DNA of 42,596 nt from Nitratireductor sp. (GTDB lineage: Bacteria; Pseudomonadota; Alphaproteobacteria; Rhizobiales; Rhizobiaceae), in the NCBI GenBank assembly GCA_020441665.1, contig JAGRLT010000024.1:1-42596 (forward strand). Reading direction: 5' to 3'. Position 1 is the first letter of the stretch. Each line of letters opens with the position of its first letter. The translations under genes were made by a program, and so were the position numbers. The notes under the pieces are model-generated. The model was not told the origin of the DNA. It did not search any database and was given only the letters and a program-made list of their open reading frames with translations. This document shows, piece after piece, positions 1-42,596 of this stretch.

Positions 1-672
<672 letters not shown>

Positions 673-685
673 GCAGATTGCGCGA

Positions 686-720
686 GGGGCATGGAGTGAT
701 TTCCATGCCCCTTTTATTTT
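686..720 (+). terminator. Intrinsic terminator after dnaK
   Basis: A perfect 10-bp stem, GGGGCATGGA (686-695) with TCCATGCCCC (702-711), a 6-base loop and then TTTTATTTT. This is a textbook rho-independent terminator on the plus strand. Confidence 0.88.
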
Positions 721-772
721 GAGTTTAGGCAATTATAACGAGAATCATACATAAAAGGGTAAACTTGCAAGA

Positions 773-1966
773 ATGGACCGGATCTCCAACCCCTTTGCGC
801 CTGGTGCGGGCAACCCTCCGCCCGAACTGGCGGGGCGGTCTCATCTGCTTGAAGAAGCGCATATCGCGCTTGCCCGCATCAAATCGGGAAAACCTGCCCA
901 GGGCATAATCCTGACCGGCCTGCGTGGCGTGGGAAAGACCGTTCTCCTCACCGAGATCGGCCATATCGCCCAGCAGCAGGGCTATGAAGCCATTTCGCTG
1001 GAGGCGCATGAGGCCAAGCCGCTTGCCGAACTGCTGGTGCCCTCGTTGCGGGAACTGCTCTACCAGTTGAGCAGGATCGAAGGCGCCAAGCAGCTTGCGG
1101 CAAGGGGATTGCGGGTCCTGCGCGGGTTCCTGTCCTCCATTACCATCAATATCGAAGGCGTTACCTTTGGCCTTGGCGTCGAGCCGGAAACCGGCACTGC
1201 CGATAGCGGCGACCTCGAGGCGGATCTGCCGCGCCTGTTCGAAGTGATCGGCGAAGCGGCGAAAGCGGCCGACAAGCCCATCGTGCTGCTGATCGACGAG
1301 ATACAGTATCTCCAGTCGCAGGAATTCAGTGCCCTGATCATGGCGTTGCACAGGATCAATCAAAGGCAGTTGCCGATCACCATGATCGCCGCCGGCCTGC
1401 CCCAGACCCTGGCTCTGGCGGGCAACTCGAAATCCTATGCCGAGCGCCTGTTCAAATATCCGATGGTAGGCGAGTTGCAAAAGGAAGATGCGGCTCTGGC
1501 GCTGACCCTTCCGGCCAGGCAGGAAGGCGTCGAATTCTCCAGCGAGGCCATCGACCTCATTCTGGAAACCACAAGAAGATATCCCTATTTCCTGCAGCAA
1601 TGGGGACACGACACATGGAACGCGGCTGCTGCAAGCCCGATCCGCAAACAGGATGTCGAGGTGGCGACGGTTGTGGCGATCAGCGAACTGGATCAGAGTT
1701 TCTTCAAGGTGCGGTTCGACCGTTGCACGCCATCGGAGAAGCGCTACATGCGCGCGCTGGCCGACCTTGGTCCGGGAACCCAGCGATCCGGGGAGGTTGC
1801 CGAAAAGCTGAAGGTCAAGGTGACCTCGCTTGGGCCGGTACGCAACGGATTGATCCGCAAGGGCATGATCTATTCGCCGGCCCATGGCGATACCGCATTC
1901 ACCGTTCCCCTTTTTGATGAATTCATGATGCGGGTCATGCCGCAAATCGGAGACAATCGAGAATAA
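773..1966 (+). CDS. AAA+ ATPase with C-terminal winged-helix-like region, between dnaK and dnaJ
   Basis: A 397-residue P-loop ATPase of the Orc1-like/archaeal-type ATPase group (AAA_16-like). Walker A is GLRGVGKT at residues 49-56 and Walker B is VLLIDEIQ with D175-E176. An insert rich in beta residues lies at about 120-150. The C-terminal 85 residues (from [15 protein letters not shown]) read like a winged helix, so DNA or partner binding is possible. The substrate and process are unknown; proteins of this type occur as lone cytosolic ATPases and in some defence or toxin-linked loci, but no partner is seen here. Its 5' flank (712-772) is AT-rich and probably carries its own promoter. The stop is only 2 bases before dnaJ, implying co-transcription. 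The usual dnaK-dnaJ adjacency is broken by this gene, which suggests insertion. The start has only a weak ribosome site. Confidence 0.85.
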
Positions 1967-1968
1967 TC

Positions 1969-3102
1969 ATGTCCAAGACCGACTATTACGAATTGCTGGG
2001 CGTTGGCCGGTCCGCTGACGAGAAGGAGCTGAAAAGCGCCTTCCGCAAGCTGGCGATGAAATACCATCCCGACCGCAATCCCGACGACAAGGCGTCGGAA
2101 GCGAAGTTCAAGGAAATCAACGAGGCCTATGAGGTTCTGCGCGATTCCCAGAAGCGCGCCGCCTATGACCAGTTCGGTCATGCCGCGTTCGAAAATGGCG
2201 GCGCCGGCTTCGGTGGGGCCGGCGGCTTTGGCGGCGGCGGCTTCTCCGACATTTTCGAGGATCTGTTCGGCGAGATGATGGGCGGCCGTGGCCGCCGCGG
2301 CGGTGGCGGCCGGGCGCGCGGCGCCGATCTGCGCTACAATATGGAGATCACGCTCGAAGAGGCGTTTGCCGGCAAGACCGCCGACATCTCGGTGCCGACC
2401 GCCATTACCTGCGAGACCTGTTCGGGATCGGGCTCGAAACCCGGTTCAAGCCCCAAGACCTGCGCCACCTGCTCGGGCTCGGGCCGGGTTCGGGCTGCTT
2501 CCGGCTTCTTTTCGATCGAGCGCACCTGTCCGCAATGCCAGGGCCGGGGCGAGGTCGTTTCCGATCCCTGCGGCGATTGCCGCGGCCAGGGCCGGGTGAC
2601 GCGCGAGCGCTCCCTGTCGGTCAACATTCCAGCCGGCATCGAGGATGGCGTGCGCATCCGGCTGAGCGGTGAGGGGGAAGCGGGCGAGCGCGGCGGGCCG
2701 GCCGGCGATCTGTACATCTTCGTCACCGTCAAGCCGCATGAATTCTTCCAGCGCGATGGCGCCGACCTGTTCTGCCGCATTCCCGTTTCCATGACGACCC
2801 TGGCGCTGGGCGGTCAGTTCGAGGTCGCGACCCTCGACAGTTCGAAGTCCCGGGTCAAGGTGCCCGAAGGCACCCAGACCGGCAAGCAGTTCCGCCTCAA
2901 GGGCAAGGGCATGCCGGTGATGCGGGCGTCCAGTACCGGCGATCTCTATATTCAGGTGGCAGCCGAAACGCCGCAGAACCTCACCCGTCGCCAGCGCGAA
3001 CTGCTGACCGAATTCGAGGAGATCTCGTCCGAGCAGAACAATCCGCAATCGGCCGGTTTCTTCTCCCGCATGAAGCAGTTTCTCGACGGGCTGGCCGATT
3101 GA
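1969..3102 (+). CDS. dnaJ: Chaperone protein DnaJ (Hsp40, type I)
   Basis: A 377-residue type I J-protein, normal length. The J domain carries HPD at residues 33-35. A Gly/Phe-rich linker spans about 75-118. Four CxxCxGxG zinc modules start at C148, C165, C187 and C201, followed by the two client-binding beta domains. DnaJ delivers unfolded clients to DnaK and stimulates its ATPase. The start lies 2 bases after the AAA+ ATPase stop, with GAGA about 6 bases upstream as a modest ribosome site inside the ATPase gene's last codons. Expression is therefore probably coupled to the ATPase gene rather than to dnaK, an unusual arrangement for rhizobia. Confidence 0.97.
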
Positions 3103-3140
3103 CCGCCGTCCAGCCCTGAAAGGCTCTGAACCGCAAACAA

Positions 3141-3176
3141 AACCCGCCGAAGCGCTGCTTGCGGCGGGTTCTTTCT
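3141..3176. terminator. Bidirectional terminator between dnaJ and the aminotransferase gene
   Basis: Stem AACCCGCCG (3141-3149) with CGGCGGGTT (3162-3170), extended inside the loop by AAGC/GCTT. CTTTCT follows on the plus strand, and the complement of the preceding CAAACAAAA gives a U-rich run on the minus strand. It lies between two convergent genes. Confidence 0.8.
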
Positions 3177-3205
3177 GTCGTGGATCAGGTCTGGTGCGGC
3201 TGAAC

Positions 3206-4591
3206 TCAGCCGGCGGCCATGCCCTGCCTTTTCAGGTCGGCATAGGCATCATCCAGCGTCTTCGAGGCGATGCGCACCAGTTCGTCGGCCTCTTCATGGC
3301 TGAGCGTCAGCGGCGGACAGATGATCATCCGGTCGCGTACCGCCCGCATGACGAGCCCGTTGTTGAACGAATGGTCGCGGGTCAGATTGCCGGCCGCCCC
3401 TTCGGGGGAGAACCGCTTGGAAAGATCGTTCTTGTCGGGAACCAGATCGAGCGCGCCGACCAGGCCCTTCATCCGGGCCTCGCCCACCAGCGGATGTTCG
3501 CCGAGTTTCTTCCAGCGCTCCTGCAGATAGGGGCCGATATCGTTCGCCGTGCGCTCGACCAGCTTTTCCCGCTGCATGATCTCCAGATTGGCTAGTGCCG
3601 CCGCGCAGCAGGCCGGATGGCCGGAATAGGTATAGCCGTGGAAGAACTCGCCGCCCTTGCCGTGGAAGACCTCGGCCATCTTGTCCGAGATCATCACCGC
3701 GCCGATCGGCAGGTAGCCCGATGACAGCCCCTTCGCCATGGTCATCATGTCGGGCCTGGTGCCATAGGTCTCGCAGCCGAACCAGCTGCCGGTCCGCCCG
3801 AAGCCGCAGATCACCTCGTCGGAGATGAACAGGATGTCGCGCTCGTCGAGAATGCGCTGGACCTCGGGCCAGTAGGTTTCCGGCGGAATGATCACGCCGC
3901 CCGCGCCCTGGATCGGCTCGGCGATGAAGGCGGCGACGTTTTCCTCGCCGATCTCATCAAGCTTGCGTTCCAGCGCCCGCGCCGCATGGATGCCGAATTC
4001 GTCCTGCGACATGTCGCGACCTTCGCCGAACCAGTAGGGCTGCATGATGTGCTGGATGTCGCCGATGACGCCGCCCTGGCCGTGCATGCCGGCCATGCCG
4101 CCCAGCGCCGCGCCGGCGACGGTCGAACCGTGATAGGCATTGACCCGCGACAGGATGATCTTCTTTTCCGGCTTGCCCATGATCTGCCAGTAGGTGCGCA
4201 CCATGCGCACCACCGTGTCATTGCCATCGGAGCCCGAGCCGCCGAAAAACGCCATGTTGAACTGCGGCGGGGTGATCTCGGCAAGCTTCTCGGCCAGATG
4301 GATCGCCGGTTCGGTCGTCGTTTTGAAAAAGGTGTTGTAATAGGAGAGTTCGCTCATCTGGGCGCGAACCGCATCGACGATCTCCTGGCGGCCATGGCCG
4401 ACATTGACGCACCACAGCCCGGCCATGCCGTCCATGATCCGGTTGCCGTCCGAATCCCAGAGCCAGACACCATCCGCCCGCGTGACGACCCGGCGCTCGT
4501 CGAGGCCCAGGCTGCCGTGATCGGTAAAGGGGTGAAAGTGATGGGCGGCATCCTTGAGCCGCAGATCGTGGGTAGACAGGTTGACGTTCAT
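3206..4591 (-). CDS. Class III pyridoxal-phosphate aminotransferase, probably polyamine/omega-amino acid
   Basis: A 461-residue fold-type I, class III transaminase. GGSGSDGND (117-125) binds the cofactor phosphate, FISDEV contains the PLP-pyridine aspartate D258, and K287 in [11 protein letters not shown] is the Schiff-base lysine. The closest remembered relatives are the putrescine/4-aminobutyrate:pyruvate transaminases (SpuC-like) annotated as the aspartate aminotransferase family. It is divergent from a gamma-glutamylputrescine-synthetase-like gene, which supports a role in polyamine or omega-amine catabolism; the exact substrate is inferred. I chose the ATG at 4591 because GGAAG lies 5 bases upstream; in-frame ATGs at 4603 and 4609 lack one. 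Cytosolic. Confidence 0.85.
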
Positions 4592-4630
4592 GATGACTTC
4601 CATCCACATTTATGAAGGCGCATTTCGTGG

Positions 4631-4649
4631 CCATGCATCCTTCGCATGG
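4631..4649. promoter_or_regulatory. Inverted repeat CCATGC-N7-GCATGG, candidate operator
   Basis: Perfect 6-bp arms around a 7-base centre (ATCCTTC), 40 bases upstream of the aminotransferase start. The symmetry and position suggest a dimeric regulator site, but no regulator is identified. Confidence 0.4.
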
Positions 4650-4698
4650 GCGCGATCTTATTGAACCAGACTTTCTGATACGATGAAACAGAACTATG

Positions 4699-4729
4699 TT
4701 TGGTGCCGCATATTGGCCATACCACCAAA
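4699..4729. promoter_or_regulatory. Inverted repeat TTTGGTG-N17-CACCAAA, candidate operator
   Basis: Perfect 7-bp arms 17 bases apart, so arm centres are about two helical turns apart. It sits 67 bases upstream of the glutamine-synthetase-like start. A regulator site is inferred only from symmetry and place. Confidence 0.4.
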
Positions 4730-4795
4730 GGGATAGAGCCTTTTTTGCGATATCGTGGATACTGTAGCCATCTCAACCGATCAATTGTGTGACCT

Positions 4796-6181
4796 ATGAA
4801 TGAGCAGAAATCCCGGCCGGCGTCGAAGGCGGCACCGGTCAATGCCGGCGAAACCTTCCTTCTTGAAAACGCCGACATCGAATCCGTCGATCTCCTGATC
4901 GCCGATGTCAACGGCGTCATGCGCGGCAAGTGGGCGCCCGCCGAATCGCTGAAGAAAGTCTGCTCGCCGGGCATCAACCTGCCCATGTCGATTTTCGGCC
5001 TCGATGTGTGGGGCCGCGAGGTCGAGGAAACCGGGCTGCATATCGATACCGGCGATCGCGACGGTTTCTGTGTCGCCATCGAAGACCGCATTTCCCGCTG
5101 TCTGTGGGCCGAGCGGCCGACGGCGCAGGTGCTGATGACCATGCTCGATGACCAGGGCGATCCCTTCCACGCCGATCCGCGCAATGCGCTCAAGCGCATC
5201 GTCGACCGCCTGGCGGCCAGGGGGCTGACCGCCGTCACCGCCTTCGAGCTCGAATTCTACCTCGTCGACCCCACCGCCTTCCGCACCACCGGCAAGATGC
5301 GCCGCGACCGCGACAGCCAGCATGGCGCCTTCGGCCCCGAGCCCCAGAACATGTATTCGCTGTCGGAGCTGACCGGCCAGAGCGAGCTCTTCGCCGACAT
5401 CCGCGCCGGCGCTATCGCCATGGGCCTGCCGATCGACACCATCATCAAGGAAGCGGCCCCCGGACAGTTCGAGGTCAATCTGAAACACCGCCCCGATCCG
5501 CTCGCGGCCGCCGACGACACCGTCCTGTTGCGCCGGCTGATCGCCGAATGCTCCAACAAGCATGGCCTGCGCGCCACCTTCATGGCCAAGCCGTTCCTGG
5601 AATGGCCGGGCAGCGGCATGCATGTCCATGCCAGCCTGATCGATGCAGGCGGCAAGAACATCTTTGCCGGCAAGCGCGGAGACGCCCGCCTGTCCCATGC
5701 GGCGGCGGGACTGCTTTCCACCATGCGGGATTCGCTGCTGCTCTTCATTCCGGGCTTCAACGGCTACCGCCGCCTGCAGCCGGGCTCCTATGCGCCGACC
5801 CGCATCGCCTGGGGCCGCAACAACCGCTCGGTGGCGGTGCGCGTTCCCGCTTCCGAACCGGCCGCCACCCGGCTTGAACACCGCCTGTCGGGCGCCGACG
5901 CCAATCCCTATCTGGTTTCCGCCGCCGTGCTCGGCGCCATGCTGAAGGGCCTGGAGGAAGGCAAGAAGCCGCCGCGTCCGATCGAGGGCAGCGCCTATCA
6001 GATGAAGCTTCCCGTGCTCTCCGACGACATGGATGACGCGATCGAGGATTTCGAGAATTCGGCCTTCATCGCCGATATCCTCGGGCCCGAACTGCAGAAG
6101 ATCTATGCCGAGATCAAGAAGGTCGAATTCACCGAATTCATGAACGAGATCACCCCGCTCGAACGCTCGACCTATCTGTAG
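4796..6181 (+). CDS. puuA: Glutamine synthetase family protein, probable gamma-glutamylputrescine synthetase
   Basis: A 461-residue GS-fold ligase of the PuuA/GlnA-like class rather than nitrogen-assimilating GlnA. Visible GS elements are ELEFYL (151-156, metal glutamates), PGQFEVNL (222-229), GSGMHVH (272-278) and NNRSVAVRV near residue 340. The GlnA adenylylation loop is not apparent. PuuA joins glutamate to putrescine using ATP, the first step of glutamylated putrescine breakdown. No puuB, puuC or puuD is present in the window. The divergent transaminase suggests a shared polyamine substrate. The symbol is assigned by family resemblance; another amine ligase of this class is possible. Confidence 0.78.
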   Translation: MNEQKSRPASKAAPVNAGETFLLENADIESVDLLIADVNGVMRGKWAPAESLKKVCSPGINLPMSIFGLDVWGREVEETGLHIDTGDRDGFCVAIEDRISRCLWAERPTAQVLMTMLDDQGDPFHADPRNALKRIVDRLAARGLTAVTAFELEFYLVDPTAFRTTGKMRRDRDSQHGAFGPEPQNMYSLSELTGQSELFADIRAGAIAMGLPIDTIIKEAAPGQFEVNLKHRPDPLAAADDTVLLRRLIAECSNKHGLRATFMAKPFLEWPGSGMHVHASLIDAGGKNIFAGKRGDARLSHAAAGLLSTMRDSLLLFIPGFNGYRRLQPGSYAPTRIAWGRNNRSVAVRVPASEPAATRLEHRLSGADANPYLVSAAVLGAMLKGLEEGKKPPRPIEGSAYQMKLPVLSDDMDDAIEDFENSAFIADILGPELQKIYAEIKKVEFTEFMNEITPLERSTYL

Positions 6182-6224
6182 GAAAGTCACCGCGGGCCAA
6201 GGAAGCAGCCGGCGTGCAGCGCGC

Positions 6225-6614
6225 TCAGGCCGGTTCGGTCTCGATCGTCACCTTGTTGGGATAGAAGGCGGCAAGCCCGGCCAGTTCGAGCACCTCGTCA
6301 TAGGGCGTCTCGTAGGCCCACACGGCATTGTCGATTTCGTGTTCGCCGATCTTCAGGTTCCAGTAGCGCGCCTTGCCCTTGAACGGGCAGCGCGTCACAT
6401 GGCTTGAAGGCGTCAGGTATCTTTCCTCGATATCGTCGATCGGAATGTAGAAGACCGGCGCGTGATTGGTCTCCTGCACCGTTACCGCGAATCGCGTCTC
6501 GGCGAGCTTCTCGCCGCCGGCGCTTACCCGCACCGTGCCGCGATAGAGCTTCGTCTCGACCGCATGGTCTGGATGCATCTTGAAGCCGGGCGCCGGATTG
6601 GTCTGCGGGAACAT
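6225..6614 (-). CDS. DUF427 domain-containing protein
   Basis: A 129-residue protein starting MFPQTNPAPGF. It matches the DUF427 pattern: a small beta-rich fold with KLYRGTVRV, HAPVFYIP, and CPFKGKARYWNLK followed by AVWAYETPYDEV. The family is widespread but its function is not known to me. The frame stays open upstream to 6785, but GGAGG lies 5 bases before the ATG at 6614, so that start is preferred. It follows the LysE-type gene by 82 bases on the same strand and is convergent with puuA. Confidence 0.85.
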   Translation of the reverse strand: MFPQTNPAPGFKMHPDHAVETKLYRGTVRVSAGGEKLAETRFAVTVQETNHAPVFYIPIDDIEERYLTPSSHVTRCPFKGKARYWNLKIGEHEIDNAVWAYETPYDEVLELAGLAAFYPNKVTIETEPA

Positions 6615-6696
6615 CATATCCTCCACCGCCATCATGCGCACAGATTTGCCAATGCGCAAGGGTGGCGGCTCCATCCGCCGGCGCCGCATTCCGATT

Positions 6697-7341
6697 TCAT
6701 CGCACCGTGCTGATTGCAAACCAGAGGGCGACCAGCGCCAGCAGCAGTGCCAGCGCCCGCCCGAACAGGATGCGCTGCCGGTCATGGGTCAGCAATGCCG
6801 CCGCAGAACCGGCGGCGATCACGATCATGGTGTGGATGGCGGTCGCGACCGCAACATAGATCGCCGTCAGCAGCAGGGAATCGGCGAGCTCGGCATCGTG
6901 TGGCAGGAAGGCCGGCAAGACGGTCACGTAGAAGACGGCGGCCTTCGGGTTGAGCAGATTGGCGATCAGCCCGCGCGAGAAATCCGTCAGCCCGTTGGCC
7001 GTGCCGCTGGTCTCGGGCGCCGGTTCGGCCGACCGGCGCCAACCGTCGAGCGCAAGGTAGAGCAGGAAGAGGACACCCGCCCAGCGCAGCGCCTCGTAGA
7101 GCAGGTCCGAAGACTGGATCGCGGCGGTAACCCCCAGTGCCGCCGCCGTGCCGATGACGGCAAGTCCCAGCGCCACGCCGGCGACCGTGTTCATGCCGGC
7201 CCTGCGCCCCTGGCTCGCCGAGACGATCGCCAGATAGGTCATGTTCGGCCCCGGCGTCAGCTCGACCAGGAACGAGGCAATCGTGAAGGCGAGGATTGCC
7301 TCCATCGCAGGGTCTGCGATGGCTTGCCAGATTTCCGTCAT
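6697..7341 (-). CDS. LysE/RhtB-family amino acid exporter
   Basis: A 214-residue integral inner-membrane protein with about six hydrophobic segments. The N-terminal region carries ELTPGPNM (about residues 27-34), the characteristic PGPN motif of LysE/RhtB exporters, which expel amino acids or homoserine-type compounds. The substrate cannot be told. I place the start at the ATG 16 bases after the polA stop; GGGAGG precedes it but only one base away, so the start could be slightly different. It is probably co-transcribed with polA. Confidence 0.88.
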   Translation of the reverse strand: MTEIWQAIADPAMEAILAFTIASFLVELTPGPNMTYLAIVSASQGRRAGMNTVAGVALGLAVIGTAAALGVTAAIQSSDLLYEALRWAGVLFLLYLALDGWRRSAEPAPETSGTANGLTDFSRGLIANLLNPKAAVFYVTVLPAFLPHDAELADSLLLTAIYVAVATAIHTMIVIAAGSAAALLTHDRQRILFGRALALLLALVALWFAISTVR

Positions 7342-7357
7342 GCCTCCCGGATCCGCC

Positions 7358-10309
7358 TCAATGCGCCTCTTCCCAATTGTCGGCGGCCTTGGCATCGACC
7401 TTGAGCGGAACCTTGAGGCTGATCGCCGGGAAGGGTGCGTCCTCCATCACCTTGCGGATCACCGGCAGGCTTTTTTCAACCTCGCTTTCCGGCATTTCGA
7501 AGATCAGCTCGTCATGCACCTGCAACAGCATGCGCGCCGTCAGTCCGGCTTCGCCGATGGCCCGCTCCATCCGCATCATCGCGCGGCGGATGATATCGGC
7601 CGCCGAGCCCTGGATCGGCGCATTGATCGCCGCCCGTTCGTTGAAGGCGCGCATTTGCGGGTTCGAGGCCTTGATCTCGGGATAATGCGCGCGGCGCCCG
7701 AAAATCGTTTCCACATAGCCGTTCTCGCGGCAGAAGCGCTTGGTCTCCTCCATATAGTCCCTGATGCCGGGAAAGCGCTCGAAATACTGCTTGATGTAGT
7801 CGCTGGCCTCCGACCGCTCGATGCCGAGCTGGTTGGCGAGGCCGAAGGCCGAAATGCCGTAGATGATGCCGAAATTGATCGCCTTGGCCCGCCGCCGCAC
7901 CATCGGGTCCATGCCCTCGATCGGCGTGTTGAACATTTCCGATGCCGTCATCGCATGAATGTCCTGGCCGTCCTCGAATGCTTTTTTGAGCTGGGCAATG
8001 TCGGCGATATGGGCGAGCACGCGCAATTCGATCTGCGAATAATCGGCGGAGACGAGCTTGTTGCCCTTTTCGGCGACGAAGGCGGTGCGGATCCTCCGGC
8101 CTTCCTCGGTGCGCACCGGAATGTTCTGCAGATTGGGCTCCGACGAGGACAGCCGCCCGGTCGAGGTCGATGCCATCGCATAGGAGGTGTGCACCCGTCG
8201 GGTGCGCTCGTTGATGTAACCTGGCAGGGCATCGGTATAGGTCGATTTGAGCTTGGTAAGCTGGCGCCAGCCGACGATCCTGCGCGGCAGTTCATGACCG
8301 GCCGCCGCGAGGTCTTCGAGCACCTGCGCCGAGGTCGACCATTGTCCGGTCTTGGTCCTGGAGGCGCCGGGCAGGCCCATCCTGCCGAACAGGATATCGC
8401 CCAATTGCTTCGGCGATCCGATGTTGAAGCTCTCGCCGGCGAGTTCGTAAATCTCGTGCTCGACGGATGCCGCCGCCTGGCCGAGCTCGCCCGACAGCCG
8501 CGACAGGATCTGCCGGTCGACGGAAATCCCGTTCTGCTCCATGCGCGCCAGCACATCGGCAAGCGGGCGTTCCAGCCGCTCATAGACGCTTGTCAGCCCC
8601 TCGGCGGCGAGCCGTGGCTTCAGGACCTGCCACAGCCGCAGCGTCACATCGGCATCCTCGGCCGCATATTCCGTCGCCCTGTCGAGGGGCACGGCGGCAA
8701 AGGAAATCTGCGAGCGGCCGGACCCGGTCAGCGACTTGTAGGAAATCGTCTCATGGCCGAGCCAGCGCCTGGAAAGTTCGTCCATGCCGTGCCCGCCCTT
8801 GCCGGCATCGAGCACATAGGACAGCAGCATCGTGTCGTCGAAAGGCCGGAGATCAATGCCGCGCTCGGCGAAGATCAGCCAGTCATATTTCATGTTCTGG
8901 CCGATCTTGAGGATCGCGGCATCCTCCAGCACCGGCTTGAGAAGCGCGAGCGCCTCCGCCTCGCTCATCTGGTCGGCGATCCGGCCGCCGCCGAGAAGGT
9001 CGCCGCTGCCATCGGTATGGGCCACCGGGATGTAGCAGGCCTTGCCGGCTTCGGTCGCCAGCGAGATGCCGACCAGTTCCGCCTGCATCGGATCGAGCGA
9101 GGTCGTCTCGGTATCAACCGCGCAGAGCCCTGCCGCCTTGATCCGCTCGACCCAGGCGGCAAGCGCTTTCGCATCGCGCACCGTCTCATAGGCGGTGACG
9201 TCGATGCTTGCCGCGGCCGCTTCCTCCGCGCGTTTTGCCGCCAGTTCGCCCGGCGTCCAGACCGGATCGCCCGACACGCCGGCCGCTACGGCGGCGGGCG
9301 CGGCACCGCCCGAACCCTCGCCGCCTGCCGGTCCGGCCGCAACGCCGTCTGAATCCGGCCCCCGCATCTCCTCCCAGATTTCCGACTGGACGTCGGCCGC
9401 CTCCACCGCGCCAAGTTCGGTGCCCGTCACCTCGGCGACCTTGCGGGTCAGCGTGGCGAATTCCATCGCCTTGAGGAAGGCCACCAGTTTCGGCCCGTCG
9501 GTCGCTTCGAGCACCAGCCCGTCGAGCGGCACGTCGAGCGGCACGTCATCGACCAGGGTCACCAGCTTTCTGGAAATGCGGGCAAGCTCGGCATGCTCGA
9601 TCAGGTTTTCGCGCCGCTTGTTCTGCTTGATCTCGCCGGCGCGGGCCAGCAGCGTATCGAGATCGCCATACGCGTCGAGCAACTGCGCCGCCGTCTTCGG
9701 CCCGATGCCGGGAACGCCCGGAATGTTGTCGGTCGAATCGCCGGAAAGCGCCTGCAGGTCGATCATCTTCTCGGGCGCCACGCCCCATTTCTCGACGACT
9801 TCGGGAATGCCGATCTGCCGGTCCTTCATCGAATCATACATCGACACCCGCTCGTTGATGAGCTGCATCAGATCCTTGTCGGAGGAAATGATCGTCACAT
9901 CGCCGCCCGCTTCCGCCGCCTGCCTCGCATAGGTCGCGATCAGATCGTCGGCCTCATAGCCCTCGGTCTCGATACAGGGCAGGTTGAAGGCCCGCGTCGC
10001 CTCGCGGATCAGGCCGAATTGCGGCCTCAGATCCTCCGGCGGTTCCGAGCGGTTCGCCTTGTATTCGGGATAGATTTCGTTGCGGAAGGTCTTCGAGGAA
10101 TAGTCGAAGACGACCGCGAAATGCGTCGGCACCACGCCGACCGAAGTGTCGCGCGCTTCCTGCAGCAGTTTCCACAGCATGTTGCAGAAGCCCGACACGG
10201 CGCCCACCGGCAAGCCGTCCGATTTGCGTGTCAGCGGCGGCAGCGCGTGATAGGCGCGGAAAATATAGGCCGATCCGTCGACCAGAAAGAGGTGATCCCC
10301 TTTGTTCAT
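7358..10309 (-). CDS. polA: DNA polymerase I
   Basis: A 983-residue, full-length polymerase I. The 5' nuclease domain spans about 1-295 (YEADDLIATYA 118-128, ISSDKDLMQL 141-150, GDSTDNIPGVPGIG 190-203). A low-complexity Ala/Gly linker follows at about 296-370. The proofreading domain has an intact DTET at 399-402, so 3'-5' exonuclease is probably active. The polymerase domain has motif A DYSQIE at D756, motif B KAINFGIIYG and motif C HDE with D933. It fills gaps and removes primers in repair and replication. The ATG at 10309 gives the family N-terminus MNKGDHLFLVDGSAYIF; the ribosome site is weak. A long spacer with structured RNA elements lies upstream. Confidence 0.97.
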   Translation of the reverse strand: MNKGDHLFLVDGSAYIFRAYHALPPLTRKSDGLPVGAVSGFCNMLWKLLQEARDTSVGVVPTHFAVVFDYSSKTFRNEIYPEYKANRSEPPEDLRPQFGLIREATRAFNLPCIETEGYEADDLIATYARQAAEAGGDVTIISSDKDLMQLINERVSMYDSMKDRQIGIPEVVEKWGVAPEKMIDLQALSGDSTDNIPGVPGIGPKTAAQLLDAYGDLDTLLARAGEIKQNKRRENLIEHAELARISRKLVTLVDDVPLDVPLDGLVLEATDGPKLVAFLKAMEFATLTRKVAEVTGTELGAVEAADVQSEIWEEMRGPDSDGVAAGPAGGEGSGGAAPAAVAAGVSGDPVWTPGELAAKRAEEAAAASIDVTAYETVRDAKALAAWVERIKAAGLCAVDTETTSLDPMQAELVGISLATEAGKACYIPVAHTDGSGDLLGGGRIADQMSEAEALALLKPVLEDAAILKIGQNMKYDWLIFAERGIDLRPFDDTMLLSYVLDAGKGGHGMDELSRRWLGHETISYKSLTGSGRSQISFAAVPLDRATEYAAEDADVTLRLWQVLKPRLAAEGLTSVYERLERPLADVLARMEQNGISVDRQILSRLSGELGQAAASVEHEIYELAGESFNIGSPKQLGDILFGRMGLPGASRTKTGQWSTSAQVLEDLAAAGHELPRRIVGWRQLTKLKSTYTDALPGYINERTRRVHTSYAMASTSTGRLSSSEPNLQNIPVRTEEGRRIRTAFVAEKGNKLVSADYSQIELRVLAHIADIAQLKKAFEDGQDIHAMTASEMFNTPIEGMDPMVRRRAKAINFGIIYGISAFGLANQLGIERSEASDYIKQYFERFPGIRDYMEETKRFCRENGYVETIFGRRAHYPEIKASNPQMRAFNERAAINAPIQGSAADIIRRAMMRMERAIGEAGLTARMLLQVHDELIFEMPESEVEKSLPVIRKVMEDAPFPAISLKVPLKVDAKAADNWEEAH

Positions 10310-10406
10310 GGGTGTGCTTCTTTGCGTTTGCGCTGGAGAAAGGTCGGGCCGACGATTGCCCAGCACCGGCCGAATTGCAAGGCCAAGCTGGAAACGGTCG
10401 GATCAG

Positions 10407-10431
10407 CCGCGCCGAGGAAGGTTCGGCGCGG
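10407..10431. other. Inverted repeat in the presumed polA leader
   Basis: Nine-bp perfect arms, CCGCGCCGA (10407-10415) and TCGGCGCGG (10423-10431), around a 7-base loop, about 100 bases before the polA start. There is no U-run on either strand, so it is not an obvious terminator. It could be a 5' leader hairpin or a protein site. Confidence 0.4.
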
Positions 10432-10583
10432 AAAGTGACCCGGCGATGAAAGGCGTATTTCCGCGGTATTTGCCTTGGGAAACTTCCTTTCCGGCTGGAT
10501 TGCCGGTTGGATGGCTTTCTGACGGCCATGTGGTTGAACTGGCAAAATTACGGCCTCTTCGCATCCGTTGATCTGCTCGAAAG

Positions 10584-10601
10584 CTGTGAACGGGTTCACA
10601 G
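10584..10601. promoter_or_regulatory. 18-bp palindrome CTGTGAAC-GG-GTTCACAG, candidate operator
   Basis: Perfect 8-bp inverted repeat around a GG centre, in the spacer between divergent polA and the M20 peptidase gene and about 20-40 bases upstream of the proposed start of the candidate small RNA. The symmetry and spacing are typical of a dimeric helix-turn-helix regulator site. Confidence 0.5.
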
Positions 10602-10624
10602 TTCCGTCACACCTCGATGCTCTA

Positions 10625-10772
10625 ATCCGTACTGCGGATCGTGAATGTCCCCCCTCATATCCGCTCGAAAGCCGCGGGCGCCCAAGGCCTGGCGGCGCCA
10701 TCCTTCAGGGCTGTTCTGCTCCTTTACCCCCCAACCGCCGCGAGCAGGACAGCCCTGGGCTTTTCTCTTTCC
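10625..10772 (+). ncRNA. Candidate trans-acting small RNA beside polA (alpha-r7/Smr7C-like)
   Basis: The spacer between divergent polA and the M20 gene ends, on the plus strand, in a long hairpin with a U-rich tail (10706-10770) over 100 bases before the next start codon. A terminator there implies a separate transcript. Upstream sequence has C-rich stretches (GTCCCCCCTCAT near 10647, and TTTACCCCCCAACC in the terminator loop) of the kind rhizobial small RNAs use to cover ribosome sites. I recall that the alpha-r7 family (Smr7C) of Sinorhizobium lies next to a DNA polymerase gene, which fits this location. The 5' end is a guess: a poor -10-like CTCTAA lies at 10620-10625. No protein-coding signal is convincing here. 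Confidence 0.5.
10706..10770 (+). terminator. Long terminator hairpin of the candidate small RNA
   Basis: A 16-bp stem, left arm 10706-10721 (CAGGGCTGTTCTGCTC) and right arm 10742-10757 (GAGCAGGACAGCCCTG), fully paired with one G-U wobble, a 20-base loop, then GGCTTTTCTCTTT. This is strong evidence for RNA-level function. Confidence 0.75.
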
Positions 10773-10881
10773 CCCATCCCGCCCCGCCGGTTCGGTCGGA
10801 CGGCGTTTGCCGCCGCGGCTGCTTGCGTCGCGTCGCGGCGTGAGGCAATGTCGCCCCACACGCCAATTCTCCGGAGTTCCC

Positions 10882-12267
10882 ATGTCCTCTCTTTCCGCCG
10901 TCATGTCGCGCCTCGACAACGGATTCGATCATTCCCTCGAACACCTGTTCGACCTGCTGCGCATCCCCAGCATCTCCACCGATCCCGCCTACCGGAAGGA
11001 TTGCGCGGCGGCGGCCAAATGGCTGGCCGACGATCTGAAGTCGATCGGCTTTTCCGCCAGGGCGGTCAGGACGCCGGGCCATCCGATGGTGCTGGCCAAG
11101 CACCACAAGGCCAAGGGAGCGCCCACCGTTCTGTTTTACGGCCATTACGACGTGCAGCCGGTCGATCCGCTGAGCCTGTGGAACCATCCGCCCTTCGAGC
11201 CCAGGATTGTCAATGCTGCGACCGGCAGACAGATCGCCGGTCGCGGCACGTCCGACGACAAGGGCCAGCTGATGACCTTTGTCGAAGCCTGCCGCGCCTG
11301 GAAGGCCGAGACCGGCAACCTGCCGCTCAACGTCACCATCCTGTTCGAGGGCGAGGAGGAGTCCGGCTCGCCCTCGCTGGTGCCCTTCCTCAAGGAGTAC
11401 AGGAAGGAATTGCAGGCCGATATCGCCCTGGTCTGCGATACCGGCATGTGGGACCGTGAGACGCCCGCGATTTCGGCCGCCCTGCGCGGCCTTCTCGGCA
11501 TGGAACTGACCCTGCATGCGGCGAACCGGGACCTGCATTCGGGCATGTATGGTTCGGCGGCGCGCAATCCCATCCAGCTTCTGGCGACGATCCTGGCCGG
11601 CATGCGCGATGCCGAGGGCCGCGTCACCCTGCCGGGTTTCTACGACGGTGTGCCGGAACTGCCGGCGGCGCAATTGAAGCAGTGGAAGAAGCTCGGCTTC
11701 TCTGGCAAGGAATTTCTCGGCGAGGTCGGTCTGAAGATACCCGCCGGCGAGAAGGACCGTTCGGTGCTTGAAATGATCTGGGCGCGTCCGACCTTCGAGA
11801 TCAACGGCATTTATGGCGGCTATACCGGCGAGGGCTTCAAGACCGTCATTCCCGCCCAGGCCAGCGCCAAGGTCTCCTTCCGCCTGGTCGGTCGGCAGGA
11901 TCCGAAGAAGATCAAGCAGGCCTTCAAGAAATACGTCAAATCCTGCCTGCCCGCCGACTGCTCGGTGAGCTATCACGAGGAGGGCGATGGCAGCCCGGGC
12001 ATCCAGCTCGACATCGAGCGCCCGGCCGTCAGGCGCGCGGCGCAGGCCCTGAAGGATGAATGGGGCCGGGAAACCGCGCTCACCGCCATGGGCGGCTCGA
12101 TCCCCATTGTCGGCCATTTCCAGAACATTCTCGGCATGCAGTCCATGCTGACCGGTTTTGCACTGGACGATGACCGCATCCATTCGCCCAACGAAAAATA
12201 CCAGCTTGAAAGTTTCCGCAAGGGCCAACGCTCCTGGGCGCGCATCATCGGCGCGCTGGCGCAATAG
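10882..12267 (+). CDS. M20-family metallo-dipeptidase
   Basis: A 461-residue di-zinc peptidase of the M20 clan (ArgE/DapE/CNDP-like dipeptidases). Metal and catalytic residues are visible: HYD (H88, D90), RGTSDDKGQ with the bridging aspartate near 125-126, EGEEESGS with E158-E159, and CDTG with D186. The inserted dimerization domain includes HSGMYGSAARNP; the C-terminal HSPNEKY supplies the last histidine. It probably hydrolyses dipeptides or N-acyl amino acids in the cytosol; the substrate is unknown. The frame is open far upstream, but CCGGAG 5 bases before the ATG at 10882 marks this start. Confidence 0.92.
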   Translation: MSSLSAVMSRLDNGFDHSLEHLFDLLRIPSISTDPAYRKDCAAAAKWLADDLKSIGFSARAVRTPGHPMVLAKHHKAKGAPTVLFYGHYDVQPVDPLSLWNHPPFEPRIVNAATGRQIAGRGTSDDKGQLMTFVEACRAWKAETGNLPLNVTILFEGEEESGSPSLVPFLKEYRKELQADIALVCDTGMWDRETPAISAALRGLLGMELTLHAANRDLHSGMYGSAARNPIQLLATILAGMRDAEGRVTLPGFYDGVPELPAAQLKQWKKLGFSGKEFLGEVGLKIPAGEKDRSVLEMIWARPTFEINGIYGGYTGEGFKTVIPAQASAKVSFRLVGRQDPKKIKQAFKKYVKSCLPADCSVSYHEEGDGSPGIQLDIERPAVRRAAQALKDEWGRETALTAMGGSIPIVGHFQNILGMQSMLTGFALDDDRIHSPNEKYQLESFRKGQRSWARIIGALAQ

Positions 12268-12286
12268 GCCCGGAACTCCGCTAACT

Positions 12287-13408
12287 TCACTCCGCCGGAT
12301 GCAGCCGGATCTTTGCGGCGCCGGCGGCTTTCGGCTTGTCGATCCATGCCCAGGCCGGGCGATGGAACAGGAAGCGGCCCTGGCCGGTCCACCCGATCGC
12401 CAGATAGAGGATTACCGGTCCGCTCGCCGCCGCGATCATGGTGAGGAGCGAAACCGTGCCGATGTCGAGAAAGCCGGCGAATTTCAGCAGCAGGGTCCGC
12501 GTCACCGCCATCGGCAGGAAGAAGGCGAGATAGACGACGATCGAATTGCGGCCGAGATATTCGAGCAACCCCGTCCAGGAAAACCGCGACAGCAGAACCG
12601 AGCTGCAAATGATCGCCATGGCGCCCATGCCGCCCAGCGCCAGCGAGACAAAGGGCAGTTTCGAATAGCTCGCGAGGCCGAAGGCGGCGATGGAGCCGGG
12701 CACCGGCGCGAAGACCAGCGTGGCATTAGTGAGCGCCCACAGCGCGAGAAAGCCCAGCGCTTTCACGGGGTTTTCGCGAACCCAGGCGGCGATCGCGAAG
12801 ATCTGCGTCGCGAACAGATAGCCGGTGAGGAAATAGACATAGCGCGCGGCGAATTCGTCGATCATCAGCCAGCCCGAATGGATCGGCAGGATTTCGAAGA
12901 GCGCTGCGCTACCCCAGACGAAGTACCAGGGCAGCGTCCGGGTCAGCCGGGTGACGATGAAGAATACCGGCAGCATGTAGATGAACCACAGCGTGCCGAA
13001 GGGTTCGACGAAGGCCATCAGGTAATTGCCGGCAAGGTCCGCCGGCGTCTGCCCCTCGGCGAGCCAGCCCGGCGCCTTGAAGGCGAACTGGATCGTCAGC
13101 CACAGGACGTAGAAATAGAGGAAATGGACCACCTTGCGGTCGAGATAGCGCCGCCAGGGCCGGTCGATGACGAGGCCGAGAAACAGGCCGGAGATCATGA
13201 AGAAGTCCGGCATGCGGAAGGGCCGGGAAAATTCCACCACCAGGCCGAGCCAGCCGGTGGCGCCCGCGGCTTTTTCAACCCCCAGCGTCGAATGCATCAT
13301 CACCACCAGCAGGATGCAGATGCCCTTGGCATAATCGACCCAGTCGACACGGGCGCCGGTTCCATTGCCGGTCGGGTTGTGCGGCGATAGCGGTGCGGCA
13401 AAGGGCAT
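12287..13408 (-). CDS. Acyltransferase 3 family inner-membrane protein
   Basis: A 373-residue multi-pass membrane protein with about ten hydrophobic segments. The N-terminus has WVDYAKGICILLVVMMHS, the usual acyltransferase-3 opening with the conserved histidine (residue 39), and RMPDFFMISGLFLG follows, also typical. Relatives transfer acyl groups to sugars or glucans (OpgC, NodX-like, O-antigen acetylases). The acceptor here is unknown. GAGGAG lies 6 bases before the ATG. The gene is convergent with the M20 peptidase gene (19-bp gap) and divergent from the PBP1A gene. Confidence 0.88.
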   Translation of the reverse strand: MPFAAPLSPHNPTGNGTGARVDWVDYAKGICILLVVMMHSTLGVEKAAGATGWLGLVVEFSRPFRMPDFFMISGLFLGLVIDRPWRRYLDRKVVHFLYFYVLWLTIQFAFKAPGWLAEGQTPADLAGNYLMAFVEPFGTLWFIYMLPVFFIVTRLTRTLPWYFVWGSAALFEILPIHSGWLMIDEFAARYVYFLTGYLFATQIFAIAAWVRENPVKALGFLALWALTNATLVFAPVPGSIAAFGLASYSKLPFVSLALGGMGAMAIICSSVLLSRFSWTGLLEYLGRNSIVVYLAFFLPMAVTRTLLLKFAGFLDIGTVSLLTMIAAASGPVILYLAIGWTGQGRFLFHRPAWAWIDKPKAAGAAKIRLHPAE

Positions 13409-13748
13409 GATGGGCTCCTCGGGGTCCGGTCCTCTTGACGTGATGCCGCATCTTCCTTTGCCATCCTTGCCGCAAGCTTGCTGAATTCATTACAATTTTA
13501 GCGAAATGCCCGCTTTTCTCCGCTTTGGTAAACGCCATCACGCCTTGTCGGGCCATTTCTTTACCCCTCATTAAATAGCCTCATTTACATTTCACTCACC
13601 ATCGCGGCTTGGCGCGCGTCCTTGGCCTTCTTGCCGACGCAAAGCGCTGCCGGATGGCGCGTCAGACCCGGCGCCGCCGCCACACGACAACCAGCAACGC
13701 CACCAGCAGAACGGCTTCAGGCCGCGCACGGCATCAGGGAAGGGGATC
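13409..13748. other. 340-bp divergent spacer, acyltransferase gene / PBP1A gene
   Basis: The part 13480-13600 is clearly AT-richer than its surroundings and should contain both promoters. A short direct repeat CCTCATT occurs twice, at about 13567 and 13580. The 3' part (13600-13748) is GC-rich; AAGGGG just before the ATG at 13749 is the PBP1A ribosome site. I see no RNA gene or terminator in it. Confidence 0.4.
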
Positions 13749-16025
13749 ATGGCCGGAAGAAAACCGCCCCATACCCGTATCGAGGGCCGCATCGAACCCG
13801 GCTTTGGCGAGCCGGCGGCACGATCCTCCGGTCCGCGCATGGGCCCCGGCGAGCGCACCGCCGTGTCCGGCGCCAGCCCCAGGCCCGGTCGCGGCAAGCC
13901 GGCGCCGCGCGGCGGAAAATCGCGCTCCAGGGGCGGCGGCAAGGGACGCGCCCGACGCCCTTCCACCCGGCGGGGCCTGTTCGGCTTCGTCCGCTTTGCC
14001 GCCTATTGGGGCATGGTTCTCGGCATCTGGGGATTTCTCGGCTTGGTCGGCATCTTCGCCTGGTACGGCGCCCAGCTTCCCACCTCGGCAAGCTGGAAAG
14101 TGCCGGACCGCCCGCCTAATGCCCGCATCGTCTCGGTCGAGGGCAAGCTGATCGCCAATCGCGGCGTGACCGGCGGCGAATCCATGCCGCTCGACGAGAT
14201 GTCGCCCTATATTCCGATGGCGGTGATCGCCATCGAGGACCGGCGTTTCCAGTCCCATTTCGGCATTGATCCGCTCGGCATCGTCCGTGCCATGGCGGAA
14301 AATCTCTTTGCCGGCCGGCTGGTCCAGGGCGGTTCGACGCTGACCCAGCAGCTCGCCAAGAACCTGTTCCTCGAACCGCGGCGTGATCTCGAGCGCAAGG
14401 TGCAGGAGGCGATCATCGCCGTCTGGCTCGAGCAGAAATACACCAAGGACGAGATCCTCGAAGTCTATCTCAACCGCGTCTATTTCGGATCCGGCGCCTA
14501 TCGTGTCGATGCGGCGGCAAGGCGCTATTTCAACAAGTCCGCCCGCGACGTGAACCTGGCCGAGGCCGCATTGCTGGCCGGCCTCCTCAAGGCGCCGTCG
14601 GCCCTTTCGCCGGCCAAGAATCCGAAAGGCGCCGAAGAGCGCGCCCAGGTCGTGCTCGGCGCCATGCGCCGCGAGGGTTTCGTCACCGACCGGGAAGTCG
14701 CAGCCGCGCTCTCGCTCGAGGCCAAGCAGGCCAAGCGCTACTGGACCGGCTCCGAGCACTATGTCGCCGACATGGTGATGAAGCAGTTGCACAACATTGT
14801 CGGCGATCTGAAGGGCGATGTGATCGTCGATACCACCATCGATCTCGATCTGCAGAAGCGCGCCGGCCAGCTGATCAAACAGGCGATCGCCGAAAACGGT
14901 GAAAAGCGCAAGGTTTCCCAGGGCGCGCTGGTTTCGATGGACGGCACGGGCGCGGTGCGCGCGCTGGTCGGCGGGGTCGAATATGCCGACAGCCAGTTCA
15001 ACCGCGCGGTCGATGCCAGGCGCCAGCCGGGCTCCGCCTTCAAGCCCGTGGTCTATCTCGCCGCGATCGAAGCCGGCCTCAATCCTCAAACCGTTCGCGT
15101 CGACCGGCCGGTGACGATCGGCACCTGGTCGCCGGAAAACTATGACCACAAGTTCCGCGGTCCCGTCACCCTTTCGGAAGCCCTGTCGCAGTCGCTCAAC
15201 ACCATTGCCGCCCAGCTGGTCGCCGAGACCGGGCCCGCCAAGGTGATCGAGGCGGCCCACCGTCTCGGCATCGACGGCAAGCTTGCCCGCAATGCCTCGA
15301 TCGCGCTCGGCACGTCGGAAGTCAGCCTGATCGATCTCACCTCCGCCTATACGCCGTTCTCCAATGGCGGCTATCTGGCCGAGCCTTTCCTGATCAAGCG
15401 CATCGTCACCCGCGACGGCAAGGTGCTCTACGAGCGCAACGCGCCCGCCGCACCGCTGGTCGTCAATCCGCTGGCCGTCGGCATGATGAACGAAATGCTC
15501 GAGCGCGCCGTCAGCGAGGGAACCGGCAGGAAGGCCAATTTCAAGGGCTGGCAGGTTGCCGGCAAGACCGGCACGACGCAGAATTCCCGCGATGCCTGGT
15601 TTGTCGGCTATACCGCCAATCTCGTCACCGGCGTGTGGTTCGGCAATGACGACGGCAAGCCGACGGCGAAGCTCACCGGCGGCTCGCTGCCGGCCGAGAC
15701 CTTCCGCGCCTTCATGGAGGCCGCTCACAAGGGCGTGCCGGTGGCAGCCCTTCCCGGCTATGGCGTTCCTCAAACGGTGTCCTCCATCCCGAGCCCCCGT
15801 CCGCAAAGCGGCTTCGTGGAGAATTCGCCGCCGGCCGGCCGGTTGCCGGCAATGAACGCCGCGCCTTCGGCCAGCCGCGACCAGGGCGTGGCGCAGGTCG
15901 CCGCGCCCGCACGCAAACCGCTGTCGGAGGTCGGCGGCGCCCCGGTTCCAGGAAAGAATGTCGGCCAGAGCGGTCAGCAGCGTCCCAGGCCGCGCAACAT
16001 CTTCGAACTGCTGCTGGGCGGCTGA
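13749..16025 (+). CDS. Bifunctional penicillin-binding protein 1A (class A PBP)
   Basis: A 758-residue class A PBP. A basic Gly/Arg/Pro-rich cytosolic tail (1-75) precedes one membrane anchor (about 82-106). The GT51 glycosyltransferase domain has the catalytic glutamate E163 in AIEDRRFQSHFG and GGSTLTQQLAKN (194-205). The transpeptidase domain has SxxK at S429-K432 (GSAFKP), SLN at 482-484 and KTGT from K606. All three penicillin-fold motifs are intact. It polymerises and cross-links peptidoglycan on the outer face of the inner membrane. The C-terminal 100 residues are Pro/Ser-rich and probably disordered. The length is within the normal PBP1A range. Confidence 0.95.
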   Translation: MAGRKPPHTRIEGRIEPGFGEPAARSSGPRMGPGERTAVSGASPRPGRGKPAPRGGKSRSRGGGKGRARRPSTRRGLFGFVRFAAYWGMVLGIWGFLGLVGIFAWYGAQLPTSASWKVPDRPPNARIVSVEGKLIANRGVTGGESMPLDEMSPYIPMAVIAIEDRRFQSHFGIDPLGIVRAMAENLFAGRLVQGGSTLTQQLAKNLFLEPRRDLERKVQEAIIAVWLEQKYTKDEILEVYLNRVYFGSGAYRVDAAARRYFNKSARDVNLAEAALLAGLLKAPSALSPAKNPKGAEERAQVVLGAMRREGFVTDREVAAALSLEAKQAKRYWTGSEHYVADMVMKQLHNIVGDLKGDVIVDTTIDLDLQKRAGQLIKQAIAENGEKRKVSQGALVSMDGTGAVRALVGGVEYADSQFNRAVDARRQPGSAFKPVVYLAAIEAGLNPQTVRVDRPVTIGTWSPENYDHKFRGPVTLSEALSQSLNTIAAQLVAETGPAKVIEAAHRLGIDGKLARNASIALGTSEVSLIDLTSAYTPFSNGGYLAEPFLIKRIVTRDGKVLYERNAPAAPLVVNPLAVGMMNEMLERAVSEGTGRKANFKGWQVAGKTGTTQNSRDAWFVGYTANLVTGVWFGNDDGKPTAKLTGGSLPAETFRAFMEAAHKGVPVAALPGYGVPQTVSSIPSPRPQSGFVENSPPAGRLPAMNAAPSASRDQGVAQVAAPARKPLSEVGGAPVPGKNVGQSGQQRPRPRNIFELLLGG

Positions 16026-16055
16026 CACGCTCGATATGCGCTTTGATGGCTGGGC

Positions 16056-16460
16056 TTACGCCGCACTATCCTCGACAATGCGCAGCGTGCTGTTGCAGCG
16101 GGCGACCGGCATGTCCTCGCCATCCTGCCAGCAATGGACGCTGAGAAAGGCGACGCGGCGGGCGATGCGCTCTATCCGCGCCCGGGCGAAGAGGTCGGCA
16201 TCCTTGGTGACCCGCATATAATCGATCGCGGTGGTCACGACCCCGACCCTGGCACCGAGGCCCTTTTCGGCCAGCGCGTATTCGAGCGACCGGATGGCGG
16301 CGTGCTCCATCAGCGCGCCGACCACGCCGCCATGAACGGAGCGGATCAGCGGGTTTCCGAGATGATGTTCCTGAAAGGCGACCCGCCACAGATCCGGGCT
16401 GTCGGTGGCGCGGATGGCGAGCCAGGCTTCGGCGGGGGAAGGGGAAGTATCGGCGCTCAT
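16056..16460 (-). CDS. PaaI-like hotdog-fold thioesterase (second of a pair)
   Basis: A 134-residue hotdog protein. HLGNPLIRSVHGGVVGALMEHA resembles the PaaI-type HGG-containing active-site helix, and the ending DGEDMPVARCNSTLRIV is the last strand. Family members hydrolyse acyl-CoA thioesters in the cytosol; the substrate is unknown. Its start overlaps the stop of the preceding hotdog gene by the 4-base ATGA, so the two are translationally coupled and may form a heteromer. It is convergent with the PBP1A gene (30-bp gap). Confidence 0.85.
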   Translation of the reverse strand: MSADTSPSPAEAWLAIRATDSPDLWRVAFQEHHLGNPLIRSVHGGVVGALMEHAAIRSLEYALAEKGLGARVGVVTTAIDYMRVTKDADLFARARIERIARRVAFLSVHCWQDGEDMPVARCNSTLRIVEDSAA

Positions 16461-16930
16461 ATCCGGCTCTCCTTGCCATTGCCCTCATCTTGGCCCTTGT
16501 CCCGGCTGCGGATCGACGTGCCCCGCGTGCCGATCATGAACGTGCCCGAGGCGATGGCGATCGGTGTTCCGTCGGCATCCCAGAGCGTACCGTTGACATA
16601 GGCAAGATCGTTGTGGACCGAGACGCAGACCGCTTCGCCATGGATCGCCTCTGCGGCCAGCGGCGAGCGCAGATGGTTGACGGTCAGGCCGACAGTGGCG
16701 ATCGGAACGAGCTTTTCGAGCCTGCCCATGACCGAGCCGCCCATGATCGAGTCGAGCAGGATGGTGGCGAAGGCGGGATGCAGCGTTCCGGCGGCGGCAT
16801 CTTGCACGAGGCCGTCATAGGCGGCGAGCCGCACCTTGACCACCGTGCCGCTCGAACCGGCGAAATCGGCCTTGATCCGGCCGGCCAGTGGATGATGGCT
16901 GGAAAAGAAGACTTCAATCGGATGGGACAT
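16457..16930 (-). CDS. PaaI-like hotdog-fold thioesterase (first of a pair)
   Basis: A 157-residue hotdog-fold protein with LHPAFATILLDSIMG as the central helix and VGLTVNHLRSPLAAEAIHGE as the strand that follows. In this copy the usual HGG is replaced by LHPAF, so the active site may differ from its partner's. A charged, probably disordered C-terminus (SRDKGQDEGNGKES) follows. It overlaps the downstream hotdog gene by ATGA. The function is inferred only at family level. Confidence 0.82.
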   Translation of the reverse strand: MSHPIEVFFSSHHPLAGRIKADFAGSSGTVVKVRLAAYDGLVQDAAAGTLHPAFATILLDSIMGGSVMGRLEKLVPIATVGLTVNHLRSPLAAEAIHGEAVCVSVHNDLAYVNGTLWDADGTPIAIASGTFMIGTRGTSIRSRDKGQDEGNGKESRI

Positions 16931-16999
16931 GGGTCACGAAACATCAAACGGGGCAAAAGGGGTTTTGGCAGAGTATTGACCTGCTCGTAAACGTCAATA

Positions 17000-17014
17000 G
17001 GGCGAAAATCGCCC
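17000..17014. other. Short perfect hairpin GGGCGA-AAA-TCGCCC upstream of the hotdog pair
   Basis: Six-bp arms around an AAA loop, about 70 bases before the first hotdog start. The plus strand continues GTTTCG, too weak for a confident terminator. The rest of the spacer 16931-17178 shows nothing recognisable. Confidence 0.3.
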
Positions 17015-17178
17015 GTTTCGGCGTCGCAGAGCCTTGAAAGGCGACCGGCCTTGCCGCGGCTCCGCTCCTGAAACCGAACGATTTTCATCCCTGCCGCGCA
17101 CCAATCCTGAATGTCGATACAGCCTAAAGCCCGTCAGCGCTGTTTCCCGCCATAGGGCCGGCCCGGCCCCGCCACGGT

Positions 17179-17820
17179 TCAGTGGGCTTTCGACATATCG
17201 CCCAGAACGCGCTTCTCGGCGACGGTCGAATCGGCGTTGAGACGGTAGACCATCGGCACGCCGGTGGCGAGGTTGAGCTTGGTGATCTCGTCCTTCGACA
17301 GCCGGTCGAGCACCATGACCAGCGAGCGCAGCGAATTGCCATGGGCGGCAACCAGCACGGTCTGGCCGGCAAGCACGCGCGGCAGGATTTCCTGGAGATA
17401 ATAGGGCCACACCCGGGCGCCGGTATCGCGCAGGGATTCGCCCTCCTCGCCCGGCGGCGGCACGTCATAGGAGCGGCGCCAGATATGGACCTGTTCCTCA
17501 CCCCATCTTTCGCGGGCATCGTCCTTGTCGAGGCCGGCGAGATCGCCGTAATTGCGCTCGTTGAGCGCCTGGTCGTGGATCGTTTCGAGACCGCTCTGGC
17601 CGACCTCGTCCAGAATGATCCGGCAGGTCTTTTCGGCGCGTTGCAACACGCTGGTAAAGGCGATGTCGAAGACGATGCCCGCTTCCCTCAGCACCCGGCC
17701 CCCCTCATGGGCCTCGGCGACGCCCTGCTCGGTCAGGTCGGGATCGCGCCAGCCGGTAAACAGGTTTTTCAGGTTCCACTCGCTCTGGCCGTGACGGACC
17801 AGCACCATCGTTCCACTCAT
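17179..17820 (-). CDS. gpmA: 2,3-bisphosphoglycerate-dependent phosphoglycerate mutase
   Basis: A 213-residue histidine phosphatase fold enzyme. [10 protein letters not shown] holds the phosphorylated H10; [21 protein letters not shown] and VAAHGNSLR supply the other active-site residues of cofactor-dependent GpmA. It interconverts 3- and 2-phosphoglycerate in glycolysis. The length matches the short alphaproteobacterial form, which lacks the C-terminal tail of E. coli GpmA. An in-frame TTG at 17829 is possible, but the ATG at 17820 is preferred; GGAGG lies about 11 bases upstream. It follows dapB by 24 bases. Confidence 0.95.
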
Positions 17821-17844
17821 TGTTCCCAAACCCTCCGAATTGAT

Positions 17845-18647
17845 TCAGTCGTCAAGACCCAGCACATCGCGCATGGAATAAAGGCCGGGATTGCGGCCCT
17901 TGGCCCAGCGCGCCGCGGTCAGCGCGCCATGGGCGAAATTCATCCGGTCCTGGGCGATGTGGGAGAGTTCGATCCGCTCGCCCTCGCCCGCAAAGATCAC
18001 CGAATGTTCGCCGACCACCGAGCCGCCGCGCAGCGTGGCGAAGCCGATCGAGCCCTGCTGGCGCGCGCCGGTATGGCCGTCGCGCACCCTGACGCTGTTT
18101 GCGGCAAGCCCGATGCCGCGCCCGTCCGCCGCCGCCTGGCCGAGCAGCAGCGCCGTACCCGAGGGCGCATCGACCTTGTGCCTGTGATGCATTTCGACGA
18201 CCTCGATGTCGAAGTCGGCGGGCCCGAGCGCCCGGGCCGCCTTTTCGACCAGCACCGAAAGCAGGTTGACGCCCAGGCTCATATTGCCGGACTTGACGAT
18301 GGTGGCGTGGCGGGCGGCAGCGGCGATGGCCGCTTCGTCTTCCGCGCTGCAGCCGGTGGTGCCGATGACGTGAACGATGCGCGCCTGCGCCGCATAGCCG
18401 GCAAAGGCGACGGTGGCGGAAGGCGATGTGAAATCGACAACGCCGTCGGCGCTGGCGAGGGCGGCAAGCGGATCGGACGTGATCGCGACACCGAGCGGGC
18501 CGATGCCGGCAATCTCGCCCGCGTCGCGACCGAGCAGCGCATTGCCCTCCCGCTCAAGTGCCGCATGCAGTGCGAGATCGCCGCTTGCATGGATCGCGCG
18601 GATCAGCGACTGGCCCATGCGGCCCGAAGCGCCGGTAACAACAAGCT

Positions 18648-18651
<4 letters not shown>
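17845..18651 (-). CDS. dapB: 4-hydroxy-tetrahydrodipicolinate reductase
   Basis: A 268-residue DapB. The nucleotide-binding GASGRMG is at residues 7-13, and the catalytic signature is [18 protein letters not shown]. It reduces hydroxy-tetrahydrodipicolinate with NAD(P)H in the lysine and meso-diaminopimelate pathway, in the cytosol. The start overlaps the stop of the upstream ABC exporter by the 4-base ATGA, so translation is coupled. The downstream neighbour is gpmA. Confidence 0.96.
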
Positions 18652-20717
<2,066 letters not shown>

Positions 20718-21113
20718 GGCCGGTAATGGCGAAACCCTGTGCGGCGGATGGTTCTTCGCGCCGTGCGGCGCCTACATAGCGAACCTGCCCGGATTTGCCT
20801 AGGCCGTATTCGCCGCAGCCCGCAGGGGTCCAAGGGTCATTGTCGTGACCGGGAAAATAGCGACTGGCGCACCAAGATTCCAGTAGGCAAGGACGGAAAA
20901 ACCATGCAACACTGCCGCCATGGCCTAGCCGGCGGGCCGCGCAGGGGCGGCGCGGCAGATCGCATGGCGGGCAATTTCGCGGCGCGTCCGGGTCCCTTCA
21001 CGCTGGATGCCGCCGCGATGTGAGCCGATACAGGCGCGCGCCGGTACGGGCTATGAGCCGGTAGAAGGGATCCGGTCCCGTACAAGGATGACAACTACCA
21101 ACAGGGAAAACTG
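20718..21113. other. 396-bp divergent spacer, ABC exporter gene / BMP-type binding protein gene
   Basis: It should hold both promoters, but I cannot point to convincing -35/-10 pairs. A 7-bp hairpin GCCGCGC-7-GCGCGGC lies at 20936-20956. A GGGAAAA ribosome-site-like run precedes the ATG at 21114. Short frames here lack coding character, and no purine-riboswitch-like core was seen. Confidence 0.35.
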
Positions 21114-22106
21114 ATGAAAAAACTGATTCTTGGAATTGCCGCTTCGCTGATGATGGCGGGCTCGGTACTGGCCATGGATGCCAAGCCGGCGGTCGTTTAC
21201 GACAAGGGCGGCAAGAATGATGGCTCGTTCAACCAGGCCGCCTATAACGGCGCCGAGCGCTTCAAGGCGGAAACCGGCATCGACTACCGCGATTTCGAGG
21301 TTACGGACGACGCCCAGCGCGAACAGGCGATGCGGCGTTTTGCCAGCGACGGCAACAATCCGATCGTAGCCATCGGCTTTTCGCAGGCCGCCGCACTCGA
21401 AAAGGTCGCCAAGGAGTTTCCTGATACCAATTTCGCCATTGTCGACATGGTGGTCGATCTGCCGAATGTGCGCTCGATCGTCTTCAACGAGCATGAAGGT
21501 TCCTATCTCGTCGGCGTGATGGCGGCCAAGGCCTCCCAGACCGGCAAGGTCGGCTTTGTCGGCGGCATGGACATTCCGCTCATCCGCAAATTCGCCTGCG
21601 GCTATGCCGGCGGCGTCAAGGCGGCCAATCCCGACGCCGAAGTCTTCCAGAACATGACCGGCACGACCGGTGCGGCCTGGAACGATCCGACCAAGGGTGG
21701 CGAACTTGCCCGGGCGCAGATGGATCAGGGCGCCGATGTGATCTATCACGCCGCCGGCGGTACCGGCTTCGGCGTGCTGCAGGCGGTGGCCGATGCCGGC
21801 AAGCTCGGCATCGGGGTCGATTCGAACCAGAACGGCCTGCATCCGGGCCATGTGCTGACCTCGATGCTGAAACGCGTCGACGTCGCGGTCTACAACGCCT
21901 TCATGGATGTCAAGAACGACACCTGGTCGACCGGCTTTTCGGCCCTCGGCCTGAAAGAGGGCGGCGTCGACTACGCCATGGACGACAACAACAAGTCGCT
22001 GGTCAATGACGAGATGATGGCGGCCGTCGAGGACGCCAAGGCGAAGATCATTTCCGGCGAAGTGACCGTCCACGACTATATGTCGGACAGTGCCTGCCCC
22101 TATTGA
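21114..22106 (+). CDS. BMP-family (Med/PnrA-like) ABC transporter substrate-binding protein
   Basis: A 330-residue periplasmic protein with a Sec signal peptide (1-20, cut after SVLA). The family pattern is clear: VVYDKGGKNDGSFNQAAYNGAE near residues 27-48, VGFVGGMDIPLIRKFACGYAGG, and GVDSNQNGLHPGHVLTSMLKR. Known relatives bind nucleosides or related ligands for ABC import (PnrA, BmpA). No permease or ATPase gene lies next to it; it is monocistronic with its own terminator, so it is an orphan in this window. AGGGAA lies 6 bases before the ATG. Confidence 0.92.
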   Translation: MKKLILGIAASLMMAGSVLAMDAKPAVVYDKGGKNDGSFNQAAYNGAERFKAETGIDYRDFEVTDDAQREQAMRRFASDGNNPIVAIGFSQAAALEKVAKEFPDTNFAIVDMVVDLPNVRSIVFNEHEGSYLVGVMAAKASQTGKVGFVGGMDIPLIRKFACGYAGGVKAANPDAEVFQNMTGTTGAAWNDPTKGGELARAQMDQGADVIYHAAGGTGFGVLQAVADAGKLGIGVDSNQNGLHPGHVLTSMLKRVDVAVYNAFMDVKNDTWSTGFSALGLKEGGVDYAMDDNNKSLVNDEMMAAVEDAKAKIISGEVTVHDYMSDSACPY

Positions 22107-22163
22107 TCGGGCGGAATGCCGGCCGCTCCGGCGACCGGCGCGACGCATGGTGAGGAATTTGAA

Positions 22164-22191
22164 ACGGGAGGCTTCGGCCTCCCGTTTTTTT
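22164..22191 (+). terminator. Intrinsic terminator after the BMP-type gene
   Basis: Perfect 9-bp stem ACGGGAGGC (22164-22172) with GCCTCCCGT (22177-22185), a stable TTCG tetraloop and seven Ts. This is a very strong rho-independent terminator. Confidence 0.95.
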
Positions 22192-22264
22192 CAGCCATCG
22201 ACCGGCGACCGGAACACGACCGGGTCGCCAACCGAAATGCGTTTCGGCAGACGGCCGGCGGCGC

Positions 22265-22474
22265 TCAATAGTGCGGCGGCCTTGTGATCTCGGGCGTCGG
22301 CGTCGCCACCGCCTCAAGCGCCAGGAACCGGTTGGTCAGCGCCTCCAGTTTCTTTGCGGTCGCATCTATGATCTGCCACTGCTCGGCAACCGTCTGCGAC
22401 AGCTCTTCTATGGATTTTGCCTGATGGGCGACTAGTTCCTCAAGCAGGGTTACGCGGTCGTTCTGGTTTTCCAT
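22265..22474 (-). CDS. slyX: SlyX-like protein
   Basis: A 69-residue coiled-coil protein (heptads from DRVTLLEELVAHQAKSIEEL onward) ending in EITRPPHY; the PPHY tail is the mark of SlyX. The function of SlyX is not well established. I chose the ATG at 22474; a TTG at 22486 would add four residues, and neither has a clear ribosome site. It is divergent from the GH25 muramidase gene. Confidence 0.87.
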   Translation of the reverse strand: MENQNDRVTLLEELVAHQAKSIEELSQTVAEQWQIIDATAKKLEALTNRFLALEAVATPTPEITRPPHY

Positions 22475-22659
22475 CCGGTTGTCCAAGGGGTTGAGGTGGG
22501 AAGATCGTCAGGAGGTCCGTGCCATTATTTGACCCGATTTCTGGCGATTGTTCGGCCAGATGGGGCTAAGAGGCGGTTTGCGAACAGGTTTGCCAATTCG
22601 TGCCCTATTGCGGGTTTGGCATCTCTGCAAGGGTACCGTCCAGAGGGAATCCATTGGCA

Positions 22660-23796
22660 ATGCACTCCAAGCGGCAGATCACCGGCCTGACGATCACGGC
22701 CCTGTGCGCGATGCTCCTGGCATTGCCGACCGGTGCGGCACCGGCAAGAGCGGAGTTCAAGGAGCCGTGGCGCGACTACCGCAATGCGCTGGTGCTCGAT
22801 GCCTATGAGCTCAATGCGCTCGACTGGACCGAGATCGTCAAGAACAAGCGCATAGCCGGCTTCATCGGCAAGGCGACCGACGGGCTGCCGCAGGAATACT
22901 GCACCGAGCGCGAAAGCCTGTGCGGGGCGCAATGGCGCAAATATTCGGTGTCGCGGGAGCTCTATCAGACCCGGCGGGCGCTGGCGAAATCGCTTGGCCT
23001 GAAATGGGGCAGCTACCATCTCGGCCGGGCCGGCGATCCCGAACTGCAGGCGCTGCACTATCTGCAGGTCGCCCGGCCAAGCCCGGATGAGGTGATTGTG
23101 CTCGATATCGAGCATCTCGGCGATGAGCGTTTCATGTCGCTGGAGGATGCGGAGCGTTTCGTCGCCACGATCCATCGCCGTCTCGACCGCTATCCGATGC
23201 TCTATACCAACCATATGACCGCCAAGCACATCGCGGCCAACCGGGCGGATTATCCGGTCCTGTCGCGCCTCAAGCTGTGGTATGCGCGCTACAAGGACGA
23301 CATCAGCGATGTCTTTCCGATGGGCAATTGGGACCGCCACACCTTGTGGCAGTTTTCCTATGGCGGCAATTGCAACCGGAAGGCCTGCCCCTACCGGGTG
23401 CGCGGAACACCCTACGACATCGACGTCAACATCGCGCCGATGACCGTCGATGCGCTGCGCAAGGCCTGGCCGTTCGACGGATTGCACGAGGACAGGCCGG
23501 CGGAAACCGCGATCGACGTCAATGCGACGGCGGCGGTGGGCAATGGCGGCGAGGCGAGCCATTCGAATTTTGTCGCCAATCCCGACTATCATCCGCAGGA
23601 GCCCCCGCCGGGAAGTTCGCTGACCGCACCGGACGGCGAAACACCGACATCGCGACAGAAGGCGGATGCGAAACCCATGGGACCGATGGAGGGAGACGTG
23701 ACGGCGGAAAATGCGATACCGCTGCCGCGGCCCTGCAGCGCCCGGCGGCAGGAAGAGCTCGAATCCGACGATCTCGCCGATTGCGGCGCGCTTTGA
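22660..23796 (+). CDS. Secreted GH25-family muramidase (lysozyme)
   Basis: A 378-residue exported protein. The signal peptide spans about 1-31 and ends ARA. The GH25 barrel follows: LVLDAYELNALDW supplies the first aspartate, GFIGKATDG the next strand, WGSYHLGR, then VIVLDIEHLGD with the catalytic DxE pair, and LKLWYARYKDD. The family cleaves the N-acetylmuramic acid beta-1,4 link in peptidoglycan, presumably in the periplasm here. After about residue 285 comes a Pro/Ser/Glu-rich tail without a recognised domain, ending with a cysteine pair (CSARR...DCGAL). The ATG at 22660 has AGAGGGAA about 10 bases upstream and leads directly into a good signal peptide. Confidence 0.88.
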   Translation: MHSKRQITGLTITALCAMLLALPTGAAPARAEFKEPWRDYRNALVLDAYELNALDWTEIVKNKRIAGFIGKATDGLPQEYCTERESLCGAQWRKYSVSRELYQTRRALAKSLGLKWGSYHLGRAGDPELQALHYLQVARPSPDEVIVLDIEHLGDERFMSLEDAERFVATIHRRLDRYPMLYTNHMTAKHIAANRADYPVLSRLKLWYARYKDDISDVFPMGNWDRHTLWQFSYGGNCNRKACPYRVRGTPYDIDVNIAPMTVDALRKAWPFDGLHEDRPAETAIDVNATAAVGNGGEASHSNFVANPDYHPQEPPPGSSLTAPDGETPTSRQKADAKPMGPMEGDVTAENAIPLPRPCSARRQEELESDDLADCGAL

Positions 23797-23807
23797 GGGC
23801 GGTCAAG

Positions 23808-23833
23808 CCGGCGCCATGGCCGCCGGTATTTTT
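23808..23833 (+). terminator. Probable terminator after the GH25 gene
   Basis: CCGGCG (23808-23813) pairs with CGCCGG (23821-23826), 7-base loop, followed by TATTTTT. The stem is short but fully GC. Confidence 0.6.
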
Positions 23834-23927
23834 GGGTCGCAGCCGATTTTCCCTTATCGTCTGGAAACTGTAACAATGGCATCGTAGAGGCATCGTCAGG
23901 CGGAATCGGCGGCCCCGGGAAAGGCAT

Positions 23928-24809
23928 TTGACATTGCAACAGGCTCTGGCAGGACGGCATGGCGGAGAGGAACCACCCGCAAAACCCACCGGGCAATCCT
24001 TTGGGCAACCGGCCGTTCTGGGCCGGCTGGGAACGCTTGCCGTCAAGCTTGCGACATCGCCGGACGAGGTCATGGCGGCGCAGAAGCTGCGCCACGACGT
24101 CTTCCACAAGGCCCGCGGCCATCGGCCTGAAACGAGCGAGACCGGCTATGACCGTGACCGGTTCGACGATCACTGCAATCACCTGATCGTGCTCGACGAA
24201 GCACGGCGCGAAGGCGCCGGCCTGCCGCCGGTCATTGCCACCTACAGGCTGCTCGACGGCCGGCAGGCGGTGGCAGCCGGCGGCTTCTATTCGGCATCCG
24301 AATTTGCCGTCGAACCGCTGCTGGCGCGCCACAGGCCGCTGCGCTTTCTCGAATTCGGCCGTTCCTGCGTCCATCCCGACTATCGCGACAAGCGCACCGT
24401 CGAACTGCTCTGGCACGGCAGCTGGGCGCATGTGTGCCGCGAGGGCCATGACGTGATGTTCGGCTGCGCTTCCTTCGAGGGAACCGACCCCACGGTTCAT
24501 GCCGCAGCCCTTTCGCTGCTCGCTCATGAGGCGGCGGCACAGGCCGACTGGCAGGTCGAGGCCCGTGGCGAGCGCGTGAAGCTGCCGCTTCTTGCGCCGG
24601 AAAGTTACGATCCGCGCGCGGCCCGGCGCGCCCTGCCGCCGGTCGTTCGCGGCTATCTGCGGCTCGGCGCGATGTTTGCCGGCGAGGCGGTGATCGATCG
24701 CGACTTCGACACCATCGACGTCCTTGTCCTGCTGCCGGTCGCCCGGCTCAATCCGCGTTATGTGCGCTATTACGGCGCCGATGCGGGACGGCATGCCGCT
24801 GCCGAGTGA
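23928..24809 (+). CDS. olsB: L-ornithine N-alpha-acyltransferase OlsB-like
   Basis: A 293-residue GNAT-like acyltransferase. It follows the rhizobial OlsB pattern closely: LGRLGTLAVKLATSPDEV, AQKLRHDVF, GFYSASEF, FLEFGRSCVHPDYR, FGCASFEGTDP, and PPVVRGYLRLGAMF. OlsB adds a 3-hydroxyacyl group from acyl-ACP to ornithine, giving lyso-ornithine lipid, the first step of phosphorus-free membrane lipid synthesis. The partner olsA is not in the window. No ATG is available before the conserved core; the TTG at 23928 behind GGAAAGG is the best start, with TTG at 23934 an alternative. In Sinorhizobium the gene responds to phosphate limitation, but I see no clear Pho box. Confidence 0.85.
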   Translation: MTLQQALAGRHGGEEPPAKPTGQSFGQPAVLGRLGTLAVKLATSPDEVMAAQKLRHDVFHKARGHRPETSETGYDRDRFDDHCNHLIVLDEARREGAGLPPVIATYRLLDGRQAVAAGGFYSASEFAVEPLLARHRPLRFLEFGRSCVHPDYRDKRTVELLWHGSWAHVCREGHDVMFGCASFEGTDPTVHAAALSLLAHEAAAQADWQVEARGERVKLPLLAPESYDPRAARRALPPVVRGYLRLGAMFAGEAVIDRDFDTIDVLVLLPVARLNPRYVRYYGADAGRHAAAE

Positions 24810-24964
24810 CCGCCGCCGCCGGAATGCCGCCAACCGGCCAGCCGGCGATAGTTGTGGATCGCGCCGGCGCATGGCTGGCAAAATACCGGCCTTCCTTGCA
24901 TTGCGGCCTATTGCGGTGAATCCTGTCGCCGCATAGCAACGCAAGCCGACGTCCGATCCGAACC

Positions 24965-27724
24965 ATGCTCGAAACGCCCCCGCCCAGGGACGGCCTGGAA
25001 ACACAGGCCCTCAATGCACCGGCCGCCGGCAAGGCGACGCCGATGATGGAGCAATATATCGAGATCAAGGCGGCCAATCCGGGCTCGCTGCTGTTCTACC
25101 GGATGGGGGATTTTTACGAACTGTTCTTCCACGATGCGGAAGTCGCCTCGATGGCGCTCGGCATCACGCTCACCAGGCGCGGCAAGCATCTGGGCGAGGA
25201 CATCCCGATGTGCGGCGTGCCGGTGCATGCGGCGGAAGACTATCTGCAGAAACTGATCGCGCTCGGCCACCGGGTCGCGGTGTGCGAACAGACCGAGGAT
25301 CCAGCGGAAGCGAAGAAACGCGGTTCGAAATCGGTGGTGCGCCGCGACGTCGTGCGGCTCGTCACGCCGGGCACGATCACCGAGGAAAAGCTGCTCGATC
25401 CCGGCGTGGCGAGCCATCTGGCGGCGATTGCCCGGGCACGCCGGAGCGAGGAGGAGGAAGCCTGGGCAATTGCCTGGATCGACCTTTCGACCGGCGATTT
25501 CCATGTCACCGCCACGGCGCCAAACCGCATCGGTGCCGATCTTGCCCGCATCGCGCCGCGCGAGATCGTCCATCCCGACAGTCTGACGCCGCAGGATGAT
25601 GCGCTGCGCCTGCTCAGGGAAACCGGGGTCGCGCTGACGCCGCAGCCGGCCCATCTGTTCGACAGCCAGACGGCGGGCGAGCGGCTCAAGACGGCCCTCG
25701 GGGTCCAGTCGCTCGACGCCTTCGGTGCGTTCATCCGGGTGGAGGTGGCGGCCTGCGGCGCCATCCTGGCCTATGTCGAACGCACCCAGATCGGCGAACG
25801 TCCCGCACTGGCGCCGCCGGTGCGCGAACCTTCCGCCGAGGTGATGTTCATCGATGCTGCGACGCGCGCCAATCTCGAACTGGTCCGCACGCTTTCGGGC
25901 GACAGGCGCGGCAGCCTCCTCGCCACCATCGACCGCACGGTGACCGGCGGCGGGGCGCGGCTGCTGGCCGGGCGGATGATGAACCCGCTCGTCGATCCCG
26001 CCCGGATCGAAAGGCGGCTCGATTCGATTGCGCTGTGCCGCGAGAAGCCCATGCTGGCGGGCGATGTGACGGCGGCGCTCAGGACCTGCCCCGATCTGAC
26101 CCGCGCCCTGTCGCGCCTGTCGCTCAACCGGGGCGGGCCGCGCGATCTTGCCGCCATCCTCAACGCGGCCCAGTGCGGCCGCACGCTGCTCGACCTGCTC
26201 GGCCGGGAGGCCCTGCCGCAGACGGGCGAACTGGCGGAAGCCTGCCGCGACCTCGAAGCGCTTCCCGGCGATGTTATCGGGCTGCTCGGCGCGCTGCTTT
26301 CCGACGAACTGCCGCTGTTGAAGCGCGATGGCGGGTTCATCCGCGCCGGCGCCGACAGCGAGATCGACGAGTTGCGGCGATTGCGCGACCAGTCGCGCCG
26401 GGTGATCGCCGAACTGCAATTGCGCTATATCGAGGATACCGGCGTCAAATCGCTGAAGATCCGCCACAACAACGTGCTGGGCTACTATATCGAGGTGACG
26501 GCGCAGAATGCCGGCGCGTTGCAGGCGTCCGAACGCCAGGGCGAATTCATCCATCGCCAGACCATGGCCAATGCGATGCGGTTCACCACCACCGAGCTTG
26601 CCGGGCTTGAAACCCGTATCGCCAATGCGGCGGGCCGCATCCTCGAGATCGAGCTGGCGCTGTTCGAGCAGATGGCGCAGGCCGTGGTGGCGGAGGCCGA
26701 CGCCCTGCGCCGGGTGGCGAACGCGCTCGCCGTGCTGGACGTCTCGACGGCGCTGGCGCGGCTTTCGTCCGAGGCCGATTACTGCCGGCCGCAGGTCGAG
26801 GACAGCACGATCTTCCACATCGAGGCCGGCCGCCATCCGGTGGTCGAACACGTGCTGCGCCAGCAGGACGGCCAGGGCTTCATCGCCAATGATTGCGAGA
26901 TCGGCGCCGTCGAGGGAGCCGGGGCGGGCGGCCGCATCTGGCTCCTGACCGGGCCGAACATGGGCGGCAAGTCGACCTTCCTGCGCCAGAACGCGCTGAT
27001 CGCGATCCTTGCCCAGATGGGTTCCTATGTGCCGGCGCGGGCGGCAAGGATCGGCATTGTCGACCGGCTGTTCTCGCGCGTCGGCGCCGCCGATGATCTG
27101 GCGCGCGGGCGCTCGACCTTCATGGTGGAAATGGTCGAGACGGCGGCGATCCTCAACCAGGCGGGGCCGAAATCCCTCGTCATTCTCGATGAGATCGGCC
27201 GTGGCACGGCGACCTTTGACGGGCTTTCGATCGCCTGGGCGGCGATCGAGCACCTGCATGAGAAGAATGCGTGCCGCACGCTGTTCGCCACCCATTTTCA
27301 CGAATTGACGGCGCTGTCGTCGAAGCTCGAACGGCTCGAAAACGTCACCCTGCGGGTCAGGGAGTGGGAGGGCGATGTGGTCTTCCTGCACGAGGTCGTG
27401 CATGGCACGGCCGACCGTTCCTACGGCATCCAGGTTGCCCGGCTGGCCGGCCTGCCGCCGGCGGTGATCGAGCGGGCGCGCGACGTGCTGCACCAGCTGG
27501 AAGAAACCGGCGGCGGCCATTCGGTCGCGACACTGGTCGACGAACTGCCGCTGTTTTCCGTCAAGGCGAGACAGGCGGAACCCGCGGGCAGGAAGGAAGA
27601 TGCGATCCGCAAGCTGCTGGCCGAAACCCTGCCGGACGAATTGTCGCCGCGCGAGGCGCTGGAACGGCTCTACGCGCTCAAGGCGGCGCTCAACCGGGAG
27701 GCGGAGCCGTCGGACCGCGGCTGA
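24965..27724 (+). CDS. mutS: DNA mismatch repair protein MutS
   Basis: A 919-residue full-length MutS1. The mismatch-reading FYE is F50-Y51-E52 in MGDFYELFF. The connector, lever and clamp regions follow, then the ATPase with Walker [10 protein letters not shown] from G663, Walker [10 protein letters not shown] with D742, and ATHFHEL. The C-terminal part includes the helix-turn-helix dimer region and the extra tail ([13 protein letters not shown]) used for tetramer or clamp contacts. It recognises mispairs and recruits MutL. The ATG start gives the usual short, non-conserved N-terminus before [11 protein letters not shown]. It is preceded by a 155-bp spacer after olsB. Confidence 0.97.
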
Positions 27725-27746
27725 GTGCCGCCCCGGCGAATTGCCT

Positions 27747-27773
27747 TTGAATCGGCCAAAAAGCCTCTACACT
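27747..27773 (+). promoter_or_regulatory. Possible promoter of the yej peptide transporter operon
   Basis: TTGAAT (27747-27752) and TACACT (27768-27773) with a 15-base spacer, about 100 bases before the first binding-protein start. The spacer is short for sigma70, so support is modest. Confidence 0.35.
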
Positions 27774-27869
27774 GACCGGCACAACCGCTTCGCCCGGGCC
27801 TTGGTGTCTCCAGGCCTTGACGGTCCCCCGAGCACCGACGCCCCAAGCCCTGACCCCAAAGGAACCTGC

Positions 27870-29735
27870 ATGCCCCCTAGACTGCTCTGCGCCTTCCTCT
27901 CCCTCTTCCTTCTTGCCGCCGGGATCAAGGCACAAGCCCAGACGGCGGGCGGCGATCCGGGCGAATGGCGGCACGGCGCCACCCTGTTCGGCGAGCTGAA
28001 ATATGCCGACCGCTTCGATCACTACGACCACGCCAATCCGCAGGCTCCCAAGGGCGGTATTTTCCATCAGGTGGCGAGCGGCGGGTTCGATTCGTTCAAT
28101 CCGTTCATCGTGCGCGGGCGGGCGGCCCCCGGCCTCACCTATGCCGGCGGCATCCTGTGGGACACGCTGTTCGACCAGTCGATCGACCAGCCCAGCGCCG
28201 CCTACGGGCTGATAGCCGAAGCCTTTCGCTATCCGGCGGATTTTTCCTACGCCACCTACCGGATCGACGACCGGGCGCGCTGGCATGATGGCGAGCCGAT
28301 CACGCCTGAGGACGTGATCTGGTCGCTTGAGGTGCTGAAGGAGAACCACCCGCTCTATGCCAATTACTACCGCAACGTCGTTTCCGCCGAGCGGACCGGC
28401 GCGCGCGAGGTGACGTTCCGCTTCGACGTGACGGGAAACCGCGAACTGCCACTGATCCTGGGCGACCTGCCGGTGCTGCCGAAACACTGGTGGACGGCAG
28501 TGGGTCCCGACGGCAAGCCGCGCGACATCTCCCAGCCGACTACCGAGCCGCCGCTCGGTTCGGGCCCCTACAGGATCAAGACGTTCACCACCGGCCAGTC
28601 GGTGACCTATGAGCGGGTCGCCGACTATTGGGCCGCCGATCTCGGCCCGCGCAGGGGAAGGTTCAATTTCGACGAAATCCGCTATCTGGAATTCGCCGAC
28701 CAGAATGCCGAATGGGAAGCGTTCAAGAAGGGCGGCATCGAGGATCTGTGGCGCGAAAACCGCTCCCAGCGCTGGGCGGAGGAATACAACTTCCCGGCCT
28801 TCGTAAAGGGCGATGTGAAGCGCAATGCGTTCAGGACCGACGGGCCCGAACCCTATCAGGCCTATTATTTCAACACCCGGCGGGCGAAGTTCCAGGACAG
28901 GCGGGTCCGCGAGGCGCTGCAATTGCTGTTCGATTTCGAGACCATGAACAAGAACCTGTTCTTCGGTCTCTACACCCGCACGGACTCCTATTTCGAGGGC
29001 GGCGAGTTGCAGTCGCAAGGCCTGCCGCAGGGCCGTGAACTGGAAATCCTCGAAACCTATCGCGGCCGCATCGACGAGCGCGTTTTCAGCGAGCCCTTCA
29101 CCCTGCCGGTGATCAACGCTCCCTCGGATACGCGCGCCGTCCAGCGCCGGGCGGCGAAGCTGTTCCGCGAGGCGGGCTACACGCTCAAGGGCGGCAAGTT
29201 GCTCGATCCGTCCGGCCAGCCCTTCAAGATCGAGATCCTCGGCGACGATCCGACCGACGAGCGCATTGCGTTGCCCTATATCGAGAAACTGCGCCCGCTC
29301 GGCATCGAGGCGAGCCTGCGGATCGTCGATACCGCGCAATACAAGAACCGGCTCGACAACTACGATTTCGACCTGGTGGGAACGGTGTTCGTCCAGTCGC
29401 TGTCGCCGGGCAACGAACAGCGCGAATACTGGTCGGCTTCCGCCGGCAAGGTTCCCGGCGGCCGCAACCTCGCCGGGATTTCGGACCCGGTGGTGGACGA
29501 CCTCGTCGAGAAGATCATCGTCGCCACCGATCGCGACGAACTGGTGGCGCTGACCCGGGCGCTCGACCGGGTGCTGAAATTCGGTTTCTACACCATTCCG
29601 CAATGGCACAACCCGGAAGAATGGTATGCCTGGTGGCGGCAGTTGCAGATACCCGACAACCAGCCCGGTTATACCGGCCTCGACGTCTGGTCGATCTGGA
29701 TCGATGCCGACGTCGAAAAGGAACTCGCCCGGTGA
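27870..29735 (+). CDS. yejA: Peptide ABC transporter substrate-binding protein, YejA-like, Sec-exported
   Basis: A 621-residue family 5 extracellular solute-binding protein. The Sec signal peptide spans about 1-24 (LLCAFLSLFLLAAGIKAQAQ). The mature part carries LFGELKYADRFDHYDHANPQ and APKGGIF, the YejA-type opening, and GSGPYRIKTF plus NFDEIRYLEFADQNAEWEAF later. It binds oligopeptides in the periplasm for the YejBEF importer. In other bacteria this system takes up microcin C and has been linked to resistance to antimicrobial peptides. AAAGGA sits 6 bases before the ATG at 27870. Its stop overlaps the next gene's GTG start (GTGA). Confidence 0.93.
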   Translation: MPPRLLCAFLSLFLLAAGIKAQAQTAGGDPGEWRHGATLFGELKYADRFDHYDHANPQAPKGGIFHQVASGGFDSFNPFIVRGRAAPGLTYAGGILWDTLFDQSIDQPSAAYGLIAEAFRYPADFSYATYRIDDRARWHDGEPITPEDVIWSLEVLKENHPLYANYYRNVVSAERTGAREVTFRFDVTGNRELPLILGDLPVLPKHWWTAVGPDGKPRDISQPTTEPPLGSGPYRIKTFTTGQSVTYERVADYWAADLGPRRGRFNFDEIRYLEFADQNAEWEAFKKGGIEDLWRENRSQRWAEEYNFPAFVKGDVKRNAFRTDGPEPYQAYYFNTRRAKFQDRRVREALQLLFDFETMNKNLFFGLYTRTDSYFEGGELQSQGLPQGRELEILETYRGRIDERVFSEPFTLPVINAPSDTRAVQRRAAKLFREAGYTLKGGKLLDPSGQPFKIEILGDDPTDERIALPYIEKLRPLGIEASLRIVDTAQYKNRLDNYDFDLVGTVFVQSLSPGNEQREYWSASAGKVPGGRNLAGISDPVVDDLVEKIIVATDRDELVALTRALDRVLKFGFYTIPQWHNPEEWYAWWRQLQIPDNQPGYTGLDVWSIWIDADVEKELAR

Positions 29736-31642
29736 CTGGTCGGGCGAGCGAGAGATTTTTCGGCCATCTGCCGTTTTCCCGGCGAGACTTCCTCAGGACC
29801 GCCGGCGGCGGCGCGGCGGCCCTGGCGCTCGCTTCAATGCCGCGCGTTTCGCTGGCCGGCAATCCGTCGGGGGAGAAACTGCACGGGCTTTCCTCCTTCG
29901 GCGATCTCAAATATCCGGCCGATTTTGCCCGCTTCGGCTACGCCGCCCCCGATGCGCCGAAGGGTGGGCGCTTCGCCTTCCAGCCCTCCTACTGGTATTT
30001 CAACCAGAACACCCAGACCTTCAACACGCTCAATTCGTTCATCCTGAAGGGCGAGGCGCCACCGCGCATGGAGCATTGCTTCGACACGCTGATGGTCTGG
30101 GCCTGGGACGAGCCCGATGCGGTTTATTGCGCGCTCGCGGCCACGGTGGAGATTTCACCGGACCGCAACACCTATCGCTTCGTCCTGCGGCCCGAGGCAC
30201 GGTTCCACGATGGCAGTCCGGTGACCGCCGAGGATGTCGCCTTCTCCTTCATGGTGATGAAGGAAAAGGGCCATCCGCAGATTTCGCTCGACCTCGCCAA
30301 TCTCGCGGAGGCCGTGGCGACGGACGCTGCGACCGTCGAACTGCGCTTCAACGGTCGGCAGTCGGACCGGGCGATCCTGTCGGTCGCCATGACCGTGCCG
30401 GTGCTGTCGAAAGCCTTCAACGCCGAAATCCCGTTCGACGATCAGGTGATGCAGGTGCCGTTGAGTTCCGGTCCCTGGAAGGTCGGGCGCCGCTCCCCCG
30501 GCCTCTTCATCGAATATGAGCGCAACCGGGACTATTGGGCGAAGGACCTGCCCTTTGCCCGCGGCCTCGACCATTTCGACACGCTGCGCATCGATTTCTT
30601 CCGCGAGCGGCAGCCCGCCTTCGAGGCTTTCAAGAAGGGCGATGTGCGCTGGCGGGAGGAGTTCACCTCGAAGATCTGGGCGACGGAATACGTCTTTCCC
30701 GCGGTCACGCGGGGCGATGTGGTCAAGACCGAGGTGGCGAACGAGAAACGTGCCGCGCTGCAGGGATGGGCGGTCAATACCAGGCGCGGCAAGTTTTCCG
30801 ATCCCCTGACCCGGCAGGCGATCGCCACCGTGTTCGATTTCGAATGGACCAACCGCAACATCTTCTATGGCGCCTACAAGCGGTCCCAGTCGATGTTCGA
30901 GGGATCGGCGTTCGCGGCCATGGACCCGCCCTCGGCGGACGAGCTTATCCTTCTCGAACCCTATCGCGACCGCCTGCCGGAAAGCGTGTTCGGTGCGCCG
31001 GTGCGGCAGTTTGAAACCGATGGCAGCGGCAATGACCGTGCCGCCCTGCGCCAGGCGACGCGCCTGCTCAGGCAAGCCGGATGGCGGCGAAGCGGCGACG
31101 GGCTCGTCAACGACAGGGGCGAGACGTTGTCGGTCGAATTCCTCATCCGCGCTCAGGTCTTCGAGCGGCTGCTCGGGCCCTATGCCGAAAACCTGCGCTC
31201 GGTGGGGATCGGTGCGAGCATAAGGCTGGTCGATGCCTCGCAGTTTCAGGCGCGGCTCGAAAGCTTCGATTTCGACATCGTCGGATCGAGCGTCAGCTTC
31301 GGCGCGACGCCGAGCGGCGAAACCATGCGGCAATATTTTCATTCCGAGAACGCGGCGAGAAGCGGTTCCCTCAACTATCCGGGCATCAAGATCGAAGCGG
31401 TCGACCAGCTCGTCGCGGCGGTGGATGCCGCCGACAGCCGGGAAGCGCTGACCACGGCCATGCGGGCGCTCGATCGCGTGTTGCGCGCCTATTTCTTCTG
31501 GATCCCCAACTGGCATTCCGAGACGCACCGCATCGCCATGTGGAACGAGTATGGCTGGCAGGACCCCAAGCCCGGCTATTTCTTCCCCGTCGAGCGGCTC
31601 TGGTGGTTCGATGCCGACAAGGCGGCAAAGCTGTCGAAATGA
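29732..31642 (+). CDS. Peptide ABC transporter substrate-binding protein, second YejA paralogue, Tat-exported
   Basis: A 636-residue family 5 binding protein, paralogous to the preceding gene (compare GLSSFGDLKYPADFARFGYA with the first copy). The N-terminus has a twin-arginine signal, SRRDFLRT with R17-R18, followed by a weakly hydrophobic AAALALA segment and a cleavage region near SLA. It is thus predicted to be exported folded by Tat, unlike its Sec-type partner. The GTG at 29732 overlaps the stop of the first gene by 4 bases, with AAAGGA upstream. It probably supplies a second ligand specificity to the same permease. Confidence 0.92.
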   Translation: MTGRASERFFGHLPFSRRDFLRTAGGGAAALALASMPRVSLAGNPSGEKLHGLSSFGDLKYPADFARFGYAAPDAPKGGRFAFQPSYWYFNQNTQTFNTLNSFILKGEAPPRMEHCFDTLMVWAWDEPDAVYCALAATVEISPDRNTYRFVLRPEARFHDGSPVTAEDVAFSFMVMKEKGHPQISLDLANLAEAVATDAATVELRFNGRQSDRAILSVAMTVPVLSKAFNAEIPFDDQVMQVPLSSGPWKVGRRSPGLFIEYERNRDYWAKDLPFARGLDHFDTLRIDFFRERQPAFEAFKKGDVRWREEFTSKIWATEYVFPAVTRGDVVKTEVANEKRAALQGWAVNTRRGKFSDPLTRQAIATVFDFEWTNRNIFYGAYKRSQSMFEGSAFAAMDPPSADELILLEPYRDRLPESVFGAPVRQFETDGSGNDRAALRQATRLLRQAGWRRSGDGLVNDRGETLSVEFLIRAQVFERLLGPYAENLRSVGIGASIRLVDASQFQARLESFDFDIVGSSVSFGATPSGETMRQYFHSENAARSGSLNYPGIKIEAVDQLVAAVDAADSREALTTAMRALDRVLRAYFFWIPNWHSETHRIAMWNEYGWQDPKPGYFFPVERLWWFDADKAAKLSK

Positions 31643-31704
31643 TCCGCCGCCACCGTTTTCCGCCGGGGCTTTTCACCGGCGCCGATACAGGGTAATCGAC
31701 GCCC

Positions 31705-32808
31705 ATGGGAGCCTATGTCCTCAGGCGAATCTTGCTGATGATTCCGACCATTGTCGGGATCCTGACCATCACCTTCGCGGTGGTGCAATTCGCGCCGGGC
31801 GGACCGGTGGAACAGGTGATTGCCCAATTGTCGGGCCAGGGCGGCAACGCCACGGACCGGATATCGGGCGGCGGCGGCGATTTCGCCCAGGACCGGCAGT
31901 TCGAACCCGGCGGCGAGGGATCGTCGCAATATCGCGGCGCCATCGGGCTCGATCCCGAATTCATCAGGAAACTTGAAAAACAGTTCGGTTTCGACAAGCC
32001 GCCGCTCGAGCGCTATTTTCTGATGCTGTGGAACTATGCCCGCTTCGATTTCGGCGAGAGCTATTTCCGCAAGATTTCGGTCACCGATCTGATCGTCGAA
32101 AAGCTGCCGGTCTCGATCTCGCTCGGGCTCTGGCTAACGCTGATTTCCTATGCGGTGTCGATCCCGCTCGGCATCCGCAAGGCGGTCGCCGATGGCAGCC
32201 GGTTCGATGTGTGGACCAGCGGCGTCATCGTCATCGCCTATGCCATTCCGGGCTTTCTCGTCGGCGTGATGCTGATCGTCGTGTTTGCCGGCGGCTCCTA
32301 TTTCGACTGGTTTCCCTTGCGCGGGCTGACCTCGGACAATTTCAGCCAATTGTCCTGGGGCGGCAAGATTGTCGACTACTTCTGGCATCTCGTCCTGCCG
32401 CTGACGGCGCTGGGGCTCGCCGCCTTCGCGACGACGACCCTCCTGACCAAGAATTCCTTCCTTGACGAGATCCGCAAGCAATATGTCCAGACGGCGCGCG
32501 CCAAGGGGCTCAACGAGCACCAGGTGCTCTACGGCCATGTCTTCCGCAATGCGATGCTGATCGTCATTGCCGGTTTTCCCGGCGCCTTCATCACCGCCTT
32601 CTTCAGCGGCTCGCTGCTGATCGAGACCATCTTCTCCCTCGATGGCATCGGCCTGCTCGGCTACAAGTCGATCATCGACCGGGACTATCCGGTGGTCTTC
32701 GCCACCCTGTTCATCTTCTCGCTCATGGGGCTCGTCGTCAGCCTGCTCTCGGACATGCTCTATACCTGGATCGATCCGCGCATCGATTTCGAATCGAGGC
32801 GGGTATGA
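31705..32808 (+). CDS. yejB: Peptide ABC transporter permease YejB
   Basis: A 367-residue binding-protein-dependent permease. The first membrane helix is residues 8-29, then a long periplasmic segment (30-130) rich in Gly, typical of YejB, then about five helices. The cytosolic coupling loop [13 protein letters not shown] contacts the ATPase. It ends with a 4-base ATGA overlap with yejE. Confidence 0.95.
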
Positions 32809-33953
32809 CGACAATGATGGCGGCAGAGACGGCGCGGCGGCGCGGCCGGTTTTCCCTGTCTCCGCTCAACCGGCGGCGCTGGGCGAACTTCAAGGCCAAC
32901 CGGCGCGGTTACTGGTCGCTGTGGCTTTTCCTGCTGCTGTTCATCCTGTCGCTGTTTGCCGAATTTCTCGCCAATGACCGGCCGATCCTGATCTGGTTCA
33001 AGGGCGAGCTCTATTCGCCGGTGCTGACCGACTATCCGGAGGAGCAATGGCTCGGCGAGGAGGGATTTCTCGCCCAGACCGACTACAAGATCGTCGAGAT
33101 CGGCGAGGCGATCGCCGAAAACGGCTGGGCGATCTGGCCGCCGATCCGCTACTCCTACCGCACGGTGCACAACCAGCTTCCCGAGCCGGCGCCTTCCGCG
33201 CCGTCCTGGCTCTATGACGCGGAGGCGCGCTGCGCCGGTTATGCGATGGGGGTCGACGATCCCGGCTGCATCCTCGGCAACTGGAACTGGCTCGGCACCG
33301 ACGACCAGGCGCGCGACGTGATGGCGCGGGTCGTCTACGGTTTCCGGGTCTCGGTGCTGTTCGGCCTGATCCTGACGCTGTTCTCGGCCGTTGTCGGCGT
33401 CACCGCCGGCGCGATCCAGGGCTATTTCGGCGGCTGGACGGACCTCCTCTTCCAGCGCTTCATCGAGATCTGGTCGTCGCTGCCCGAACTCTACATCCTG
33501 CTCATCATCGCGGCGATCCTGCCGCCCGGCTTCTGGATCCTGCTCGGCATTCTGCTGCTGTTTTCCTGGGTGCGCTTCGTCGGCGTGGTGCGGGCGGAAT
33601 TCCTGCGGGCGCGCAATTTCGAATATGTCAACGCGGCGCGGGCGCTCGGCGTCGGCAACCGCACCATCATCTTCAAGCACGTCCTGCCCAATGCCATGGT
33701 GGCGACGCTGACCTTCCTGCCCTTCATCCTCAACGGCTCGATCACCACGCTGACCTCGCTCGACTTCCTCGGCCTCGGCCTGCCGCCGGGCTCGGCCTCG
33801 CTCGGCGAGATGCTTTCCCAGGGCAAGAACAATCTGCAGGCACCCTGGCTCGGCATCACCATCTTCGTGGTTCTGTCGACCATGCTGTCGCTGCTGATCT
33901 TCACCGGCGAAGCGGTGCGCGACGCCTTCGATCCCAGAAAGACATTCGGGTGA
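32805..33953 (+). CDS. yejE: Peptide ABC transporter permease YejE
   Basis: A 382-residue permease partner of YejB. The N-terminal segment [20 protein letters not shown] leads into the first helix; a large periplasmic region follows ([19 protein letters not shown]), then five helices with the coupling loop [13 protein letters not shown]. The stop lies in GGGTGA, the hexamer that also ends the toxin gene 739 bases downstream. In an uninterrupted operon yejF would be expected to follow immediately. Confidence 0.95.
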
Positions 33954-33962
33954 TAAGCTGGT

Positions 33963-34208
33963 ATGGATACGGCGATGAACAGAATTGTCAAAAAACATTA
34001 TCCGGCGTCAAAACTTCCAGAGGAGTTACGGGAGGGCATTCCCGTTGACGGACTGGTGGAGATCCAGGTAACCGCCGAATCCGCACCTGCCACGAGCCAA
34101 CGCGAACTGATCGGTAGTTGCTCCGGAGCCGGACCGGTCGGCGATAATGAAATCGACGAAGCCGTGGAGCGGATCAGAGCGCTTCGCGACGAATGGGGTG
34201 AGCGATAA
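33963..34208 (+). CDS. Antitoxin of a VapBC-like module (inserted in the yej operon)
   Basis: An 81-residue small protein, or 77 residues if it starts at the ATG at 33975 (MNRIVKKHYPASKLPEELRE), which I think more likely to match related antitoxins. The IVKKHYPASKLPEELR opening resembles antitoxins paired with PIN toxins; the C-terminal half (DNEIDEAVERIRALRDEWGE) is an amphipathic helix suited to toxin binding. It lies 9 bases after yejE and 4 bases before the PIN gene. Base composition is visibly more AT-rich than the flanking yej genes, with runs such as TTGTCAAAAAACATTATCC. It probably neutralises the toxin; DNA binding is inferred. Confidence 0.72.
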   Translation: MDTAMNRIVKKHYPASKLPEELREGIPVDGLVEIQVTAESAPATSQRELIGSCSGAGPVGDNEIDEAVERIRALRDEWGER

Positions 34209-34212
34209 TCCT

Positions 34213-34692
34213 GTGCCACGGCTGTATCTGGATACCGTGGTATTAATTACCGCATTCGAGAAAGGTGACGGCGCGCTGCAATCGCTTCTGCTCGATGGCG
34301 ATAGCGCTGAGCTAGAGTTTGCAACCTGCGAATTGACGCTGGCTGAACTGCTAGTTCTTCATCTCAGAGAGAAAAACGAGCGCTTGATCGAATTCTACAA
34401 AGGCCTGTTTGAAGGTGGCGATATCATTCAGCCACTGCCGATCGATCAATCCATGCTCTATTTCGCGGCGGTGTTGCGGGCGAACAATGCCTGGCTCAAA
34501 TTGCCGGATGCCATCCACCTCTCGGCAGCCTTGGGCTGCGAAGCCACTCATTTTGTTTCCTACGATAAAAAACTTGAGAGAATTTCGACCATCTCCCATT
34601 CTCGTTGGGGCGTTTTCAAATCAGCACTCATGCCGCAGTTCATCAATCCACGGCAATACGATGTAAGTCGGTTCCTCGATGGGGAGGGGTGA
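34213..34692 (+). CDS. PIN-domain ribonuclease toxin (VapC-like, inserted in the yej operon)
   Basis: A 159-residue PIN domain starting at the GTG at 34213 (PRLYLDTVVLITAFE). The acidic metal-binding set is present: D7, E45 in LTLAELL, D99 in LPDAIHLSAA, and D118 in SYDKKLERI. VapC-type toxins cut RNA and arrest growth when the antitoxin is lost. The frame is open upstream to 34147, but the PIN fold begins right at this GTG. The last codons (GGGGAGGGGTGA) double as the ribosome site of yejF. It is AT-richer than the yej genes on both sides, a sign of transfer. The RNA target is unknown. Confidence 0.8.
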   Translation: MPRLYLDTVVLITAFEKGDGALQSLLLDGDSAELEFATCELTLAELLVLHLREKNERLIEFYKGLFEGGDIIQPLPIDQSMLYFAAVLRANNAWLKLPDAIHLSAALGCEATHFVSYDKKLERISTISHSRWGVFKSALMPQFINPRQYDVSRFLDGEG

Positions 34693-34693
34693 C

Positions 34694-36325
34694 ATGACCG
34701 GCGCTCCGCTCCTTTCCGTTCGCAATCTGTCGGTCGCCTTTACCCAGGGCGGCGAGACCAGCACGGCCGTCGACCGCGTCTCCTTCGATATCGCTCAGGG
34801 CGAGACGCTGGCGCTGGTTGGCGAATCGGGTTCCGGCAAATCGGTCTCGGCCCTGTCGATCCTCAGGCTCCTGCCCTATCCCGCCGCATCGCACCCGTCG
34901 GGCGAAATCCTGTTCGGCGGCAGGGATCTCCTGAAGGCGAGCGAAAGGGAATTGCGCGGTGTGCGCGGCAACGAGATCACCATGATCTTTCAGGAGCCGA
35001 TGACCTCGCTCAACCCGCTGCACACGATCGCGCAGCAGATCGGCGAAGTGCTGAAACTGCACAAGGGGATGGACGCGAGACAGGCCGCCGACCGGACGCT
35101 CGAACTGCTGCACCTCGTCGGCATCCAGAACCCGGCGCAGCGGCTCGGCGCCTATCCGCATCAACTGTCGGGCGGCCAGCGCCAGCGGGTGATGATCGCC
35201 ATGGCGCTCGCCAATGAGCCGAAACTGCTGATCGCCGACGAACCGACGACGGCGCTCGACGTCACGGTGCAGGCGCAGATCCTCAAGCTGCTCGACGAGT
35301 TGCGCGAAAGCCAGGGGCTTTCCATGCTGTTCATCACCCATGATCTCGGCATCGTGCGCAAGATCGCCCACCGCACCTGCGTGATGCAGAAGGGCAGGAT
35401 CGTCGAAGGCGGCGAGACAGCGGCTCTCTTCGCCGATCCGCAACACGCTTACACGAGGCACCTTCTTTCGGCCGAACCCAGGGGACAACCGCCTGAGAGC
35501 AATAGGGCGGCGCCGGTCGTCCTCGAGGGAAGGGACATCAAGGTCTGGTTTCCGATCAGGAAGGGCTTCTTCCGCCGCACGGTCGATCACGTCAAGGCGG
35601 TCGACGGCATCGACGTGACCCTGCGCGAGGGCCAGACGGTTGGCGTGGTCGGCGAATCGGGCTCGGGCAAGACGACGCTCGGCATGGCGCTGGTACGGCT
35701 CATTGCGAGCCAGGGGCGCATCGTCTTTCTGGGCGATGCGATCAACAGCAAGTCCTTCCGGGAGATGCGGCCCTATCGCAACCGCATGCAGGTGGTATTC
35801 CAGGATCCTTATGGTTCATTGTCGCCGCGCATGAGCGTTGCCGAGATCGTCGAGGAGGGGCTGAAAATCCACGCGCCGGAGCTTTCAGCCGAGGAACGCG
35901 ATGCGCGCGTCTGCAAGGCACTCACCGAAACCGGGCTCGATCCCGAGACGCGGCACCGCTATCCGCATGAGTTTTCCGGCGGCCAGCGCCAGCGCATCGC
36001 CATTGCCCGCGCCATGGTGCTGGAGCCGAAATTCGTGCTGCTCGACGAGCCGACATCGGCCCTCGACATGAGCGTTCAGGCCCAGGTGGTCGAACTGCTG
36101 CGCGAATTGCAGAACAGGCGCGGCCTCACCTACATGTTCATCAGCCACGACCTGAAAGTGGTGCGGGCGCTCGCCAATGAGGTGATCGTCATGCGCAATG
36201 GCAAGGTGGTGGAGCAGGGCGAGGCGGCGCAGATTTTCGAGGCGCCCGGAACCGACTACACCAGGGCACTGATGGCGGCTGCCTTCAACATCGAGACGGC
36301 GCCCGAAGGCGTGGTCGAACAATAG
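34694..36325 (+). CDS. yejF: Peptide ABC transporter double ATP-binding protein YejF
   Basis: A 543-residue protein with two fused nucleotide-binding domains. The first has Walker A GESGSGKS (43-50), signature LSGGQRQR and [12 protein letters not shown]; the second has GESGSGKT (320-327), FSGGQRQR and [11 protein letters not shown]. It powers YejBE from the cytosolic side. The ATG at 34694 is preceded by GGGGAGGGG, which lies in the end of the toxin gene; an in-frame ATG at 34679 is not needed. Both halves look intact, so the importer should still work despite the insertion, provided transcription passes through the cassette. Confidence 0.95.
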
Positions 36326-36336
36326 TGGAAGCCGAC

Positions 36337-37308
36337 ATGCCCTCCCCCCTGCTGCTCGACGTGAAGATGGAAAGCATCGGCAAGTTTTCCCGTTTCGGCG
36401 CTGCGCTGGCCGGCCGGCCGGTGATCGATGTCAATGATGGCGGCGATCATCCGCCGGTCTTTCACGGCGTCCGATATGCGCTGGTGTGGAAGCCCGCGGC
36501 CGAGCTCTTCCGCCGCCTGCCCGATCTTGAAGTGCTGTTTTCGGTCGGCGCCGGGGTCGATCACGTCTTCGCCTGCGATGCCGTGCCCGATGTGCCGATC
36601 GTGCGTTTCGTCGATCCCTCGCTGACCGGACCGATGAGTGAATGGGTGGTGCTGCAATGCCTGATGCATCTGCGCCAGCAGCGGCAATATGACGGGCAGC
36701 AGCGCGCCCATGTCTGGCACGACCGGCCGCAGGCATGGGCAGACGAAATCACCGTCGGCATCATGGGCATGGGTGTGCTGGGCCGGGACGCCGCGCGAAA
36801 GCTCGGGGCGCTCGGTTTCCGGGTGATCGGCTGGAGCCGCTCGGGCAAGCCCGCAGACGGGTCTCTCGACGGTCTCGCCATGCATGGCGCGGCGGAACTC
36901 GACGTTTTCCTGGGCAAAAGCGATTTTCTCGTTGGCCTGCTGCCGCTGACGGCGGAGACCAGGGGCATCTACAATCGTTCGCTGTTTTCGAAGCTGCGCC
37001 GCGGCAGCCAAGACGGCATCGCCGCGCCGGTCTTCATCAATGCCGGGCGCGGCGGCAGCCAGGTGGAAGCCGATATCGTTGCCTGCCTTGAAGACGGTAC
37101 GCTGGGCGGCGTATCGCTCGATGTGTTCGAGACCGAACCGCTGCCGGATACCAGCCCGTTATGGGATTTCGACCGGGCGATCCTGACGCCTCATGTGGCG
37201 GCGGCTTCCGACATGGAAGCGCTCGGCCGCTATGTGGCAGCCCAGATCGCGCGCCATGAGGCGGGCGAAGCCCTGGAGAATGTGGTCGATCGCGCGGCGG
37301 GTTACTGA
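36337..37308 (+). CDS. ghrA: Glyoxylate/hydroxypyruvate reductase A-like 2-hydroxyacid dehydrogenase
   Basis: A 323-residue NAD(P)-dependent D-2-hydroxyacid dehydrogenase. The Rossmann motif is GIMGMGVLGRDAA; the catalytic Arg, Glu and His lie in NAGRGG, FETEPLP and LTPHVAAAS. It resembles GhrA, which reduces glyoxylate and hydroxypyruvate. It follows yejF by 11 bases and is probably co-transcribed. A GTG at 36325 would overlap the yejF stop, but the ATG at 36337 with GGA upstream is preferred. It ends tail to tail with the NlpC/P60 gene, overlapping by 7 bases. Confidence 0.87.
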   Translation: MPSPLLLDVKMESIGKFSRFGAALAGRPVIDVNDGGDHPPVFHGVRYALVWKPAAELFRRLPDLEVLFSVGAGVDHVFACDAVPDVPIVRFVDPSLTGPMSEWVVLQCLMHLRQQRQYDGQQRAHVWHDRPQAWADEITVGIMGMGVLGRDAARKLGALGFRVIGWSRSGKPADGSLDGLAMHGAAELDVFLGKSDFLVGLLPLTAETRGIYNRSLFSKLRRGSQDGIAAPVFINAGRGGSQVEADIVACLEDGTLGGVSLDVFETEPLPDTSPLWDFDRAILTPHVAAASDMEALGRYVAAQIARHEAGEALENVVDRAAGY

Positions 37309-38204
37309 TTGCCGTGCCCGAGCCGCGTTTGAGCCGCATCGGGCCGCCGCACGCCGATCGGCTGCTGGTAAAGATGGGCGATGCGCGCAATCGCGCCTTC
37401 CAGCGGCTCGCTCGCCACATCCATGGTGTGGCCATTGGCGTGGAGGATGTGCACGGCGCCGTCAATCTCGCCCTGAACGATCGCCACATGGCCCGGCCAG
37501 AAGACGAGATCGCCGCGCCTGATATCGCTCCAATCGTCGCCCGGGTCGACGATCCCGCCGATCGTCGCCGCCTGCAGATCGGAATCGCGCAGCACATCCA
37601 TGCCGGCCATTTTCATCGACAGGCTGACCAGGCCGGCGCAATCGAGGCCGAAGGCCGTATCGCCGCCCCAAAGATAAGGCGTGCGCAACAGTGTTTCGGC
37701 AACGGCGACATAGTCTTCGGCAGACTGCTCCACAGGCGCCAGATGGCCGGCAATGACCGCCTCGCCGCTGTCGATGAGGGCATAGCGCGTGCCGCGGGTC
37801 TCGGTTTCTCCCGTCACCACCAGTTCGGAGCCCAGCGAGAGGCAGCCGGTGCGCGGCTTCTTCATGTCGGCTTCGCCATAGAGAAAGCTGCGCGGCACGG
37901 CGACGCGGTGGGTCGGCAGGCGATTGCCCGCGGCGATCGAACCGGCCGCGACCCAGCCGACATAGCCATTGCGTGCTGCCTGCACCCTGGCCCAGCCGTC
38001 GCGGGTTTCGAGCAGGCTGACTATTTCGCCATGGAGCAGTTGCGCATCGAGCCCGGCCCGCGGATCGGGCTCCGGCAGCAGATCGGCGAAAGCGCCGACG
38101 ATCCAGGCCGGCACGGCAGCCGCGCGTTCGGCCTGCGTCACGAAGCGCCGGCGATCCTTCGGGTCCAGGTTCGGCCAGGCATGGGTCAGGGCGGGTTTGC
38201 TCAC
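37302..38204 (-). CDS. NlpC/P60-family cysteine endopeptidase with SH3b domains
   Basis: A 300-residue C40 peptidase. The catalytic triad is C189 in FGLDCAGLVSLS, H239 in WPGHVAIV and H255 in HILHANGH. The N-terminal 150 residues look like two SH3b modules (LHGEIVSLLETRDGWARVQ; GYVGWV). Relatives cleave D-Glu-meso-DAP links in cell-wall peptides. No signal peptide is visible, so it may recycle murein peptides in the cytosol. The GTG start at 38204 overlaps the MarR gene's stop (GTGA), with AGGA upstream. The frame is open further 5', but that part is inside marR in another frame. Confidence 0.9.
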   Translation of the reverse strand: MSKPALTHAWPNLDPKDRRRFVTQAERAAAVPAWIVGAFADLLPEPDPRAGLDAQLLHGEIVSLLETRDGWARVQAARNGYVGWVAAGSIAAGNRLPTHRVAVPRSFLYGEADMKKPRTGCLSLGSELVVTGETETRGTRYALIDSGEAVIAGHLAPVEQSAEDYVAVAETLLRTPYLWGGDTAFGLDCAGLVSLSMKMAGMDVLRDSDLQAATIGGIVDPGDDWSDIRRGDLVFWPGHVAIVQGEIDGAVHILHANGHTMDVASEPLEGAIARIAHLYQQPIGVRRPDAAQTRLGHGNQ

Positions 38205-38539
38205 GGATGAAGTTCCTGTCGCACGGCCAATATCGTATCGGCGAACTGTTCGAGATAAAGACTGCCCGCAACGGTGCGCATGATCACCACATTGCGCAGG
38301 TCGCTCTCGTCGCGGCGGCGGTCGACCAGCCCCATCGCGCCCATCGTGTCGAGCGCGCGCGTGATCACCGGCTTGGTGACCCCGAGCCGGGCGGCAAGGC
38401 CGCGCACCGTGTGCGGCGGCGGATCGAGATAGATCGTCAGCAGGATCGTCATCTGCCGCAGGGTCAGATCGGGATGCCGGTCGGTGACCTGGCTGAGGCA
38501 GACTTCCTTCCACCAACGCAATGCCTGATCGGGACGCAT
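38201..38539 (-). CDS. MarR-family winged-helix transcriptional regulator
   Basis: A 112-residue regulator. The winged helix is seen in LTLRQMTILLTIYLD, TVRGLAARLGVTKPVITRALDTM (recognition helix) and GLVDRRRDESDLRNVVI (wing). MarR proteins bind palindromic promoters as dimers and respond to small ligands. The ATG at 38539 has GGGGGG 7 bases upstream. The frame stays open to 38764 through an 18-bp tandem repeat, but that region looks non-coding. It is coupled to the peptidase gene downstream by the GTGA overlap and may regulate this cluster. Confidence 0.85.
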   Translation of the reverse strand: MRPDQALRWWKEVCLSQVTDRHPDLTLRQMTILLTIYLDPPPHTVRGLAARLGVTKPVITRALDTMGAMGLVDRRRDESDLRNVVIMRTVAGSLYLEQFADTILAVRQELHP

Positions 38540-38551
38540 GACGCTACCCCC

Positions 38552-38605
38552 CTGAACGCAAAGGGCCCCCTGAACGCAAAGGGCCCCGTGAATACAACAG
38601 GCCTC
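38552..38605. repeat. 18-bp tandem repeat in the marR leader
   Basis: CTGAACGCAAAGGGCCCC occurs perfectly at 38552-38569 and 38570-38587, followed by a diverged third unit (12 of 18 bases) at 38588-38605. On the minus strand it lies just upstream of the marR ribosome site. Confidence 0.88.
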
Positions 38606-38634
38606 ATGACCTCGACGGAAGCGAACGGACGACG

Positions 38635-38648
38635 TTTCGTTTCCGAAA
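38635..38648. promoter_or_regulatory. Inverted repeat TTTCG-TTTC-CGAAA, candidate regulator site
   Basis: Five-bp arms in the 160-bp gap between the M17 peptidase stop and marR; a possible autoregulation site for the MarR protein, inferred only from position and symmetry. Confidence 0.3.
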
Positions 38649-38699
38649 CAGTCTACCTTGCGAACCGGGCGGGGGCAAGGCGGCAGGGTGGCGATGCGA

Positions 38700-40085
38700 T
38701 CAGGCCGGGTAGCGGCTGCCGATGAGCTTGAACAGGGCGCGGATGCCCTGGGCCTCGCCGCCAACGGGACACCAGGGCTTGGCGTTCGGCACCCAGGCGA
38801 AGATATCGAGATGGATCCAGGGCGTGGCCGGGCCGATGAACTTCTTCAGGAACAGGGCGGCCGTGACGGAACCCGCGAAGCCGCCGGACGTGATGTGATT
38901 GGTATCGGCGATCTTGGAGGCCAGCATCGCGTCATAGGGCTGCCACAGCGGCATGCGCCAGAGCGGATCGCCTTCGGCCCGGCTCGCCGCCGCAAGACCG
39001 GCGGCCAGATCCTCGTCATCGCTGTAGAAGGGTGGTAGATCGGGGCCCAGCGCGACGCGCGCGGCCCCCGTCAGCGTCGCCATGTCGATCATCAGATCGG
39101 GCTTTTCCTCGTCGCCATAGGCAAGCGCGTCCCCCAGAATGAGGCGCCCTTCCGCGTCGGTATTGCCGATCTCGACGGAAATGCCCTTGCGGCTCGGCAG
39201 GATGTCGCCCGGCCGGAAGGCGTTGCCGGCGACGGAATTCTCCACGGCGGGGATCAGCACGCGCAGATTTACCTTGAGCCCAGCGCCCATGATCAGGCGC
39301 GCCAGGCCGAGCACATTGGCCGCGCCGCCCATATCCTTCTTCATCAGCGCCATCGACGTGCCGGGCTTCAGGTTGAGTCCGCCGGTATCGAAGCACACGC
39401 CCTTGCCGACCAGCGTGACCTTCGGATCGGACTTGCGGCCCCAGCGCAATTCGATCAGTCGCGGGGCGATGGCGCTCGCCCTTCCCACCGCATGGATCAT
39501 CGGGAAGTTCTGCTTGAGAAGCGCATCGCCGGCAATCGTCCTGACCTTCGCCTTATGGGCGGCGGCAAGCTTGCGCACCGCCTTTTCGAGCGCGTCGGGA
39601 CCGAGATCATTGGTCGGTGTGTTGACGAGATCGCGGACCAGGAAGGTGGCCGCCGCAAGGCTTTCGATCTCGCCCCGATCGACGCCCTCGGGCACAAGGA
39701 AGCGAGCGCCCGCTTCCGGCTGGCTGCGATAGCGGTCGAACCGGTAGGCGCCAAGGGCAATGCCGAGGGCTGCAAGCCGGCTGTCGCCCCAATCGCCTTC
39801 GAGCCGGTAGAGCCCTTTGGGAAGCCCGTGGGCCAGCTTGCCGGCGGCAAGCGGATTGCCATCGGGCGCCATGGCGAACAGCACCACGCCGATCTTGCCG
39901 TCCTCGCCGGGAAGGGTGAGCAGGGTTCCGGCCTTGGCCTCGAAGCCATGGGACTGCGCCCAGGCCTGCTGTCGCGGCGAAAGGGATTTGAGCGTGTCGG
40001 CCGCCGTTTCGGGTGTCAGGCCGAGAACGGGGATTGCCTGTCTGTCTTTGGCGGCGGCGAGGAAAGGCGTGGCGGCTGAGGGCAT
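38700..40085 (-). CDS. M17-family leucyl aminopeptidase-like protein
   Basis: A 461-residue di-metal aminopeptidase. Metal and catalytic residues are visible: K228 in LVGKGVCFDTGG, D233, D251 in KKDMGG, and the family signature NTDAEGRL at 308-315 with D310, E312 and R314. It removes N-terminal residues from peptides in the cytosol. The N-terminal domain is shorter and less conserved than in E. coli PepA, so I leave the symbol blank. The genes downstream on the same strand are marR and a murein peptidase, hinting at joint handling of peptides. Confidence 0.92.
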   Translation of the reverse strand: MPSAATPFLAAAKDRQAIPVLGLTPETAADTLKSLSPRQQAWAQSHGFEAKAGTLLTLPGEDGKIGVVLFAMAPDGNPLAAGKLAHGLPKGLYRLEGDWGDSRLAALGIALGAYRFDRYRSQPEAGARFLVPEGVDRGEIESLAAATFLVRDLVNTPTNDLGPDALEKAVRKLAAAHKAKVRTIAGDALLKQNFPMIHAVGRASAIAPRLIELRWGRKSDPKVTLVGKGVCFDTGGLNLKPGTSMALMKKDMGGAANVLGLARLIMGAGLKVNLRVLIPAVENSVAGNAFRPGDILPSRKGISVEIGNTDAEGRLILGDALAYGDEEKPDLMIDMATLTGAARVALGPDLPPFYSDDEDLAAGLAAASRAEGDPLWRMPLWQPYDAMLASKIADTNHITSGGFAGSVTAALFLKKFIGPATPWIHLDIFAWVPNAKPWCPVGGEAQGIRALFKLIGSRYPA

Positions 40086-40158
40086 GAAGGGTGCTTTCAG
40101 TTGGAAGACCGCGACCGGCAGCGGGAGAGAGAGTGGCGGGAGAGCGGCGGAAGGCCGA

Positions 40159-40179
40159 TTAACCTTCCATTAGGGTTAA
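40159..40179. promoter_or_regulatory. TTAACC-N9-GGTTAA palindrome, CtrA-like site
   Basis: Perfect 6-bp arms (40159-40164, 40174-40179). Its left part reads TTAA-N7-TTAG, one base from the alphaproteobacterial CtrA consensus TTAA-N7-TTAA. It lies 53 bases before the TPR lipoprotein start. Confidence 0.42.
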
Positions 40180-40231
40180 CAGATTATTGCTCGCAACAGC
40201 GATCCAGAAAGATGATTCGGAGCTCTGCGCC

Positions 40232-41020
40232 ATGCTGTTCGATCTGAGGCAAAAATCAACCATCATGGCGATGACGGCCGTCCTGGTGCTGTCGGCCTGC
40301 GCGGTCGACCGGACCAGGACCGGCAGCATCTCGGACAGCGATCAGGCGGTTTCGAACCTGTCGGTCGACCAGCTCAACCGGACCATCGCGACCTATGGCA
40401 AGCAATATGAACGCAATCCCAAGAGCAAGAAGGCGGGGCTTGCCTATGCCGATGCCCTGCGCACGGCGGGCCGCACCGATCAGGCGCTCGCCGTCGTGCA
40501 GCAAATGGTCATCTATCACCCCCAGGACAATGACGTGCTGGCCGCCTATGGCAAGGCGCTCGCCTCCAATGGCGATCTGGTAAAGGCGCTCGAGGTGATC
40601 CAGCGCGCGCAGCGGGACGACCGGCCGGACTGGCGCCTGCTTTCGGCCCAGGGCGCGGTGCTCGACCAGCTCGACCGGCCGGAGGAAGCGCGCAACTACT
40701 ACCGCAAGGCGCTGCAGATCGTGCCGAACGAACCCTCGGTACTGTCCAATATGGGCATGTCCTATCTGCTGACCAACGATCTGCCCTCGGCCGAACAATA
40801 TCTGCGCCAGGCCATTCAGGGTCGCAGCGCCGACAGCCGGGTGCGGCAGAACCTGGCGCTGGTCGTCGGCCTGCAGGGCCGCTTCGAGGAGGCGGAGAAG
40901 ATCGCCGCCGCCGAAATGAGCCCGACCGACGCCCGGGCCAACATCGCCTATCTGAGGCAGATGCTGTCGCAGCAGAATGCCTGGAACCAGCTCAAGGAAG
41001 AAGACAAGAAGGTCAACTAG
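40232..41020 (+). CDS. TPR-repeat lipoprotein, TadD-like
   Basis: A 262-residue lipoprotein. A short hydrophobic signal ends in the lipobox LSAC, lipidated at C23. The mature part has about five tetratricopeptide units (for example LAYADALRTAGRTDQALAVV, LSAQGAVLDQLDRPEEARNY and LSNMGMSYLLTNDLPSAEQY), a protein-protein scaffold. The layout is that of TadD of the Tad/Flp pilus system, but no other tad genes are in the window, so another role is possible. The ATG at 40232 has GGAG about 10 bases upstream; the frame is open 45 bases further. It is divergent from the M17 gene. Confidence 0.83.
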   Translation: MLFDLRQKSTIMAMTAVLVLSACAVDRTRTGSISDSDQAVSNLSVDQLNRTIATYGKQYERNPKSKKAGLAYADALRTAGRTDQALAVVQQMVIYHPQDNDVLAAYGKALASNGDLVKALEVIQRAQRDDRPDWRLLSAQGAVLDQLDRPEEARNYYRKALQIVPNEPSVLSNMGMSYLLTNDLPSAEQYLRQAIQGRSADSRVRQNLALVVGLQGRFEEAEKIAAAEMSPTDARANIAYLRQMLSQQNAWNQLKEEDKKVN

Positions 41021-41036
41021 CAGGCTTTGCCTGTTT
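41021..41036 (+). terminator. Weak terminator after the TPR lipoprotein gene
   Basis: CAGGC-TTT-GCCTG followed by TTTG, directly after the stop codon. The stem is only 5 bp and the U-run is short. Confidence 0.4.
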
Positions 41037-41065
41037 GACTCCTTTGCACTGTTGAGCGGCCCGTT

Positions 41066-41731
41066 CTATGCGCTGACGCCGGTGCCGATCGGGCAGGCGA
41101 CGCCGGTACCGCCAATGCCGCAATAGCCGGACGGATTTTTCGCCAGATATTGCTGGTGGTATTCCTCGGCATAGTAGAATTCCGGCGCGTCGCGGATCTC
41201 GGTGGTGATCTTTTCCGGCCGGCCGGCCGCCGACAGCGCCTGCTGGTACATCGCCCGGCTTTCTTCCGCCGCCGCTTTCTGGCCCGCATTGAAGACATAG
41301 ATGCCGGAACGGTATTGGGTGCCGGTATCGTTGCCCTGGCGCATGCCCTGGGTCGGGTCGTGGCCTTCCCAGAAAATCCGCAGCAGGTCCGCATAGGAGA
41401 CCTTGGCGGGATCATAGACCACGAGGCAGACCTCGTTATGGCCGGTAAGACCCGTACAGGTTTCCTGATAGGTGGGATTGGGCGTCAGGCCGCCGGCATA
41501 GCCGACCGCCGTGGTAAAGACGCCGGGCGTCTGCCAGAAAATCCGCTCGACACCCCAGAAACAGCCCATGCCGAACATCGCGGTTTCGAGATGATCGGGA
41601 AAGGGCGGCTTGAGTGGCGTACCGTTGACGAAATGGGTCTCCGCCGTTTCGAGCGGCTCGGGCCGGCCGGGCAGGGCTTCGTCCGGCGCGGGCAGTTTCA
41701 TCTTCTTGGTCAGCATGTTGATCAGAAACAT
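41066..41731 (-). CDS. msrA: Peptide methionine sulfoxide reductase MsrA
   Basis: A 221-residue MsrA. The catalytic cysteine is C57 in FGMGCFWG; the resolving cysteines C204 and C213 lie in the C-terminal [13 protein letters not shown]. The substrate pocket has GHNEVC and EEYHQQYL. It reduces S-methionine sulfoxide in proteins using thioredoxin. The N-terminus before the core is extended by about 50 residues, as in E. coli MsrA. No signal peptide is convincing, so it is probably cytosolic. It lies 21 bases downstream of the small membrane protein gene on the same strand. Confidence 0.95.
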
Positions 41732-41752
41732 GGCAATTTTCCCAGGGTTGGA

Positions 41753-42076
41753 TCAGCTTCCGAACCGGTCCTGCAGGCGTGGCCTGCGCTGCCGGCCGGC
41801 CAGCGAGAACAGGAACCACAACAGGCCGAACACCATCCAGCTCGGCGCCAGAAGCACGGTCTGGATCACCGGATCCCAGATGACGGGATGCACGTAGCGC
41901 TGAACGGTTGCCTGGGCGAGATTGAGCGTCGAGGGCGATAGGTTGAACCAGTCGAGGCCGAGCGGCGTCAGGACCAGGGTCGAATCGGCCAGCGAGCGGG
42001 TGATGTCGAGCACGGCCGTTACCAGCGCCATGGCGAGCGCGAACAGGGCAATGATGCGGCAGATGGATTTCAGCAT
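41753..42076 (-). CDS. Small inner-membrane protein of unknown function
   Basis: A 107-residue protein with two hydrophobic segments, about 5-24 (CRIIALFALAMALVTAVLDI) and 75-93 (TVLLAPSWMVFGLLWFLFSL), separated by a polar loop, and a basic C-terminus (GRQRRPRLQDRF). I do not recognise the family. AAGGA lies 6 bases before the ATG at 42076. It is probably co-transcribed with msrA. The frame is open far upstream into the tRNA-like repeats, but that region is not coding in character. Confidence 0.78.
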   Translation of the reverse strand: MLKSICRIIALFALAMALVTAVLDITRSLADSTLVLTPLGLDWFNLSPSTLNLAQATVQRYVHPVIWDPVIQTVLLAPSWMVFGLLWFLFSLAGRQRRPRLQDRFGS

Positions 42077-42127
42077 GGGGGTTCCTTGTCGAGCGCAAAG
42101 ATAGGTTGCGGACCGCGATTGTGCAAT

Positions 42128-42182
42128 GTGAAAGCCGACGGGTGAAAGCCGCCGGATGAAAGCGTCGCGTGAAACCGGCGGG
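42128..42182. repeat. Degenerate 14-bp tandem repeat (four units)
   Basis: Units at 42128-42141, 42142-42155, 42156-42168 and 42169-42182 all begin RTGAAA and continue with a GC-rich half; the first two differ at one base (GTGAAAGCCGACGG and GTGAAAGCCGCCGG). It lies between the membrane protein gene and the promoter at 42307. The rest of 42183-42300 is GC-rich and shows nothing I can name. Confidence 0.6.
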
Positions 42183-42306
42183 CGACAGCGGCGGACCGGC
42201 TGATGGGCGATGCGGCGTCGGTCCCTCGGCGGGCGAGCTTTCCTGCCCGGTCTGCGCGGCCGTGTGGGCCAGCCGTTTCGGTGGCGCGGGAACCGATCAA
42301 TCGGGC

Positions 42307-42334
42307 TTGAACCGGCCCATTTTATTTGTATAAG
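42307..42334 (+). promoter_or_regulatory. Sigma70-like promoter facing the tRNA-Ser-like repeats
   Basis: TTGAAC (42307-42312) and TATAAG (42329-42334) with a 16-base AT-rich spacer, one of the best-looking housekeeping promoters in the window. Predicted transcription starts near 42341, about 30 bases before the first repeat. Confidence 0.6.
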
Positions 42335-42347
42335 TGCCGCCGGATCG

Positions 42348-42369
42348 ACAGCCGCTTTCGGCTGTTTTT
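42348..42369 (+). terminator. Terminator-like hairpin between promoter and repeats
   Basis: Seven-bp stem ACAGCCG (42348-42354) with CGGCTGT (42359-42365), CTTT loop, and TTTTT ending at 42369. It sits only a few bases after the predicted transcription start, so it would end the transcript almost at once unless bypassed. Confidence 0.6.
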
Positions 42370-42371
42370 CA

Positions 42372-42425
42372 CGGAGCGGTGGCCCGGTGGTCGAAGGCGC
42401 CCTCCGGCCTGGCGCAAGCCAGGCC
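42372..42425 (+). ncRNA. tRNA-Ser 5'-like fragment fused to a GNRA hairpin, copy 1
   Basis: It reads GGAGCGGTGG, then a D-arm-like GCC-11-GGC (42382-42384 with 42396-42398), as in tRNA-Ser, but no anticodon arm, variable arm or T-arm follows. Instead CGGAG (42372-42376) plus GG (42378-42379) can pair with CCCTCCG (42400-42406), closing the helix right after the D-arm with one bulged base. The hairpin GGCCTGGC-GCAA-GCCAGGCC (42406-42425) follows. Not a functional tRNA; it may be a relic or a structured RNA. Expression is unproven. Confidence 0.45.
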
Positions 42426-42487
42426 TTCCATGTGAAGCGTGGCGTGCGCTTTGCTTCGACCCGTCGGAGAAATCCGGTGCCTGAATA

Positions 42488-42541
42488 CGGAGAGGTGGCC
42501 GAGTGGTCGAAGGCGCCCTCCGGCCTGGCGCAAGCCAGGCC
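42488..42541 (+). ncRNA. tRNA-Ser 5'-like fragment fused to a GNRA hairpin, copy 2
   Basis: It has the same architecture as copy 1. The head GGAGAGGTGGCCGAGTGGTC matches the usual bacterial tRNA-Ser start exactly. The anticodon arm is absent; the alternative closing stem is 42488-42495 with 42516-42522 and the hairpin is 42522-42541. A complete tRNA-Ser could lie just beyond the window edge, but none is present inside it. Confidence 0.45.
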
Positions 42542-42596
42542 TTCCATGTGAAGCGTGGCGTGCGCTTTGCTTCGACCCGTCGGAGAAATCCGGTGC

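Follow-up and report, generated by a model that had tools for sequence, protein, structure and literature searches.

The rtT repeats of the E. coli tyrT locus are tandem repeats of 100-200 bp located downstream, each holding the 3' end of a tRNA; T-box riboswitches precede amino-acid and synthetase genes and read the anticodon and the CCA end of a tRNA in trans; and the 3' ETS of E. coli leuZ is a tRNA spacer-derived sponge that acts in trans on sRNAs. The array described here, best read as a structured pre-tRNA leader that undergoes tandem duplication and is predicted to be able to pair with its own tRNA, shares a trait with each of them. As in rtT, tandem repeats occur in what is here a probable tRNA transcription unit, each with a piece of tRNA, but these units lie upstream and carry the tRNA 5' end plus an antisense to it, whereas those of rtT lie downstream and carry the 3' end. 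As in the T-box, a leader RNA with mutually exclusive folds would recognise a tRNA by base pairing; here, however, the partner comprises the D-arm and the anticodon 5' strand of the adjacent tRNA, and the location is upstream of tRNA-Ser. The 3' ETS of leuZ likewise belongs to a tRNA transcript without being tRNA and is able to base-pair, yet that sponge is trans-acting, lies on the 3' side and has neither a tRNA copy nor an anti-tRNA segment. Template-switch quasi-palindromes also contain an inverted copy of nearby sequence; the array differs from them in its genus-wide retention, invariant core, structured neighbours and tandem duplication. No Rfam family, the T-box model included, reaches its gathering score in the whole window (the complete stretch of 42,596 nucleotides analysed) and nothing relevant appears at E ≤ 1, the best sub-threshold match being an unrelated microRNA model (E 0.099), followed by the sRNA model BjrC68 at 13.2 of 39 bits. 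Searches of an open-access library disclosed no description of such a leader.

The window is an entire contig (C152), and its last 226 bases consist of two copies of a 116-bp unit. Self-comparison of the window and TRF (score 431) delineate copies of 110 nt, 97% identical and spaced by 116, and the head of the second copy equals tRNA nt 1-28; the tandem tRNA-Ser-headed repeat reported in an earlier note on this DNA is therefore real. That note had also proposed extending the sequence past position 42596, and a probable continuation is found on a second contig, C31, the first 35 bases of which are 100% identical to window 42482-42516 and which then runs into a complete tRNA-Ser(GGA). In unit 1, C and then TGAATACGGAGAGG come after the base that corresponds to the last one of the window; because C31 opens with this unit-continuing TGAATACGGAGAGG, C31 most simply follows C152, placing the tRNA directly after the array. 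If the sequence of unit 1 repeats, the tRNA-Ser(GGA) (C31, L002:8-97) would start 1 base beyond hairpin H_D of unit 2. This adjacency is deduced from the overlap, being spanned by no contig, and extra units may be collapsed, so the unit number given here is the two seen. The array of G707 is likewise split, with one part close to the beginning of one contig and another where the tRNA-bearing contig ends (L159, L140); given arrays at contig ends in G707 and in the window, short-read genomes may undercount them. The intact tRNA on another contig, the coincidence of the window end with the contig end, and the antisense segment described below are features beyond the earlier note. On C31, the region 3' of the tRNA-Ser(GGA) (L002:108-235) displays repeated GTACGGCCCGGAGAC-TGGGT motifs, perhaps insertion-sequence remnants.

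Each unit comprises, in order, (i) a decoy, which when complete spans the tRNA from nt 1 to roughly nt 27-30, (ii) hairpin H1, (iii) hairpin H_B with the antisense, and (iv) hairpin H_D, followed by the next head (Table 1). The antisense is a segment complementary to the D-arm and the 5' anticodon-stem strand of its own tRNA-Ser; in the window, GGCGTGCGC-TTTG-CTTCGACC complements GGTCGAAG-GCGCACGCC of tRNA-Ser(GGA), the TTTG insert excepted. H1 is a perfect 8-bp GGCCTGGC-GCAA-GCCAGGCC hairpin in both window copies, in agreement with the earlier note; the hairpin is kept in homologues, but its loops vary and the GNRA loop is not kept. The minihelix that the same note drew between the acceptor 5' strand and CCCTCCG is complementary in the window but, by inspection, is not kept in homologues: G001 has CCCACGG, and G004 and G005 are without the acceptor-strand copy, so it was rejected as a conserved feature. 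Judged by the earlier note's own refuting condition, the lack of conservation of the minihelix and of the GNRA loop weakens this portion of its claim. The units of Thermopetrobacter are without H1.

Table 1. Features of the repeat array and of the sequence preceding it, in window coordinates.
Feature	Position	Strand	Basis
Promoter-like TTGAAC-16-TATAAG, upstream of the array	42307..42334	+	Conservation in the genus
Terminator-like hairpin ACAGCCG-CTTT-CGGCTGT, then TTTT	42348..42369	+	Read from sequence
Repeat unit 1 (116 bp)	42371..42486	+	Self-comparison, TRF
Decoy 1, copy of tRNA-Ser(GGA) nt 1-28, 3/28 mismatches	42373..42400	+	Sequence comparison
Hairpin H1, unit 1, 8 bp, GCAA loop	42406..42425	+	p 0.005 vs 200 shuffles
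Hairpin H_B, unit 1, most of the antisense inside, GTGC loop	42433..42458	+	p 0.03; consensus fold
Antisense, unit 1, GGCGTGCGC-TTTG-CTTCGACC	42441..42461	+	Complementarity; similar segments in relatives
Hairpin H_D, unit 1, CGTCGGA-GAAA-TCCGGTG	42462..42479	+	p 0.205, not significant in this genome
Repeat unit 2, 6 bases lost at contig end	42487..42596	+	Self-comparison, contig search
Decoy 2, exact tRNA-Ser(GGA) nt 1-28	42489..42516	+	Sequence comparison
Hairpin H1, unit 2	42522..42541	+	Sequence as in unit 1
Hairpin H_B, unit 2	42549..42574	+	Sequence as in unit 1
Antisense, unit 2	42557..42577	+	Sequence as in unit 1
Hairpin H_D, unit 2	42578..42595	+	Contig search, tRNA calls on C31

The promoter-like TTGAAC-16-TATAAG preceding the array shows identical hexamers and spacing in G001, G003, G004 and G005, and is diverged in G002; a similar TTGAAC..TATAAG/TATAGT precedes tRNA-Ser(GGA) in some array-free relatives (e.g., L041, L026). 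A strict consensus promoter scan called no promoter at 42307-42334. In G001-G005, the unit or units sit between the promoter-like sequence and tRNA-Ser(GGA). Because this sequence occupies an equivalent position across the genus and related ones precede the tRNA in some array-free relatives, the array is probably located inside the transcribed leader of tRNA-Ser(GGA). The terminator-like hairpin at 42348-42369 was not called by the terminator scan and is, by inspection, absent from other genus members; if it terminates, tRNA expression from the upstream promoter-like sequence would need read-through. The sole terminator-like call of the scan, with 0.7 expected by chance, corresponds to window 42303-42327 (GGGCTTGAACCGGCCC then ATTTTATTTG) and overlaps the promoter-like sequence. 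Upstream of the promoter-like sequence, window 42128-42182 comprises about four imperfect 14-bp tandem repeats (GTGAAAGCCGACGG), within which CCGACGGGTGAAAGC shows 87% complementarity to GCTTCGACCCGTCGG in the units, and an 18-bp sequence is repeated in tandem about three times at 38548-38603. The genes in the 4 kb before the array encode an M17 aminopeptidase, a TPR protein, MsrA and a small protein that matches no Pfam family.

Leaders of this type occur in 6 of the 7 genomes of the window's genus (g1), in three further genera of the family and in one Thermopetrobacter MAG, so that the unit, which by the earlier note would be reduced to a local duplication relic if it existed only in this assembly, is found in other species. 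Within the genus, copies lie upstream of tRNA-Ser(GGA) in G001 (two units, in a one-contig genome), G002, G003, G004 and G005, in addition to the window genome (G000), and no tRNA-Ser(GGA) locus was recovered from G006 (77% complete). The leader sequence of G003 is that of L050, from a MAG labelled Nitratireductor, and the leader sequence of G005 that of L051, from a MAG labelled Phyllobacteriaceae. The pattern GTGGTYKAAGGCG-N25-55-GCGC-N0-6-TYRACC matches 14 of 394 family genomes, including (i) ten tRNA-Ser(GGA) leaders, two of them, in G000 and G707, with the tRNA on a separate contig, and (ii) four in which ARAGORN finds no tRNA in the locus, counted as chance. Follow-up by genus revealed the leader in all five g99 genomes examined, decayed in G669, and in the one g95 genome examined (1/1). 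In g82 the leader is intact in one of seven genomes examined (G660, with two antisense copies), decayed in G760 and reduced to remnants in G087 and G552, with no element seen in G609, G733 or G698.

Beyond the family, a stricter pattern applied to the genome collection (one genome per species, 84,980 species) returned four loci: two genus members, the Thermopetrobacter HyVt-550 MAG, with two units, and the Hyphomonadaceae locus L049, not counted as an element on account of its short antisense and missing decoy. Thermopetrobacter is the lone match among 60 genomes (itself and 59 relatives). A class sample gave matches in 9 of 376 genomes, the eight besides G000 having no tRNA in the fetched locus, and the strict order-wide pattern matched none of 397, G000, the sole genus member drawn, being unmatched by necessity because the contig breaks at the array. 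The distribution is sporadic, and either arm can decay: the antisense in G760, G669 and the Ser(CGA) leader of G005, the decoy in G002, G004 and G005.

Where it is kept, the antisense follows the variant of its own tRNA. GGTCGAA in the antisense accompanies TTCGACC in the tRNA in g1, g82 and Thermopetrobacter; GGTTGAA accompanies TTCAACC in g99, except in G669; and GGTTTAA accompanies TTAACC in g95. Such a complementary leader segment, tracking the tRNA's own variant, is what a cis-acting, tRNA-controlling leader would display. Within the genus, CACGCTT goes with AAGCGTG in G002 and G003, and CACGCC with GGCGTG in G001, G004 and G005, but this change also improves H_B and is thus not independent evidence for pairing with the tRNA. 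The alignment of eight units (genus g1 and G660) discloses GCGTGCGCTT as ten consecutive invariant columns, with zero invariant columns in the H1 part, and GCGTGCGCC is invariant across five units of g99. A duplex-energy swap gave a weak outcome: the own tRNA outscores every one of the 32 others in 1 of 18 leaders, and in 18 of 18 it is at least at the median of the other tRNAs; the strongest z among 134 loci belongs to an ordinary leader, L093.

A version of separate sequence precedes a second gene, tRNA-Ser(CGA), in four genus genomes (G000, G001, G004 and G005). Among the 39 tRNA genes of G001, only Ser(GGA) and Ser(CGA) carry an upstream head copy plus an antisense above shuffles; the antisense scores above shuffles at tRNA-Pro and tRNA-Arg of this genome belong to a divergent neighbouring gene pair (L189). 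At Ser(CGA), the antisense reads GTTCGACCACTC against GAGTGGTCGAAC in the tRNA. The arrangement comprises (i) in G001, units of 115 bp with four copies of the antisense and three of the decoy, the first unit being headless; (ii) one decoy unit and a headless first unit in G004, a layout shared by G005, where the antisense is mutated (GTTCTACCACTC); and (iii) a single headless unit with GTTCGGCCACTC, leaving one G-U pair, in G000. Because the 5'-most unit is headless in all four genomes, the layouts suggest that, at Ser(CGA), the antisense came first and the decoys arose through tandem duplication. A pattern for the Ser(CGA) unit matched 1 of 194 family genomes, G001, in a sample that held G000 and G003 but not G004 or G005. 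In G005 (L220), the head of the Ser(CGA) tRNA looks broken and the upstream decoy head nearly intact, reflecting a MAG sequencing error or a pseudogene.

The hairpins were compared with 200 shuffles each, in segments picked by hand. H1, the sequences of which are unrelated between genera, outperforms the shuffles in 14 of 17 scored units (p ≤ 0.01), falling short in G669 and in the Ser(CGA) units of G004 and G000. The level of p ≤ 0.05 is reached by H_B in 9 of 17 units and by H_D in 6 of 18. In the RNAalifold consensus A2 (genus units and G660), GGTCGA:TCGACC of decoy and antisense is nested around H_B, and in the g99 alignment (A1) the full decoy:antisense helix is preferred. Two-sided pair changes are scarce: A1 has one and A2 has four, of which two are located in H_B and two in a poorly aligned helix.

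Equilibrium folding, which disregards transcription order and tRNA modification, predicts competition between leader and tRNA. When 75 nt of leader are included, the acceptor stem has a mean probability of at most 0.1 in 14 of 17 element loci versus 25 of 106 ordinary family tRNA-Ser(GGA) loci (Fisher p 5e-6), a comparison that is indicative, since loci from related species are not independent, and in which Ser(CGA) accounts for three of the 17 element loci and all controls are Ser(GGA). The tRNA is not collapsed in L052 (0.98), L149 (0.66) and L150 (0.38). This run covered 17 of the 18 element loci, L011 being omitted because its antisense pattern was not matched in the last 75 nt; removed from the controls were (i) L032, L037, L044, L114 and L123 and (ii) loci with no GGA tRNA call, short upstream DNA or a poor tRNA-alone fold, with L020 retained despite a possible degenerate decoy. 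For 9 of the 17 loci, not one of 15 shuffled antisense cores lowered the acceptor-stem probability as far; shuffling lowers it nearly as much in g99 and L219 (means 0.05-0.21). With 240-nt leaders, the controls drop too (median 0.11) and the decoy gives no rescue of the predicted tRNA fold; element loci such as L044 and L114, excluded at 75 nt, were kept among the controls of this run.

A possible class of leaders carrying the antisense alone was also tried, with a looser pattern that matched 22 of 394 family genomes versus two control matches. It adds seven tRNA-Ser loci (G103, G569, G676, G021, G532, G727 and G118) with antisense scores of 16-20, near background, and four further loci without a tRNA gene (G709, G069, G637 and G752). 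Antisense scores of at least 18 occur in 7 of 106 ordinary leaders, compared with two for the reversed and none for the complemented query, an excess with p 0.11 versus the reversed query, 0.001 versus shuffled leaders and 0.001 versus the tRNA 3' half; these figures offer a weak hint at most of an antisense-only class beyond the known elements. The decoy-free leaders L255 (G727) and L247 (G569), with scores near background, contain CTTCAACC beside g99-like sequence and are possibly ancestral or decayed.

The most likely function of the leader may be that of a cis-acting brake on tRNA-Ser maturation, a reading that we hold tentatively and at somewhat less than an even chance. The antisense would have three possible partners: (a) the upstream decoy, (b) itself, as a local hairpin, and (c) the nascent downstream tRNA. 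Pairing (c) would block cloverleaf folding of the precursor, hence its maturation by RNase P, while pairings (a) and (b) would release the precursor; tandem duplication would provide decoys that soak up the antisense, and the array, co-transcribed with the tRNA, would alter the tRNA level, with some signal presumably setting the balance. The proposal draws on what can be read from sequence, namely the parts of the unit, its position and recurrence, the antisense matching its own tRNA variant and the competition predicted at equilibrium. The invariant antisense core beside drifting but paired hairpins, together with the distinct Ser(CGA) instance, points to base pairing to the tRNA, or to its copy, as the target of selection. 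The earlier note had anticipated a structured RNA derived from tRNA-Ser, and sequence and predicted structure support that view, the unit lying upstream of tRNA-Ser in other species with its hairpins kept while sequence turns over. A decoy for tRNA-processing enzymes, which the note proposed as well, is conceivable, but the obvious partner of the tRNA copy lies within the same leader, in the segment complementary to the tRNA.

The main rival explanation, which we doubt but take seriously, is that the units are mutational relics. Template switching at the tRNA gene would leave an inverted 5' copy in the leader, and hairpin-promoted unequal exchange would duplicate it; the units would be tolerated, unselected and decaying, with gene conversion from the tRNA keeping the likeness for a time. 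Template switching yields a sense-antisense-sense order, which is the order observed, and this order, the sporadic distribution and the decay of the arms point to a template-switch origin and leave room for a neutral reading. The lineages are scattered, with Thermopetrobacter alone among its 60 genomes; the inverted copy of adjacent sequence is missing in close relatives, those of Thermopetrobacter as well as G609 and G733 in g82, as for a quasi-palindrome; the number of Ser(CGA) decoys varies (0, 1, 3); and decayed copies exist. A relic of this kind accounts poorly, however, for an antisense core that is invariant across the genus where the neighbouring hairpin is wholly replaced, or for the antisense insert of 3-4 nt (TTT, TTTG, TTTT, TTCT), which persists though gene conversion from the tRNA would erase it; H1, and H_B in about half of the units, remain paired despite differing sequences, and the leader is found on two tRNA genes of one genus. 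The two histories can be compatible, the leader being born by template switching and retained in some genera.

It is improbable, in our judgement, that the leader serves as a small-RNA source, freed by RNase P as a stable sRNA in which the GCGUGCGC-bearing H_B would capture 5' tRNA-Ser fragments or other RNAs in trans. The presence of up to three hairpins per unit, the GTGC loop and the precedent of a tRNA-linked spacer sponge in E. coli, the 3' ETS of leuZ, would suit such a role, but each antisense matches its own cis gene and no Rfam model matches at gathering score. Still less credence is due to a mobile-element scar or att site at tRNA-Ser, or to an inserted palindromic repeat family. tRNA genes are common integration targets, and direct repeats of a tRNA end do flank an insert here; the repeated part is nevertheless the tRNA 5' end, not the 3' end repeated at att sites, no integrase occurs among the four genes upstream of the array, and no match was found in 72,556 plasmid and 50,697 phage records at E 1e-5. 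A dispersed repeat of the REP or MITE type is contradicted by G001, in which all matches to the window array are at tRNA-Ser genes, and by G000, in which matches outside tRNA-Ser genes number two, short and weak; the same results speak against the palindromic element entering a tRNA gene that the earlier note had envisaged. That the window is a whole contig with the repeat as its last 226 bases raises the thought of an assembly artefact, to which we give next to no weight, since the same structure is present within G001, assembled as one contig, and in the interior of other species' contigs, which refutes it as regards the structure.

Promoter strength and processing are usually regarded as what sets the output of bacterial tRNA genes. 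A bolder form of the maturation brake, which we regard as rather unlikely on the present comparisons, is that these are self-restraining tRNA genes, in which an anti-tRNA segment and competing decoys would form a protein-free attenuator, the unit number tuning the share of transcripts that fold as tRNA-Ser and the copy number evolving by slippage. If true, a leader complementary to its own tRNA, occurring at two serine tRNA genes and in several genera, would place one tRNA species under control by RNA alone, and the unit numbers found in nature form a series in which dose can be tested. If the units are template-switch relics instead, they would provide a clear natural record of tRNA genes generating inverted duplications.
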